Virus record (IMG/VR): IMGVR_UViG_3300018083_000057 | Span: 1-43,118 of that record | Reading direction: 5' to 3' (one strand) | DNA length: 43,118 bases | Origin: a virus | Translations under genes and position numbers: made by a program | Shown: in pieces, positions 1 to 43,118 of the stretch | Position numbering within the stretch: the first letter of the stretch is position 1 | Layout: each line of letters starts with the position of its first letter | The notes under the pieces: model-generated | What the model was told of the DNA's origin: nothing | Databases searched by the model: none | Seen by the model: the letters and a program-made list of their open reading frames with translations, nothing else

Positions 1-18
1 GCACCGACGAGGCTCGCA
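1..18. repeat. Terminal direct repeat (matches 43101-43118)
   Basis: The first 18 bases are identical to the last 18 of the window. The match lies inside the 15-bp tandem array found at both ends, so on its own it could be chance. It keeps the minus-strand pentapeptide reading frame open when the ends are merged. Together with the split gene, this supports a circular or circularly permuted molecule cut inside the array. Confidence 0.6.
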
Positions 19-356
19 CCGTCGAGGCTCGCACCGTCGAGGCTCGCACCGTCGAGGCTCGCACGGTCGAGGCGCGCACCGACGAGGCGCGCACCGACGA
101 GGCTCGCACGGTCGAGGCGCGCACCGACGAGGCGCGCACCGACGAGGCTCGCACCGTCGAGGCTCGCACCGTCGAGGCTCGCACCGACGAGGCTCGCACG
201 GTCGAGGCTCGCACCGACGAGGCGCGCACCGACGAGGCTCGCACCGTCGAGGCTCGCACCGGATCTGACGGCGTCCTCGAGCGCCGCAACCGTACTAGTC
301 GCGCTCTCGCTCCTGAACAAAACTGCTTTCGTGTAGCGGTGGACAATCTCGATCAT
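1..356 (-). CDS. Pentapeptide-repeat protein, N-terminal part (continues at 43118)
   Basis: The gene starts at ATG 356-354, overlapping the integrase stop in an ATGA, so it is probably translationally coupled to the integrase. The first 33 residues ([14 protein letters not shown]...) resemble the N-terminal cap of phage pentapeptide-repeat proteins, and 17 pentapeptides follow up to the window edge. The frame continues at 43118 and ends at 42596. If the ends are joined over 18 bases the protein has about 286 residues: a 33-residue cap, 28 pentapeptides (about seven coils) and a 113-residue C-terminal domain. Some family members mimic DNA and bind gyrase (MfpA, Qnr). The role of the phage forms is not known, and the copy number across the junction may be an assembly estimate. 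Confidence 0.85.
3..257 (-). repeat. 15-bp tandem repeats coding for pentapeptides, left part (17 units)
   Basis: Seventeen exact 15-bp units occupy this stretch. Read on the minus strand each codes A-[S/R]-L-[D/V]-[G/R]. Only three bases vary between units: S or R at codon 2, D or V at codon 4, G or R at codon 5. The seen types are [20 protein letters not shown] and ARLVG here, plus ARLDG in the right part. All changes are substitutions and no indel breaks the frame. The pattern fits the A(D/N)LXX pentapeptide-repeat family, which folds as a right-handed quadrilateral beta-helix. Confidence 0.95.
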
Positions 357-1834
357 GCTGTTCTCCCGGGTTTGCGCGAATGCGTGGACGAGCGAAGAAT
401 TAGGAGCTCGGCGAGCTCGAGCGCGCGGTCGAGCGCGTGGTCGCCGCCGGCGAGCACGGCCCGCGCGAGCCGGAGCTCGAGCCCTCCGACCACCGCTTCG
501 GCGAGCTCGTCCGCGAGCGTCCCGGGCGCGCGGCCGGCGCCTACGGCTTCGACGAGCCGACGCGCCAAGCCAACGGCCAGCCAAGATCCCGAGCTATGAT
601 CTTGATGTCGCTGATCTTCCGATCCACCCCCGTCATCCACCCCAGAAGAAGCGATTCGAGCCGTTTCGCCGGGCAGCGTGATGAGCCGTTGGCTCCACGT
701 TGGCTGCCCGGGAGTCTCCGCCGCGGCGCGTGAGAGCGCGTCCGGCGCGAGGTGCGCGTACCGCTCGGTCTCGTCGATCGACGCGTGGCCGAGGAGGTCG
801 CGGATCTCCTCGAGCCGCCACGGCCGGCCCCACCAGCCCGAGACGAGCGACGCGGCGCACGTATGCCGGAGGTCGTGCCACCGCACGTGGCGGTGAATGC
901 CGGCAGCTCGTAGCCATACCGTGAACTCGCCGTCCTCCCCCGCTTCCTGCGAGGCGAAGCGATCGGAGTGGAGCAGGCCGCCGCGCGTGCCCGGAAAAAG
1001 CAGCCCGCGCGTGTTCTTCGACGGTGGGCACCATCGGGGCAGGAGCTCGAGCCACCGCCTCACGGTGACGAGGGCGCGCGGGAGCAGCGGCACGCGGCGC
1101 ATCCGCCTTCCCTTCGGCGCGCGCCAGGCCGAGCCGAAGCGAATGAAGACGTGCGGGTCGGCGCCCACATGGACGTCGTCGAGGTGCAGGCAGAACTGCT
1201 CGCCGGCACGGAGCCCGGTACCGATCGCGAAGTCGGCGATGAGCCGCGAATATTCGTCGATGCGCTCGCACGACGAAAGCGCTCGCTGCTCGGGCGGGTG
1301 CAGGTACGTCCACGCCTCCTCGGTCGCTGCAGGGCGGCGAGGGATGGCGACGCCGGCGGCGGGGTTCGTGTCGAGGAAGCGCTCGCGGCGCGCGGCCTCG
1401 AGGCCCTTTCGCAGGAGTCGAAGGATCTGGTCGAGGTAGGAGTCGGAGAGCTCGAGCGGCGGGAGCTTCGCGAGGTCGCCGACCCAGCGCTCGACGGCGC
1501 GGTCGGTGATGGCCCGCAGCGGCAGGCCAGCAAAAGGAGCCTGCGAAACCCAGTTCTTCCAGACCGAGCGCACCGTCGGCATCGCCACGAACGACCGCGA
1601 GAGCTCGAGCTCGTCGAGCCAGCGCGGAAACCACCCGAGCATCGTCACGCCGCCCGCCGGCGCGAGCTCGGCGGTGAGCTCGAGCGCCGCGTCGACGATG
1701 CCCTGCGCTTCCTCCTCCGTCTCGTGCGTGCCGAGGTTTCGGCGCACGCCGCTTGGAAGATTCAGCCGGGCGATCCAATGGCCCGAGGGCAGCTCGTAGA
1801 CGCTTCCCTCCCCGGGCTTGCGGCGCTTGCTCAT
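353..1834 (-). CDS. int: Tyrosine recombinase / phage integrase
   Basis: The 493-residue protein should integrate and, with a partner, excise the phage genome. Residues 1-50 form an AP2-like arm-binding region (GSVYELPSGHWIARL). Residues 65-160 are a core-binding SAM-like domain, and the catalytic domain follows from about 170. The catalytic set is visible: R209 (GTGLRAGE), a likely beta-hairpin Lys 241, H320 and R323 (WHDLRHT), H350 (LLGH) and the nucleophile Y359 (ERYAHL). About 130 residues follow the tyrosine, far more than usual, with an acidic linker and a helical tail. The ATG overlaps the upstream stop (ATGA) and the TGA overlaps the pentapeptide gene. In myxophage Mx8 attP lies inside int; whether that holds here cannot be seen. 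Confidence 0.95.
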   Translation of the reverse strand: MSKRRKPGEGSVYELPSGHWIARLNLPSGVRRNLGTHETEEEAQGIVDAALELTAELAPAGGVTMLGWFPRWLDELELSRSFVAMPTVRSVWKNWVSQAPFAGLPLRAITDRAVERWVGDLAKLPPLELSDSYLDQILRLLRKGLEAARRERFLDTNPAAGVAIPRRPAATEEAWTYLHPPEQRALSSCERIDEYSRLIADFAIGTGLRAGEQFCLHLDDVHVGADPHVFIRFGSAWRAPKGRRMRRVPLLPRALVTVRRWLELLPRWCPPSKNTRGLLFPGTRGGLLHSDRFASQEAGEDGEFTVWLRAAGIHRHVRWHDLRHTCAASLVSGWWGRPWRLEEIRDLLGHASIDETERYAHLAPDALSRAAAETPGQPTWSQRLITLPGETARIASSGVDDGGGSEDQRHQDHSSGSWLAVGLARRLVEAVGAGRAPGTLADELAEAVVGGLELRLARAVLAGGDHALDRALELAELLILRSSTHSRKPGRTA

Positions 1835-2034
1835 CGGATGTCTCCGGCGGCCTTCAGGATCCGCTGCGCCTTGGCGCGCTGCAAGTCGGTCGGCGGCTTC
1901 GAGGGCTTTGCCCGCTCCCTCGTGGGCACGAGGCGCGGCCGCACGGTGAGACCCTCGCCGGCGAGCTCCGCGTGGGCCTCGGCGAGCTCGCGGTGGAGCT
2001 GCGAGATCCGGGCGTGTACCTCGCGCTGGTTCAA
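1831..2034 (-). CDS. Small helical protein, unknown function
   Basis: This 67-residue protein begins with TTG inside a TTGA overlap with the previous gene and ends in an ATGA overlap with the integrase start. The N-terminal half (REVHARISQLHRELAEAHAEL) is an amphipathic helix likely to form a coiled coil. The C-terminal half is basic, with KPSKPPTDLQRAKAQRILKAAG. Its place directly before int and its basic helical make-up would fit an integrase accessory or excisionase-like factor, but no family is recognised. Confidence 0.65.
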   Translation of the reverse strand: MNQREVHARISQLHRELAEAHAELAGEGLTVRPRLVPTRERAKPSKPPTDLQRAKAQRILKAAGDIR

Positions 2035-2210
2035 GCGCCCTCCGCGTGCCGGGCGCTCGCGCCGGGGTGCTCGACGATGATGCGGATCGACCCGGGGAAG
2101 CGGATCCGCAGCCCGACCACGTTGCACACGAGCCGCATCCGCGAAAGCTCCTGCTCGTAGCCGAGCAGCCGCCCGATGATGGCCCGCAGCGCCGCGAGGA
2201 GTCCCCTCAC
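2031..2210 (-). CDS. Small hypothetical protein
   Basis: The 59-residue protein is read from GTG at 2210, which shares a GTGA with the stop of the preceding small gene, to TGA at 2031, which shares a TTGA with the next start. It begins with a hydrophobic-basic helix (LLAALRAIIGRLLGYEQEL), followed by a part predicted to be beta-rich (VCNVVGLRIRFPGSIRIIVEH). The frame stays open further upstream to 2468, but the coupled GTG is the better start. Function is unknown. Confidence 0.55.
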   Translation of the reverse strand: MRGLLAALRAIIGRLLGYEQELSRMRLVCNVVGLRIRFPGSIRIIVEHPGASARHAEGA

Positions 2211-2308
2211 CTCGAGCCCTCCGAAAACAAGGCGGCTCGCGTGGCGTACACGAGCACCGACCACATGAACGAGCCGAGCATCGTGCCGGTGCGGAGCTTG
2301 CGGGCCAT
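2207..2308 (-). CDS. Very small putative membrane protein
   Basis: A 33-residue ORF starts at ATG 2308 in a TGATG overlap and ends at 2207 in a GTGA overlap with the next gene. It has a short basic N-terminus (MARKLRTG) and one possible membrane segment (TMLGSFMWSVLVYATRAALF). The stop-start overlaps at both ends and the hydrophobic stretch are the only support. Confidence 0.45.
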   Translation of the reverse strand: MARKLRTGTMLGSFMWSVLVYATRAALFSEGSR

Positions 2309-2430
2309 CATCGGCGTTCAGTGCTCCGCTTCCGCGCAGTGCGACTTCGCGGTCGCCCGCAGAACTTGCGGCCCCGCGAGTGATGGCCGTGATGGCCAAA
2401 ACCACCGAGCGCGCGTTCAGCGCTACCCAT
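2308..2430 (-). CDS. Tiny basic ORF, doubtful
   Basis: A 40-residue, arginine- and histidine-rich reading frame fills the space between two better genes. Its ATG at 2430 overlaps the previous stop by 8 bases (ATGGGTAG), and its TGA overlaps the next ATG. A second minus-strand frame over the same bases also reads plausibly (hydrophobic SVVLAITAITRG). The frame choice rests only on the overlaps. Confidence 0.4.
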   Translation of the reverse strand: MGSAERALGGFGHHGHHSRGRKFCGRPRSRTARKRSTERR

Positions 2431-2770
2431 GCGTGCCGCTCCTCGTGCTCGAGGGCGTACCGTCCCACCCGAGCATCGCGCGCTGGTAGACCATCCGCCC
2501 GCGCGCCGGCAGCGCCGCGAGGTGCCAGGCCTGCAGGTTTCGCTTGCCGTCGTAGAGGTCGGCGAGCGTGTGGATGTCGATGCCCATGTGGTCGGCGACG
2601 CGGCGCTTCGCCCAGCGCTCGTCGAGCAGGGCGTCGATCGCCTCGACGAAGCCGGCATGCGCCTTGCTCTTGAGCTCGTCCCGGAGTGCGTCGCCGCGGG
2701 TCTTCGCAAGGGGGGGTAGATGCCGCTCGCGCGCCGCGAGCTCGGCCCGGAGCTCGTCGTCGTCGCTCAT
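2423..2770 (-). CDS. Small protein with putative DNA-binding helix-turn-helix
   Basis: The 115-residue protein starts at ATG 2770 in an ATGA overlap with the upstream HTH gene. The N-terminal part is a charged helix (DDDELRAELAARERHL). The central part (DERWAKRRVADHMGIDIHTLADLYDGKRNLQAWHLAAL) reads like a Cro-type helix-turn-helix that binds DNA without an enzymatic domain. It lies in the early leftward operon behind the Cro-like gene, so a regulatory role is likely. The family is not recognised. Confidence 0.65.
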   Translation of the reverse strand: MSDDDELRAELAARERHLPPLAKTRGDALRDELKSKAHAGFVEAIDALLDERWAKRRVADHMGIDIHTLADLYDGKRNLQAWHLAALPARGRMVYQRAMLGWDGTPSSTRSGTHG

Positions 2771-3063
2771 GCGGCCCTCCCGTTTCTGAACGCCACGGCG
2801 CGGCAGAGGTCCTCGCAGAAGGGACCGGCGAGCCGCCGGGACCTGAGCACGTGCATGGGGTTCACGGGGATCTTCCCTGCGAGCCAGCGCTGCACCGTGC
2901 TCAACGAGAGCCCCATCCAGCGCGCGGCGTCGGTCTGCGAGCACCGCGCGAACCCCATCGCGTAGACAAAAGATCGCAGCGTCAACGCTGCAACTTCCTT
3001 CGCCGAGCGAGCGTTTCCGGCTGGAATACGTTTCGCGCGTCGGGCATTGTGGCTTTTCGCCAT
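2767..3063 (-). CDS. HTH DNA-binding regulator
   Basis: The 98-residue basic protein has a clear helix-turn-helix: CSQTDAARWMGLSLSTVQRW, around residues 41-60, followed by LAGKIPVNPMHVL. It starts at ATG 3063, four bases after the stop of the Cro-like gene, and its stop overlaps the next start (ATGA). It is the second gene of the early leftward operon and could be a CII-like activator or a second repressor. No target site can be assigned. Confidence 0.75.
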   Translation of the reverse strand: MAKSHNARRAKRIPAGNARSAKEVAALTLRSFVYAMGFARCSQTDAARWMGLSLSTVQRWLAGKIPVNPMHVLRSRRLAGPFCEDLCRAVAFRNGRAA

Positions 3064-3067
3064 GGGG

Positions 3068-3343
3068 TCAGCCTTCAGTGCCGGTCGGGACGGAGCCGTG
3101 CGTCAGCTCCTCGGCATCAAGCGGTGGCTCGTCCCACCAGTGCATCGGGATCTGCTTGAGCTCCCAGAAGCGACGCCGGACGGTTGTGCCGGGCAACCGC
3201 TCGCAGCGGAGGATACGGCTCAGGGTGGACTGCCCGATCTTCAGCGCCTGCTTCAGCCGGAGTTGGGCTCCGCTGCGGTTCCCCTCCGCAAGGTTCGGAT
3301 CGAGCCTGATGAGCGTCTGGACAGCTCGATTCACGAGGCCCAT
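3068..3343 (-). CDS. Cro-like HTH regulator, divergent from the repressor
   Basis: The protein has up to 91 residues. Residues 25-62 (SGAQLRLKQALKIGQSTLSRILRCERLPG) form a helix-turn-helix; the C-terminus is tryptophan-rich and acidic. It is the first leftward gene, transcribed away from the CI-like gene, the usual place of cro. The ATG at 3343 overlaps the -10 box of its own promoter (TAGAAT at 3347-3342), so it could not be in the mRNA. The fourth codon, GTG at 3334, lies about where transcription should begin. A leaderless message starting there, giving 88 residues, is the better reading. Confidence 0.75.
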   Translation of the reverse strand: MGLVNRAVQTLIRLDPNLAEGNRSGAQLRLKQALKIGQSTLSRILRCERLPGTTVRRRFWELKQIPMHWWDEPPLDAEELTHGSVPTGTEG

Positions 3344-3369
3344 TCTATGCCACTAGGGCAAGTTGTCAA
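3342..3369 (-). promoter_or_regulatory. Leftward early promoter (PL/PR-like)
   Basis: On the minus strand a perfect TTGACA (3369-3364) is followed after 16 bases by TAGAAT (3347-3342). The spacer contains the likely operator TGCC-N5-GGCA. It drives the Cro-like gene, the small early genes and int. An almost identical promoter in opposite orientation lies at 3871-3898. Confidence 0.8.
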
Positions 3370-3379
3370 GAGGGCATAT
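3346..3379. repeat. Operator/promoter inverted repeat, left arm (partner 3861-3894)
   Basis: This 34-bp block is the reverse complement of 3861-3894 with two mismatches; 24 bases (3346-3369 against 3871-3894) match exactly. The block itself is bounded by TATGCC and GGCATA and holds an inner GGGCAA, giving several TGCC/GGCA half-sites. The two arms flank the CI-like gene, so one repressor probably controls both outward promoters. Confidence 0.85.
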
Positions 3380-3403
3380 CGGGACCGCTGGCAGAATGCT
3401 CCT

Positions 3404-3781
3404 ATGTCCACTTCGGGAGCGTCCAAGGGAGGGGCGAACGCGAAGGAGATCGGCTCTCGGTTCCGAGTGGCGCGAAAGCAGTTGGGCCTGACGCAGGAGC
3501 AGCTCGAGACGAAGCTCAGCATCGACCAGACGGCTATCTCGCGCTTCGAGCAGGGTGGGCGAGGCCTTGAAACTGAGTCCCTTTTGGCGCTCCTCGCGTT
3601 CATGGCCGACCGCGGGGTGAGCCTCCGCTACATCCTCCTCGGGGGCGACGACGAGAAGGTGATGCAGACGCGCTCCGAGTCCGAAGTCCTCGAACGCCTG
3701 GGTTCGATCGAAAAGAAGCTCGAAACCATCCAGGAGACGGGCGAGCACCTGATTCCGCGCGCGGCCACGAAGCGGCGGTGA
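3404..3781 (+). CDS. CI-like phage repressor (HTH_XRE family)
   Basis: The 125-residue protein should bind the paired operators and keep the prophage silent. Residues 14-70 are an XRE helix-turn-helix (IGSRFRVARKQLGLTQEQLE, then SIDQTAISRFEQGGRGLETE). Residues 75-112 are acidic and heptad-like (VLERLGSIEKKLETIQ), a probable dimer coiled coil. There is no S24/LexA peptidase domain, so induction by RecA-stimulated self-cleavage is unlikely. It is the only gene between the two inverted promoters. CAGAAT at 3392-3397 sits six bases before the ATG with no good -35, which fits a weak, activated, possibly leaderless maintenance promoter. Confidence 0.88.
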   Translation: MSTSGASKGGANAKEIGSRFRVARKQLGLTQEQLETKLSIDQTAISRFEQGGRGLETESLLALLAFMADRGVSLRYILLGGDDEKVMQTRSESEVLERLGSIEKKLETIQETGEHLIPRAATKRR

Positions 3782-3860
3782 CAAGGGCGTTTCGGGCGGG
3801 CGCGAACAGGGCGCCGGAGGCTCGCAGGCGCTCTTGCGCCACAAAACGACGCGACTAAGA

Positions 3861-3894
3861 ATATGCCTCCTTGACAACTTGCCCTAGTGGCATA
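3861..3894. repeat. Operator/promoter inverted repeat, right arm
   Basis: This is the mirror copy of 3346-3379 on the other side of the repressor gene, carrying the same TTGACA and the same TGCC/GGCA half-sites. The spacing between the arms is filled exactly by the repressor gene and its 80-bp trailer. Confidence 0.85.
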
Positions 3895-3898
3895 AGAT
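3871..3898 (+). promoter_or_regulatory. Rightward early promoter
   Basis: TTGACA (3871-3876), a 16-base spacer and TAAGAT (3893-3898) form a strong sigma-70-type promoter. The next gene's ATG is at 3907, eight bases after the -10 box, so the transcript should begin at or next to the start codon and be leaderless. No Shine-Dalgarno sequence is seen between them. Confidence 0.82.
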
Positions 3899-3906
3899 GC
3901 CTGGTC

Positions 3907-4215
3907 ATGAGCGGCAAGGGCCCGAACGCATCCGAGGAGCACCGAACGCTCGCCATCGACGCCGTGTGCGTCGCTCTGGCGACCACCTGCACCACCGAGC
4001 GCCGGCGCCCGGCAGCGGCCTACCGCGAGCTCGCTGAGTCGATTGTCGACCACCTAACGGCGCACGCCGTCGAGGTCCTGCGTGACCTCATCGCCGCCCA
4101 GCGGCGGCTTCACCCGGAGGTCCGGGGGGGCTTCGCGAAGCTCGTCGGCGACACCCAGGCGGAGCTCGCCCAGGCGGCGGCGCTGCAGAAGGACCTCGAA
4201 AGGCTCGACCGGTGA
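3907..4215 (+). CDS. First gene of the rightward early operon, unknown function
   Basis: The protein has 102 residues and is mostly helical, with a long amphipathic C-terminal half (VDHLTAHAVEVLRDLIAAQRRLH... LQKDLERLDR). No domain is recognised. It is probably translated from a leaderless mRNA made from the operator-controlled promoter just upstream, so it should be repressed in the lysogen. Its TGA overlaps the next GTG in a GTGA. Confidence 0.75.
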   Translation: MSGKGPNASEEHRTLAIDAVCVALATTCTTERRRPAAAYRELAESIVDHLTAHAVEVLRDLIAAQRRLHPEVRGGFAKLVGDTQAELAQAAALQKDLERLDR

Positions 4216-4463
4216 CCGAGCTCGCGACGACCCGGTGCCGCTCGTGCGGCGCGTCGATCGTCTTCGTCACGACGGCGAAGGGCGCGAAGATGCCTCTGAA
4301 CGCCGAGCCGCAGCGCCTGGTCGTGCTCGAGCCGGACCCGCAAGCGCTCGACGGGCTCACGAAGATCGCCGTCGTCCGCGCGTGCTTCACGCCGCACTTC
4401 GCGACGTGCCCCGCGGCCACCGCTCACCGCAAGCCGAAGGAGGGGGCGCAGACGAGCCGGTAG
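4212..4463 (+). CDS. Small zinc-ribbon-like protein
   Basis: The 83-residue protein begins with GTG in a GTGA overlap. It has CRSCG near residue 9 and, later, CFTPHFATCPAATAHR with a further Cys/His set, so one zinc site is likely. This C-x2-C ... H-x3-C layout is common in small phage proteins that handle nucleic acid. No specific role can be given. Confidence 0.7.
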   Translation: MTELATTRCRSCGASIVFVTTAKGAKMPLNAEPQRLVVLEPDPQALDGLTKIAVVRACFTPHFATCPAATAHRKPKEGAQTSR

Positions 4464-4557
4464 CCGGTCGAAGTGAGCGCGTGGCTCGGGGCCCCCCCCC
4501 TCCCCCGGGTCGCGCGCTCTCTTCGGACGGCTCACCCGCGAGCCGCGGAGGAGAGAC

Positions 4558-4884
4558 ATGGCAACACCGAACACACCGCTTTCGCAGCCCGACGTCGACG
4601 CATTCAACAAGCTCCTGGACTGGTCGCGCCTCGCGCGCGAGCTCGGCGCCGAACAGGTCGGCATCGACCTCGACCTCGTCGAGGGCGGCTGGCTCTGCAC
4701 AGTGTGGCTGCACTCCTCGGGCAACTGCAGGCCGTTCGCCTCGAAGCCGTCGGCGTCGATCGCCGACGCCATTCGCGAGGCGCTTGCCAGCGCCGCTTCG
4801 ATCGAGAACGCGCTCGCCGAGCTCGCGACGCGGCCCGAGCGACCGACGACCGTCGCCGACGACGTGACGGCTTGCATCGCGTGA
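4558..4884 (+). CDS. Hypothetical phage protein
   Basis: The 108-residue acidic protein follows a 94-base gap that holds a C/G-rich run and a good ribosome site (GGAGGAGAG, ATG 4558). The sequence alternates strands and helices (VGIDLDLVEGGWLCTVWLHSSG, then SIADAIREALASAASIENAL), like small phage proteins of the Gp-type alpha/beta fold. No family is recognised. It lies directly before the recombination genes. Confidence 0.7.
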   Translation: MATPNTPLSQPDVDAFNKLLDWSRLARELGAEQVGIDLDLVEGGWLCTVWLHSSGNCRPFASKPSASIADAIREALASAASIENALAELATRPERPTTVADDVTACIA

Positions 4885-4892
4885 GGACGGCC

Positions 4893-5852
4893 ATGGATCC
4901 CGGAAACGCCGCCATCGTAAGGTCTGAAGTCAACACCACCGCGATCGCTCGCGTCGAAGGCCTCGACACCGAAGTCGTCGTCGCACGCGTCGACAAGATC
5001 AAGGACATAGCGAAACGCGTGATGCAGGAGGGGCATCACTTCGGAAAGATCCCCGGCGTCGACAAGCCGAGCCTCTTGAAGCCGGGCGCCGAGGTGCTGT
5101 GCCTCACGTTCCAGCTCGCGCCGAAGTTCAAGCTGAAGGAAAAGCGCCAAGGCGCGCACCTCGAAGTCATCGCCGAGTGCACGCTCGTCCACGTGCCGTC
5201 TGGCGCGGTGCTCGGCTCCGCGATCGGTTCGTGCTCGACGCTGGAAGCAAAGTACGCCTACCGCAACGCGAAGCGGGTCTGCCCCGAGTGCAACGAGCCC
5301 GCGATCATCAAGGGCCGCGAGCAGTACGGCGGCGGCTGGATCTGTTGGAAGAAGCCCGAGAAGGGCAGCAACGGCTGCGGCGCGAAGTTCAAGGACGGCG
5401 ACCAGGAGATCGAGAGCCAGGCCGTCGGGCGCATCGAGAACCCCGACATCGCCGACACGTACAACACCGTGCGGAAGATGGCGTCGAAGCGCGCGCTCGT
5501 CGCCATCGTGCTGCTCGTGACGTGCGCCTCCGACATCTTCACCCAGGATGTCGAAGAGCAAGGGCGCACCGACGACGACGGCCAGAAGCCGGGAAGCGAC
5601 ACGTCGGGCCCGATTGCAGGGACGACGACGAAGCCCGTCGTCGTCGCGACGTCGAAGGACGTCGACACCGTGCTCGAGCTCATCCGCGGCGCGCAGACGA
5701 TCCCGCAGCTCGACGGCATCATCAAGTCGAACAAGGGCCGCAAGTGGAGCCGCTCGCAGGTCGCGACGCTGAACACCGCGGACACCGAGCGCCGCGCTGA
5801 GCTCGTCGAGGCCGGCGCCTACGCCGAACGCGACTACGGAGGTGGCGCGTGA
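4893..5852 (+). CDS. Probable single-strand annealing protein (Sak/Rad52-like) with zinc ribbon
   Basis: The 319-residue protein probably pairs complementary single DNA strands in phage recombination. Residues 1-130 form the first part of the fold (IAKRVMQEGHHFGKIPG, VLCLTFQLAPKFKLKEK). A zinc ribbon follows with C130, C133, C151 and C162. The segment IADTYNTVRKMASKRALVAI ... CASDIFTQDVEE (residues 186-222) is what I recall from Sak-type phage recombinases. The C-terminal region after 225 is an acidic linker plus a small helical domain. The next gene is a RecB-like exonuclease, the usual partner. The family name is recalled, not searched. Confidence 0.65.
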   Translation: MDPGNAAIVRSEVNTTAIARVEGLDTEVVVARVDKIKDIAKRVMQEGHHFGKIPGVDKPSLLKPGAEVLCLTFQLAPKFKLKEKRQGAHLEVIAECTLVHVPSGAVLGSAIGSCSTLEAKYAYRNAKRVCPECNEPAIIKGREQYGGGWICWKKPEKGSNGCGAKFKDGDQEIESQAVGRIENPDIADTYNTVRKMASKRALVAIVLLVTCASDIFTQDVEEQGRTDDDGQKPGSDTSGPIAGTTTKPVVVATSKDVDTVLELIRGAQTIPQLDGIIKSNKGRKWSRSQVATLNTADTERRAELVEAGAYAERDYGGGA

Positions 5853-6607
5853 GCGCGCTCGAGAAGCTCGAGCCGTCGGCGCTCCCGGCCGTCATCATCG
5901 GCCCCGGCCGCCCCGAGCAGTACCTCACCGCCGGCGGGCTCCGCGTGCCGTCGGTGACGACCATCACCGGCCGCTTCAAGAACGCCGATGCTCTAATCGC
6001 GTGGGCGAACCGCGAAGGGCTCGCCGGGCGCACCGCCGAGGAAGCGCGCGACGCGGCGGCGGACGCGGGCCACATCGCGCACGACTGGATCCGCGACACC
6101 GTCGCGGGTCGCCCGCTAACGCCGTTCCCCTACTCCCCCGAGGAGATGGTCGACAAGGCGAAGCGCGCCCTCGAGGCGTTCCACACGTGGGCGGACGAAG
6201 TGTCGCTCCGCGTCGTCGCCGTCGAGATCCCGCTCGTGCACGAGGACCTGCTGTTCGGCGGCACGTGGGACGGCATCGGCATCGTCTCGGGCGTGCTCCG
6301 CGTGCTCGACTGGAAGAGCGGGAACCGCTGCTACCCCGAGCACCTCGTGCAGGTGGCCGCGTACCGCGAGCTCCTCCGCGCCGAGCGTGAGCGTCTCGGC
6401 GACGAGGCGCTGCCCGTTCCCGAGGGCGCGGCGCTCGTCCGCCTCGACAAGGAAACGGGCACGCCGACGGCGCGGCTGTTCGATGCCGACGCGCTTGACC
6501 TCGGGTGGGACTACTTCGCGAAGCTCCGGCACCTCTACGAGCTCGAGAAGGACGTCTCGAAGACCGTCGCCGATCGCAAGGCGAAGCGCAGAAAGAAGGC
6601 GGCTTAG
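5849..6607 (+). CDS. RecB/Cas4-like PD-(D/E)XK exonuclease
   Basis: The 252-residue protein should resect double-stranded ends to make substrate for the annealing protein before it. Motifs are in order: VPSVTTITGRF (34-44), E126 (VAVEIPLVHED), D141 (GGTWDGIG), D154-W155-K156 (LDWKSGN) and Q168 (HLVQVAAYRELL). These are the catalytic D, D, K and the following Q of this nuclease fold. No four-cysteine iron-sulfur set is present, unlike true Cas4/AddB. GTG 5849 overlaps the previous TGA in a GTGA. The C-terminus is lysine-rich. Confidence 0.85.
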   Translation: MSALEKLEPSALPAVIIGPGRPEQYLTAGGLRVPSVTTITGRFKNADALIAWANREGLAGRTAEEARDAAADAGHIAHDWIRDTVAGRPLTPFPYSPEEMVDKAKRALEAFHTWADEVSLRVVAVEIPLVHEDLLFGGTWDGIGIVSGVLRVLDWKSGNRCYPEHLVQVAAYRELLRAERERLGDEALPVPEGAALVRLDKETGTPTARLFDADALDLGWDYFAKLRHLYELEKDVSKTVADRKAKRRKKAA

Positions 6608-6609
6608 CC

Positions 6610-6969
6610 ATGCCGCGCTTCTCGCACACCATCCGCGACGCGCAGGGCCGCGCGATCGGGGTAGCCTGCGGTTCGCGGCCGCGCCGTAGCTGCTCAACCC
6701 CCGGCTGCCGGAACGACGCGACGATTCAGTGCGACTACGGCGTCACGCGGCTTGGACGCGCGGCGACGTGCGATCGCTGGTGCTGCCGGCGCTGCGCCGT
6801 CTCTGTCGGCAAGGACCTCGACCACTGCGCGGTGCACGCTCGAGGCCCGGCGCCGGCGGCGCGCCCGGCGCCGAACTTCGGAACGCCCAAGTCGCTCGAG
6901 GGCGTCGAGCCGCGTCTCGCCTCCGGAACGCTCCCGACGCCGCGCGACGAGCTCCTGGTGAAGCGATGA
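6610..6969 (+). CDS. Cysteine-rich zinc-binding protein
   Basis: The 119-residue protein has nine cysteines in residues 20-75: CSTPGC, QCDYG, TCDRWCCRRC and HCAVH. The clustering suggests two zinc sites of treble-clef or ribbon type. The C-terminal 45 residues are proline-rich and probably unstructured. It sits between the exonuclease and another small gene (ATGA overlap at 6966). Function is unknown. Confidence 0.75.
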   Translation: MPRFSHTIRDAQGRAIGVACGSRPRRSCSTPGCRNDATIQCDYGVTRLGRAATCDRWCCRRCAVSVGKDLDHCAVHARGPAPAARPAPNFGTPKSLEGVEPRLASGTLPTPRDELLVKR

Positions 6970-7283
6970 TCGGCACACCCGTCGAAGCGACGCTCTGGCG
7001 CGTCGAGTTCCGTTACCGTCGCCCGCAGTCAGAGCCGCTCCCGAGGGTCCGAGAAGAGCTGCTCGGCTTCCGCGCGAGCATTGCCGCAGAGGCGGCGCTG
7101 CCGTTCGTGACCGAGCTTCGCTACGTGCTCACGGCGGACCCCGCCGGCGCCGACCTCTACGAGACGGCGCGCCGAGCAGTCTTCGGTACGGGGGAGGCGC
7201 CCGCCGACTTCGCGATCATGACTGCGCAGCGCATCGGCGACTCGGTGAAGGGCCTGGCGCTCGTCGCAAGCTCGGGGGCGTGA
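6966..7283 (+). CDS. Hypothetical phage protein
   Basis: The 105-residue protein starts in an ATGA overlap. It has mixed alpha/beta character (ATLWRVEFRYRRP, LPFVTELRYVLTADPAGADLYETARRAVF). The segment IASEAALPF and the aromatic-basic N-terminus give no family match I recognise. It is part of the recombination/early operon. Confidence 0.7.
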   Translation: MIGTPVEATLWRVEFRYRRPQSEPLPRVREELLGFRASIAAEAALPFVTELRYVLTADPAGADLYETARRAVFGTGEAPADFAIMTAQRIGDSVKGLALVASSGA

Positions 7284-7570
7284 TGGCCATCGGCGACACG
7301 ATTGCCCCGCCGGCGTGCCCGGAGTGCTCGGCGCCGATGGTGCTCGTGCACAACCGTGGCTTCCGCACGCGAGCCCACCCGAACGGAAAGCCCTTCTACG
7401 GCTGCACGCGCTACCCGTCGTGCCGTGGCGCGCACGGCGCTCACGCCGACGGACGTCCGCTCGGAAGGCCCGGAACGCCCGAGGAGCGCGCCGCGCGCGT
7501 CGCCGCGCACGGGTGGTTCGACAAGCTCTGGCAGGGCCGCGTGCGCTCGCGGGACGAAGCCTACGAGTGA
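7283..7570 (+). CDS. Topoisomerase-type zinc-finger protein
   Basis: The 95-residue protein carries one zf-C4 topoisomerase-like finger: CPECSAPMVLVHNRGFR ... PFYGCTRYPSCRG. The C-x2-C ... FxGCxxYPxC pattern is typical of the C-terminal fingers of topoisomerase I and of nuclease-associated proteins. Here it stands alone with a basic C-terminal helix. ATG 7283 (TGATG overlap) is preferred over GTG 7280. A role in binding DNA ends or single strands is an inference. Confidence 0.75.
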   Translation: MAIGDTIAPPACPECSAPMVLVHNRGFRTRAHPNGKPFYGCTRYPSCRGAHGAHADGRPLGRPGTPEERAARVAAHGWFDKLWQGRVRSRDEAYE

Positions 7571-7612
7571 CTCGCCATTACCCTGCCCCACCTCCCCGAT
7601 CACATCGCCGAG

Positions 7613-7708
7613 ATGAGCGCCGCGCAATGCGAGGAGCTCGTCTCGGCCGTGCGCCGGCAACTCGTCACCGACCTCAGCACCCACTTCACCGGGAGACCCG
7701 AAACATGA
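7613..7708 (+). CDS. Very small ORF before parB-like gene
   Basis: A 31-residue frame (MSAAQCEELVSAVRRQLVTD...) ends in an ATGA overlap with the ParB-like gene. It reads as an amphipathic helix with normal codon use. The frame is also open upstream to 7571 (protein-like LAITLPHLPDHIAE) but has no standard start there. It is either a tiny real gene or a translational lead-in for the next one. Confidence 0.45.
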   Translation: MSAAQCEELVSAVRRQLVTDLSTHFTGRPET

Positions 7709-9507
7709 ACGCACCCGCTGCAGCGACCTTTGTCAACGTACCGATCGAGAAGGCTTTCCTCGGCGAGAACTACCGCAAGCGCCGCCCGAAGAACTTCGAC
7801 GCGAAGATCGACGAGCTCGCGGTGAGCATCCGCCAGAAGGGGCTCATCGAGCCGCTCGTGTTCCGTCCGCGGCCGAAGGGGAAGAAGGACGAATTCGAGG
7901 TGGTGTGCGGTGAGCGCCGCTACCTCGGCTCGAAGAAGGCCGGGCTCGCGACGCTCATGGGCACCGTGCGCGACATCTCCGACGACGACGTGCTCGAGCT
8001 GCAGGTCATCGAGAACAACCAGCGCGAGGACCCGCACCCGCTCGACGAGGCCGACGGCTTCGCGCTGCTCGTGAAGCGCGGACGCTCGCCGGGCGAGCTC
8101 GCCGACCGACTCGGCCGCGAGGTGCGCTACGTCCGCGAGCGCCTCGCGCTCTGCACGCTCACCGAGAAGTGCCGGAAGGCGCTCGACGACGAGCAGATCA
8201 CGTTCGGGGTCGCGCTCGTCATCGCGCGCATCCCCCACCCGAAGCTTCAGGACGAAGCTCTCAAGGGTCTCGTTCCGTTCAAGGGCGATCCGCCGATGAC
8301 GGTGAAGGCCGCGGGCGAGGAGATCCGCACGCGCTTCATGCTGAAGCTCGTCGACGCGCCGTTCGACCGGGCCGACGTCGAGCTCGTCACGAAGGCCGGC
8401 GCGTGCACGACGTGCCCTAAGCGGACGGGCAACCAGGCCGAGCTCTTTGGCGACGTCGCGAGCCCGGACGTGTGCACCGATCGGCTCTGCTTCGAGAGCA
8501 AGCTCGACGCGCAGTGGCGCCTCGTGCAGGCGCAGGCGAAACGGGACGGGAAGAAGGTCCTCGCCGAAGGCGAAGCGAAGAAGGTCTGGCCGTACCAGCA
8601 CAACGGCGACCGCGTCGCGCACGACTCGCCCTTCAAGCCGCTCGACGGCGCGTTACCCGCCCCCGGCACCGGCCGGGAGGTCTCGATCCGGGCGCTCCTG
8701 AAGGGCCGCGACTTCGACACCGTCGTCGGGCGGAGCCCGCACTCTGGGCGGTTCTATGAGCTCGTAGCGAAGGGCTCGGTCGATGCCGCCCTTCGCGTGC
8801 GCGCGAAGACGCGTGGCAAAGACGATGTCGGCTCGAGCAAGAAGAAGCCGGGCGCCGCGGAGAAGGCCGAGCGCGCGAGGGCGAAGGCGAAGGTCGAGGC
8901 GAAGGAAGCCATCGACTCGCGCCTGCTCGCCGAGCTCGCCGAGGCGGTCCAAGACGAAGCCAAGGGGTCTCCGTTCCTCGACACGTTCGTCGGCGTGCTG
9001 CTCGAGCCGCTCTTCATGAGCGGCGACGGGCTCCAGCGCGTGCTCCGTAGGCGCGGGCTCCTCGACGAGAAGAAGCGCCTCGCGTACGGAGCAAACATCG
9101 AGCTCGTGAAGAAGCAGGCGAAAGCGCAGGGCATCGAGTGGCTCTGCGGCTTGCTCGTCGAGACCGTCGTCGCCGACGTCATCGACTACGACTACGGCCC
9201 ACGCGACATGAGCACGAGGCGCGCGAACGAGGCTCTCGAGGCCTTCGGCATCGATCGCAAGAAGGTCGAGAAGCAGGTGCTCGCCGAGATCGCGGCGAAC
9301 CGCGCGAAGGAGTCGAAGCCCGCCGCCGGCGTCGTGCACCTGTTCATCGCCGACGGCACGAACGGCACGGCGTGCGGCGGTCGCGCGAGTGGCACCAAAG
9401 GCTCGACGAAGCCCACACTGAAGGGCGTCACCTGCGAGAACTGCAAGCGCGTCGGGCCGGCCGTTCTGCGAGACCGAGCGCCGAAGCGTAAGAGGGGCAA
9501 GCGGTAA
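7705..9507 (+). CDS. ParB-like nuclease/partition-domain protein
   Basis: The 600-residue protein has a ParB/Spo0J N-terminal domain: residues 32-52 (AKIDELAVSIRQKGLIEPLVF), the GERRYLG box at 69-75 and the ENNQREDPHPLDEA box at 103-116. An HTH region follows to about 190. Next comes a cysteine cluster around 232-262 (CTTCPKRTGN ... VCTDRLCF), as in other phage/plasmid ParB-like proteins. A lysine/alanine-rich linker (about 370-410) and a C-terminal domain ending in a CENC zinc pair complete it. No parA is near, so a nuclease, replication or regulatory role fits better than classical partition. Confidence 0.85.
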   Translation: MNAPAAATFVNVPIEKAFLGENYRKRRPKNFDAKIDELAVSIRQKGLIEPLVFRPRPKGKKDEFEVVCGERRYLGSKKAGLATLMGTVRDISDDDVLELQVIENNQREDPHPLDEADGFALLVKRGRSPGELADRLGREVRYVRERLALCTLTEKCRKALDDEQITFGVALVIARIPHPKLQDEALKGLVPFKGDPPMTVKAAGEEIRTRFMLKLVDAPFDRADVELVTKAGACTTCPKRTGNQAELFGDVASPDVCTDRLCFESKLDAQWRLVQAQAKRDGKKVLAEGEAKKVWPYQHNGDRVAHDSPFKPLDGALPAPGTGREVSIRALLKGRDFDTVVGRSPHSGRFYELVAKGSVDAALRVRAKTRGKDDVGSSKKKPGAAEKAERARAKAKVEAKEAIDSRLLAELAEAVQDEAKGSPFLDTFVGVLLEPLFMSGDGLQRVLRRRGLLDEKKRLAYGANIELVKKQAKAQGIEWLCGLLVETVVADVIDYDYGPRDMSTRRANEALEAFGIDRKKVEKQVLAEIAANRAKESKPAAGVVHLFIADGTNGTACGGRASGTKGSTKPTLKGVTCENCKRVGPAVLRDRAPKRKRGKR

Positions 9508-9683
9508 TGGGCTTCCTCGACGAGGCGCGGGACGCCGTCGAGGGCGGCGTGTGCCGTGGTTGCGGGTGCACCGACGAGGAAGCCTGCGAGGGCGGCTGCA
9601 TCTGGGTCGAGCCCGACCTCTGCTCGCGGTGCGCCATCACCGACGGCGACGACCCGAACGACGGCGACGACCCCGACGAGTAG
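9507..9683 (+). CDS. Small cysteine-rich acidic protein
   Basis: The 58-residue protein starts in a TAATG overlap with the ParB-like gene. It has eight cysteines (CRGCGC, ACEGGC, LCSRC) and an aspartate-rich tail with the repeat DGDDPN/DGDDPDE. The Cys pattern resembles small phage zinc-binding proteins of the CRxCGCTexxACegGC type. Function is unknown. Confidence 0.75.
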   Translation: MGFLDEARDAVEGGVCRGCGCTDEEACEGGCIWVEPDLCSRCAITDGDDPNDGDDPDE

Positions 9684-9687
9684 GGCC

Positions 9688-9900
9688 ATGGGCGTGCACC
9701 GGAACAGCGAAGGCGCCATCGTCCGCGAGCTGCTCGAAGGCTGGCGCGACGAGGTGCTCGCGCATCGCGTGACGGCCCACCGCTACCCCGGGAGCGAGGA
9801 GGGGCTCACCGCCAACGCGAAGGCCGAAGCGCTCGACCAGGCCATCGAGGACGCGCTCGCGTTCTTCCCGCACCTGCGCGCCGGCCTGAAGGCGAACTAG
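9688..9900 (+). CDS. Last gene of the rightward operon, hypothetical
   Basis: The 70-residue protein is largely helical (SEGAIVRELLEGWRDEVLAH, EALDQAIEDALAFFPHLRAG). It ends 16 bases before the strong hairpin at 9917-9958, so it is the last rightward gene. No family is recognised. Confidence 0.7.
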   Translation: MGVHRNSEGAIVRELLEGWRDEVLAHRVTAHRYPGSEEGLTANAKAEALDQAIEDALAFFPHLRAGLKAN

Positions 9901-9916
9901 ACCCCTGAACGCAAGA

Positions 9917-9958
9917 AAGCCCCCGAACGCAACCTCGTGCGAGGAGCGTCGGGGGCTT
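9917..9958. terminator. Bidirectional terminator between converging operons
   Basis: A long hairpin has an outer 10-bp stem (AAGCCCCCGA with TCGGGGGCTT), a bulged inner CGC/GCG and an inner CCTCG/CGAGG stem. It starts with A's and ends with T's, so it can act in both directions. It lies between the last plus-strand gene (ends 9900) and the last minus-strand gene (ends 10013). Confidence 0.8.
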
Positions 9959-10012
9959 GGGGTGCGCCGGCTTGATCGGCGGCGCGGGGGATGGGTCGGG
10001 CGGGGGAGAGGC

Positions 10013-10558
10013 TCAGTTGCTGGGTCGGACGACGATCGCTTTCTGCTGCTCGAGGGCCTGCACGCGCTCGGCAAGGCGGGCCTGGTCACGCTCGAGCGTC
10101 GGCAGGCGCTTGTCGTGGTCGCGCTGCACGAGGAACGCTCTGTCGAGATCCTGCTCGGCGGCGACGACGCGCGCTTCGAGAGCCGCGCGCTTCTGACCCT
10201 GGATGCGCACGGACTCCTCGACGGCCGCCACGCGTTCGCCGGCGGCGGCCAGGCCGCGGAAGTAACCCATGACCGCGCCGCCGATGGTGCCGGCAAGCGA
10301 GAGCACGAGGGGCACTATCCACGGGAGGAAGCGCCGCAGGCCGGACGCTCGAACCCGCACGTCGACGTCGCCTACCTGGACGCGCACCGCGCTCGAGCTC
10401 TCAGGCGATGGCGAGACGGAGCGCTTCGGCGCTTGCGAGCCCGGCCCGGGCGGCGCAGGCGCGCCCCTCAGAGTCGTCTCGTGCCGCGGACGCTCGTGCG
10501 CCGCGCCTGACTGCTCGTCGAGCTTTCGGCTCAGACGGTCGAACGGGTCGTCGGCCAC
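10013..10558 (-). CDS. Membrane protein with cytoplasmic linker and long coiled coil
   Basis: The 181-residue protein has a charged, proline-rich N-terminus (1-75) and one membrane segment (LPWIVPLVLSLAGTIGGAVM, about 80-99). A long heptad coiled coil follows (residues 105-172: ERVAAVEESVRIQGQKRAAL... LERDQARLAERVQALEQQ). GTG 10558 lies three bases after the previous stop. Such a membrane anchor plus coiled coil at the end of the late operon fits a spanin/lysis or envelope role, but no family is recognised. Confidence 0.7.
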   Translation of the reverse strand: MADDPFDRLSRKLDEQSGAAHERPRHETTLRGAPAPPGPGSQAPKRSVSPSPESSSAVRVQVGDVDVRVRASGLRRFLPWIVPLVLSLAGTIGGAVMGYFRGLAAAGERVAAVEESVRIQGQKRAALEARVVAAEQDLDRAFLVQRDHDKRLPTLERDQARLAERVQALEQQKAIVVRPSN

Positions 10559-10561
10559 AGG

Positions 10562-10861
10562 TCACCGGCCATTCGCGGCGGCCTTGTGCTCGACGGCGTG
10601 CTGGTCGCGCCATTCCTCGAGCTCGCCGACGCGCAGGCCAAGCGAACCGTGGCGGTTGAACATTGCGTCGAGCTTCTCGATCACGTCGGCGCGGAACGGC
10701 CCGAGCGGCGAGACCTCGCGCGCGACAATCTCGTTCAACGTGCGGAGCTGCTCGAGCGCGAGCTCGGCGGCAGCGGCCGACTGTAGCGACGCGTCGCGCG
10801 CCTCCTTCGAAGCGGTGACGAGCTCGCGGAGCAGCGCGCGGTCTTCGGGGTCGAGCTTCAC
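10562..10861 (-). CDS. Coiled-coil protein in the putative lysis cluster
   Basis: The 99-residue protein starts at GTG in a GTGA overlap. It is almost all helix (DPEDRALLRELVTASKEARD, AAAAELALEQLRTLNEIVARE, VGELEEWRDQHAVEHKAAA) with no signal or membrane segment. It is flanked by two single-span membrane proteins with coiled coils and may assemble with them. Confidence 0.65.
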   Translation of the reverse strand: MKLDPEDRALLRELVTASKEARDASLQSAAAAELALEQLRTLNEIVAREVSPLGPFRADVIEKLDAMFNRHGSLGLRVGELEEWRDQHAVEHKAAANGR

Positions 10862-11094
10862 GTGCCGTCCTTCCGCTCGAGCTGGTCTCGCATCCTGGCC
10901 GCGGCCTCACGCGCTTCAACGAGCTCTCTTCGGAGCTTCGCGATGCGCTGCCCGGCCTCCGTCGTCTTGTTCTCCCATTCGATCTTGCCCGTGCTGTTCG
11001 TGAGACGCCACACGACCGCGAGCGCCGCGGCGGGCCAGAGCGCGAGCAGCGCGAGGAGCGTGAGCAGCGTCGCGTCGAGCGGCAACGTCAGCAC
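10858..11094 (-). CDS. Putative inner-membrane spanin-like protein
   Basis: The 78-residue protein has an N-terminal membrane segment (LLTLLALLALWPAAALAVVW, residues 10-29) and then a charged coiled coil (GQRIAKLRRELVEAREAAARMRDQLERK). This is the layout of an i-spanin (Rz), though short. A small lipoprotein that could serve as the outer-membrane partner lies two genes upstream. GTG 11094 overlaps the previous stop by 7 bases. Confidence 0.55.
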   Translation of the reverse strand: MLTLPLDATLLTLLALLALWPAAALAVVWRLTNSTGKIEWENKTTEAGQRIAKLRRELVEAREAAARMRDQLERKDGT

Positions 11095-11270
11095 TTTCGT
11101 ACTCCGTTCCCCTGGGGGTTGAACGGCGGGCCGAGCCTCGAGAGCTCGCAGGGTACGCCGGTGTCGCGGCGGGGATGGGTGTGCCGCACGTACGCCATCA
11201 CCGCGAGCACGCTGCCGATGGCGATGGCGACGAGCAGCGTCGCGACGTCTCGACCGAGGCGCACCCTCAC
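11088..11270 (-). CDS. Small single-span membrane protein (holin-like size)
   Basis: The 60-residue protein starts at GTG 11270 in a GTGA overlap with the lipoprotein gene. It has a short basic N-terminus, one membrane helix (VATLLVAIAIGSVLAVMAYV, residues 9-28) and a basic tail with two cysteines. Size, topology and place fit a small holin or pinholin, but nothing identifies it firmly. Confidence 0.55.
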   Translation of the reverse strand: MRVRLGRDVATLLVAIAIGSVLAVMAYVRHTHPRRDTGVPCELSRLGPPFNPQGNGVRKC

Positions 11271-11482
11271 CGAGAGCTCCCCGCGTGGAGTAGCACGGGG
11301 CAAAGCTCCGCGGCCTCGGGGAACGGCGCCGGTTCCTTGTCGAGCTCGTAGAACTCGCACGCGGCGCGCATCACTTGCACCGCGACGCGCGCGTCCTCGA
11401 TGCGGTCGGCCTCGTCGCGGTTGAACAGACCGCAGCCGGCGCAGAGGAGCACGCCGAACAACCAGAAGAGTCGTCGTTTCAT
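11267..11482 (-). CDS. Small lipoprotein, possible o-spanin
   Basis: The 71-residue protein begins with a lipoprotein signal: basic MKRR, a hydrophobic core and the box LLCAGC with acceptor Cys near residue 17. A short region with three further cysteines follows. The ribosome site (GAAAGGACCC, ATG) is good. As the first gene of the membrane/coiled-coil cluster it could be the outer-membrane spanin. It is not proline-rich like lambda Rz1, so another envelope role is possible. Confidence 0.6.
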   Translation of the reverse strand: MKRRLFWLFGVLLCAGCGLFNRDEADRIEDARVAVQVMRAACEFYELDKEPAPFPEAAELCPVLLHAGSSR

Positions 11483-11606
11483 GGGTCCTTTCGTTGGAGC
11501 GCCCCTCGAGGGAGCGCGCGAGCTCGCCGCGCACTCCGCGGCCCCCGGGAGGGAAGGCGGCGGCTCGTGGCCACGGGCTCACGCTCTCCCGCGAGGGGCG
11601 CGCGTT

Positions 11607-13829
11607 TCAGCCTCTGCGCTTGCGCGGCTGGTACTTCGGTTCGGCGTCCGGCTTGAACGAGCCGTACACGACCGGCAGCGGAACCGAGTAGAACGTCGGC
11701 GGATCGGGCATCGCAAAGTTGAGCAGCAGTGCGAGCGCTTCCCGACCGCGAGCGTGGGTGCTCGCCGGTGCGGACACGACCGCAAGGAACACCGTCGACG
11801 ATGCCGTCGCCTGCTCGCCGCGAGCTCGAGGCCCCGCGCGAACTGCCTGCACGCCGAAGAACGCCCCAGGCTGGTAACCGGTGCTGCGAGACTGCGCGGC
11901 GTAGGCTCCGGCCTGAATCGTCGAGCTGAAGGAACGACCGGTGCTCCTGGTCGTCGATGCGTAGCTCGTGCCACCGAAAGTCGTCGGAGAAACGCCGCCG
12001 AACGCGCGCCGGCTCGCCGCTCCGGCGATCGTGGAGAGCGTGATGGTCTCGCCGGCGCCGTAGGCGAAGGAACCCCCAGCGGCTGGTGATAAAGTGAATG
12101 TCGCGCCCGCGTTGGGCTTTCCCTTCAGGCTCGCCGATGCCGATGCGGCGATGACCTGCAGGGCGGTGATTAGGTCGGTGCGGTGGTCGCCGCCACGTGC
12201 GGCCGCCGCGCGCGAGGCCGCGATGAGCGAGAGCACCGAGCCAGACGAGCCGCCGAGCGACCCTGCCGACGCTCGCGCCGCGACGCCGCTCAGCGTCGAG
12301 GTGAAGCTCGAGCCGGTTAGGCGAGCCGCCGCTGGGTAGGCGACGATGAGAACGCCCGTGAGCGCGGCCGACTGCGCCTCTCCTCGTGCTCGCGAGCTCG
12401 CCGGAAAGACCGCGAGCCCCAGGAAAGAACCAGGGGCTCCGCCGAGCGCGTGCGAGCTCGCGGGGTAGGCCGACGTCGAAAGGACGGACGTGAAACCCGA
12501 TCCGGCGGCACGGCTGCTCGCGGGGGCGGCGAAGATGAGCGCGCCCGTGAGCGCCGCGGTCTGGGCTTCGCCCTTCGCGCGGGAGCTCGCCGGAAAGGGC
12601 GCAATCCCAAAGAACGCGCTGGCGACGTTCCCTAGCGCGTGTGACGTTGCCGGGAATGCCGCGGTCGAAAGTGTGCTGGTGAACGACGAGCTTCGCGGGC
12701 GAGCCGTCGCCGGCGTCGCCACCTGCGCGAATGCAGCGACCTCGCCGCTGCCGCGAGGGTTCGAAGTTGCCGCGGCGGGCGTCGTCAGAAAGGACGCGCT
12801 CTCAGCCCGGCCGGCGCTTTTCGCTTGCCCCGCGGTGGGCACGACGCCGAAGGTCGCGACCTGCGCGGATCCGCGGTTGGATGCCTTGGCGCTCGCCTGC
12901 GCCGTCGTGAAGGACGCGGACTCGGCTGTACCGACGGAACGCGACGTCGACGCGGCCGGTGCCGCGATGAGCGTGGCCGTTGCTGCGAACCCTACGGCGC
13001 GCCCGAGTGCCCCCGCGCTGATGACCGTGGCGTTCGTCGCGACGGCAAACGGACGAAGCAGGCCGTGACCAATGAACTCGATCGGGGGCTTTACGTCCCG
13101 AACAGTTCGGCGTTGATGACGCAGAGGCCGTGGTCCACGCGTGCGCCCAATAGTCGGCGCCGCGTCGGCTACCTCGTTGAAGGTCGTGAGGAAGGTGATC
13201 GCCTCCGTCGTCCCGGCAGCTCCCGACGTCATCGACGTGGAATAGGTGCCAGTGGAGCTGACGAACCTGTGCGAGGTGACGCCAGTGATCTTCGACGTGT
13301 CGGGCTGCGGCGTGTCCTCGGTGAACGAGTTGCCGTGGGCGTACGTTTCGGTACCGGTGTTCGAGAGCGTCCAACACGCCGCGAGCAGCAATTCGACAGC
13401 AAAGGCCGTCGTCGCGCTGTTTGAGAGGTACGGAGTGGCGTCCGAATGCGTATCGTCGAGCGCGGCTGGCGTCTGATCGATCGCGGGAGTCGTTCCGGTC
13501 CCCGACAGATGCTCGCGGGGGAACATCGTGACTAGGTCGTTCGCGTTCGTGAATGCCGCGGTGACGACGACCGAGCTTCCGCCGGAGCCGCCGATCTTAT
13601 AATAGCGGGCGGTCCTGAAATTCGCGAGGCCGGCGAACGTAACGACAGAGCCGATGATGTTGTACGTGTCGCCCGCGCTATCCGTCACAGAGAGAGGGGC
13701 CGCGTCGGCCCCGGACGGCCTGAACCAGCCGAGTTCGACCGTCTTTACGCTCCGAGGTCCGCCGGTGTACGCGCGGCCCGCCGAAACGGGACTCAGGTCG
13801 ACGCCGGTTACGGTTTGGGTAAACGCCAC
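11607..13829 (-). CDS. Large tail-fibre protein made of 20-residue repeats
   Basis: The 740-residue protein has an N-terminal beta-rich domain (1-245) with the feel of a virion-attachment or adhesin module. Residues about 273-705 then hold some 22 repeats of 20-23 residues. The signature is a small residue, S/T, S, R or H, two residues and Gly, then a hydrophobic strand ending in Ala-Pro: ASSRAKGEAQTAALTG, ASSHALGGAPGSFLGL. The Gly recurs at 280, 300, 320, 340, 360, 400 and 420. The C-terminus (706-740) is proline/lysine-rich. GTG 13829 shares one base with the previous TAG. As the last and longest gene of the fibre cluster it is probably a shaft or receptor-binding fibre; the repeat family is not one I recognise. 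Confidence 0.8.
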   Translation of the reverse strand: MAFTQTVTGVDLSPVSAGRAYTGGPRSVKTVELGWFRPSGADAAPLSVTDSAGDTYNIIGSVVTFAGLANFRTARYYKIGGSGGSSVVVTAAFTNANDLVTMFPREHLSGTGTTPAIDQTPAALDDTHSDATPYLSNSATTAFAVELLLAACWTLSNTGTETYAHGNSFTEDTPQPDTSKITGVTSHRFVSSTGTYSTSMTSGAAGTTEAITFLTTFNEVADAAPTIGRTRGPRPLRHQRRTVRDVKPPIEFIGHGLLRPFAVATNATVISAGALGRAVGFAATATLIAAPAASTSRSVGTAESASFTTAQASAKASNRGSAQVATFGVVPTAGQAKSAGRAESASFLTTPAAATSNPRGSGEVAAFAQVATPATARPRSSSFTSTLSTAAFPATSHALGNVASAFFGIAPFPASSRAKGEAQTAALTGALIFAAPASSRAAGSGFTSVLSTSAYPASSHALGGAPGSFLGLAVFPASSRARGEAQSAALTGVLIVAYPAAARLTGSSFTSTLSGVAARASAGSLGGSSGSVLSLIAASRAAAARGGDHRTDLITALQVIAASASASLKGKPNAGATFTLSPAAGGSFAYGAGETITLSTIAGAASRRAFGGVSPTTFGGTSYASTTRSTGRSFSSTIQAGAYAAQSRSTGYQPGAFFGVQAVRAGPRARGEQATASSTVFLAVVSAPASTHARGREALALLLNFAMPDPPTFYSVPLPVVYGSFKPDAEPKYQPRKRRG

Positions 13830-14188
13830 TAGGGCGCCTTTCCGCGCGCGAGCACGGCGTCGAAGATGATCTCTTCACGTCGACGCTCAGCCGGCGGAAG
13901 CGCGCGGAATGGGACTAGGTGCGTGTGCTCACGCTTTTCCGAATCCGAGACCTGTCCGTGCTTCCAGCCCTCAGCCGACTGTTTTGCACGCCAGGCCTCG
14001 TGCAGATCCCCAAGCTTTTCGCCGCCGTCGAGAATGGCGCGTACGCGGGCGCGCATTTTCAACTTCTGAAACGCCGAGGCGTCGTCCCAAGGTGGATAGA
14101 CTTCGGCGCCTCGAGCGGCCGCGTCTGCGCGAACCGCCTCGTACGCTGCGCGGGCGGACTCCTCGAGCGCGATCGGGTCGGTTGCCAT
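13829..14188 (-). CDS. RyR-domain protein
   Basis: The 119-residue protein has a helical N-terminal part (1-58) and a RyR-like domain at 60-112: LHEAWRAKQSAEGWKHGQVS, then HTHLVPFRALPPAERRREE. The W-x-x-G and the H-x-x-LVPF-x-x-LP pattern match the repeat first described in ryanodine receptors and also found in bacterial and phage proteins. The starting ATG 14188 overlaps the previous TGA (TGATG). It lies between two fibre genes; whether it is a virion part, a chaperone or a host-directed protein is open. Confidence 0.75.
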   Translation of the reverse strand: MATDPIALEESARAAYEAVRADAAARGAEVYPPWDDASAFQKLKMRARVRAILDGGEKLGDLHEAWRAKQSAEGWKHGQVSDSEKREHTHLVPFRALPPAERRREEIIFDAVLARGKAP

Positions 14189-14886
14189 CAAATGCCTCGC
14201 ATCTCGACCGCTGCGATCGCGTAGTCGGCCATGTCCGGTGATCCGTTAGAGTTCTTGAAGCCGCCGAACCCGGGCGCGCCACTAGCGATCGGCCCGTTCT
14301 TCGTAACGTCGGTGTCGATGTGACTCCCGACGAGTTCCCAGCCGGCCCCAGCACCGTGATCGACGTGCACAGTCAGCGTAAAGCCGACGATGCGTAGTCG
14401 TATGCGGTCGCCGTTGTTGACGCCGCCCGGAATTCCCCCGAGTTGCGCCAGCTCGGTGTAGTCGTCGAGATCGTTGCCGGTACCCTCGGCGCGCACGATC
14501 GTCGAGTAGGCGTTGTCCTGCGCAAGGTTGTATTCGTAGTATCTGCCATTGATGCTGCCACGAACTATGCACTCGACTTCTTGAAAGTCGTGCGGCGACA
14601 GCTTCGCGATCGTGATGATGACTTCTTGATTGGCAGGCCAATTGCCGTACCTGATCCAGATTGAGTCATCGTAACCAGTCGAACTCCCATTCGTGGGGCC
14701 CGGATTCTCGAGCCCGATCGCATTGCCGTTCGCGAGCCGAAAGCCCGTGCGATCGGCTGGAACAATCCAGTTTCCGTCGTCGATGCCCGGGTTTTGTGTA
14801 AGCCCGGTGAAGCTCGCCGCGTAGAACGCTAGTGCGCTGGCGAGTCGCCTGTGCGGTCGGAGGATGCGTGCTTGGGCTAGACGCAT
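14188..14886 (-). CDS. Putative lectin-like tail protein
   Basis: The 232-residue protein is beta-rich after a basic N-terminal 20 residues. Segments such as EVIITIAKLSPHDFQEVECI, YYEYNLAQDNAYSTIVRAEG, NGDRIRLRIVGFTLTVHVD and GWELVGSHIDTD follow the strand order and wording of a LamG/concanavalin-type jelly roll. Such domains bind sugars. Base use here is less GC-rich than in the neighbours, which suggests recent acquisition. It is likely a receptor-binding or fibre-tip protein. Confidence 0.65.
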   Translation of the reverse strand: MRLAQARILRPHRRLASALAFYAASFTGLTQNPGIDDGNWIVPADRTGFRLANGNAIGLENPGPTNGSSTGYDDSIWIRYGNWPANQEVIITIAKLSPHDFQEVECIVRGSINGRYYEYNLAQDNAYSTIVRAEGTGNDLDDYTELAQLGGIPGGVNNGDRIRLRIVGFTLTVHVDHGAGAGWELVGSHIDTDVTKNGPIASGAPGFGGFKNSNGSPDMADYAIAAVEMRGI

Positions 14887-14901
14887 GCCCGCCCCGCGCT
14901 C

Positions 14902-15450
14902 TTAGAACTGAGTCTGCGTGAGCTGGTAGTCGTAGAGCTGCACGCCGTTTCCGGACTGCGAATTGGAGAAACCGGCCCACACCTCTGCGGCTTGCTGAGC
15001 CGTGGAGTCGAACCCGGTACCGACCGCCGGCGCCGTCGTGGGGACCTGGATCGTCTGATCCGTGTTGGTGAGGTGAATGCCACCGAACTCACCCATCCCC
15101 AGAAACTTCGCCGTAGTCGTAGGCCCGATAGAATCCACGCGAAGCGTCCCCTTCAGGGTGAACGGAAGCAGCGTGCGTGCGCTCGCGTTGAATGCAAGAT
15201 TGCCGGTCGTGTAGGCGATGACGCTGCCCATCATGAACTGGAAAAACACGTTGCCAGGCGAACTCGCAACGTTGCTCAGGCCGCCCTTGATGTAGAATTC
15301 GAAGGCGACGCCGACGCGGAAAGTGTTGGGCGGAAAAGTGAAGACGTCTTCGTCGTTGATGATCCGCTTCGCAGTGGTGAACGTGTTGAATAGCGCCCCG
15401 GCTCGCTGCTGTCGTACGAGGACCTCGGGAAGCACGATTGCGCCTGCCAT
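14902..15450 (-). CDS. Tail/fibre-associated beta-rich protein
   Basis: The 182-residue protein reads as a beta-sandwich (VFTFPPNTFRVGVAFEFYIKGG, VFFQFMMGSVIAYTTG, LLPFTLKGTLRVDSIG, DQTIQVPTTAPAVG). No catalytic motif or family is seen. It lies in the fibre cluster, has its own ribosome site (AAAGG before ATG 15450) and is moderately lower in GC, like the lectin-like gene next to it. Confidence 0.65.
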   Translation of the reverse strand: MAGAIVLPEVLVRQQRAGALFNTFTTAKRIINDEDVFTFPPNTFRVGVAFEFYIKGGLSNVASSPGNVFFQFMMGSVIAYTTGNLAFNASARTLLPFTLKGTLRVDSIGPTTTAKFLGMGEFGGIHLTNTDQTIQVPTTAPAVGTGFDSTAQQAAEVWAGFSNSQSGNGVQLYDYQLTQTQF

Positions 15451-15477
15451 GATTGAGCCTTTCGTTCGGGTCGCGCC

Positions 15478-16329
15478 TTACGGCGTACCGATGCCTGCCG
15501 CGTCGAACGTTATCGTCACGCCGTTGCCCGTTGCGGTGAGCGGCAGCCCGTTGTTGAGCGTCGGCGCGTCGCCGGTGTGGCCGGCCGCGATGGCGCCGGA
15601 GATCGCGTTGACCGCGAGCGTTCGTGCGCCCGCGCTCGCCTGGGAACTGAGCGTTGCTGTGATGCCGTTCGAGAAGATGATCGCCTGACCGCTAGCGATC
15701 GTGCCTTCGATTGGCTCGACGACCAGAGTGGTGGCCGATGATGCCGCGTCGGCCGCCATGATGACCTGGCAACGCCCGTCGTTGAAAAACAGGTTCTTGC
15801 CCGCGGCCTCGTAGACGACCCACGCGTGCACGTCGCCTGAGAAGGCCGCGAACGTCGGATCCGCTGCGTCCACGGCGCCCGTTGCGGCAGCGACCGTCTT
15901 CGAGCCGAGCGCCACCGGCGTACCGACCGAGCAGCCGTCGATGTCCGCGAAGTCGTCGCCGAGCGTGAGGTTGATCACGCAGCCGCCCGACGTGTACGCG
16001 CCGTTGCCGGTCGAGTTGAGGGCGGTCGAGCGCGTCGCCGTCGTGAGCTCGAACGTGTTGGTCGTCTGGTTCGCGACCTTCCACGTGCCGTTCGCGGCCG
16101 TGTTGCCGCCGACGCCGCGGATGACGACGATGTCGCCGTTTGCGAAGCCGTGCGCCGTGCAGGTCACGACGATCGGCGTCGCGTTGGTCGCGCCCGTGAT
16201 GGCCTTGACCGCTAGATCGGTCGGAGAACCATCGAGGTCGAGCAACGCGATGTTCATCGTGTCGGTGTCGAAATCGATGGTGCCGTTCGCGAGGGAGGCG
16301 ATGCCAGGTGGGAAAAATCGGAGTGACAT
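15478..16329 (-). CDS. Tail/fibre protein with beta-rich modules
   Basis: The 283-residue protein starts with a module (MSLRFFPPGIASLANGTIDF) typical of small phage tail proteins. A strand-rich domain follows (ITGATNATPIVVTCTAHGFANGDIVVIRGV), which resembles ubiquitin-activating-like or carbohydrate-binding folds seen in viral fibres. The C-terminal part (AASSATTLVVEPIEGTIASG) repeats the same style of strands. The function is probably structural. Confidence 0.7.
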   Translation of the reverse strand: MSLRFFPPGIASLANGTIDFDTDTMNIALLDLDGSPTDLAVKAITGATNATPIVVTCTAHGFANGDIVVIRGVGGNTAANGTWKVANQTTNTFELTTATRSTALNSTGNGAYTSGGCVINLTLGDDFADIDGCSVGTPVALGSKTVAAATGAVDAADPTFAAFSGDVHAWVVYEAAGKNLFFNDGRCQVIMAADAASSATTLVVEPIEGTIASGQAIIFSNGITATLSSQASAGARTLAVNAISGAIAAGHTGDAPTLNNGLPLTATGNGVTITFDAAGIGTP

Positions 16330-16389
16330 GAATGGGCCTATCCTTTCCGGCTCAGGGCCGGGGTGGTTCGGTCGTTTCTTCGCGGTGCG

Positions 16390-16695
16390 CTAGCGCCGCG
16401 CTTTTTCGGTCGGTGCGCTTCGCCGTCGCTCGACCCACTCGTCGGCTTTCGCCTGGTCGAGCACGCCCTCGCTCACGAGCAGCTCGACGAGCTCGGCGGC
16501 TTCAGACTTCGGGGGCTGGGGCGTCGGCTCGGGCCTCGTGAACGTCACGCCGTCGTACGCGTCGCCGGGGCTCGCGACGTCGGAACGAACGGCGAAGCAT
16601 CCCGGATCGGGCTTCCACTTCGTCTCGTCGCCGTCCCACTCGCAGACGTTGAGGACGTGCCCGGTGCTCTGTTCGATGATTGCGTGTCTTGCCAT
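16390..16695 (-). CDS. Small tail-fibre-associated protein
   Basis: The 101-residue protein opens with the beta hairpin MARHAIIEQSTGHVLNVCEW, as in short phage tail proteins encoded beside fibres. A proline-rich linker (PEPTPQPPK) and a helical C-terminus (AAELVELLVSEGVLDQAKADEW) follow. It shares its start with the TGA of the glycine-rich adhesin gene, so the two are probably coupled; it may be its chaperone or assembly partner. Confidence 0.65.
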   Translation of the reverse strand: MARHAIIEQSTGHVLNVCEWDGDETKWKPDPGCFAVRSDVASPGDAYDGVTFTRPEPTPQPPKSEAAELVELLVSEGVLDQAKADEWVERRRSAPTEKARR

Positions 16696-18041
16696 CAGCC
16701 GTACCAGTACATGCGGGCTTCGCCGCGTGCAGGAGTGCCAGAGTCACCACCGTTCGTCAGACCTCCCCCGCCGGCGCCGGCGCTCCCGCCGGGGACGAAA
16801 CCGTCGCCGCCCTTGCCACCTTTGCCCGCCGAGTTCCCGCCGCCGCCACCTGCACCCGTCGCAGAACCGTTCGAACCCAGGACGCCATTGCCACCAGCGC
16901 TGCCGCCGGCCGCACCGCCGGAGACGCCGCCCGCCAGCAAGCCGAGCGTGCCGCCCGACCAGCCGCCATCACCACCCGCGGAAGCGACGTTGCCCGACGT
17001 CACGCCACCGCCAGATGCACTCCCACCGCAACCCATCCCGGAGATGCCGCCGTGTTTCCCGGCGCCACCCGTTGCGTCGACGCCCCCGCCGGATCCACCG
17101 CCCCAGGCTGCCGGCGTCCCGTCCAATGCCAGGGGGCCGCTAGCGCCGCCGTAGCCCGAGTTCGACAGACCAGCCGCCGCACCGCCGGGCTCACCGCCCC
17201 CCGACGCGCTTGTGCTGCCGATCGCACCCGGTCCCAACATGCCGCCGCCGCCGCCACCGGAGCGCGTCGTACCGCTTGAACCCCCGATGCCCGCGCCACC
17301 CGGATAGGCACTGAGCCGAGCAAAGTTTCCGCCGGGGCCGTAGTGCGTGGCGCCTCCGGGCGTGCCGTTGGTGCCATCGGCCGAGGAGCCACCCTTCCCA
17401 GCAGTACCGGCGGCGCCGACCGTCACTGGGCTCGACGAGGGCAGCTCGCTTGCAGGACCCGAGAATCGCTGGCGTGCACCGCCGGCGGCGGCCGTGCCGC
17501 CTGGTCGAACCGTGTTGGTCGCGCCGCCGCGGCCGCCGCCCGAGCCCGAGCCGCCTGGCCAGAGGTCGATGACGTACCAAAGAGCGCCCGCGGGCTTGTT
17601 CGACGTGCCGCTCGATGTGAACGTTTCGGTGAGGAGCAGCGTAGCGGTCGAAAGGCTCGGAGGCGCGAGTGTCAGCGTGCCCGTAGTGTCGGCGGTGCCG
17701 ACGCCGCCGAAGCCGCTGAAACGCTCGCTTCGCGCGTTGGCGTCCACGCGCACTTGGGTCGGCGTGCCGTTCGTGCCGAGACCGCTCACGACGCGCGGCA
17801 CCATCCCCGCGACGATCCCGCGCACCGGCTGCCCCGGCTGCGCCGACTCGATGGCGATGCCGAGGGCCGCGCCGGCGGCCGTCATCGCGGCCGAGACGGC
17901 TTTCGTCACCGTGCCACCGCTCGTGTCGGTCTGAGCTACGCAAAACCAGTCACCGACCTGCAGCGCCGCGCTCGAGGCGTCGAGCGTGAAGCCCGCGACG
18001 ACGATGTTCTGCCGCAGGAGGTAGTCGTCGAGCCACGTCAT
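16695..18041 (-). CDS. Glycine-rich tail adhesin
   Basis: The 448-residue protein has an N-terminal domain (1-155) that looks like a tail-attachment module (VVAGFTLDASSAALQVGDWF). From about residue 165 to 445 it is extremely glycine-rich, with many GG, GGG and GGGG runs interrupted by short Ala/Ser/Asn/aromatic segments, and it ends MYWYG. This layout recalls the poly-glycine-II helix lattices of phage adhesins such as S16 gp38, whose loops determine host range. It is a strong receptor-binding candidate. ATGA-type overlap at 18038 couples it to the upstream gene. Confidence 0.75.
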   Translation of the reverse strand: MTWLDDYLLRQNIVVAGFTLDASSAALQVGDWFCVAQTDTSGGTVTKAVSAAMTAAGAALGIAIESAQPGQPVRGIVAGMVPRVVSGLGTNGTPTQVRVDANARSERFSGFGGVGTADTTGTLTLAPPSLSTATLLLTETFTSSGTSNKPAGALWYVIDLWPGGSGSGGGRGGATNTVRPGGTAAAGGARQRFSGPASELPSSSPVTVGAAGTAGKGGSSADGTNGTPGGATHYGPGGNFARLSAYPGGAGIGGSSGTTRSGGGGGGMLGPGAIGSTSASGGGEPGGAAAGLSNSGYGGASGPLALDGTPAAWGGGSGGGVDATGGAGKHGGISGMGCGGSASGGGVTSGNVASAGGDGGWSGGTLGLLAGGVSGGAAGGSAGGNGVLGSNGSATGAGGGGGNSAGKGGKGGDGFVPGGSAGAGGGGLTNGGDSGTPARGEARMYWYG

Positions 18042-18646
18042 GGCGTCACCCGCATCGTGAGCTGCGCGAGTTTCAGCCCCGTCTGAGCATTCGCGCCGGC
18101 CTCGCCCTTGAACGAGATGTAATAGGGCCAGTCGGCGAGGTTGCCGCCGGTGACGGGGCAGACGATCGAATGAATGTCGTCGTACGCGGAAAACGTCGCG
18201 CTCGCGTCGGCGACGGCGGCGCCGGTGCCCGTGACTCCGAACGAGGTCGTGCCCGTGACCTTGCGCAGCTCGAGCGTGGGCTTCGTTGCCGGCAGCGCGG
18301 AGTGCCCGCTACCTTCGAGCCAGGCTGTCACCTCTGTAATCGTTCCATTGACCGGCAGCGGGCAGACCGGCATCAGAAGCTCGCCAGCGTCTGTAATGCT
18401 CGACTGCGTCCACCATGGCCCCGCCGACTGCGGCGGCGTGAACCGGGAGTTCGTGTTGAGGACCGGGATGATGGGCACCTCGAAGAGCACCGAGCCTTCG
18501 ATACCGGCGACGCGCTCCGCGATGCGAGCGAGGCGGTTCGCGAACTTCTGCAGGTGGCCGAACATCGCGGCGCTCGTGCGCGGATCGCCGCCCGCGGGTC
18601 CCGTGAGAGTCGGCCAGCCCGCGACTGGGGTGATGTTCGACGGCAA
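18038..18646 (-). CDS. Tail/fibre-base protein, unknown
   Basis: The 202-residue protein starts at TTG 18646, three bases after the stop of the tail protein I gene. It has a helical N-terminus (SAAMFGHLQKFANRLARIAERVAGIEG) that could trimerise, and a C-terminal beta-rich part (NGTITEVTAWLEG, TKPTLELRKVTGT, YYISFKGEAGANAQTGLKLAQLTMRV). The gene order suggests a fibre or fibre connector. Confidence 0.65.
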   Translation of the reverse strand: MPSNITPVAGWPTLTGPAGGDPRTSAAMFGHLQKFANRLARIAERVAGIEGSVLFEVPIIPVLNTNSRFTPPQSAGPWWTQSSITDAGELLMPVCPLPVNGTITEVTAWLEGSGHSALPATKPTLELRKVTGTTSFGVTGTGAAVADASATFSAYDDIHSIVCPVTGGNLADWPYYISFKGEAGANAQTGLKLAQLTMRVTP

Positions 18647-18649
18647 GGG

Positions 18650-19345
18650 TTAGCCTCCGTCCCAGACCGAGATGTACATGGCGTGGGTGTTCCAATTCGC
18701 GGGGTCGCCCCACGTGCCGTCGGGCAAGTCGGCGTTCCACAGGGTGTTGTCGAAGATCACGATGATGAACTCTCCCTTGACGTGCACGGGCTTAAAGCGG
18801 CGCGGGATGCCGCGGAGCGTCGCGACTTCCTCGACCGTCATGTTTTCGGCGTCCCAGACGCCGCCGTCGTCCCAGACGGGCGGGCCGTACGGTTCGTCCT
18901 CGTCCTCGAGCCCGTCGTCGATCCAATGGTGCGGCTGCGGAATTGTGATCCAAAACCGCGACCACTTCGCGGCGACGCCGTCCCAGTTCCAGTCGACGTT
19001 TTCCTTCAGCTCGGCGAGCGCCTGAAAGCCGAGGTACTGCGAGAGCAGTCCGAGCTCGGTGCCCGCTTGCGGCCAGTCGTCCCAGCGTTTCACGAGCCGA
19101 GCTCGGTGGGACGCCGGCGTCTCGTTCGGGTAGCGCGGAAGCGACGAGTCGCGGCCCGCGCGCGGGAGCGCGTCGTCGGGCCCGATGTAGAGCGAGCGCG
19201 CCTTCACGCCCTCGACGACGCCCTGAATCAAGCCGTCGGCCATGAGCGCCATCGCCCCGATGAAGCGCGGCGCGACGCCGAGCTTCTTCTTGAACCAGGT
19301 CGGGAGGCGGCTCTCGATCCACTCCCTGTTCGTGAGCGTCGCCAT
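18650..19345 (-). CDS. Baseplate/tail protein I-like
   Basis: The 231-residue protein lies directly after the baseplate J-like gene, where Mu gp48 / P2 gpI is found. It carries the style of that family: WFKKKLGVAPRFIGAMALMADGLIQGVVEG and then RYPNETPASHRARLVKRWDDWPQAGT. The C-terminal part (GEFIIVIFDNTLWNADLPDG) is beta-rich. These proteins connect the wedge to the tail fibres. Confidence 0.7.
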   Translation of the reverse strand: MATLTNREWIESRLPTWFKKKLGVAPRFIGAMALMADGLIQGVVEGVKARSLYIGPDDALPRAGRDSSLPRYPNETPASHRARLVKRWDDWPQAGTELGLLSQYLGFQALAELKENVDWNWDGVAAKWSRFWITIPQPHHWIDDGLEDEDEPYGPPVWDDGGVWDAENMTVEEVATLRGIPRRFKPVHVKGEFIIVIFDNTLWNADLPDGTWGDPANWNTHAMYISVWDGG

Positions 19346-20481
19346 CAGAACGTCTGAAGCAGCGGCGTACTGAAGGTGGGCACGGCGACCTGCGAGTTCG
19401 TCATCGTGAGGTCAGAAGCCGGGCCGGTGAGGTCAACGACCTTCACGCCGGGCAGCGCCTGGATGGCCTTCTCGATCTGATCCTTGAAAAGCCGCGCAGG
19501 GTCGAGGGCGGGAATGCGGTCGCCGCCGATGTCGAGCGTCCGGAAGAACGCGCTCACCGCATCCTGAATCACCGCGTTCGTGAGGCCGCTCGCCGCCGAG
19601 GCGTACACCGTGCCGGTGATCGGGACCGCGAGCGACGTCGCCGAGAGCGTCGTGATGACCGAGCTGATGGGGCGCTTCGGCTGGATGTACGTGTTCACGT
19701 TGGTGACGATGCCGGCGGCGACCGGCCCCGAAGGCCCGGCGAGGTACACGCGCGCCGTCCCCGGCCCGTCGGGGTTCTGGTCGTCCACGTAGACGCGCGT
19801 CACGCTCGACGAAACGGTGAGCGCCCAGAACTTGTACGCGTCCGCGGGCGTCTGAATCGCGAGCGTCGCCCATCGCAGCCGACACCGGTCGCGCAGGAAC
19901 GGATCGCTCTCTTCATCGACGCCCTCGATGGTGCGCCACGTGCCCCCGCCGATGTCCGGGTTTGCGATCGCGACGCCGGGCAGCGGCGTGTGCAGCGTCG
20001 TGAGCGTGCCGACGGGGACGTTCCACGCGGCGCCGGGACTCTCCGCTTTCCAGGTGAGCTGGAGCGTGCTCGGCCCGGCTGATAGCGTGCCGCCGGTCGT
20101 GTTCGTGAAGCGTCGAAGACCGTCGCCGGCGGTGAGCTGTCCCGCTGAGATGGTGTGCGGGCCGGCGCCCGAGGCGCACGTGAGCGTCGCCTTCCCCTCG
20201 GTGAAGACGGCCGCTTTGCGATCGACTTGGAAGAAGCCCTTCGCCAGAAGCGTGAGCCAGTCGCCGGCGGCGTCGTCGAGGTATCCGCCCTTCGCGACGT
20301 TCTGCACGGTGAGCCGCACGTCGGTGAAGAGGTCGGCGACGACGTCGACGAACTTCAGCGCGGGGTTCCCCGACTGCCACGCGTTGACGGGCAGGCCGAG
20401 CCCCTTCAGAAGCGAGAAGATGGTGTTCTTCGCCTGGTCCTTAGTGACGAGCGTGACGAGGTCGGCGAGCGCGATGGTCAT
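19345..20481 (-). CDS. Baseplate assembly protein J-like
   Basis: The 378-residue protein shows the usual J-family features: an early helical part (KFVDVVADLFTDVRLTVQNVAKGGYLDDAAGDWLTLLA), a beta domain, the segment EGVDEESDPFLRDRCRLRWA and then SSVTRVYVDDQNPDGPGTARVYLAG. The late part (IQPKRPISSVITTLSATSLAVPITGTVYA) also fits Mu gp47 / P2 gpJ. It forms the baseplate wedge together with the gp25-like protein encoded just upstream. Confidence 0.85.
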   Translation of the reverse strand: MTIALADLVTLVTKDQAKNTIFSLLKGLGLPVNAWQSGNPALKFVDVVADLFTDVRLTVQNVAKGGYLDDAAGDWLTLLAKGFFQVDRKAAVFTEGKATLTCASGAGPHTISAGQLTAGDGLRRFTNTTGGTLSAGPSTLQLTWKAESPGAAWNVPVGTLTTLHTPLPGVAIANPDIGGGTWRTIEGVDEESDPFLRDRCRLRWATLAIQTPADAYKFWALTVSSSVTRVYVDDQNPDGPGTARVYLAGPSGPVAAGIVTNVNTYIQPKRPISSVITTLSATSLAVPITGTVYASAASGLTNAVIQDAVSAFFRTLDIGGDRIPALDPARLFKDQIEKAIQALPGVKVVDLTGPASDLTMTNSQVAVPTFSTPLLQTF

Positions 20482-20864
20482 GCCGCCTCGAGCACTTCGA
20501 CCGTGACTTGGTCGATCGTGAGGATCAGCGTGAACGGCCCGACGTCATCGGTGACGCGGAGCTCGAACACGACGCGGCTCGCGGATTCGGTGAACGTGAG
20601 CCGCGCGGTCGCGGCCTTCACGCGCTCGTCCTTGAAGCATTCCTCCTCGCAGCCGCTCTGAAGCTGGAAGAGCTCGAGCTTGCCGACCGATTCGTTCAGC
20701 CACTCGCGGAGGTCGAAGCCGTAGGTCTCGTCCTCGACGAGGGAGCCGCGCCGCGTGATGAAGCGACGCGCGAGGGCCTCGATGAGACACGTCCGCTGCG
20801 AGACGAGCGTGAACATCTCGTCGAGGTCGTCGATGCAGTGGAGCTCGGTGCCGAGGTCGGTCAT
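20478..20864 (-). CDS. Baseplate wedge protein, gp25/Mu gp46-like
   Basis: The 128-residue protein starts and ends in 4-base overlaps with its neighbours. It has the size and place of Mu gp46/T4 gp25-type wedge proteins: an N-terminal helix, ALARRFITRRGSLVEDETYGFDLREWLNE in the centre, and C-terminal strands (RLTFTESASRVVFELRVT, LILTIDQVTVEVLE). The G-x-L-x-x-D-x-x-Y-G-x-D-L segment is the family's best-known part. Confidence 0.8.
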   Translation of the reverse strand: MTDLGTELHCIDDLDEMFTLVSQRTCLIEALARRFITRRGSLVEDETYGFDLREWLNESVGKLELFQLQSGCEEECFKDERVKAATARLTFTESASRVVFELRVTDDVGPFTLILTIDQVTVEVLEAA

Positions 20865-21997
20865 TCCACCTTGAACTTTTGCGCGGCGACGCTGGTTGGC
20901 GTGGGAGGCGGCGCGGCGGGTGTTCCCGAAGTGCCGCCTCCCACGGTCACGCCCGTGTGCACGTGCGTGCCTAGCCAGTTGACGAGGCTCTCGAAGAAGT
21001 CGTCCACGAGCGGAGCGAGCGCGACGGGGCTTGGCGACGCGCCAACCTCGACCATGGTGAGAGTCGTGCTCGACGACCAGAGCGCGGCGTACGGCGCGCG
21101 CGGATCTCGTCCCTCGAAGCCGAACAGCACTCGTTCGCCGTTCGGGACCGTCACCTTCGTTCCCGGAAGACCGTTGCGGATCGGCACCTTCGAGAGCCCG
21201 GGGAAGCTCGGGTCATCCGGGACGAGCTCGAGCGTGTTGTCGAGGTTCTGACCGACGACCTTCGCGGGGCGCAGCACGTCGAAGTCGGTCGGGGCTACGA
21301 TGCGCCGTACGAGCGCCTCGAGCGCCTGGCGCAGCCGTCCGGCGGACGACGCGCCGGACGTGAAGAGCGCCTCGGTGCGGAGCTCGTCGGCCGTCAGCCG
21401 GTGCGTCACGTGCTCGACGTGGCGACCGAGGAAGGTGACGCCAGGCCGAAGCTCGAGCTTCTGCGGCGCGATGACGACGTGGGCGTCGCTCGAGAGCTCG
21501 TCGAGCAGCTCGTGCTCGACCTGTTGCTCGGGCCACGTCTCGGTGCCGACCCACAAGGTGCCGTCCTCGAGGTGACGCCAGGTGGCACCGACGGCGTCGA
21601 TGAGCTGCCCGAGGGCGTGGTGAGCGGGCTTGCCCCCCGTGCGCGTCCAGCGCTGAAGCTGGCGGCCGAGGATGGCGGCGTCCGATGTCGCGGAAAGGGT
21701 CTCGGCCGTTGCGCTCAGGATCTCGCCGAGTGGCAGTGAGAGCGGAACGTCGTCGTAGAACTTGGCGGGGAGCTCCTCGTGAAGGCGCCCAGAGCCCCCG
21801 ACCACGATGGCCCCGACGCGCCCTTGGAAGGCTCCGGACTGCTTCGCCGTACCCTTGAGGATGACACCATCGAGATCAAGCGTTACCGCCCCGGAGAGGG
21901 CCTCCTCGCCGTCGCAAGACACCTCTGCCGTCCAGCGCCCCACACGAGGCCGCCAGAGCGTCGCCTCGAGCAGGGTAAGGCCGTTGGCGGTGGGCAT
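20861..21997 (-). CDS. Baseplate hub/spike-region protein
   Basis: The 378-residue protein lies between the tail protein gene and the wedge genes, where Mu gp44/gp45 hub and spike proteins sit. The N-terminal half is beta-rich (RWTAEVSCDGEEALSGAVTLDLDGVILKGTAKQSG, GRVGAIVVGGSGR). The centre (LIDAVGATWRHLEDGTLWVGTETW) resembles gpD-type hub domains. Near the C-terminus HVHTGVTVGGGTSG looks like an iron-binding spike tip with H-x-H. A hub and spike may be fused in one chain. The ribosome site is AAAGG before ATG 21997. Confidence 0.65.
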   Translation of the reverse strand: MPTANGLTLLEATLWRPRVGRWTAEVSCDGEEALSGAVTLDLDGVILKGTAKQSGAFQGRVGAIVVGGSGRLHEELPAKFYDDVPLSLPLGEILSATAETLSATSDAAILGRQLQRWTRTGGKPAHHALGQLIDAVGATWRHLEDGTLWVGTETWPEQQVEHELLDELSSDAHVVIAPQKLELRPGVTFLGRHVEHVTHRLTADELRTEALFTSGASSAGRLRQALEALVRRIVAPTDFDVLRPAKVVGQNLDNTLELVPDDPSFPGLSKVPIRNGLPGTKVTVPNGERVLFGFEGRDPRAPYAALWSSSTTLTMVEVGASPSPVALAPLVDDFFESLVNWLGTHVHTGVTVGGGTSGTPAAPPPTPTSVAAQKFKVE

Positions 21998-22016
21998 GTG
22001 TTACCTTTCGTGCGCG

Positions 22017-22451
22017 ATGCGGAGAGCATGGGTGCTCCTCGGCTTGGCCGGGCTGGTTTTGGTGGCGTGTGCCGGCTCCTCGGTGGAGGAGCCCTCACAA
22101 GAGACCCACCTCGACGCCTGCGGGTGGCAGCTCGCGGGCGCCATGCGCAATGACCGCACCGACGAGAGCGTACGGCTCTGCGAGACGTGTGAACAGGTGC
22201 GATCGATCGACCCGCGCGTGATGCTCCGCTCCGCGGCTTGGGATGCGATTAGCCCGGCATGCTCGCTCGACGCGGTTAGCTGTGCGTCCCTTGGATGCGA
22301 GACGAATCCGCTAGTCGCGGGTCAGAGTGCCGAGGTGTGGACGTCGCCAGAGTTCGTGGGCGACTGGCATGCAGCCGTCACCGTCGAGGAGTGCCCACGC
22401 TACCCCGACGATGCGGTGCCGGCGCTCTGCTACCTGAGCCCTTACAAGTGA
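22017..22451 (+). CDS. Cysteine-rich lipoprotein on the opposite strand (moron candidate)
   Basis: This is the only plus-strand gene in a 33-kb minus-strand late region. The 144-residue protein has a lipoprotein signal: MRRAW, a hydrophobic core and the box LVAC with acceptor C18. The mature part has ten further cysteines (CETCEQ, ACSL, SCASLGCETN, ECPRY, LCYL), suggesting disulfides in the periplasm or at the surface. It starts 19 bases from the divergent hub gene and ends 12 bases before the convergent tail gene. No good promoter is seen in the 19-bp gap. Phage lipoproteins placed like this often block superinfection or change the lysogen surface. Confidence 0.8.
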   Translation: MRRAWVLLGLAGLVLVACAGSSVEEPSQETHLDACGWQLAGAMRNDRTDESVRLCETCEQVRSIDPRVMLRSAAWDAISPACSLDAVSCASLGCETNPLVAGQSAEVWTSPEFVGDWHAAVTVEECPRYPDDAVPALCYLSPYK

Positions 22452-22463
22452 GCGGAGCGGAGA

Positions 22464-23066
22464 CTATCCGAACGACGAGCTCTTGCTCGGCGCGCCGGGC
22501 GGCGGGTAGGTCGCGCTCGGCGGGTTTCGAAAGGGAGCGGGCACGCCCCACGGCGGGGAGTCGCTGACGACCGGCGGCACCGCGGTCGCGGGCTTTTTCA
22601 CGGGCTTCGGCTTCGGCACCCACTCGAGCGCTGAGAGCTTGATGGTGCCGATGCCCTCGTCGATCTTCGGAAAGCCGATGCGCGTGAAGAAGATCGCCTT
22701 GATGCCAGCGAACGCGAGCGTCGGGTGCGACGCCTCGAGCGGCGCGGGGTACGCGTCGGGCTTCCTCGGCTGAATCAGCGGCATCATCTCCTGGAACGCG
22801 TCCCACTGCGCCGGCGTCCAGATCAACAGATCCCACTCGGGCTTGCACGGGTCATCGCCGTGGAACGCGATGGTCGCGGCCTTCGCGCCGAGCGGCTTCT
22901 TTACGTCGACCGAGCGCTCGATGGCGCCGTCCGGCGGAAACACGAGGCCGGGCAGGCGCTGTCCCGCGACGGTGAGGATGTTCCAGGGGTTCGCGTGCGC
23001 GGAGAGGTCGTCGAGGAGCGCGAGGACCTCGGCGGGTCCGTCGTCCCAGAAAGGGATCGCGCCCAT
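22464..23066 (-). CDS. Tail protein between tape measure and hub, unknown
   Basis: The 200-residue protein follows the tape measure gene by two bases. It has a mixed N-terminal domain (VLALLDDLSAHANPWNILTVAGQRLPGLVF, GAIERSVDVKKPLGAKAATIAF), an aromatic middle and a proline-rich C-terminal 45 residues (KPKPVKKP... PPPGAPSK). In Mu the corresponding place holds the DNA circulation/LysM-type tail proteins. The conserved place makes a tail role likely, but the sequence alone does not name it. Confidence 0.65.
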   Translation of the reverse strand: MGAIPFWDDGPAEVLALLDDLSAHANPWNILTVAGQRLPGLVFPPDGAIERSVDVKKPLGAKAATIAFHGDDPCKPEWDLLIWTPAQWDAFQEMMPLIQPRKPDAYPAPLEASHPTLAFAGIKAIFFTRIGFPKIDEGIGTIKLSALEWVPKPKPVKKPATAVPPVVSDSPPWGVPAPFRNPPSATYPPPGAPSKSSSFG

Positions 23067-23068
23067 CG

Positions 23069-24955
23069 CTACGCCCCGAGCTCGGCGGCGAAGCGCTCGA
23101 GCTCGTCGATGACGCCGCCCTTCGTCTTGTCGCCGACGTGCCGGCCCGTCTCCTTCGGGTCCTTGGCGCCGTTGACGGTGTTGTTCACGTTGACGTTCAT
23201 GTTCGCGCTCCCACCGAGGCCGCGCGGGCTCGCTTGCGGCGCGGCGATGCGGATCGGGTCTTCGACCGGCGGCGGCGCGCGCACCGCGCCGAGCTCGCCC
23301 ATGGCCTTCTGCGCGGCTGGGATCATGCTTTCGACGCCGCCGACGAGGCCGGCGCCCGCCATCTGCCCCATCCAGTCGGTCTCCTTGGACGGCGACCCGA
23401 GGCGAAGAATGTGCGCGAGCTCGATGAGCGTGTTCGACCCGAGGCCCGCGACCGCCGCCTGCACGCGCGCGACGCCGGCGTTCAGGCCGTTCACGAGGCC
23501 ATCGATGAAGTTCACCGCGCCGTCGTGCGCCATCGTGCCGAGGCCCTTCAGGAAGTTGTCGATGTCGGTCTTCAGCCCGAACAGCCACGCGTTCACGGCG
23601 ATGCCGGCGGCGATGAGCGCGCCGACGGCCGCGGCGACGGCGAGGAAGTCGACGACCATGAGACCGAGCGCGTGCCCGACCTCGCGCGCGAGCTCCCCCA
23701 TCTTCTGCATGTCCGCTTCGCTCTTCCCCCCGAAGGCTTGCTGAATCACGACGGCGATCTGCTCGAGCGCCTTGAACCCCTCGCCCATGCCGTCGCCCAT
23801 TCCCCCGAGGAGCTGCTTCACGATCGGCCAGGCGTCGCGCGCCGTTTCGAGGACCGCGCGGATCGCGTGCGCGACGTCCATCATCACCGCTTGCGACGTG
23901 TCGCCGGTGAGCCCCGCGAATACGTCGTTCAGGATGGGCTTCAGCTCGAGCACGCCGTCGACAATCTCGCCGAGGGCCTTGCCCGCCGTCGCGAGGAACT
24001 GCTTGAACGAATCGCTCTGAAGCCCCTTGAAGACGTCGTCGAGGAGCGGCTTCAGGCGGAGGAGGGCCGGCGTGAGTTCCTTCCCCACGTCGTCGAGCAG
24101 GATGCCGCCGAGGTTCGCGATGCGGTCGCTCATGCCCGAGATGGTCGAGTCCGCGAAGCGCTTGCCCGCGTCGCCGGCGACGGCCGCGCCGGTCTTCTTT
24201 CCGATCGCCTTGTCGATCGCGTCGAGCGCCATGTCGGCGGAGATTTTTCCCGCCGACTTCAGCTTGTCGACCTCCTCGACGGTTTTGCCGGTCGCCTTCG
24301 CGAGCTCTTGCATCACGAGCTGCACCGAGACGCCGGCGTCCGCGAGCTGCAGGAGCTCGTCGCCCTGCAGGTGCCCCGTCGCTTTGATCTGAGTGATGGC
24401 GAGGAGCGCGCGCCCCGTCTGGTCGGCGTCGGCGCCGACGGCGCGGAGATCCTGCATGCGCTTGAAGAACGTCTCGGCTGAGGCCTCCGAGAACTGCATC
24501 GCGGCGAGCTTCTGAAAGCTCTTCACCGTGTCGTTCAGCGGCGTGCCGAGCTCGAGCGCGATGTCCTTGATGTGCTCGAACTGCGCCGCGCCGTTCTCGC
24601 CGTGGCGGAGCAGCGAGAGCGCGAGCTCGCTCTTTTCGCGGAACGTCGCCGCGCCGATGGCGGCCTGCCCGAATTGGAGCGCGGCCTGCCCCGCGAACAC
24701 CGCGACGGCCGCGGCCATCTGAGCCGCGCCGGCGATGACTTTCGTGGCGACGCCGCCGATGGTGCTGCCCATCGCGACGGCACCGACGCCGACCCCCTGG
24801 AAGCTCTCGCCGACGCCGCCCATGTGCTGACCGCTCGCGCGGTCGAGCTGCTTCAGGTCGCGCTCGAGCCGCTCGAGCTCGCGATGGATCTTCCCTGCGG
24901 GACTGCTCGCCTCGTCGACGAGCTCGAAGCCGAACTCGAGATCATCGTCTGCCAC
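23069..24955 (-). CDS. Tape measure protein
   Basis: The 628-residue protein begins with a helical part typical of tape measures (DEASSPAGKIHRELERLERDLKQLDRA). Alanine/glycine-rich hydrophobic stretches follow (MAAAVAVFAGQAALQFGQAAIGAATF). The tape-measure repeat domain spans about 100-300 (ITQIKATGHLQGDELLQLADAGVSVQ, LKSAGKISADMALDAIDKAIG). There are further hydrophobic helices at about 450-475 and a C-terminal loop with GLGGSANMNVNVNNTVNGA. It is short for the family, so the tail should be about 0.09-0.1 micrometre by the usual 1.5 angstrom per residue. GTG 24955 overlaps the end of the frameshifted chaperone. Confidence 0.9.
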   Translation of the reverse strand: MADDDLEFGFELVDEASSPAGKIHRELERLERDLKQLDRASGQHMGGVGESFQGVGVGAVAMGSTIGGVATKVIAGAAQMAAAVAVFAGQAALQFGQAAIGAATFREKSELALSLLRHGENGAAQFEHIKDIALELGTPLNDTVKSFQKLAAMQFSEASAETFFKRMQDLRAVGADADQTGRALLAITQIKATGHLQGDELLQLADAGVSVQLVMQELAKATGKTVEEVDKLKSAGKISADMALDAIDKAIGKKTGAAVAGDAGKRFADSTISGMSDRIANLGGILLDDVGKELTPALLRLKPLLDDVFKGLQSDSFKQFLATAGKALGEIVDGVLELKPILNDVFAGLTGDTSQAVMMDVAHAIRAVLETARDAWPIVKQLLGGMGDGMGEGFKALEQIAVVIQQAFGGKSEADMQKMGELAREVGHALGLMVVDFLAVAAAVGALIAAGIAVNAWLFGLKTDIDNFLKGLGTMAHDGAVNFIDGLVNGLNAGVARVQAAVAGLGSNTLIELAHILRLGSPSKETDWMGQMAGAGLVGGVESMIPAAQKAMGELGAVRAPPPVEDPIRIAAPQASPRGLGGSANMNVNVNNTVNGAKDPKETGRHVGDKTKGGVIDELERFAAELGA

Positions 24956-25456
24956 GTCGGGGCGTTCGCTTCCTCGTCTTTTTGGGGTCCAGAGCCGAGA
25001 TCACGAGCAGGTAGACCTCGGCCTCGAGAAGCGCTCCGACGAGGGCGAGGTCTGAGTCCTCGCCACGCCGAAACGCAGAAAGCGCGCGAGCCGCCTGCCA
25101 GAGGTCGGTCTTCGCGCGCTTCCTCCCCGCTACAATTTTTTTCGCTTTGCCTTCGTCGATTGCCCCGCCATCGCCTGCAGCTCAATCGAGAGCTTGGTGA
25201 TGTACCCGGGCTTCTGCTCGAGGAGCTTCCGCAGGTCGGAAGGCTCGGGCCACACGACGCACGGCGTGACGAAGTTCGTCATCGCGGCCGAGCGCGCGAC
25301 GTCGGTCCCCTGGCTCTCGTCGATGAACCGCAGGAATTCGGCGTACGCCGGCGGGCGCAGCACGAACTCGTCATCGTCGAGCTCGACGAGCTCGATGCCG
25401 GCCCCGTGTTTCGCCTTCAGCTCTTGGATCTTCGCTTCGTTGTCGCTGATCTTCAC
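24942..25456 (-). CDS. Tail assembly chaperone, -1 frameshift product
   Basis: After residue 107 of the short form a -1 slip on seven A's (minus strand; T's at 25136-25142) leads into a second frame of 64 codons ending at 24942. The extension (KTDLWQAARALSAFRRGEDS, then LALVGALLEAEVYLLVISAL) has no start codon of its own, has normal coding character and ends 14 bases inside the tape measure gene. This is the lambda G/GT arrangement, in which the minor long form binds the tape measure. Total length is 171 residues. Confidence 0.8.
25130..25456 (-). CDS. Tail assembly chaperone, short form
   Basis: The 108-residue zero-frame product begins with GTG 25456. It has an acidic-aromatic N-terminal half (IELVELDDDEFVLRPPAYAEFLRFID) and ends AKRKKL, with the stop just after the run of A's. 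Position between the tube and tape measure genes and the frameshift signal identify it as the G-type chaperone. Confidence 0.82.
   Translation of the reverse strand: MKISDNEAKIQELKAKHGAGIELVELDDDEFVLRPPAYAEFLRFIDESQGTDVARSAAMTNFVTPCVVWPEPSDLRKLLEQKPGYITKLSIELQAMAGQSTKAKRKKL
25136..25142 (-). promoter_or_regulatory. -1 frameshift slippery heptamer
   Basis: In the mRNA the heptamer is A-AAA-AAA, in phase with the zero frame (CGA AAA AAA TTG TAG). Both lysine tRNAs can re-pair perfectly after a -1 slip. The zero-frame stop follows after only one further codon. Confidence 0.8.
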
Positions 25457-25503
25457 GTAGACCTCCCGGTCTCAAAAAGCGGGGCCGTGCCCCGCGGTGG
25501 TTT

Positions 25504-25947
25504 TTACGCCGCCGGCTGCGAGGCGATACTCTTGCCGCCGATGAGGACGTCCATCGGATCGAGGTCGCAATCGACCTCGATCGCGTCCTCGCCCTCCTCG
25601 CCGCTGACTTCGTACTTCGTCATGCGAGCCCCGACGATGGTGTCGGTCTGCGTCGGCTGCCCCGTGTCCGCGTAGGAGAGCTTCACGTCGAAGGGCTTCT
25701 CGCCGAAGCCGTCGCCGAGCTCGGCGACGAGCGCGTCGAACTCGGCTTTGTAGAAGACGACGCTCGCGCTCGGGTCCTGGATGCCGCGCGTGCGTCCCTG
25801 CTTCTTCACGCTGTTGCCGCGGACGACGCCGACCGAGAGCTCGTCGCCGTAGGTGATCGACTTGATCGCCCGGGTGATGTTCTTGCCGAAGGAGCCTTCG
25901 ACGCTCGCCCACTGGTAGCGGTGGCCGTTGATGTCGGGGTAGTTCAT
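25504..25947 (-). CDS. Tail tube protein
   Basis: The 147-residue protein directly follows the sheath gene, the fixed place of the tube in contractile phages. Segments DINGHRYQWASVEGSFG, ITYGDELSVGVVRGNSVKKQG and FDVKLSYADTGQPTQTDTIVGARMTKYEV show the beta-barrel pattern of tube proteins. The mature protein should stack in hexameric rings inside the sheath. Confidence 0.85.
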   Translation of the reverse strand: MNYPDINGHRYQWASVEGSFGKNITRAIKSITYGDELSVGVVRGNSVKKQGRTRGIQDPSASVVFYKAEFDALVAELGDGFGEKPFDVKLSYADTGQPTQTDTIVGARMTKYEVSGEEGEDAIEVDCDLDPMDVLIGGKSIASQPAA

Positions 25948-25960
25948 CGGGTGCTCCTGT

Positions 25961-27373
25961 TCACGCGGCGAGGATGGCGGCGCTGGGCGCCTCGAAGCCG
26001 AGGGTCACGCGGATGTCCTCGAGGTACCCGCGCCGGCGCACGCGCACGTCCACCTGGATGCGCCCCGTGGACGAGACGTTGATGGTGCGATCGATCGTGG
26101 CCGTCGCGCGCACGACGTTCTGGGTCGAGACCATGTTATCGAACAGGGCGCGCGCGACCGTGGTCTCGATGCGCTGCGCGTCCTTCTCGTCGATCGTGCC
26201 GTCGGCCTTCGCGCGAACGCTCTCGTTCAGCTCCTGCACCATCACGAAGCGCGTCACGCGGCACGCCTTGTTGATGACCATGCGGTCGTGCCAGGTGCCG
26301 AAGTCGGAGCCGAGCGCGGCCATCATCCGGCCGCGGGTGATGAAGAACCCCGGCTGCCCGATGATCGTGCGGAGCGTCGTGAAGCGCGCCGCGTCGAGCG
26401 CCGGCGTGGCGTACTCGTCCCGGTAGAGCCGGGTGATGCCGGGGATCGCGCCGTCGCGCACGCGCCCGAGGTGCGTCGCGATGCCGACCGTGGCCTTGCG
26501 AGCGACCTTGCCCGCGCGAGCGGAGACGACCCAAGCACCTGGCCGCTTGTAGATGCGCCCCGAGACGCTCGAGATGGCCTCGGTGTAGCCCGCCGTCACG
26601 TTGACGAGCGGAGCCGCGACCGAAGCGAAGGCCGTAAGGAGGTTCGCGTCCGTGTCGTCCGCCGCCTCGATGAGGCCCTGCACGTAGCGGAAGTTCACGG
26701 CGGCGGCTTCGAGGTGGACCTCGAGCGCGGCGGCCATCGCGGCCGTGTCGGCCGCGGCCGTGCCCTTGCCGACGACGTGCACGAACACCCACTCTTGCGG
26801 CAGGGCGAGGAGCGCCGTCATCGCGGTGTTCAGGTTCGTCGTCGTGAAGTAGGGCGCGGTGCAGGTGAACGTGTACGTCGTGCCGAGCACGTAGGTGCCC
26901 GCTGCGAAGTTCAGCGTCACGCCGCTCCGCGGCATGAGGTACGTCGAAGCCGTCGCGATGACGGGCGAGAACGTGTCGCCGCCATCGAGCGAGAACTGGA
27001 ACGTCGAGACGCCGACGGCGCCGCCGAGGACGATGCGCACGATCCCCTCGAACGCGTCGAGGGGCGTGCCGGTGAGCGTCACGACCGGGCCGCTGCCGAC
27101 CTGGGTCACGGCGCTGTTCGAGCCTGCGGTGCCCGCCGTCATCGGCATGGCATACACGGGCCCACCGGCGACCTGCAGATCGTGGCACGTGGACTCGACG
27201 AGCGGGCCGTCGCCGAGCTGCGTCACCACGTCCTGCGGGCGCTGGAAGCTATAGAGCGTGTTCGGCGTGCCGAGCGACGAGACGCCGAGCTTCACGCGGA
27301 TGCCGTCGATGTTGTCGGGGGCGATGCCGAGGGCGCCGTCGACGACTTCTTGGAGTACTTCGGGGAGTGCCAT
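25961..27373 (-). CDS. Contractile tail sheath protein
   Basis: The 470-residue protein starts at ATG 27373. It has the DUF2586/Mu gpL-type sheath style: an N-terminal beta part (DNIDGIRVKLGVSSLG, YSFQRPQDVVTQLGDGPLVE), a central domain with repeated Val/Thr strands, and a conserved C-terminal domain (RVTRFVMVQELNESVRAKADGTIDEKDAQRIE, TGRIQVDVRVRRRGYLEDIRVTLGF). Presence of the sheath makes this a myophage-type virion. Confidence 0.9.
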   Translation of the reverse strand: MALPEVLQEVVDGALGIAPDNIDGIRVKLGVSSLGTPNTLYSFQRPQDVVTQLGDGPLVESTCHDLQVAGGPVYAMPMTAGTAGSNSAVTQVGSGPVVTLTGTPLDAFEGIVRIVLGGAVGVSTFQFSLDGGDTFSPVIATASTYLMPRSGVTLNFAAGTYVLGTTYTFTCTAPYFTTTNLNTAMTALLALPQEWVFVHVVGKGTAAADTAAMAAALEVHLEAAAVNFRYVQGLIEAADDTDANLLTAFASVAAPLVNVTAGYTEAISSVSGRIYKRPGAWVVSARAGKVARKATVGIATHLGRVRDGAIPGITRLYRDEYATPALDAARFTTLRTIIGQPGFFITRGRMMAALGSDFGTWHDRMVINKACRVTRFVMVQELNESVRAKADGTIDEKDAQRIETTVARALFDNMVSTQNVVRATATIDRTINVSSTGRIQVDVRVRRRGYLEDIRVTLGFEAPSAAILAA

Positions 27374-27380
27374 CAGTGCC

Positions 27381-27659
27381 TCACTGGAACTTCAGGTTTT
27401 CGACGTGTGCGACGAGCAGCTCGTAGTGCTCGCGCGAGAGCTTTCGGCCTTCGCCGAGGCGGAAGTACGCCTTCACAGCGGCGAGGGTCGCCGGGTGCGT
27501 GCCGAGCTCGGCGGCGTGTTCTTCGATCGTCGGCGCGTCCGCGGGCGCGGGGATCGGATCGGGCAGCGTGCCGAGCACGGCCGCTTTCGGCGGCGAGGGC
27601 GGCTCGGTCGGGGGTACGTCCGGAAAGTCTTCGAAGCTCGGGTCGTTTCTCTTGCCCAT
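27381..27659 (-). CDS. Small protein before the sheath gene
   Basis: The 92-residue protein has an acidic, proline-rich first half (FEDFPDVPPTEPPSPPK) and a helical second half (EEHAAELGTHPATLAAVKAY, HYELLVAHVENLKF). The ribosome site is AAAGGA before ATG 27659. Small proteins of this kind often sit before the sheath in Mu-like phages. No function is recognised. Confidence 0.65.
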   Translation of the reverse strand: MGKRNDPSFEDFPDVPPTEPPSPPKAAVLGTLPDPIPAPADAPTIEEHAAELGTHPATLAAVKAYFRLGEGRKLSREHYELLVAHVENLKFQ

Positions 27660-27667
27660 GGTTCCTT

Positions 27668-28177
27668 TCAGGAGCTGCAGCCGGTCTCGGCGCTGCCCTC
27701 CAGGGTGGTTGTGTGGCCGACCGTCGTGACGACCGTCGAGGGCGCGGTCGCATCGGTGATCGGGATCGCCAAGTTCACGCGGAGCTGCCACGCGTGGCCC
27801 TCGAGCTGGTTCGCGGCGAGGTCGCCCTCGGTGAGCGGCACGTGGCCCGCGAATTGGAACGAGCCGTGCGCGGCGAGGTAGACGGCGCGACGGACCTGCA
27901 TGAGCAGCTCCCACGCGGCGTCGAAGTCCGAGGCCCACACCTGCAGGTTCATGCGCTGCACCACGGTGCCGAGGCTCCGCGGGTTCCCCCCGATGTTCTT
28001 CACGGCGGGTCCCTCGGCGCCCTCGCCCGGCTCCCACGCGACGCGCGGGGGCTTCGAGTGCGAGTCGCGCTCGAGCCGCCCGAACGGCATCGGAATGCCC
28101 TCGGGGAACTGCGCCGCATACGAAGCATCGACGATGGCCTTCACGTCGTCGCGGATGCGCGTGAGCGTGCTCGCCAC
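27668..28177 (-). CDS. Head-tail/tail terminator-like protein (Mu gp37 position)
   Basis: The 169-residue protein begins with GTG one base after the previous stop. It has helix IRDDVKAIVDASYAAQF at the N-terminus, and strands such as VVQRMNLQVWASDFDAAWELLMQVRRAVYLA and WQLRVNLAIPITD, which fit the tail-terminator fold. It lies between the gpG-like and sheath genes as in Mu-type phages. Confidence 0.6.
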   Translation of the reverse strand: MASTLTRIRDDVKAIVDASYAAQFPEGIPMPFGRLERDSHSKPPRVAWEPGEGAEGPAVKNIGGNPRSLGTVVQRMNLQVWASDFDAAWELLMQVRRAVYLAAHGSFQFAGHVPLTEGDLAANQLEGHAWQLRVNLAIPITDATAPSTVVTTVGHTTTLEGSAETGCSS

Positions 28178-28178
28178 G

Positions 28179-28601
28179 TTAGTGCCCGAAGTGCGCGCGG
28201 ATGACTTCGGCCGCGGTCTTGTGAAAGCCTCGAGCCCAGTCCCGCGGCATGCGCTTCGCGCGCGGCACCATCATGCGCCGCGGCAGGCGGGGGTTTCCGC
28301 GTTGGTGGAACGCGGCGTACTGCACGGCCGAGCCGATACGGAAGCCGCTCGCCGTGATCTCGCGGACGGTGAAACTGTTCCGGAGGCGCCCGGTGTCCTG
28401 CAGGATGCGGCCGGTCCGGCGCTTCAGGCCTGCCCACGCGGAGCCGTAGGGGTCGGTCTCGGCGCGGAAGCCGTCGGCGATGAGCGTCAGCGCCTCGTGG
28501 GCGAGCTGCCGGCTCACCTCGCGGTGAAGCTTCTTGCTCTTCACGGCGGCGAGCTGGCGCTTGATGCGCGCGAGCTTCTCGAAGTCTCCCGTGACGGCCA
28601 T
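28179..28601 (-). CDS. Virion morphogenesis protein (Mu gpG/tail completion family)
   Basis: The 140-residue basic protein has the family's typical end: LTLIADGFRAETDPYGSAWAGLKRRTGRILQDTGRLRNSF, then QYAAFHQRGNPRLPRRMMVP. The DPYGxxWxxLxxRTGRILxDTGxLRxSF pattern is the hallmark of phage virion morphogenesis proteins. ATG 28601 overlaps the previous stop in TGATG. Confidence 0.88.
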   Translation of the reverse strand: MAVTGDFEKLARIKRQLAAVKSKKLHREVSRQLAHEALTLIADGFRAETDPYGSAWAGLKRRTGRILQDTGRLRNSFTVREITASGFRIGSAVQYAAFHQRGNPRLPRRMMVPRAKRMPRDWARGFHKTAAEVIRAHFGH

Positions 28602-29335
28602 CAGTCGTCCTCGCTCGTTTCCTCGCGCCAGCCGCGCGAGGGGTAGCTCGCGATGCGCGGCGCCGAGCCACGCTTCAGCGGCGTCGAATCGACGATGCCG
28701 GGCGGCGAGACCGAGCCCGAGCTCACACGCACGAGCCACTTGACCGCGTTGTCGCGCTCGAGCAGCACGACCTCGTCGGAGCCTTGGGGCTGGAACCCCT
28801 TCTGCTTCAGGACCTCGTAGCCGGCGACATGGCCGACCTTGCGCCGGAAGTCGCTCGGCCACTGCAGGAGCGGGAGCGTGTAGCGGCTCGCGAGGTAGCC
28901 GTCCGCCTCGTCGCTCGCCGCGATGCAGGCGCGCGCCTTCACGTCTTGCGAGACGTTTTCGAGCGCCTTCGTCGTGAGCGAGGAGCCCGCGAGGTCCTGG
29001 GGTGTCACGTAGATGACGTGACCGAGGCCCCGCAGATCGAACTGCCAGGGCCCGGTGACGATGGTCCACGCGGCGCGCACGAAGCGTCCCGTCGCCGCGA
29101 AGGCGAGCTCGGCGCGCCCCGGCGCGGTGAACGCTGGGAACGCGCCCTGCGAGCGCCAGGGCCCGCTCGAGCTCGGCGCGGTCTCGAGCGTGACCACGAG
29201 CGAGCCCGTTCCCGAGAGAACCTCGAGGACGAGCTCGCACGCGTTCCGCAGCTCTCCGAGGTCGGAGGCCGCGGCTTGCCCGCTCCCCGCCTCCGCAGCA
29301 CTCGCGTGCAGGGTGACGGCGATCGGATTCGGCAC
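28601..29335 (-). CDS. Head-tail connector protein (DUF1320/Mu gp36-like) with extra N-terminal domain
   Basis: The 244-residue protein ends in a gp36-like domain (about 112-244): YVTPQDLAGSSLTTKALENVSQDV, SDEADGYLASRYTLPLLQWPSDFRRKVGHVAGYEVL. The family is normally about 140 residues long. The first about 110 residues are an added beta-sandwich-like domain (VLEVLSGTGSLVVTLETAPS, GRFVRAAWTIVTGPWQFDLRG). The extra domain may decorate the neck. Confidence 0.82.
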   Translation of the reverse strand: MPNPIAVTLHASAAEAGSGQAAASDLGELRNACELVLEVLSGTGSLVVTLETAPSSSGPWRSQGAFPAFTAPGRAELAFAATGRFVRAAWTIVTGPWQFDLRGLGHVIYVTPQDLAGSSLTTKALENVSQDVKARACIAASDEADGYLASRYTLPLLQWPSDFRRKVGHVAGYEVLKQKGFQPQGSDEVVLLERDNAVKWLVRVSSGSVSPPGIVDSTPLKRGSAPRIASYPSRGWREETSEDD

Positions 29336-29341
29336 GATGGC

Positions 29342-30244
29342 TCAGGCGATCGCGCGGGCCATGAGGAACCACGGGCCGTAGCCCGCGACGCCTCGTCCGT
29401 CCGTGCCCCAGACGAATTGACGTTGATTGAAGACGTTGTCGTCGGTGGGGGTCGTCTTCGAGACGAGCTGCACGGGCTTGCGGAGCTGGAAGATGAGCGG
29501 CTTGATGGGCGCGCCCACGTCCGCGACGTACCAGGTCGTGCCCTGGTTCGCGAGCTCGGGCACGACGAGAACCTTCGCTTGCCCTTGCTGCACGTTGCTC
29601 TGACCGCTCGAGCCGAACGCCGCCGTGACGATGGTGTTCGCCGTGTCCTCGAGCTGCGGGGGCACGACGAGCAGGAAGCCACCTTCACCCACGCCGAGCG
29701 GTTCGCCGTCCTCTCCGGTGAAGCCGCGCATCGCAGCGCGGACGACTCCGAAGTTCGTGGCGGAGAGCGCCGTCGTCGTGAAGTTGTTGGTCTGGTTACC
29801 CGCGGGGTTCAGCGGATGCGTGGCACCGAAGAACGCGACGCCGTCGAACCCGAGGTTGGTCGTGCCCGCCTGGAGGGCGGTCTTCAAGAGCTGGTCTGGC
29901 CACTTCCGAGAAGTGCGGCCGAGCTCCTGAACGATGGGCGTGTAGACGCCGAGGTTGTCGTCATCGATGTCGTCGCGATCGACGCCCACGGTCGCCTCGT
30001 ACGGCTCGTTCTCGAGCAGGTACGCGTGCGTTCCGAGGTTCTGGATGAGGCGGGGTCCGTCCCACTTCCGCATCTTCAGCAGGCGCTTCATCCACCCGTA
30101 GGTGTTGGTGCGCGTGCTCGAAGGCACGGTCATGGCGACTTTGTTGCCCCACTCGGGGGACTCGCGCCAGGCCGTGTCGAAAAGCTTCTGGAACGAGGTG
30201 TTGAGAGCCTTGATGGCCGGAACGTTGATCAGCATTGCAAGCAT
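29342..30244 (-). CDS. Major capsid protein, Mu gpT-like
   Basis: The 300-residue protein reads as a Mu gpT-type major head subunit: INVPAIKALNTSFQKLFDTAW at the start, then TYGWMKRLLKMRKWDGPRLIQNL, TVGVDRDDIDDDNLGVYTPI and GVAFFGATHPLNPAGNQTNN. The usual ribosome site GGACC precedes ATG 30244. A second ATG three codons later is an alternative start. The neighbours (decoration protein and I-type protease upstream) support the call. Confidence 0.92.
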   Translation of the reverse strand: MLAMLINVPAIKALNTSFQKLFDTAWRESPEWGNKVAMTVPSSTRTNTYGWMKRLLKMRKWDGPRLIQNLGTHAYLLENEPYEATVGVDRDDIDDDNLGVYTPIVQELGRTSRKWPDQLLKTALQAGTTNLGFDGVAFFGATHPLNPAGNQTNNFTTTALSATNFGVVRAAMRGFTGEDGEPLGVGEGGFLLVVPPQLEDTANTIVTAAFGSSGQSNVQQGQAKVLVVPELANQGTTWYVADVGAPIKPLIFQLRKPVQLVSKTTPTDDNVFNQRQFVWGTDGRGVAGYGPWFLMARAIA

Positions 30245-30263
30245 TGCAGTGGTCCTCTCAGGC

Positions 30264-30692
30264 TCAGGTGAGCGGGAATCCGGTTGCGACCCAGACGCCG
30301 TCCGAGTCCACGCCGTAGATGGTGCCGGCGCGGCTGCGCGTGCTCGAGGCGCTGGTGAGCGCGACGGTTTGGTCGTCGACGATGAAGCAGTCCTTGCCGA
30401 TGTCGTCGTCGAGGATGGCGTCGCCGGCGGCGCTGTTCAGCCACTTGAAGATGCCCGAGCGGGCCTTCACGCGGCGGGTGTTGCTGGCGCCCGTGAGGAA
30501 CGTTTCCTCGCAGCGGCCGACAGCGATGAGCCCCGTGGCGGTCGTTCCCTTTTTCAGGAGTCCGTCCGCCTGGTCGAGGACGACGAAGCCGCCCTTCCAG
30601 AACTGATGCGAGCTCAGCGCGATGAGACCGTGCTCCATTCCGAAGGACGAGTCGCGCGCCGGGGTGTCTCGATCGACAGTGATTGCAGCCAT
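30264..30692 (-). CDS. Capsid decoration protein-like
   Basis: The 142-residue protein is beta-rich (GGFVVLDQADGLLKKGTTATGLIAVGRCEETF, IGKDCFIVDDQTVALTSAS). It lies between the protease/scaffold and major capsid genes, where Mu-like phages carry a small head protein. The pattern of a central Gly-rich strand set and a late DDxxV fits the capsid cement family. Confidence 0.75.
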   Translation of the reverse strand: MAAITVDRDTPARDSSFGMEHGLIALSSHQFWKGGFVVLDQADGLLKKGTTATGLIAVGRCEETFLTGASNTRRVKARSGIFKWLNSAAGDAILDDDIGKDCFIVDDQTVALTSASSTRSRAGTIYGVDSDGVWVATGFPLT

Positions 30693-30695
30693 GGA

Positions 30696-31751
30696 TCAGC
30701 CTCCTCCCTGCGCGGCGCGTTGCTGCGCAAGCTCGAGCTTTCGCTGCTCGAGGAAGTCCGTCGGCGACATGCCGACTTGCTTGCAGACCTCGAGGTCCAC
30801 AGCGGAGAGCGTCACCGTTTGCTCGGCGAGCTCGGTCGTTCCCTTGCCGCCGCCCGAGCCGGCGCCACCGCCGCTCGCGCCCGGCGTGACCACTTGAGCG
30901 CCCGCGGCGAACAGCTCGAGAGACGCCTTCGTCTGGGTCTTCGCCCACTCGTGCAGCGAAGGCTGCAGCCTGCCCTCGCTCGAGAGCCTCGCGATGGTCG
31001 CATCGCGTTCGACGTTGGCCGTCGAGGCCTCGAGCTCGGTGACACGCCTGGCCAGCGTGGTCGCCGTGGCGGCCTCTGCTTTCCAGTTCGTGACCTTCGA
31101 TACCGCCGCGGCTCGCGTCGGCTCTCCGGTGAGTGAAAGCAGGCTCGTCTCGAGCATGCTGAACTCGGTGAAGCGCGACAAAGCCTCGGCGGCCGTGCGC
31201 ACCCCGAGCATCCTGAGGAATTCCTCGAGATCCATGTGGGTTCGTTCTCCTCCGGGCTTCGCCCCGGTTTTGCTGGCGACGAGCGGCTTCTGGCCGATCG
31301 TCGCGGGGATGTTGGTGAGCGCGATGTTGATGAGCTCGCGCACGCGGCCGCTCTCGAGCTCGCGCTGGATGGCGGGACTGAAGTAGCGAAACTCGCGCTT
31401 CTTCAGCGCGTCGGCGCCGCGCTCGGTCCACTCGATGGACGTCGCCCAGAGCTCGCCGTCGAGGACGGCCGGCTTGAACCAGCCGAAGGCCTTGTGTCCG
31501 TCGGGCGGCGAGAGCGGGCTCAGCATGCCGTGACCCACGTCGAACGGCAGCAAGTCGAGCCCCTGCTCGCGGAATGCGTCGAGCACGGCCGCGCCGGCCT
31601 TGTCGTCGAACAGCACGGGCCCCTTCGTCGTCGGGGTCACGCCCTTCGCGAAGATGCGGAACTCGGTCGGCGGCTCGCCCGCTGGGACGGCGAGCAGAAC
31701 CGCGACGCGTCCCCGCTCGAGCTCGAACGCGTGGACCTTCAGGACGGCCAT
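30696..31751 (-). CDS. Mu I-type head maturation protease/scaffold
   Basis: The 351-residue protein has the Mu gpI layout. The N-terminal protease domain runs to about 165: EFRIFAKGVTPTTKGPVLFDDKAG, LDLLPFDVGHGMLSPLS, KAFGWFKPAVLDGELWATSIEWTERG, LKKREFRYFSPAIQRE. The remaining half is a helical, Ala/Glu/Lys-rich scaffold with the C-terminal box VCKQVGMSPTDFLEQRK. The protease domain normally cleaves itself and releases scaffold by an internal start (Mu Z); a candidate internal ATG is at residue 172 (MDLEEFL). ATG 31751 overlaps the previous TGA. Confidence 0.9.
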   Translation of the reverse strand: MAVLKVHAFELERGRVAVLLAVPAGEPPTEFRIFAKGVTPTTKGPVLFDDKAGAAVLDAFREQGLDLLPFDVGHGMLSPLSPPDGHKAFGWFKPAVLDGELWATSIEWTERGADALKKREFRYFSPAIQRELESGRVRELINIALTNIPATIGQKPLVASKTGAKPGGERTHMDLEEFLRMLGVRTAAEALSRFTEFSMLETSLLSLTGEPTRAAAVSKVTNWKAEAATATTLARRVTELEASTANVERDATIARLSSEGRLQPSLHEWAKTQTKASLELFAAGAQVVTPGASGGGAGSGGGKGTTELAEQTVTLSAVDLEVCKQVGMSPTDFLEQRKLELAQQRAAQGGG

Positions 31752-31963
31752 CAGTCGGGGCACATCTCGAGCGCGCGCGCCTTCGCCTTCGCCTTGGCGT
31801 CGTCCTCGGACAGGCCTTCGCCGAGGGGCTTCGCCTCCTGCAGGCGCGTCGTCAAGAACTGCTCGACGCTTTCGCGCGTGAGGTTTCGCGGCGCCTCGCC
31901 GGGTTCGGCGTCGTCGCTCGTTTCGGTGGGCGGCTTCGGTGCGGTCTTCTTCGCTGCGGCCAT
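31751..31963 (-). CDS. Small hypothetical protein in head module
   Basis: The 70-residue protein has a Lys/Ala/Pro-rich N-terminus with APKPPTETS and a helical C-terminal half (ESVEQFLTTRLQEAKPLGEGLSEDDAKAKA). It is coupled to the protease gene by a TGATG overlap. A 24-bp part of its 5' end (31920-31943) is copied exactly in the upstream gap at 32010-32033. Confidence 0.6.
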   Translation of the reverse strand: MAAAKKTAPKPPTETSDDAEPGEAPRNLTRESVEQFLTTRLQEAKPLGEGLSEDDAKAKAKARALEMCPD

Positions 31964-32033
31964 GGTGCTCTTCTCCCGTGCGGGTGACGCCGACGTGGCG
32001 TCCCCGGTGGTTTCGGTGGGCGGCTTCGGTGCG

Positions 32034-32219
32034 CTACTCGAGCCAGGCGGGATCGGCTTGCATGTGCAGCGACTCGAGGAACTCGTCGTGCCCGTTCACT
32101 GCCTGCTTCGCTTGCGCGCGCAGCCGTTCGAACTCAGCGCGCGTCCAGGTGCCGGCGTCGCGGAGCGCGAGCGCTTCGGCGAGAACGCGTTTCAGGGCTT
32201 CCCAGTCCGGCTCGTTCAC
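32034..32219 (-). CDS. Small helical protein in head module
   Basis: The 61-residue protein starts at GTG 32219 in a GTGA overlap with the MuF gene. It is all helix (WEALKRVLAEALALRDAGTWTRAEFERLRAQAKQ). The family is not recognised. As it directly follows the MuF-metalloprotease gene it would be in the right place for a small partner or inhibitor of that domain, but there is no direct evidence. Confidence 0.6.
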   Translation of the reverse strand: MNEPDWEALKRVLAEALALRDAGTWTRAEFERLRAQAKQAVNGHDEFLESLHMQADPAWLE

Positions 32220-33460
32220 GGCTCGACTCCCTGCAACGCTAGCACCTCGCGCACCATGCGATACCCGACCGGGTCGTGCCGCCGCAGGTCGCCGCGGTGG
32301 AACACCCACGCGGCGAACGACTCGGCGAAGTACTCATAGTGCACCGTGCCGCCGTAGCGCGTGAGCGGTTTGCTGTTGGGGTCTTGGAACGCGTTGCGGA
32401 CGACCTTGTCGGCGTCGCTGCCGGCGGTGAAGTGGAGGTGGTGGCCGAGCTCGTGCACGAACGTGCGGCGAATCGCGTCGATGCGGCTGCTCGCCGTCTT
32501 GGATATCGACCACATCACTCCCGGCGCGAACTCTTGCCCGAAGTTGTCCGCGCGACGACCCGTGCGAACACCGAGCTTTCGACTCGTCGCCCAGTACTGT
32601 CCGAGGTCGCTCGTGTTGCCGAGCTGCCGCGCGAAGCCGAGCTCGGAAAGGGGCTTGCGCGCGAGGAACTCGACGAGGCGCGCCTTCCGCGCGGCGAGCA
32701 GCACCTGCTCGAGCTCGGGGCCCTTGAGGTCGCCCTGCTCGAGCTTGGCGAAGTGAACGCCTTCTTTGAGCGCCGCCGGCGGCTTGCGCGCAGCGTTCTT
32801 CTGATGCTGCTTCCAGAGCTCGGGGGCGTACTCCGCCGGCGAGGGTTTCCACTCACCTTGAGTCGGCGCGAGCCCGAAGCCGTGAGCGGCGGCCACGTGC
32901 GGCGCCCGGGTGCGGATGCCACGCTTCTCGGCTTCGGCCCTGCGTAGGCTTCGCACCCCGGCCCTGCAGCGGTGATGCAGCGGCGGGATGTGCGTGTCCC
33001 AGAAGTGGTCCTCCTGGTCGAGGACGATGCCGTCGAGCTCTCGGCAGATCGGCGTCGTCCTCGAGTCGAGGATCGCGTCGTACATCCAGAACGGCCGGAA
33101 GCGTTTGACCGCCGGCGCAGTCATCTGCTGATAGCGGCCGCGGTTCAGCGCGCTTTGGACGCCGTTGCGAAACGTTGTCTCGACGCGCGGCGAGTCGGGG
33201 CTGCCCCACGCCTGGACGATCGGACCGAGCGCGCCCTTCTTCCAGTCGGCGAACGAGGTGCCGCGCTCGAGCGCCTTGCCCATCGAGTCCCAGACCTGCT
33301 GGACGACGGAGAGCTGGGCGACACCGGCGATGGTCCAGGCCCGCTGCCGCGAGCTCGCGGTGAGCTTGTCGAGCTCGTCGTCGGTGATGGGCAGCCGCGC
33401 TCGGAACCACGCGATCGCCTCATCGAAGCGGAGCACGTCCGCCGTGACGCGCCAGGCCAC
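32216..33460 (-). CDS. MuF-type head protein fused to a zinc-metalloprotease-like domain
   Basis: The 414-residue protein has a MuF (Mu gp30/SPP1 gp7) domain at residues 80-172, with FRNGVQSALNRGRYQQM, then LDSRTTPICRELDGIV, FWDTHIPPLHHRCRAGVRSL. It ejects or binds with the portal/DNA in the virion. After a linker, residues about 300-414 are a different module: FVHELGHHLHF gives H336-E337-x-x-H340, and E380 (YFAESFAAWVF) is a likely third zinc ligand. This is a gluzincin-like HExxH layout. MuF proteins are known to carry C-terminal toxin or enzyme domains. The start is GTG 33460, one base after the portal stop. Confidence 0.85.
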   Translation of the reverse strand: MAWRVTADVLRFDEAIAWFRARLPITDDELDKLTASSRQRAWTIAGVAQLSVVQQVWDSMGKALERGTSFADWKKGALGPIVQAWGSPDSPRVETTFRNGVQSALNRGRYQQMTAPAVKRFRPFWMYDAILDSRTTPICRELDGIVLDQEDHFWDTHIPPLHHRCRAGVRSLRRAEAEKRGIRTRAPHVAAAHGFGLAPTQGEWKPSPAEYAPELWKQHQKNAARKPPAALKEGVHFAKLEQGDLKGPELEQVLLAARKARLVEFLARKPLSELGFARQLGNTSDLGQYWATSRKLGVRTGRRADNFGQEFAPGVMWSISKTASSRIDAIRRTFVHELGHHLHFTAGSDADKVVRNAFQDPNSKPLTRYGGTVHYEYFAESFAAWVFHRGDLRRHDPVGYRMVREVLALQGVEP

Positions 33461-33461
33461 G

Positions 33462-35171
33462 TCACTCCGCCGCTTCTAGCTCGGGGATGTCTTGCCGCAC
33501 GGCGAACGCGCCGGCGAGCTCGGAGAGTAGCACCGCGCGGCCCATGAGCTCGGCGAGCTCGTCGGGGTCGTAGTCCTCGCCGAGCAGGGTGATGAGCCCG
33601 CGGCGCACGGCGTCGAAGCTCGACGCCTCGTCGAGCACGCGGGCGAGCGCCTGCAGGTCCACCGCGAGGACTCGCGAGCCTTCGCGCGTGACGGAGTCCG
33701 TCGCCGCGTCGGCGTAGAGCTGCCCAGCGATGAAGCCGCGGTTGTCGCGCACGTCGGCGCCGCTCCCGAGGAGCAGGCGTCCGCGCGCCAGAGCCTTCTG
33801 CTTCGCCGCCGGCAGTGGCGCGCCCGGAGCAGGGGGCGGCGGCGCGCCAGGCGGGCCCGGTGGCCGCGGGCCACCGAAGGGTGCCTGCGGCGGGAGCTCC
33901 TCGAGCTCGAGGCCGTAGGGGGTCGCGACCTCGTCCACGTTCTTCACGCGCCAGCCCGCGTCCTGGATGGCGTTCAGGGCTTCGCCGAGGGTCTTCTTCC
34001 CTTCGGCTTGGCCCTTCAGGTCCTCGGTGGGCTCGGTCGACCAGTGCGGCCACGGCGTGACGGCGAGCGTCGAGCCGCGCACGTTGAACGCCGCCCACGG
34101 CCAGACGACCTGGCGGCGGAGCTCGGTGCTCGCGCGCTTGCCGAGCGCCTGCGCCTTCGAGCGCTCGACGCCGCGGTGCGTGTCCGCGGTCGCTCGCGCG
34201 CCCTGGTCGGTGACCTCGGTCGAGAGATTCCCACCGAGGAAGTTGATGGTGAAGCGCCGATCGCAGCGCTCGAGCGTGTCGAGGAAGACCTTCCAGCTCT
34301 GGTCCTTCGCCTCGAGGAGATCGAGGTCGAACTTCGCCCCGTTGTCGTCGAGGTGCGTCGGCAGGTCGGCGACAATCTCGGAGTGTAGCGCGCGGAGCTG
34401 CTCCCAGAAGTCGTCCTTGTCGCTCTCGTCGGCGATGGCCGGCGTGTACGCCTTGATGATCGGCAGGCCGTGCCGCTCGCAAAAGCGCAGGAGGTCGCGC
34501 CACGTGAGCTGCTTTCCGAGCCACGTGATGCCGAGCGAACGCACGAGGCCACGCATCCAGCCGCGGCGGCCGTCGGTGAGGAGCACCCACCGGCCGTCAC
34601 CCGGCGTGACCGTGAACTCGCCCTCGCGGGCGTAGTAGATCCAGCGCTCGGCGACGCAGTCGTAACGCAGGTACTGCGGGTGGAGCGTCCGAAGGCGTGC
34701 CGTCCACGGCGTCGTCGTCGTGTCCCAGTCGAGCACCGCAACGCTCACGCCGAGCATGCGGTACCACCGCAGGAACTCGTCGAGCTCGGTCTCGGGGACC
34801 ATGTCCCACCAGTCGTCCTCGAGCTCGTCGACGATCTTCTGGCTCGCGGGGATCGCGACTTCTTCGCTCTTCTTCCCCTCGCCCTTCGTTTCGGTGACGG
34901 GACTGAGCTCGAAGTCGCTCTCGAGCAGCGCGTCGACGTACTTCTCGAGCAGGCCCGGGATCGCGTCGTCCTCGCCCATCGTGTCGACGAGCAGAGCCGA
35001 GAGCGAGAAGTCGCCGTCGCGGTGCGAGCGAAGGGCGTTGCGCACCTCCGACACGGTCCACGTCGGCTTGATGCCCGGCGTCCACGCGGTGATCGCCGCG
35101 AGGAGCTTCGACGCGTCGGGGCGCGTGCGCGCGCCGGCAACCGGGTCGATGGGGGCGAGGTATGCGGCCAT
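33462..35171 (-). CDS. Portal protein (DUF935, Mu gp29-like)
   Basis: The 569-residue protein forms the portal through which DNA enters and leaves the head. Family features are clear: WTVSEVRNALRSHRDGDFSLSALLVDTMGEDD near 45-75, LGVSVAVLDWD near 145, LITWL... LLRFCERHGLPIIKAY, then RRFTINFLGGNLSTEVTDQGARATADTHRGVER. The C-terminal 100 residues include a proline/glycine-rich linker. ATG 35171 overlaps the previous TGA (TGATG). Confidence 0.92.
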   Translation of the reverse strand: MAAYLAPIDPVAGARTRPDASKLLAAITAWTPGIKPTWTVSEVRNALRSHRDGDFSLSALLVDTMGEDDAIPGLLEKYVDALLESDFELSPVTETKGEGKKSEEVAIPASQKIVDELEDDWWDMVPETELDEFLRWYRMLGVSVAVLDWDTTTTPWTARLRTLHPQYLRYDCVAERWIYYAREGEFTVTPGDGRWVLLTDGRRGWMRGLVRSLGITWLGKQLTWRDLLRFCERHGLPIIKAYTPAIADESDKDDFWEQLRALHSEIVADLPTHLDDNGAKFDLDLLEAKDQSWKVFLDTLERCDRRFTINFLGGNLSTEVTDQGARATADTHRGVERSKAQALGKRASTELRRQVVWPWAAFNVRGSTLAVTPWPHWSTEPTEDLKGQAEGKKTLGEALNAIQDAGWRVKNVDEVATPYGLELEELPPQAPFGGPRPPGPPGAPPPPAPGAPLPAAKQKALARGRLLLGSGADVRDNRGFIAGQLYADAATDSVTREGSRVLAVDLQALARVLDEASSFDAVRRGLITLLGEDYDPDELAELMGRAVLLSELAGAFAVRQDIPELEAAE

Positions 35172-35383
35172 CAGCCTCGGAGGTGGGTGAGCAGTCGGCC
35201 ACGGGCGACGAGGTCGTCGTCGGGAAACTGTGTGGGGTCGAGCGCGCAGGCGGCGCAGAAGGGCTTCTTGCCCTCGAGCCAGAACCAGGCGCCGACTATG
35301 AGCGGAGCGCGGCAGCGCTTCTTGCCGGGCCCACCGGGGCGGCCACGGCACGGCGCGTTCTCGCCGATGACGTTCCAGGACAC
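35171..35383 (-). CDS. Small cysteine-containing protein before the portal
   Basis: The 70-residue protein begins with GTG 35383, directly after the stop of the 34-residue ORF (TGAGTG). It has C-x-GR...KKRC and FCAACALDP, which could bind zinc, and a basic region between them. No family is known to me. Confidence 0.6.
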   Translation of the reverse strand: MSWNVIGENAPCRGRPGGPGKKRCRAPLIVGAWFWLEGKKPFCAACALDPTQFPDDDLVARGRLLTHLRG

Positions 35384-35488
35384 TCAGGACACGGGCCCGC
35401 GGACGAGCTGCTCGAGCACGGCCTCGGCCTTACGCGGGTCGGCGAGCTCGGCGCCCGCGATCGGCGCGATGAATTCGGAGGTCGTCAT
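35384..35488 (-). CDS. Very small ORF, 34 residues
   Basis: The frame starts at ATG 35488, which shares a base with the TGA of the upstream gene, and ends directly against the next GTG. The product (MTTSEFIAPIAGAELADPRK..., then AEAVLEQLVRGPVS) has normal codon character and a C-terminal helix similar in wording to the end of the 35736-35996 protein (LLDPKRAELVLGMIVSG). It may be a shortened copy of that gene's C-terminal half. Confidence 0.5.
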   Translation of the reverse strand: MTTSEFIAPIAGAELADPRKAEAVLEQLVRGPVS

Positions 35489-35733
35489 CACGTCCGCGGC
35501 GGCCAGTTCCAGTGCCCCGGCTTGGGCTCGGCGCTGTGGGGCACGCGAACGTTGAAAAACATCCCCGTCGGATTCAGGACGCAGAGCGAGAGGTGAACGT
35601 CGGAGGGGTCGACGTGGTTCACGTCGGGCACGTCGGTGACGATGGCTGCGCGCGGCTGCGCCTTGTACTCCCCGCCCGGCGTGCCGTACGCCTGGTAGTG
35701 CACGATGCGACCGATGGTGGGCTTGACGTCCAT
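35488..35733 (-). CDS. Conserved phage protein, unknown function
   Basis: The 81-residue protein reads like a widespread small phage protein: PTIGRIVHYQAYGTPGGEYK at the start, DVHLSLCVLNPTGMFFNVRV and the tail PKPGHWNWPPRT. The IGRIVHY...GTPGGEY and LCVLNPTGMFF boxes recur in siphophage and myophage early genes as I recall them. No function is known. The ribosome site CGGGAG lies in a duplicated block (35739-35770). Confidence 0.75.
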   Translation of the reverse strand: MDVKPTIGRIVHYQAYGTPGGEYKAQPRAAIVTDVPDVNHVDPSDVHLSLCVLNPTGMFFNVRVPHSAEPKPGHWNWPPRT

Positions 35734-35735
35734 TG

Positions 35736-35996
35736 CTACTCCCGGGGTTTCGGTAGGTCGCGCCTGCCGAACGACCCGCGCACCCCAGAGACGATCATCC
35801 CAAGGACGAGCTCCGCGCGCTTTGGATCGAGCAGCGCCGCGGCCTCGACGACCATCGAGAGCTCGCAGCCACTTGCTGGGTGCCGAACGGTCACGACGTG
35901 ATCTCGCTCGCCGCTCGCCTCGGCTTCCAACGTGAACGGCCCGTGCTGCGCGGGCAAACGCTCGCGCACGAGCTCTCGAAAGGCGCCGATGGTCAT
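35736..35996 (-). CDS. Small hypothetical protein next to terminase
   Basis: The 86-residue protein starts at ATG 35996, just after the terminase gene. It is mixed alpha/beta (FRELVRERLPAQHGPFTLEA, AAALLDPKRAELVLGMIVSG). Its last ten residues, GRRDLPKPRE, are identical to the last ten of the terminase large subunit. This comes from a duplicated 32-bp block that also supplies stop and ribosome site for the next gene. Confidence 0.65.
   Translation of the reverse strand: MTIGAFRELVRERLPAQHGPFTLEAEASGERDHVVTVRHPASGCELSMVVEAAALLDPKRAELVLGMIVSGVRGSFGRRDLPKPRE
35739..35770 (-). repeat. Duplicated end-of-gene block (partner 36003-36034)
   Basis: The two 32-bp blocks differ at only three positions. 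Each codes for the C-terminal LPKPRE-type tail, a stop codon and a CGGGAG ribosome site 5-6 bases before the next ATG. One belongs to the terminase gene, the other to the small gene behind it. Confidence 0.85.
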
Positions 35997-35999
35997 CGT

Positions 36000-37490
36000 T
36001 CACTCCCGGGGTTTGGGCAGGTCACGCCTGCCGCTGAAGACGCGCTTCGGCGTCTGCAGGTAGTCGTATGCGGTGGAGAGCGCGTCCACGTCGTCGTCGC
36101 GCTCGTTCTTCGCCGTGCCGGTGAAGTTCACCAGGACGCCGAGGAACGCGTGCAGCCAGAGCTCGGCGCCTGGGAACTGCTCCGGGTCGGGCACGAGCAC
36201 GCGACCTCCGTTCCACGCGGCCGCGACGGGCTCGGCGCAGACGAGCTTGTCGCCCGGCGGTGTGTGCTCCTCGATCGGCAGCCCTTGCTGCTTCAGGAAG
36301 CGCGCCCCGCCCTTCTCGGTTCCGCTTCGGCGCCAGTGCATGCGCCAAGACTTTCGCCCGACGTGCCGCGCCTTCAGAGTGAGCGCGAACATAGTCGCTT
36401 CGACCTGCGCGCGGTCGACGTGCACGACGTAGTAGAGCGGCTCCTCGCCGCGCTTGCGCTCCTCGCGCCAGAGCTCGAGGCAGATCGACCAGTCCGCGCC
36501 CGTCCTCGCGGTGTACGCGAGGTCGAGCCCGAACGTGCCGCGGTACGTCGTCGGGAGCCGCGTGTAGAACGTCGGCTCGTGGAAAACCTTGCCGCCCTTG
36601 GGGCGCGGCCGGCCCTGGTAGAGGGCAGCCCACGCGAACTCGAGGACGTTCGAGCGCTTCTTCTCGAGCGCTTCGAGCGGCCAGAGCTCCGGGAAGAGAG
36701 GCTCGCCGACCTGCCGCTCGTTCGGGTCGTCAAGGACGACCCCGTTGTCGTTCGTCGGGCCTTCCGCGATGGCGCGGAGGTTGATGTACGCCCAGCCTTC
36801 CTCGATGAGGGTGCCGGACAGGTCCTCGGGGTGCCACCGCGTGGCGAGCACGAAGATCGAAGCGCCCGGGTGGACGCGGACCTCGATGGCCTCGCGGTAG
36901 GTGCTCTCGACGACCTCGCGCCGCAGCGCGCTATCGGCCTCGGGGCGGCCCTTGTACGGGTCGTCGATGAAGCACGCGCCGTCGATCGGCTCTCCCGTGA
37001 TGCCGCCGTCGACCGAGGTGAACAGGATCTGCCCGCCCCCGGGGATGTACATCTGAGCGAGGGTGCCGCCGGGGACGATGCCCGCCGCGGCGAGCACTCG
37101 CTTCATCTTGCGCGCGACGCTGTTGGCGCGCTTCTGGTTGTACGTGACGTACGCCCAGCGGCGGCCCGGGTGCTCGAGCGTGAGGAACGCGAGGAGCGCG
37201 AGGGTGACCTCGGTCTTGCCATGCTGCGGGGGCGCAGCGAAGACGAGTCGAAGCTCCCCGCCTACCGCTCGGAGGACTTGCGCGACGTAGACGCGAAAGT
37301 GCAGCGGCTCGAGCAGCCGCTGGTTGACGCTACGCCAGAAGTCCCAAAACCGTTCCTCAGTGGACCGGGTCTCGGGCGGCGGCGGGGGCGGGGGCTCCTG
37401 GGGCTCCTGCTCCGCTTGCTGCTCGAGCGCCCACGCCTGCAGCCGGAGCAGGCTTCGCACTTTCCCGAGGAGGGCGAGGCCCGTTGGCAT
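36000..37490 (-). CDS. terL: Terminase large subunit
   Basis: The 496-residue protein packages DNA into the prohead. The ATPase part shows the Walker A variant APPQHGKTE (86-94) and an acidic Walker B-type box GACFIDDP (171-178). The nuclease part has FGLDLAYT (strand and first Asp) and DDDVDALSTA near the C-terminus. The start ATG 37490 lies 134 bases inside the upstream small gene and has AAGGA ten bases before it. A proline run occurs at 30-40. The C-terminal tail GRRDLPKPRE is shared with the next gene. Confidence 0.93.
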   Translation of the reverse strand: MPTGLALLGKVRSLLRLQAWALEQQAEQEPQEPPPPPPPETRSTEERFWDFWRSVNQRLLEPLHFRVYVAQVLRAVGGELRLVFAAPPQHGKTEVTLALLAFLTLEHPGRRWAYVTYNQKRANSVARKMKRVLAAAGIVPGGTLAQMYIPGGGQILFTSVDGGITGEPIDGACFIDDPYKGRPEADSALRREVVESTYREAIEVRVHPGASIFVLATRWHPEDLSGTLIEEGWAYINLRAIAEGPTNDNGVVLDDPNERQVGEPLFPELWPLEALEKKRSNVLEFAWAALYQGRPRPKGGKVFHEPTFYTRLPTTYRGTFGLDLAYTARTGADWSICLELWREERKRGEEPLYYVVHVDRAQVEATMFALTLKARHVGRKSWRMHWRRSGTEKGGARFLKQQGLPIEEHTPPGDKLVCAEPVAAAWNGGRVLVPDPEQFPGAELWLHAFLGVLVNFTGTAKNERDDDVDALSTAYDYLQTPKRVFSGRRDLPKPRE

Positions 37491-37917
37491 TCGGCAGGAG
37501 GTCCTTCATGACGAGCTTGTCGAGCACGAGGTGCACGGCGCCGGCGACGTCGCGGAGCTGCTCGGGCTTGGCCCCCTCGACGAGCTTCTCGAGCTTGCGC
37601 AAGCCGAGGCGCACGAAGCGGAGCGCGCCCGCTCTCCACTCGTTCCCGAGTTCTTGTCTTGTTAGATCCGCAACGGCCCGCAGCGCGGGGTCGAGAGATA
37701 TTTTGTGACGAGCTCGGCGGATGGTCTCGCGGTCCACCTCGAAGAACTTGGCCGCGGCTTCCGCCCCGTCCACCTCGGCCATGCCAACGGCGCGGGCGAG
37801 CGTCTCGAGCGGGAGCACGACCTTGGGCTTACGAGTCCTCGAGCGCGAAGGTGACGCGGATGCGTCGCTCGCCGCACTCGCAGGGGGTTTTGGCTTCGGC
37901 AATGGTCGTTCTCTCAC
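37357..37917 (-). CDS. Probable terminase small subunit
   Basis: The 186-residue protein lies just before terL. The centre is a helix-turn-helix (GAEAAAKFFEVDRETIRRARHKI, residues 52-74), followed by a helical oligomerisation part (LRKLEKLVEGAKPEQLRDVAGAVHLVLDKLVMKDLLP). The last 45 residues are Ala/Gly/Pro-rich and overlap terL by 134 bases. The start is uncertain: GTG 37917 overlaps the previous gene by 89 bases, while GTG 37818 just after that stop is an alternative. Function is inferred from position and HTH. Confidence 0.7.
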   Translation of the reverse strand: MRERPLPKPKPPASAASDASASPSRSRTRKPKVVLPLETLARAVGMAEVDGAEAAAKFFEVDRETIRRARHKISLDPALRAVADLTRQELGNEWRAGALRFVRLGLRKLEKLVEGAKPEQLRDVAGAVHLVLDKLVMKDLLPNANGPRPPRESAKPAPAAGVGARAASGAGAPGAPAPAAARDPVH

Positions 37918-38029
37918 CCTGCATCACGAGCTCGCCCTCGGGCTCACGCTCAGCGCCGCAGCCTTCGCATCGCACGTCGAGGTCGAACTCGACGACGAAG
38001 TCGGTGTCGCTCTCGCGTGGGCGCGGCAC
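37829..38029 (-). CDS. Small zinc-binding protein
   Basis: The 66-residue protein is read from GTG 38029. It has a beta-rich acidic part (FVVEFDLDVRCEGCGAE) and a second Cys pair (TPCECGERRIRVTF), so one four-Cys zinc site is likely. It is the first gene after a 107-base gap with tandem repeats and a possible promoter. No family name can be given. Confidence 0.65.
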   Translation of the reverse strand: MPRPRESDTDFVVEFDLDVRCEGCGAEREPEGELVMQGERTTIAEAKTPCECGERRIRVTFALEDS

Positions 38030-38071
38030 GACCGAGATCGTAGCACCGCGTGCTCGCGCCCGCCGGGGGGC

Positions 38072-38123
38072 CCTATAGAGTCGGCGCAGCGTTTGCTCGA
38101 CGATGCTCGACGATGCTCGACGA
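38072..38123 (-). promoter_or_regulatory. Tandem 10-bp repeats and possible late promoter
   Basis: Three exact copies of TGCTCGACGA (plus strand) stand head to tail at 38094-38123. On the minus strand they are followed after 16 bases by TATAGG (38077-38072), about 43 bases before the first gene of the terminase operon. The array could be an activator or repressor site for late transcription. The -35 match is weak. Confidence 0.45.
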
Positions 38124-38136
38124 GCGTTCCCGGGCT

Positions 38137-38487
38137 TCACGTCGCGGCAAACGTTTTCGCCTTTCGTTTCAGCGCGTTGTGAGAATCTCGCAGGCGGTTC
38201 ACTTTTTTCTCCACGAGGGCGAGGCGAGAGAGCGCTTCCTCGAGCCGCCGCTCGAGCTCCGGGGCGCGTCCGTCCACGGCGAGGCGGAGCGCGTCGGGGT
38301 TCACCCAGTACTTGCGCGGCTTCCTCCCCGGGGGCTGGTAGCTCTCGATGATGCCGCCGCCGGCGCTCTCGTGCAGCCGGCGCAGGCGCCGGAGCATCTT
38401 CCAATGGCTGACGTGCGCGCGCCGGGCCGCTGCCCTCACGTCGATCCACCCCTTCGGGGCCTCGGCGTTCGGCGGCTCCCCGCTCAC
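38137..38487 (-). CDS. HTH/coiled-coil DNA-binding protein
   Basis: The 116-residue protein starts at GTG 38487 in a GTGA overlap. Residues 13-65 form a winged or excisionase-like HTH: WIDVRAAARRAHVSHWKMLR, then PRKYWVNPDAL. Residues 75-112 are a heptad coiled coil ending in a basic cluster (LERRLEEALSRLALVEKKVN). It lies just before the gap that precedes the terminase operon, so it could control late genes through the tandem repeats there. That link is inference. Confidence 0.72.
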   Translation of the reverse strand: MSGEPPNAEAPKGWIDVRAAARRAHVSHWKMLRRLRRLHESAGGGIIESYQPPGRKPRKYWVNPDALRLAVDGRAPELERRLEEALSRLALVEKKVNRLRDSHNALKRKAKTFAAT

Positions 38488-39017
38488 GCTACCCACGCGT
38501 CGAGGCTCGCCTCCGTGACCTGGTAGTAGTCGCGGTGGGCGGCGCGCACGGCCGCTTCGGCGCGGTTTCGAATGTCGGAGATGAACTCGCCGGCCCCCTC
38601 CTTCGCCGAGTTCGCGCAGGCCTCGAGCAGCGGGCCGAGCTCGCCGGCGTCGAACGCGACGACGACGGCCGCTCCGCAGAGCTTGCCTAGTTGCGGCCCG
38701 AGTCCCTTCGGCCACCGCTGGTAGCTCTCCTCGCCTCCCGTGACGAGCGCTCCGGCGTAGTGCGCGAACAGCATGCGACGCGACGGGGCCGGCGTGAGGG
38801 CCCACTCGTGCGCGATGCGCCGGTCGCGGTCGAAGCTCGGGAGGCGGGAACGGTAGGCCTCGTGGTACGGGTCGCTCGAGTCCACGCCTCCGCCCCCGCC
38901 GCCGCGCTCGAGCATCGCGACGAATCCACCGAAGTTCGAGCGGTGGCCGCACTCGAAGTCGCGCTGGGTGAGCCACCAGTCGAGGTCGGCGCAGTAGAGT
39001 TCGTCGTTCGCCTTCAC
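38484..39017 (-). CDS. Hypothetical phage protein in replication/regulation module
   Basis: The 177-residue protein starts at GTG 39017 with a strong ribosome site (GAGGAGG, ten bases before). It has a Cys/His-containing N-terminal part (YCADLDWWLTQRDFECGHRS), a Gly run, then DPYHEAYRSRLPSFDRDRRIAHEWALT and a helical C-terminus. No family is recognised. The place between replication and terminase genes would also suit a late-gene regulator. Confidence 0.65.
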   Translation of the reverse strand: MKANDELYCADLDWWLTQRDFECGHRSNFGGFVAMLERGGGGGGVDSSDPYHEAYRSRLPSFDRDRRIAHEWALTPAPSRRMLFAHYAGALVTGGEESYQRWPKGLGPQLGKLCGAAVVVAFDAGELGPLLEACANSAKEGAGEFISDIRNRAEAAVRAAHRDYYQVTEASLDAWVA

Positions 39018-39054
39018 TCGAGGTGTTCCTCCTCGAAGGCGAGGTGGATGCGTG

Positions 39055-39258
39055 TCACCCGCGACGGCGCAGCCGCCGCCGCTTGGCTTTCTGCCCCTTG
39101 GTTTCGTCCTGCGAGAGCACCGACGCGGCGAGAGCCCGGACCTCGCTCACTTTGATGCCGTCTTCCTCCGCAATCCACCAGCCACCATGGGCGCGGCCCA
39201 ACGTTCGGAGCACTCGCCCCGCCAGGGTTGAAAGCTTGATTCCTGATTGTTTTCGCAC
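39055..39258 (-). CDS. Small basic protein, winged-helix-like
   Basis: The 67-residue protein starts at GTG 39258, seven bases after AAGGA. KLSTLAGRVLRTLGRAHGGW then WIAEEDGIKVSEVRALAASV could be a short winged helix; the tail is strongly basic. A competing frame (39014 upwards, starting at ATG 39280) reads less like protein. A 14-codon frame (39058-39014) links it to the next gene by GTGA overlaps at both ends; it may only carry that gene's ribosome site. Confidence 0.6.
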   Translation of the reverse strand: MRKQSGIKLSTLAGRVLRTLGRAHGGWWIAEEDGIKVSEVRALAASVLSQDETKGQKAKRRRLRRRG

Positions 39259-39273
39259 TGATTTGTCCTTTCT

Positions 39274-39723
39274 TCATCGTCTCCTCCCCGGCTGCCGTCG
39301 TTCTCGGTCGGCGTCTCGGGCGAGCTTCTCGGCGGCGGCGAGCGCGTAGCGCACGCGCGTCGAGGTGACCGCGTTGCGCGCGGCCGCGAACTCGACCTCC
39401 GTGAGACGGTCCCCGCTCGTGGCGCGCTTTCCCCACTCGGCGAGCAGCGCGACCTCGGGCTTCACGTCGCGCACGAGCTCGTCCACGGCGCGGCGCACGT
39501 CGTCGCCCCACTCGCCGTCGAGGGCGCGCGCGACGAGGGTGGCGAGGTCGCACGCCCTTGTCGCCTCGCGGCGCCACTCGGCTTTCTCGCGCTCTCGCGC
39601 GGCCTCCTCGCGCTCGTCCTCGGTCGGGTACGCGATGTCGACGAACTCCTGCCACGCCTGGCGCAGGTCGGACGGGAGCTGCTCACCGCGCTTCTGCAGG
39701 TCCTCTGGGATGTCTCTACGCAT
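39274..39723 (-). CDS. Helical protein next to the replication initiator
   Basis: The 149-residue protein starts at ATG 39723 with an 8-base overlap (ATGCGTAG) with the replication gene. It is nearly all helix and highly charged (YPTEDEREEAAREREKAEWRREATRACDL, VRYALAAAEKLARDADRERRQ). Its place behind the initiator would suit a helicase loader or accessory factor, but it lacks a Walker motif and no family is recognised. Confidence 0.65.
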   Translation of the reverse strand: MRRDIPEDLQKRGEQLPSDLRQAWQEFVDIAYPTEDEREEAAREREKAEWRREATRACDLATLVARALDGEWGDDVRRAVDELVRDVKPEVALLAEWGKRATSGDRLTEVEFAAARNAVTSTRVRYALAAAEKLARDADRERRQPGRRR

Positions 39724-40825
39724 CGCCACCACCTCCGGCCGCAAAGCGTGCGAGCGAGGCGCTGAGCGGCTGCGGCGCGCCGCCCCTGTCGTCCTCGGCG
39801 CCGGCGCGCGCTAGCCTCACCAGGCCCGCGACGCGCGTGTCGCCGTCTTGGAGCTCGTTCAGAGCAATCGCGACGACGTTCGGGGTCATGATCGCCGCGG
39901 TCGCCTTGTTCTGGAACTTCTCGGTCGTCGGCAGGTACTTCGCGACGCGCACGAGGTCGCTCGGGAGGTAGCCGAGGGCCGTCACGAGCAGCACGGCGCG
40001 CACGTCGGCGGCCTCGCTCGGCCGTCCGATCCGGGGGCTGCCCTCGCGCTTCTTGGCTTCGTGGAACGCTTTGAGCACTCGGACGACGAACGGAAACCGC
40101 TGCGCCTCGAGCCGGTCAGCGAGCGCCTCGTCGCGGCAGAGCTCCGCGACGGCCGCCGCGCCGTCCTCCTGAATTGCTTCGAGCGCTTGCTCGTGATTTT
40201 CTATCACCGCCGCCGCCGTCGCTGGCACGGGTTCGGCGGCCGTCGACGTGTCAGGTTCTTTAGCGGCGACGTCAGAAGTTAATTGGTTGGGCTGGGCTGG
40301 GCTGGGGACGCGGGCGGGCCCGCCCGCGGGGGGACGCGTTCTAGAACCGTTCCGCGGGGCGTTCCGGAACGCGTTCGGAACAGGTTCGGGAACGCGTTCC
40401 GCGACGCGTTCCGGAATGCGTTCCGTCCCTGGCTCGGAACGCGTTCCGTCCGCGTTCCGGGCGAGCCATCGATCCTTGCGCTCCTTCGCCTTGCGCCGGC
40501 GCTCCTCTACCTCCTTCGAGCTCGTCGCGTGGTCGAGGTAATCGTGAAGCTGCCAGCCATGCTGGACGGGATCCACGAGGCCGGCGCCGCGGGAGCCGTC
40601 GCGGTTCTTGCGGCCGCACTCGACGAGCGCCTGCAAAGCCTTCCTCGGGCTCTTGGGCGCTCCTGGTACGCGGTCCACGTCGTCGTCGGCGATGAAGCCG
40701 TCCGTAGGGTTACTCGCAGCGTATCCCTTCAGCGCGAGCCACATGACGATCGCGTCGCTGCCGCCGAGCTCGACGGCGCGCTTCCACTTCGGCGAGTCGA
40801 GGAATTCTTCCTTCACCGTAATCAT
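39716..40825 (-). CDS. Phage replication initiator (replisome-organiser-like)
   Basis: The 369-residue protein starts at ATG 40825 (ATGA overlap). Residues 1-105 form an N-terminal winged-helix-like domain: DAIVMWLALKGYAASNPTDG, then PKSPRKALQALVECG and GLVDPVQHGWQLHDYLDH, as in phage replication proteins. Residues 123-163 are a low-complexity R/E/P/N linker encoded by a 12-bp iteron array. An acidic linker and a helical C-terminal domain (about 225-369, LCRDEALADRLEAQRFPFVVR, then NKATAAIMTPNVVAIALNELQ) complete it. The layout of binding domain, origin inside the gene and C-terminal partner domain is that of lambda O. Confidence 0.75.
   Translation of the reverse strand: MITVKEEFLDSPKWKRAVELGGSDAIVMWLALKGYAASNPTDGFIADDDVDRVPGAPKSPRKALQALVECGRKNRDGSRGAGLVDPVQHGWQLHDYLDHATSSKEVEERRRKAKERKDRWLARNADGTRSEPGTERIPERVAERVPEPVPNAFRNAPRNGSRTRPPAGGPARVPSPAQPNQLTSDVAAKEPDTSTAAEPVPATAAAVIENHEQALEAIQEDGAAAVAELCRDEALADRLEAQRFPFVVRVLKAFHEAKKREGSPRIGRPSEAADVRAVLLVTALGYLPSDLVRVAKYLPTTEKFQNKATAAIMTPNVVAIALNELQDGDTRVAGLVRLARAGAEDDRGGAPQPLSASLARFAAGGGGDA
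40310..40327. repeat. Perfect 18-bp GC palindrome beside the iterons
   Basis: GCGGGCGGG and its exact inverse meet without a loop. On its left side lie GGGCT repeats (40288-40306) and a short AT-rich stretch (GAAGTTAATTGG, 40275-40286). All of this is within the replication gene. Confidence 0.85.
40337..40458 (-). repeat. Iteron-like 12-bp tandem array, candidate origin of replication
   Basis: The word CGTTCC (minus strand GGAACG) recurs with 11-12 bp spacing. Exact copies start at 40348, 40360, 40395, 40407, 40419, 40442 and 40453; degenerate copies at 40337, 40372, 40383 and 40431 fill the gaps. Several units form the palindrome GGAACGCGTTCC. The 11-unit array lies inside the replication initiator gene, as the lambda ori lies inside gene O. 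Confidence 0.75.
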
Positions 40826-40995
40826 GTGTCTGCTCCTCTGGCTAGCCCGCAGCCCTTGCAGCGCTTGCCGACCACACGGTGCGGGAGCGAGCCGCACGCG
40901 CGGCACAAGCGCGCAGGTCGGCGCCGTGGGCAGTCGGCGGTGGCATGCCCGGGCCGACGGCAGAGGCCGCAGCGCGACGGCTCGCGCTCACGCAT
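40822..40995 (-). CDS. CCHC zinc-knuckle protein
   Basis: The 57-residue protein starts at ATG 40995 with an 8-base overlap (ATGCGTGA) and ends in an ATGA with the replication gene. It has a classical knuckle, CGLCRRPGHATADC (C-x2-C-x4-H-x4-C), then a second site with CRACG and CKGCG. Such knuckles bind single-stranded RNA or DNA. Its coupling to the replication initiator points to single-stranded DNA handling, which is inference. Confidence 0.75.
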   Translation of the reverse strand: MREREPSRCGLCRRPGHATADCPRRRPARLCRACGSLPHRVVGKRCKGCGLARGADT

Positions 40996-41191
40996 CGTCT
41001 GGCTCCGATTCGGCTGTATCGGCGATGGTGGCCAGACTCGCCGACCACAAGCGCGCCTGCGCCGGCGTGAGCTCGAGCGTCCGGCCACCGCGGAGCTCGA
41101 CGAGCACGAGGCCCTTGCTGGCGAAGATGAAGACGCCGCTCGCCCGCGTGCGCCTCCAGCGCTGCTCGTCGAGCTGTACAACGTTGCTCAC
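40988..41191 (-). CDS. Small beta-rich protein, unknown
   Basis: The 67-residue protein starts at GTG 41191 in a GTGA overlap with the RuvC-like gene. It has strands (SGVFIFASKGLVLVELRGGRTLEL) and one helix (TPAQARLWSASLATIADTA), which recalls small phage proteins that bind DNA or another protein. No name can be given. Confidence 0.65.
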   Translation of the reverse strand: MSNVVQLDEQRWRRTRASGVFIFASKGLVLVELRGGRTLELTPAQARLWSASLATIADTAESEPDDA

Positions 41192-41733
41192 GCGGCCTCC
41201 GGGGCGACCGAGACGAACGCCTCGCCGGCATCACAGAGCGCGGCGTTCGCGACGATGAAGGCGTCGAGCTCGGCCTCGAACCACGCGTCGGGATCCGGGA
41301 GCACCGCGAGCAGGAGCTCTTGCGCCGCGTCGCCGGCGCCGCGGCCACCCGAAAGCGCGGAGCCCATGAACACCGTGCGCGCGTGGCGCTGTTCAATCTG
41401 CTCGAGCTCGATGCCGATGCAGACGTCGAGCTCGTGCTCGAGCACGCCGACGAGCCGCTCCTGCGAGCGGATCGTCTCGGACTTGCCGCGCATGAAGATG
41501 CCTCCCTCGGCGAAGACGCGCACGCTCGTCATCGGCAGGCCCTCCGAGGCGGCCGCCCAGGTGAGCCACTGAATCAGGTCGCGCGCGAGCGACGCGCGGC
41601 GGTGCACGACGGACGCGCCGGGCTTTGTGCCGAGGGTCGCCCGGCGCACGCGCCGAAAGTCGTTGCCCCACCCCGTCGGCACCGCGGCGATGCCGAAAGC
41701 GGTGAGGCTGTGGTCGAGTCCGACGTAGAGCAC
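41188..41733 (-). CDS. RuvC-like Holliday junction resolvase
   Basis: The 181-residue protein has the RuvC/RNase H-type catalytic acids in order: D7 (YVGLDHSLTAFGIAAV), E76 (VRVFAEGGIF) and D157 (ELDAFIVANAAL). Helix RASLARDLIQWLTWAA fits the fold. It should resolve branched DNA before packaging or after recombination. GTG 41733 follows two bases after the clamp-like gene. The usual two-acid C-terminal pair is represented by E155 and D157. Confidence 0.8.
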   Translation of the reverse strand: MLYVGLDHSLTAFGIAAVPTGWGNDFRRVRRATLGTKPGASVVHRRASLARDLIQWLTWAAASEGLPMTSVRVFAEGGIFMRGKSETIRSQERLVGVLEHELDVCIGIELEQIEQRHARTVFMGSALSGGRGAGDAAQELLLAVLPDPDAWFEAELDAFIVANAALCDAGEAFVSVAPEAA

Positions 41734-41735
41734 GG

Positions 41736-42593
41736 TTAGTTCGGCTTTGCCTTGGCGGCCTTGCGCTGCGGCTTCTTCTTCTGCGTCGAGAGAGTCGGGG
41801 CGCTCGCCGCCTGCTCGGCCTTCATGCGCTCGGCGTCTTCGTCCTCGATGATGCCGTCGTCGCCGCCGGCGTCGTCCTCGCGCGGCTTCGCGGCGCGCGC
41901 CTTCAGGTCGAGCTTCACCTGCCGATCGGAGCGGCCGGGCGCGCCCTCGTCGGCCTCCGGCGGCTCGTCAGCCTCCTGCCCTGGCCCTAGAACCTTCTCC
42001 GGCAGGATGGCGCCACGCCACCGCGTGCCGTCCTTTCCGACGGCCTCGAAGTGCATGGGCGCCGTCGGCTCGGTCGGCGGGTAGAACGTGATCGGGCAGC
42101 CCTCGGTCGCGACCCGCACTCGCGTGAGGCCGCGCAGGTGCTCCGGGTCGAACGCACACCAGCTCCCCGTGTGGTTCTTGTCGTCCGGCACGCGCAGGCC
42201 GCTCACGATGTCGGTCATCGTCACCTGCGTCGTCGCCGCCTCGCGGTTCCAGCCGATCGGCGCAATCATCTTCCCGGTCTTCGCCTCGACGATCCACGCG
42301 TCGGTGAGGCCCTTCGGCGTCAGCCGAATCAGCAGCGTCTCGCCGTCGCCGACCATCGAGAGCCGGCACTTCTCGAGGAACGCCGAGTCGATTGCCCACT
42401 CGCCCGTCGCGCCTCCCTCCGCTTTCGCGATGGCCTCGACGCTCCGCTTCCCGGAGGTCGCGGCCGCTTCGAGCTTGCCCGAGCCGTTGATGCGGAAGTG
42501 CACGCACGCATGGTGCTCGCCCTCCCCGCAGAAGCTCAGGAGCGCCCAGAGCTGCTCCCGGTTGATCTCGATCCCCTTCTTGCTCGCCAGCAT
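41736..42593 (-). CDS. Sliding-clamp-like (DnaN-like) protein
   Basis: The 285-residue protein starts at ATG 42593, two bases after the stop of the pentapeptide gene, with GGAGG upstream. VHFRINGSGKLEAAATSGKRSVEA and GEWAIDSAFLEKCRLSM near the N-terminus, and APMHFEAVGKDGTRWRGAILPEK later, read like the strand-turn patterns of beta-clamp domains. The last 75 residues are an acidic/basic tail rich in D, E and K. It is shorter than a three-domain bacterial clamp, so it may be a two-domain phage clamp. The call is tentative. Confidence 0.5.
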   Translation of the reverse strand: MLASKKGIEINREQLWALLSFCGEGEHHACVHFRINGSGKLEAAATSGKRSVEAIAKAEGGATGEWAIDSAFLEKCRLSMVGDGETLLIRLTPKGLTDAWIVEAKTGKMIAPIGWNREAATTQVTMTDIVSGLRVPDDKNHTGSWCAFDPEHLRGLTRVRVATEGCPITFYPPTEPTAPMHFEAVGKDGTRWRGAILPEKVLGPGQEADEPPEADEGAPGRSDRQVKLDLKARAAKPREDDAGGDDGIIEDEDAERMKAEQAASAPTLSTQKKKPQRKAAKAKPN

Positions 42594-42595
42594 CG

Positions 42596-43118
42596 TCACG
42601 CGACACCTCCCGTCTGCTCGGCGCTCGCGGGCGTTTGAGCAGCGCGCGCCTGCCACTCGAGGATCCACCCATCGACGATCTTCGCGACCTGGCTGTTCTC
42701 CGGTGTGTCACCCGGCGAGATCGCCAAGAACCAGCATTCGGCGGGCCTCGTCGAGTCCGGCTTCAACCCCGGAACATCCTGGTAGCTGCAGCCCTTGGCG
42801 TTCGCGATTGTGCCGACCAGGCATGCGCACGCTCCCTCGTACGCTGTCCCGTCGACCTTGCCGGCCCGCAGCGCGTCCCGGAGCGCCGGCACCTCGTGCG
42901 GCACGGCGTCCAAGACCGCGAAGAAGTCGTCCCGGATCGCGTCGAGGCTCGCACGGTCGAGGCGCGCACCGACGAGGCTCGCACGGTCGAGGCGCGCACC
43001 GTCGAGGCGCGCACCGTCGAGGCTCGCACCGTCGAGGCTCGCACGGTCGAGGCGCGCACCGACGAGGCGCGCACCGACGAGGCTCGCACGGTCGAGGCTC
43101 GCACCGACGAGGCTCGCA
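42596..43118 (-). CDS. Pentapeptide-repeat protein, C-terminal part (continues from position 1)
   Basis: The frame enters at 43118 in the same phase as the array at 3-257, runs through 12 more pentapeptides (the last is ASLDA, 42938-42952) and then a 113-residue domain. That domain starts IRDDFFAVLDAVPHEVPALR and contains VDGTAYEGACACLVGTIANA, KGCSYQDVPGL and PAECWFLAISPGDTPENSQ. This cysteine-containing end domain follows pentapeptide repeats in other phage proteins as I recall. The stop is two bases before the clamp-like gene. See 1-356 for the N-terminus. Confidence 0.85.
   Translation of the reverse strand, partial: ASLVGASLDRASLVGARLVGARLDRASLDGASLDGARLDGARLDRASLVGARLDRASLDAIRDDFFAVLDAVPHEVPALRDALRAGKVDGTAYEGACACLVGTIANAKGCSYQDVPGLKPDSTRPAECWFLAISPGDTPENSQVAKIVDGWILEWQARAAQTPASAEQTGGVA
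42938..43117 (-). repeat. 15-bp tandem repeats coding for pentapeptides, right part (12 units)
   Basis: Twelve 15-bp units of the same kind as at 3-257. The order of unit types differs from the left part except for the shared end unit, so this is not simply a copy of the left array. The first unit in plus-strand order (42938-42952) is diverged and codes ASLDA. Confidence 0.95.

Follow-up and report, generated by a model that had tools for sequence, protein, structure and literature searches.

We describe a candidate replication origin of a phage that is located inside the gene for the phage's own initiator protein, to which that protein would bind. From the sequence evidence presented below, we estimate the probability of this reading at about 0.8. 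The arrangement is common to hundreds of related phages. The best reading of the region is a self-contained origin cassette, which has a strand-asymmetric array of C/G tracts at the place where lambda has an AT-rich tract.

The phage and its initiator gene

The window, that is, the whole stretch of DNA that was analysed, is a phage record of 43,118 bases. It contains genes for an integrase, a Mu-type portal, a terminase, a tail sheath, baseplate parts, an exonuclease, a ParB-like protein and a RuvC-like resolvase. This gene set suggests a temperate myophage. The ParB-like gene is located at 7315-9507 on the plus strand; the phage has it in addition to its integrase. Both ends of the window (1-261 and 42940-43118) lie in one 15-bp tandem repeat of the GCACCGTCGAGGCTC type, which suggests either that the genome is circular or terminally redundant or that the assembly was broken in the repeat. 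In addition, a perfect triple tandem of the 10-bp unit TGCTCGACGA is found at 38094-38123. The features relevant to the origin are as follows.

39716..40825, minus strand: replication initiator gene, 369 aa, ATG at 40825; matches phrog_2447 (E=3.9e-17) and phrog_3926 (E=9.5e-12)
40526..40825, minus strand: N-terminal winged-helix domain, aa 1-100; AlphaFold2 mean pLDDT 93; BFVD matches are predicted phage replisome organizers
40463..40483, minus strand: ERKDRWL, aa 115-121, specificity-helix motif within the long helix aa 103-129; helical in the model and at the peak of the sliding-window prediction
40331..40458, unstranded: iteron array, 11 exact GGAAC/GTTCC and 7 one-mismatch half-sites, phased at about 11-12 bp
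40436..40447, unstranded: perfect palindromic iteron GGAACGCGTTCC
40389..40400, unstranded: perfect palindromic iteron GGAACGCGTTCC
40309..40328, unstranded: 20-bp perfect GC palindrome between the iterons and the G-tract array
40289..40307, plus strand: G-tract array GGGCTGGGCTGGGCTGGGG, with C tracts on the coding strand; conserved element that fits a quadruplex-capable pattern
40268..40288, unstranded: AT-rich segment directly behind the tract array, candidate unwinding region
41188..41733, minus strand: RuvC-like Holliday-junction resolvase gene, in the replication neighbourhood

Thus, in the direction of the gene, the N-terminal domain is followed by the iterons (40458-40331), the GC palindrome (40328-40309), the G tracts (40307-40289), the AT-rich segment (about 40289-40268) and then the C-terminal part.

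The match to phrog_2447, annotated as 'replication initiation protein', covers the N-terminal domain, and the same family is matched by all 69 of the 69 aligned relatives. AlphaFold2 predicts one long helix (aa 103-129) after the winged helix (mean pLDDT 93), and in the BFVD comparison the predicted fold resembles 'replisome organizers' of Siphoviridae. The Phage_rep_org_N profile (PF09681) gave 0 families for the window and weak matches in 6/69 relatives (best E=0.0045). A profile search of the PDB with the window protein found no relative, and fold comparison with the PDB returned only generic winged-helix matches (Z at most 6.4). Most of these matches stop near residue 100, leaving the long basic helix without a template, which does not prove that the fold is new.

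Relatives of the initiator

The set of relatives consists of 214 loci, including phage records and prophages; removing redundancy at 75% identity leaves 122. The search proceeded from the window protein to locus L003 and its N-terminal domain, then to a profile of actinophage homologues, and from there to many more loci. The nearest relatives found (L003, L123 and L125) are 55-59% identical to the window protein in the domain. With the window protein itself, BLAST against cultured phages gave no match even at E=10, and the first scan of genome contigs gave none. When family members were used as queries against cultured phages, 446 records matched in one search and 489 in another, most of them actinobacteriophages; the prophage contigs and cultured phages that matched come from Actinomycetota.

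Three features recur among the 214 relatives: iteron arrays behind the winged helix, a tract array, and then an AT-rich segment, with a hairpin in part of the loci. In cultured relatives the initiator gene adjoins DnaB or a helicase loader; for example, it lies beside a DnaB-like helicase gene in MrSmee and beside 'loader and inhibitor of phage' in prophiT36-2a. Two divergent members, L280 and L282 (Henry and Winky), also lie beside DnaB and have no basic helix, no iterons and no four-tract array; they form a natural contrast set.

The iteron array

A repeat array inside the initiator gene had been noticed from the window sequence, and it proved to be real and the only such cluster in the phage. 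Exact GGAAC half-sites start at 40366, 40377, 40389 and 40436, and exact GTTCC half-sites at 40349, 40361, 40396, 40408, 40420, 40443 and 40454; seven one-mismatch half-sites lie nearby, from 40331. The earlier note had counted eleven units at 40337-40458: the number stands, but the exact half-sites begin at 40349. The palindromic form that it described was also found, as the two perfect GGAACGCGTTCC units at 40389 and 40436, and, as described there, the array occupies the middle of the gene, behind the winged helix, and codes for the linker. The usual distance between neighbouring half-sites of the same orientation is 11 or 12 bp.

The whole phage contains 104 GGAAC/GTTCC half-sites, and no other 130-bp stretch has more than 3 of them, compared with 11 within 110 bp here. 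When the gene's own codons were shuffled synonymously (5000 shuffles), the mean number was 2.9 and the maximum 9, so the 11 observed do not come from chance or codon usage. Moreover, the half-sites are present in both orientations, which a repeated peptide would not yield. A DNA pattern search of viral contigs for paired GGAACGCGTTCC found none.

Among the relatives, there are at least eight interchangeable classes of half-site (GTGAC, GTTCG, GAAGC, GTAAC, CGATC, GGGAC, GGAAC and ATGGC). The phasing of one helical turn proposed for the window is general in this set, since in all eight the same-orientation distance seen most often is 11 or 12 bp. The earlier note had also asked whether relatives would keep the linker while scrambling the iterons; this was not seen, as linker and iterons both vary between relatives. 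In one locus, L126, a long repeat insertion (about 5180-5450) in the coding region of the initiator domain precedes GGGACTCCC-type iterons and a CCGAGA tandem.

The tract array

The GGGCT repeats that had been mentioned as a flanking detail of the array are indeed present (GGGCTGGGCTGGGCTGGGG), but they turn out to represent a conserved element rather than a detail. We counted runs of at least four CCC tracts in which no spacer was longer than 3 nt (spacing 2-3 nt). Such an array lies on the coding strand directly behind the iterons in 93/122 loci and on the other strand in 0/122, and it occurs in 4/379 flanking 500-bp windows. The units include CCCGA, CCCGT, CCCAA, CCCAT, CCCAGT and CCCGTA, among others.

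The tract array is under selection as DNA, judging from three properties of these sequences. First, the summed number of tracts is 273, versus 140 +/- 8 after synonymous shuffling. Second, arginine codons are biased: within the array CGA accounts for 59% and CGC for 1.6%, compared with 12% and 40% in the rest of these genes, and 92% of the arginines in the array are encoded by CGA or CGT, with CGC the commonest codon outside. Third, in 8 loci the array lies beyond the stop codon.

The array may fold as a G-quadruplex that holds the strands apart, or it may serve as a tandem single-strand target for the initiator or the helicase machinery. The more specific proposal, that the G-strand array itself is a quadruplex that drives strand opening, seems possible to us, although we lean against it. 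Tract length is 3 in 247/296 tracts, the loops of 2-3 nt vary in sequence, strand polarity is strict, and the window array fits the sequence pattern of a G-quadruplex motif with four GGG tracts and short loops. However, a few independent lineages have CC-only arrays (CCAAGA, CCAAA, CCGAGA), so that a three-layer quadruplex cannot be needed everywhere; a strict quadruplex requirement, considered before these arrays were found, was weakened accordingly. The uniform period within each array is, in addition, also explained by slippage or by a repeat-binding protein. Two more quadruplex-type G-tract motifs lie on the plus strand of the window at 9986 and 37367, away from the initiator gene.

The AT-rich segment, hairpin and palindrome

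The short AT-rich stretch reported earlier was recovered at about 40270-40289, with 60% AT in a genome of 70% GC; the GC-rich tract array stands between it and the iterons. In the relatives, the 30 nt behind the tract array are 50% AT, versus 34% for the whole stretch. Within 40 nt behind the array, 41% of loci have a perfect hairpin with a stem of at least 7 bp, versus 0.9% of control windows. The stems of at least 6 bp differ in sequence in 42 of 42 cases, and most share the loop TAAA, TAAC or TGAC. The window has no perfect hairpin behind its tract array, and its GC palindrome is on the other side of the array. That palindrome had been given as 18 bp; it is perfect, as claimed, but 20 bp long (40309-40328). 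Its run GCGGGCGGGC also occurs at the same place in L123 and L125.

It may be argued that the tract array and hairpin act as RNA, for example as a Rho loading site, an attenuator or a translation signal, and that only the iterons take part in replication. Indeed, RNA of the coding strand would be C-rich and G-poor here, and the TNAC/TAAA hairpin loops can be read as UNAC-like RNA loops. However, most arrays are located mid-gene with translation continuing through them, no U run follows the hairpins, and the place of the element behind the iterons is fixed, whichever downstream domain comes after it. We therefore regard this explanation as unlikely.

Correspondence between the basic helix and the iterons

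Half-site pattern, phasing and the matching basic helix vary together between relatives. To assign classes, half-sites were counted in the DNA alone, and only downstream of the helix coding region, and 147/213 loci were assigned. A k-mer test alone was significant for 36/77 relatives, a low yield because many arrays are short and degenerate.

Over all loci, with close relatives excluded, the class was predicted correctly in 79% from about 20 residues directly behind the winged helix, versus 18% from the winged-helix domain. On 85 non-redundant loci, with only comparisons below 50% identity admitted, the nearest neighbour gave the correct class in 82% by the helix and 25% by the winged helix (permuted labels: 18% on average, 31% at most). 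When only the five classes with an RxxxxR-type helix were considered, the corresponding values were 85% versus 34%, with 31% after permutation. A sliding window showed a sharp peak of 0.75-0.76 at W+14..W+33 and values of 0.10-0.26 across the winged helix. The partial correlation with the iterons was 0.57 for the helix given the winged helix, and 0.02 for the reverse. Among 58 held-out loci, to which the rule had given no class, the predicted half-site was the most frequent one, ties counted, in 71%, versus 32% after permutation.

Close relatives with different helices have different iterons: ERKDRWL goes with GGAAC in the window, ERKAAYR with GGGAC in L003, and VRQQTHR with GTGAC in L123. Similarly, L119 and L230 are 88% identical in the domain and have an RM-type helix with GTTCG iterons and an RQ-type helix with GTGAC iterons, respectively. 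A further observation concerns L104, where a second GTGAC/GTCAC array, phased at 12 bp and of the same class as the main array, lies at gene nt 175-209, in a loop inserted within the winged-helix coding region.

The class of the window, GGAAC, is also found in Arthrobacter phages and has only these two non-redundant members. By eye their helices are alike (ERKDRWL in the window and ERKAKFL in Arthrobacter phages; pattern ERK..[FW][LQI]), but the nearest neighbour assigned automatically to the window helix comes from a GGGAC phage, which we counted against our reading. Twelve cultured phages were newly fetched. The nearest-neighbour rule was correct for AxeJC, Jinkies, MrSmee and Zipp; Dewey and prophiT36-2a were correct by the motif rule only; class prediction failed for Rabbs and Brusacoram; Piper2020 was not scorable; and Henry and Winky, without helix or arrays, complete the twelve, so that the outcome as a whole was mixed. 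The result was mixed for Finkle, a Gordonia phage (L287) in which GTGAC and GGGAC half-sites are mixed in one gene, across a long linker.

We read this covariation as evidence that the basic helix contacts the half-sites, and the target half-site would usually be predictable from this one short helix. Because a span of about 150 bp takes in both helix and iterons, part of the association may reflect inheritance as a block. Block inheritance alone, however, would not explain why the same pairing of helix and iteron recurs in distant proteins.

The covariation demonstrates matching, not replication, and therefore also suits a model in which the half-sites are operators for repression of the protein's own operon or for copy-number control, with replication starting elsewhere. 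Initiators often autoregulate, which counts for this model. On the other hand, the arrays lie deep in the gene and not at a promoter, the conserved tracts, AT-rich segment and hairpin come after them, and in relatives helicase genes are found next to the initiator gene. Weighing these points, we find the operator model quite improbable.

An explanation of the repeats from the protein, as a side effect of a repetitive R/E/P/N linker and a proline-rich one, is already contradicted, and we give it very little weight. The arrays are translated, and the tract array yields the recurrent peptide PTRPDPTRPDP; nevertheless, a peptide origin does not account for half-sites in both orientations, the failure of the synonymous null, the use of rare arginine codons, or the tract arrays past the stop codon, where iterons of the Arthrobacter phage loci are also found. 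A role of the array in partition, as a parS-like site, or in packaging is equally hard to believe: a parS site can consist of direct repeats in an array (PMC7157519) and the window has a ParB-like gene, but that gene is on the other genome arm, the class of the array matches the initiator helix across phages, and the terminase gene is about 3 kb off and does not adjoin the array.

Proposed mechanism of the candidate origin

If the region is an origin inside the initiator gene, as we propose, the N-terminal winged helix and the long basic helix would act together, with the basic helix reading a 5-bp half-site, GGAAC in this phage. At least 11 copies of the half-site follow a short way downstream within the gene, roughly one to each helical turn, and with this spacing several protomers could stack along one face of the DNA and perhaps wrap it. 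The resulting initiator complex would strain and open the adjoining CCC/GGG tract array and AT-rich stretch, and the helicase and its loader would be recruited to the opened segment, which in many relatives is followed by the hairpin. Stacking and opening are proposed by analogy with lambda and SPP1, where the initiator binds repeats in its own gene and an adjacent segment opens. What the sequence itself establishes is the array, the fact that it is unique in the phage, its conservation as DNA and the covariation between helix and iterons; binding by the protein, wrapping, opening of the strands, loading of the helicase and activity as an origin are inferred from these.

Among the points against the origin reading is that GC skew does not mark the array. 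A change in GC skew at about 40.3 kb had been expected, but the cumulative curve is highest at 37.5 kb and lowest at 8.5 kb. Hence there is no classical minimum at the array, and this candidate signature was rejected. We found no published binding or replication experiment on any member of the family.

Comparison with known origins

In lambda, the iterons stand in the middle of the initiator gene O, and behind them come a strand-asymmetric tract and DNA rich in AT (PMC7466680). The candidate origin in the window has its parts in the same order, and in the DNA of lambda, too, the iterons and an A/G tract are followed by a 10-bp hairpin. However, lambda iterons are 18 bp long and spaced at about 20-24 bp, as opposed to 5-bp half-sites phased at 11-12 bp, and the lambda tract is A/G-rich without a CCC array, in contrast to the regular GC-rich tracts beside the iterons of the window. 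The proteins differ as well: O belongs to Phage_rep_O (PF04492), which lambda O matches, and the window protein has no Pfam match; homology between the two was not detectable by hhalign (probability 0.2%). The suggestion of a lambda-O-like origin therefore holds for the order of parts, iterons and then an asymmetric tract, but not for relatedness to O.

In SPP1, the replisome organizer G38P binds direct repeats of oriL in its own gene 38, beside an AT-rich unwinding element (PMC6316719). Repeats in the initiator gene next to an AT-rich element are thus common to SPP1 and the window, although the host group and the repeats are different; we found no report of a C/G-tract array or of a helix-iteron code in SPP1. 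For the extrachromosomal mycobacteriophages Miko and Jeeves, the authors expect the RepA origin to be probably within or beside repA and report no repeats (PMC7157519); the expected location in or beside the initiator gene is the likeness to the present case.

The actinobacteriophage proteins in phrog_2447 and phrog_3926 are direct homologues and share the order of winged helix, basic helix, iterons and tract array. Their annotations carry no origin, and in the literature searched we found no description of the arrays inside these genes and no mapped origin for cultured phages of the family.

Significance

An origin inside an initiator gene is already known. The correspondence between helix and iterons, the conserved tract array and the hairpin of this initiator class were not found in the literature searched, and no prior description of quadruplexes or iterons in mycobacteriophages was found in that search, which most subscription papers fell outside. 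We put forward, as a tentative and rather doubtful generalization, that these phages represent a widespread class of origin in phages of GC-rich hosts. Such an origin would open its DNA beside an array that forms a G-quadruplex, rather than beside a simple AT-rich element, would use a readable code from a short basic helix to 5-bp half-sites a few codons downstream, and would change its specificity by exchanging one short segment.

In practice, the arrays place a candidate origin inside one named gene. The rule described here usually gives the target from the short helix, and two more conserved DNA elements, the tract array and the hairpin, have been pointed out. Predicted origins of this kind would aid the building of replicons for GC-rich hosts, and they would show how closely related phages switch their replication specificity.
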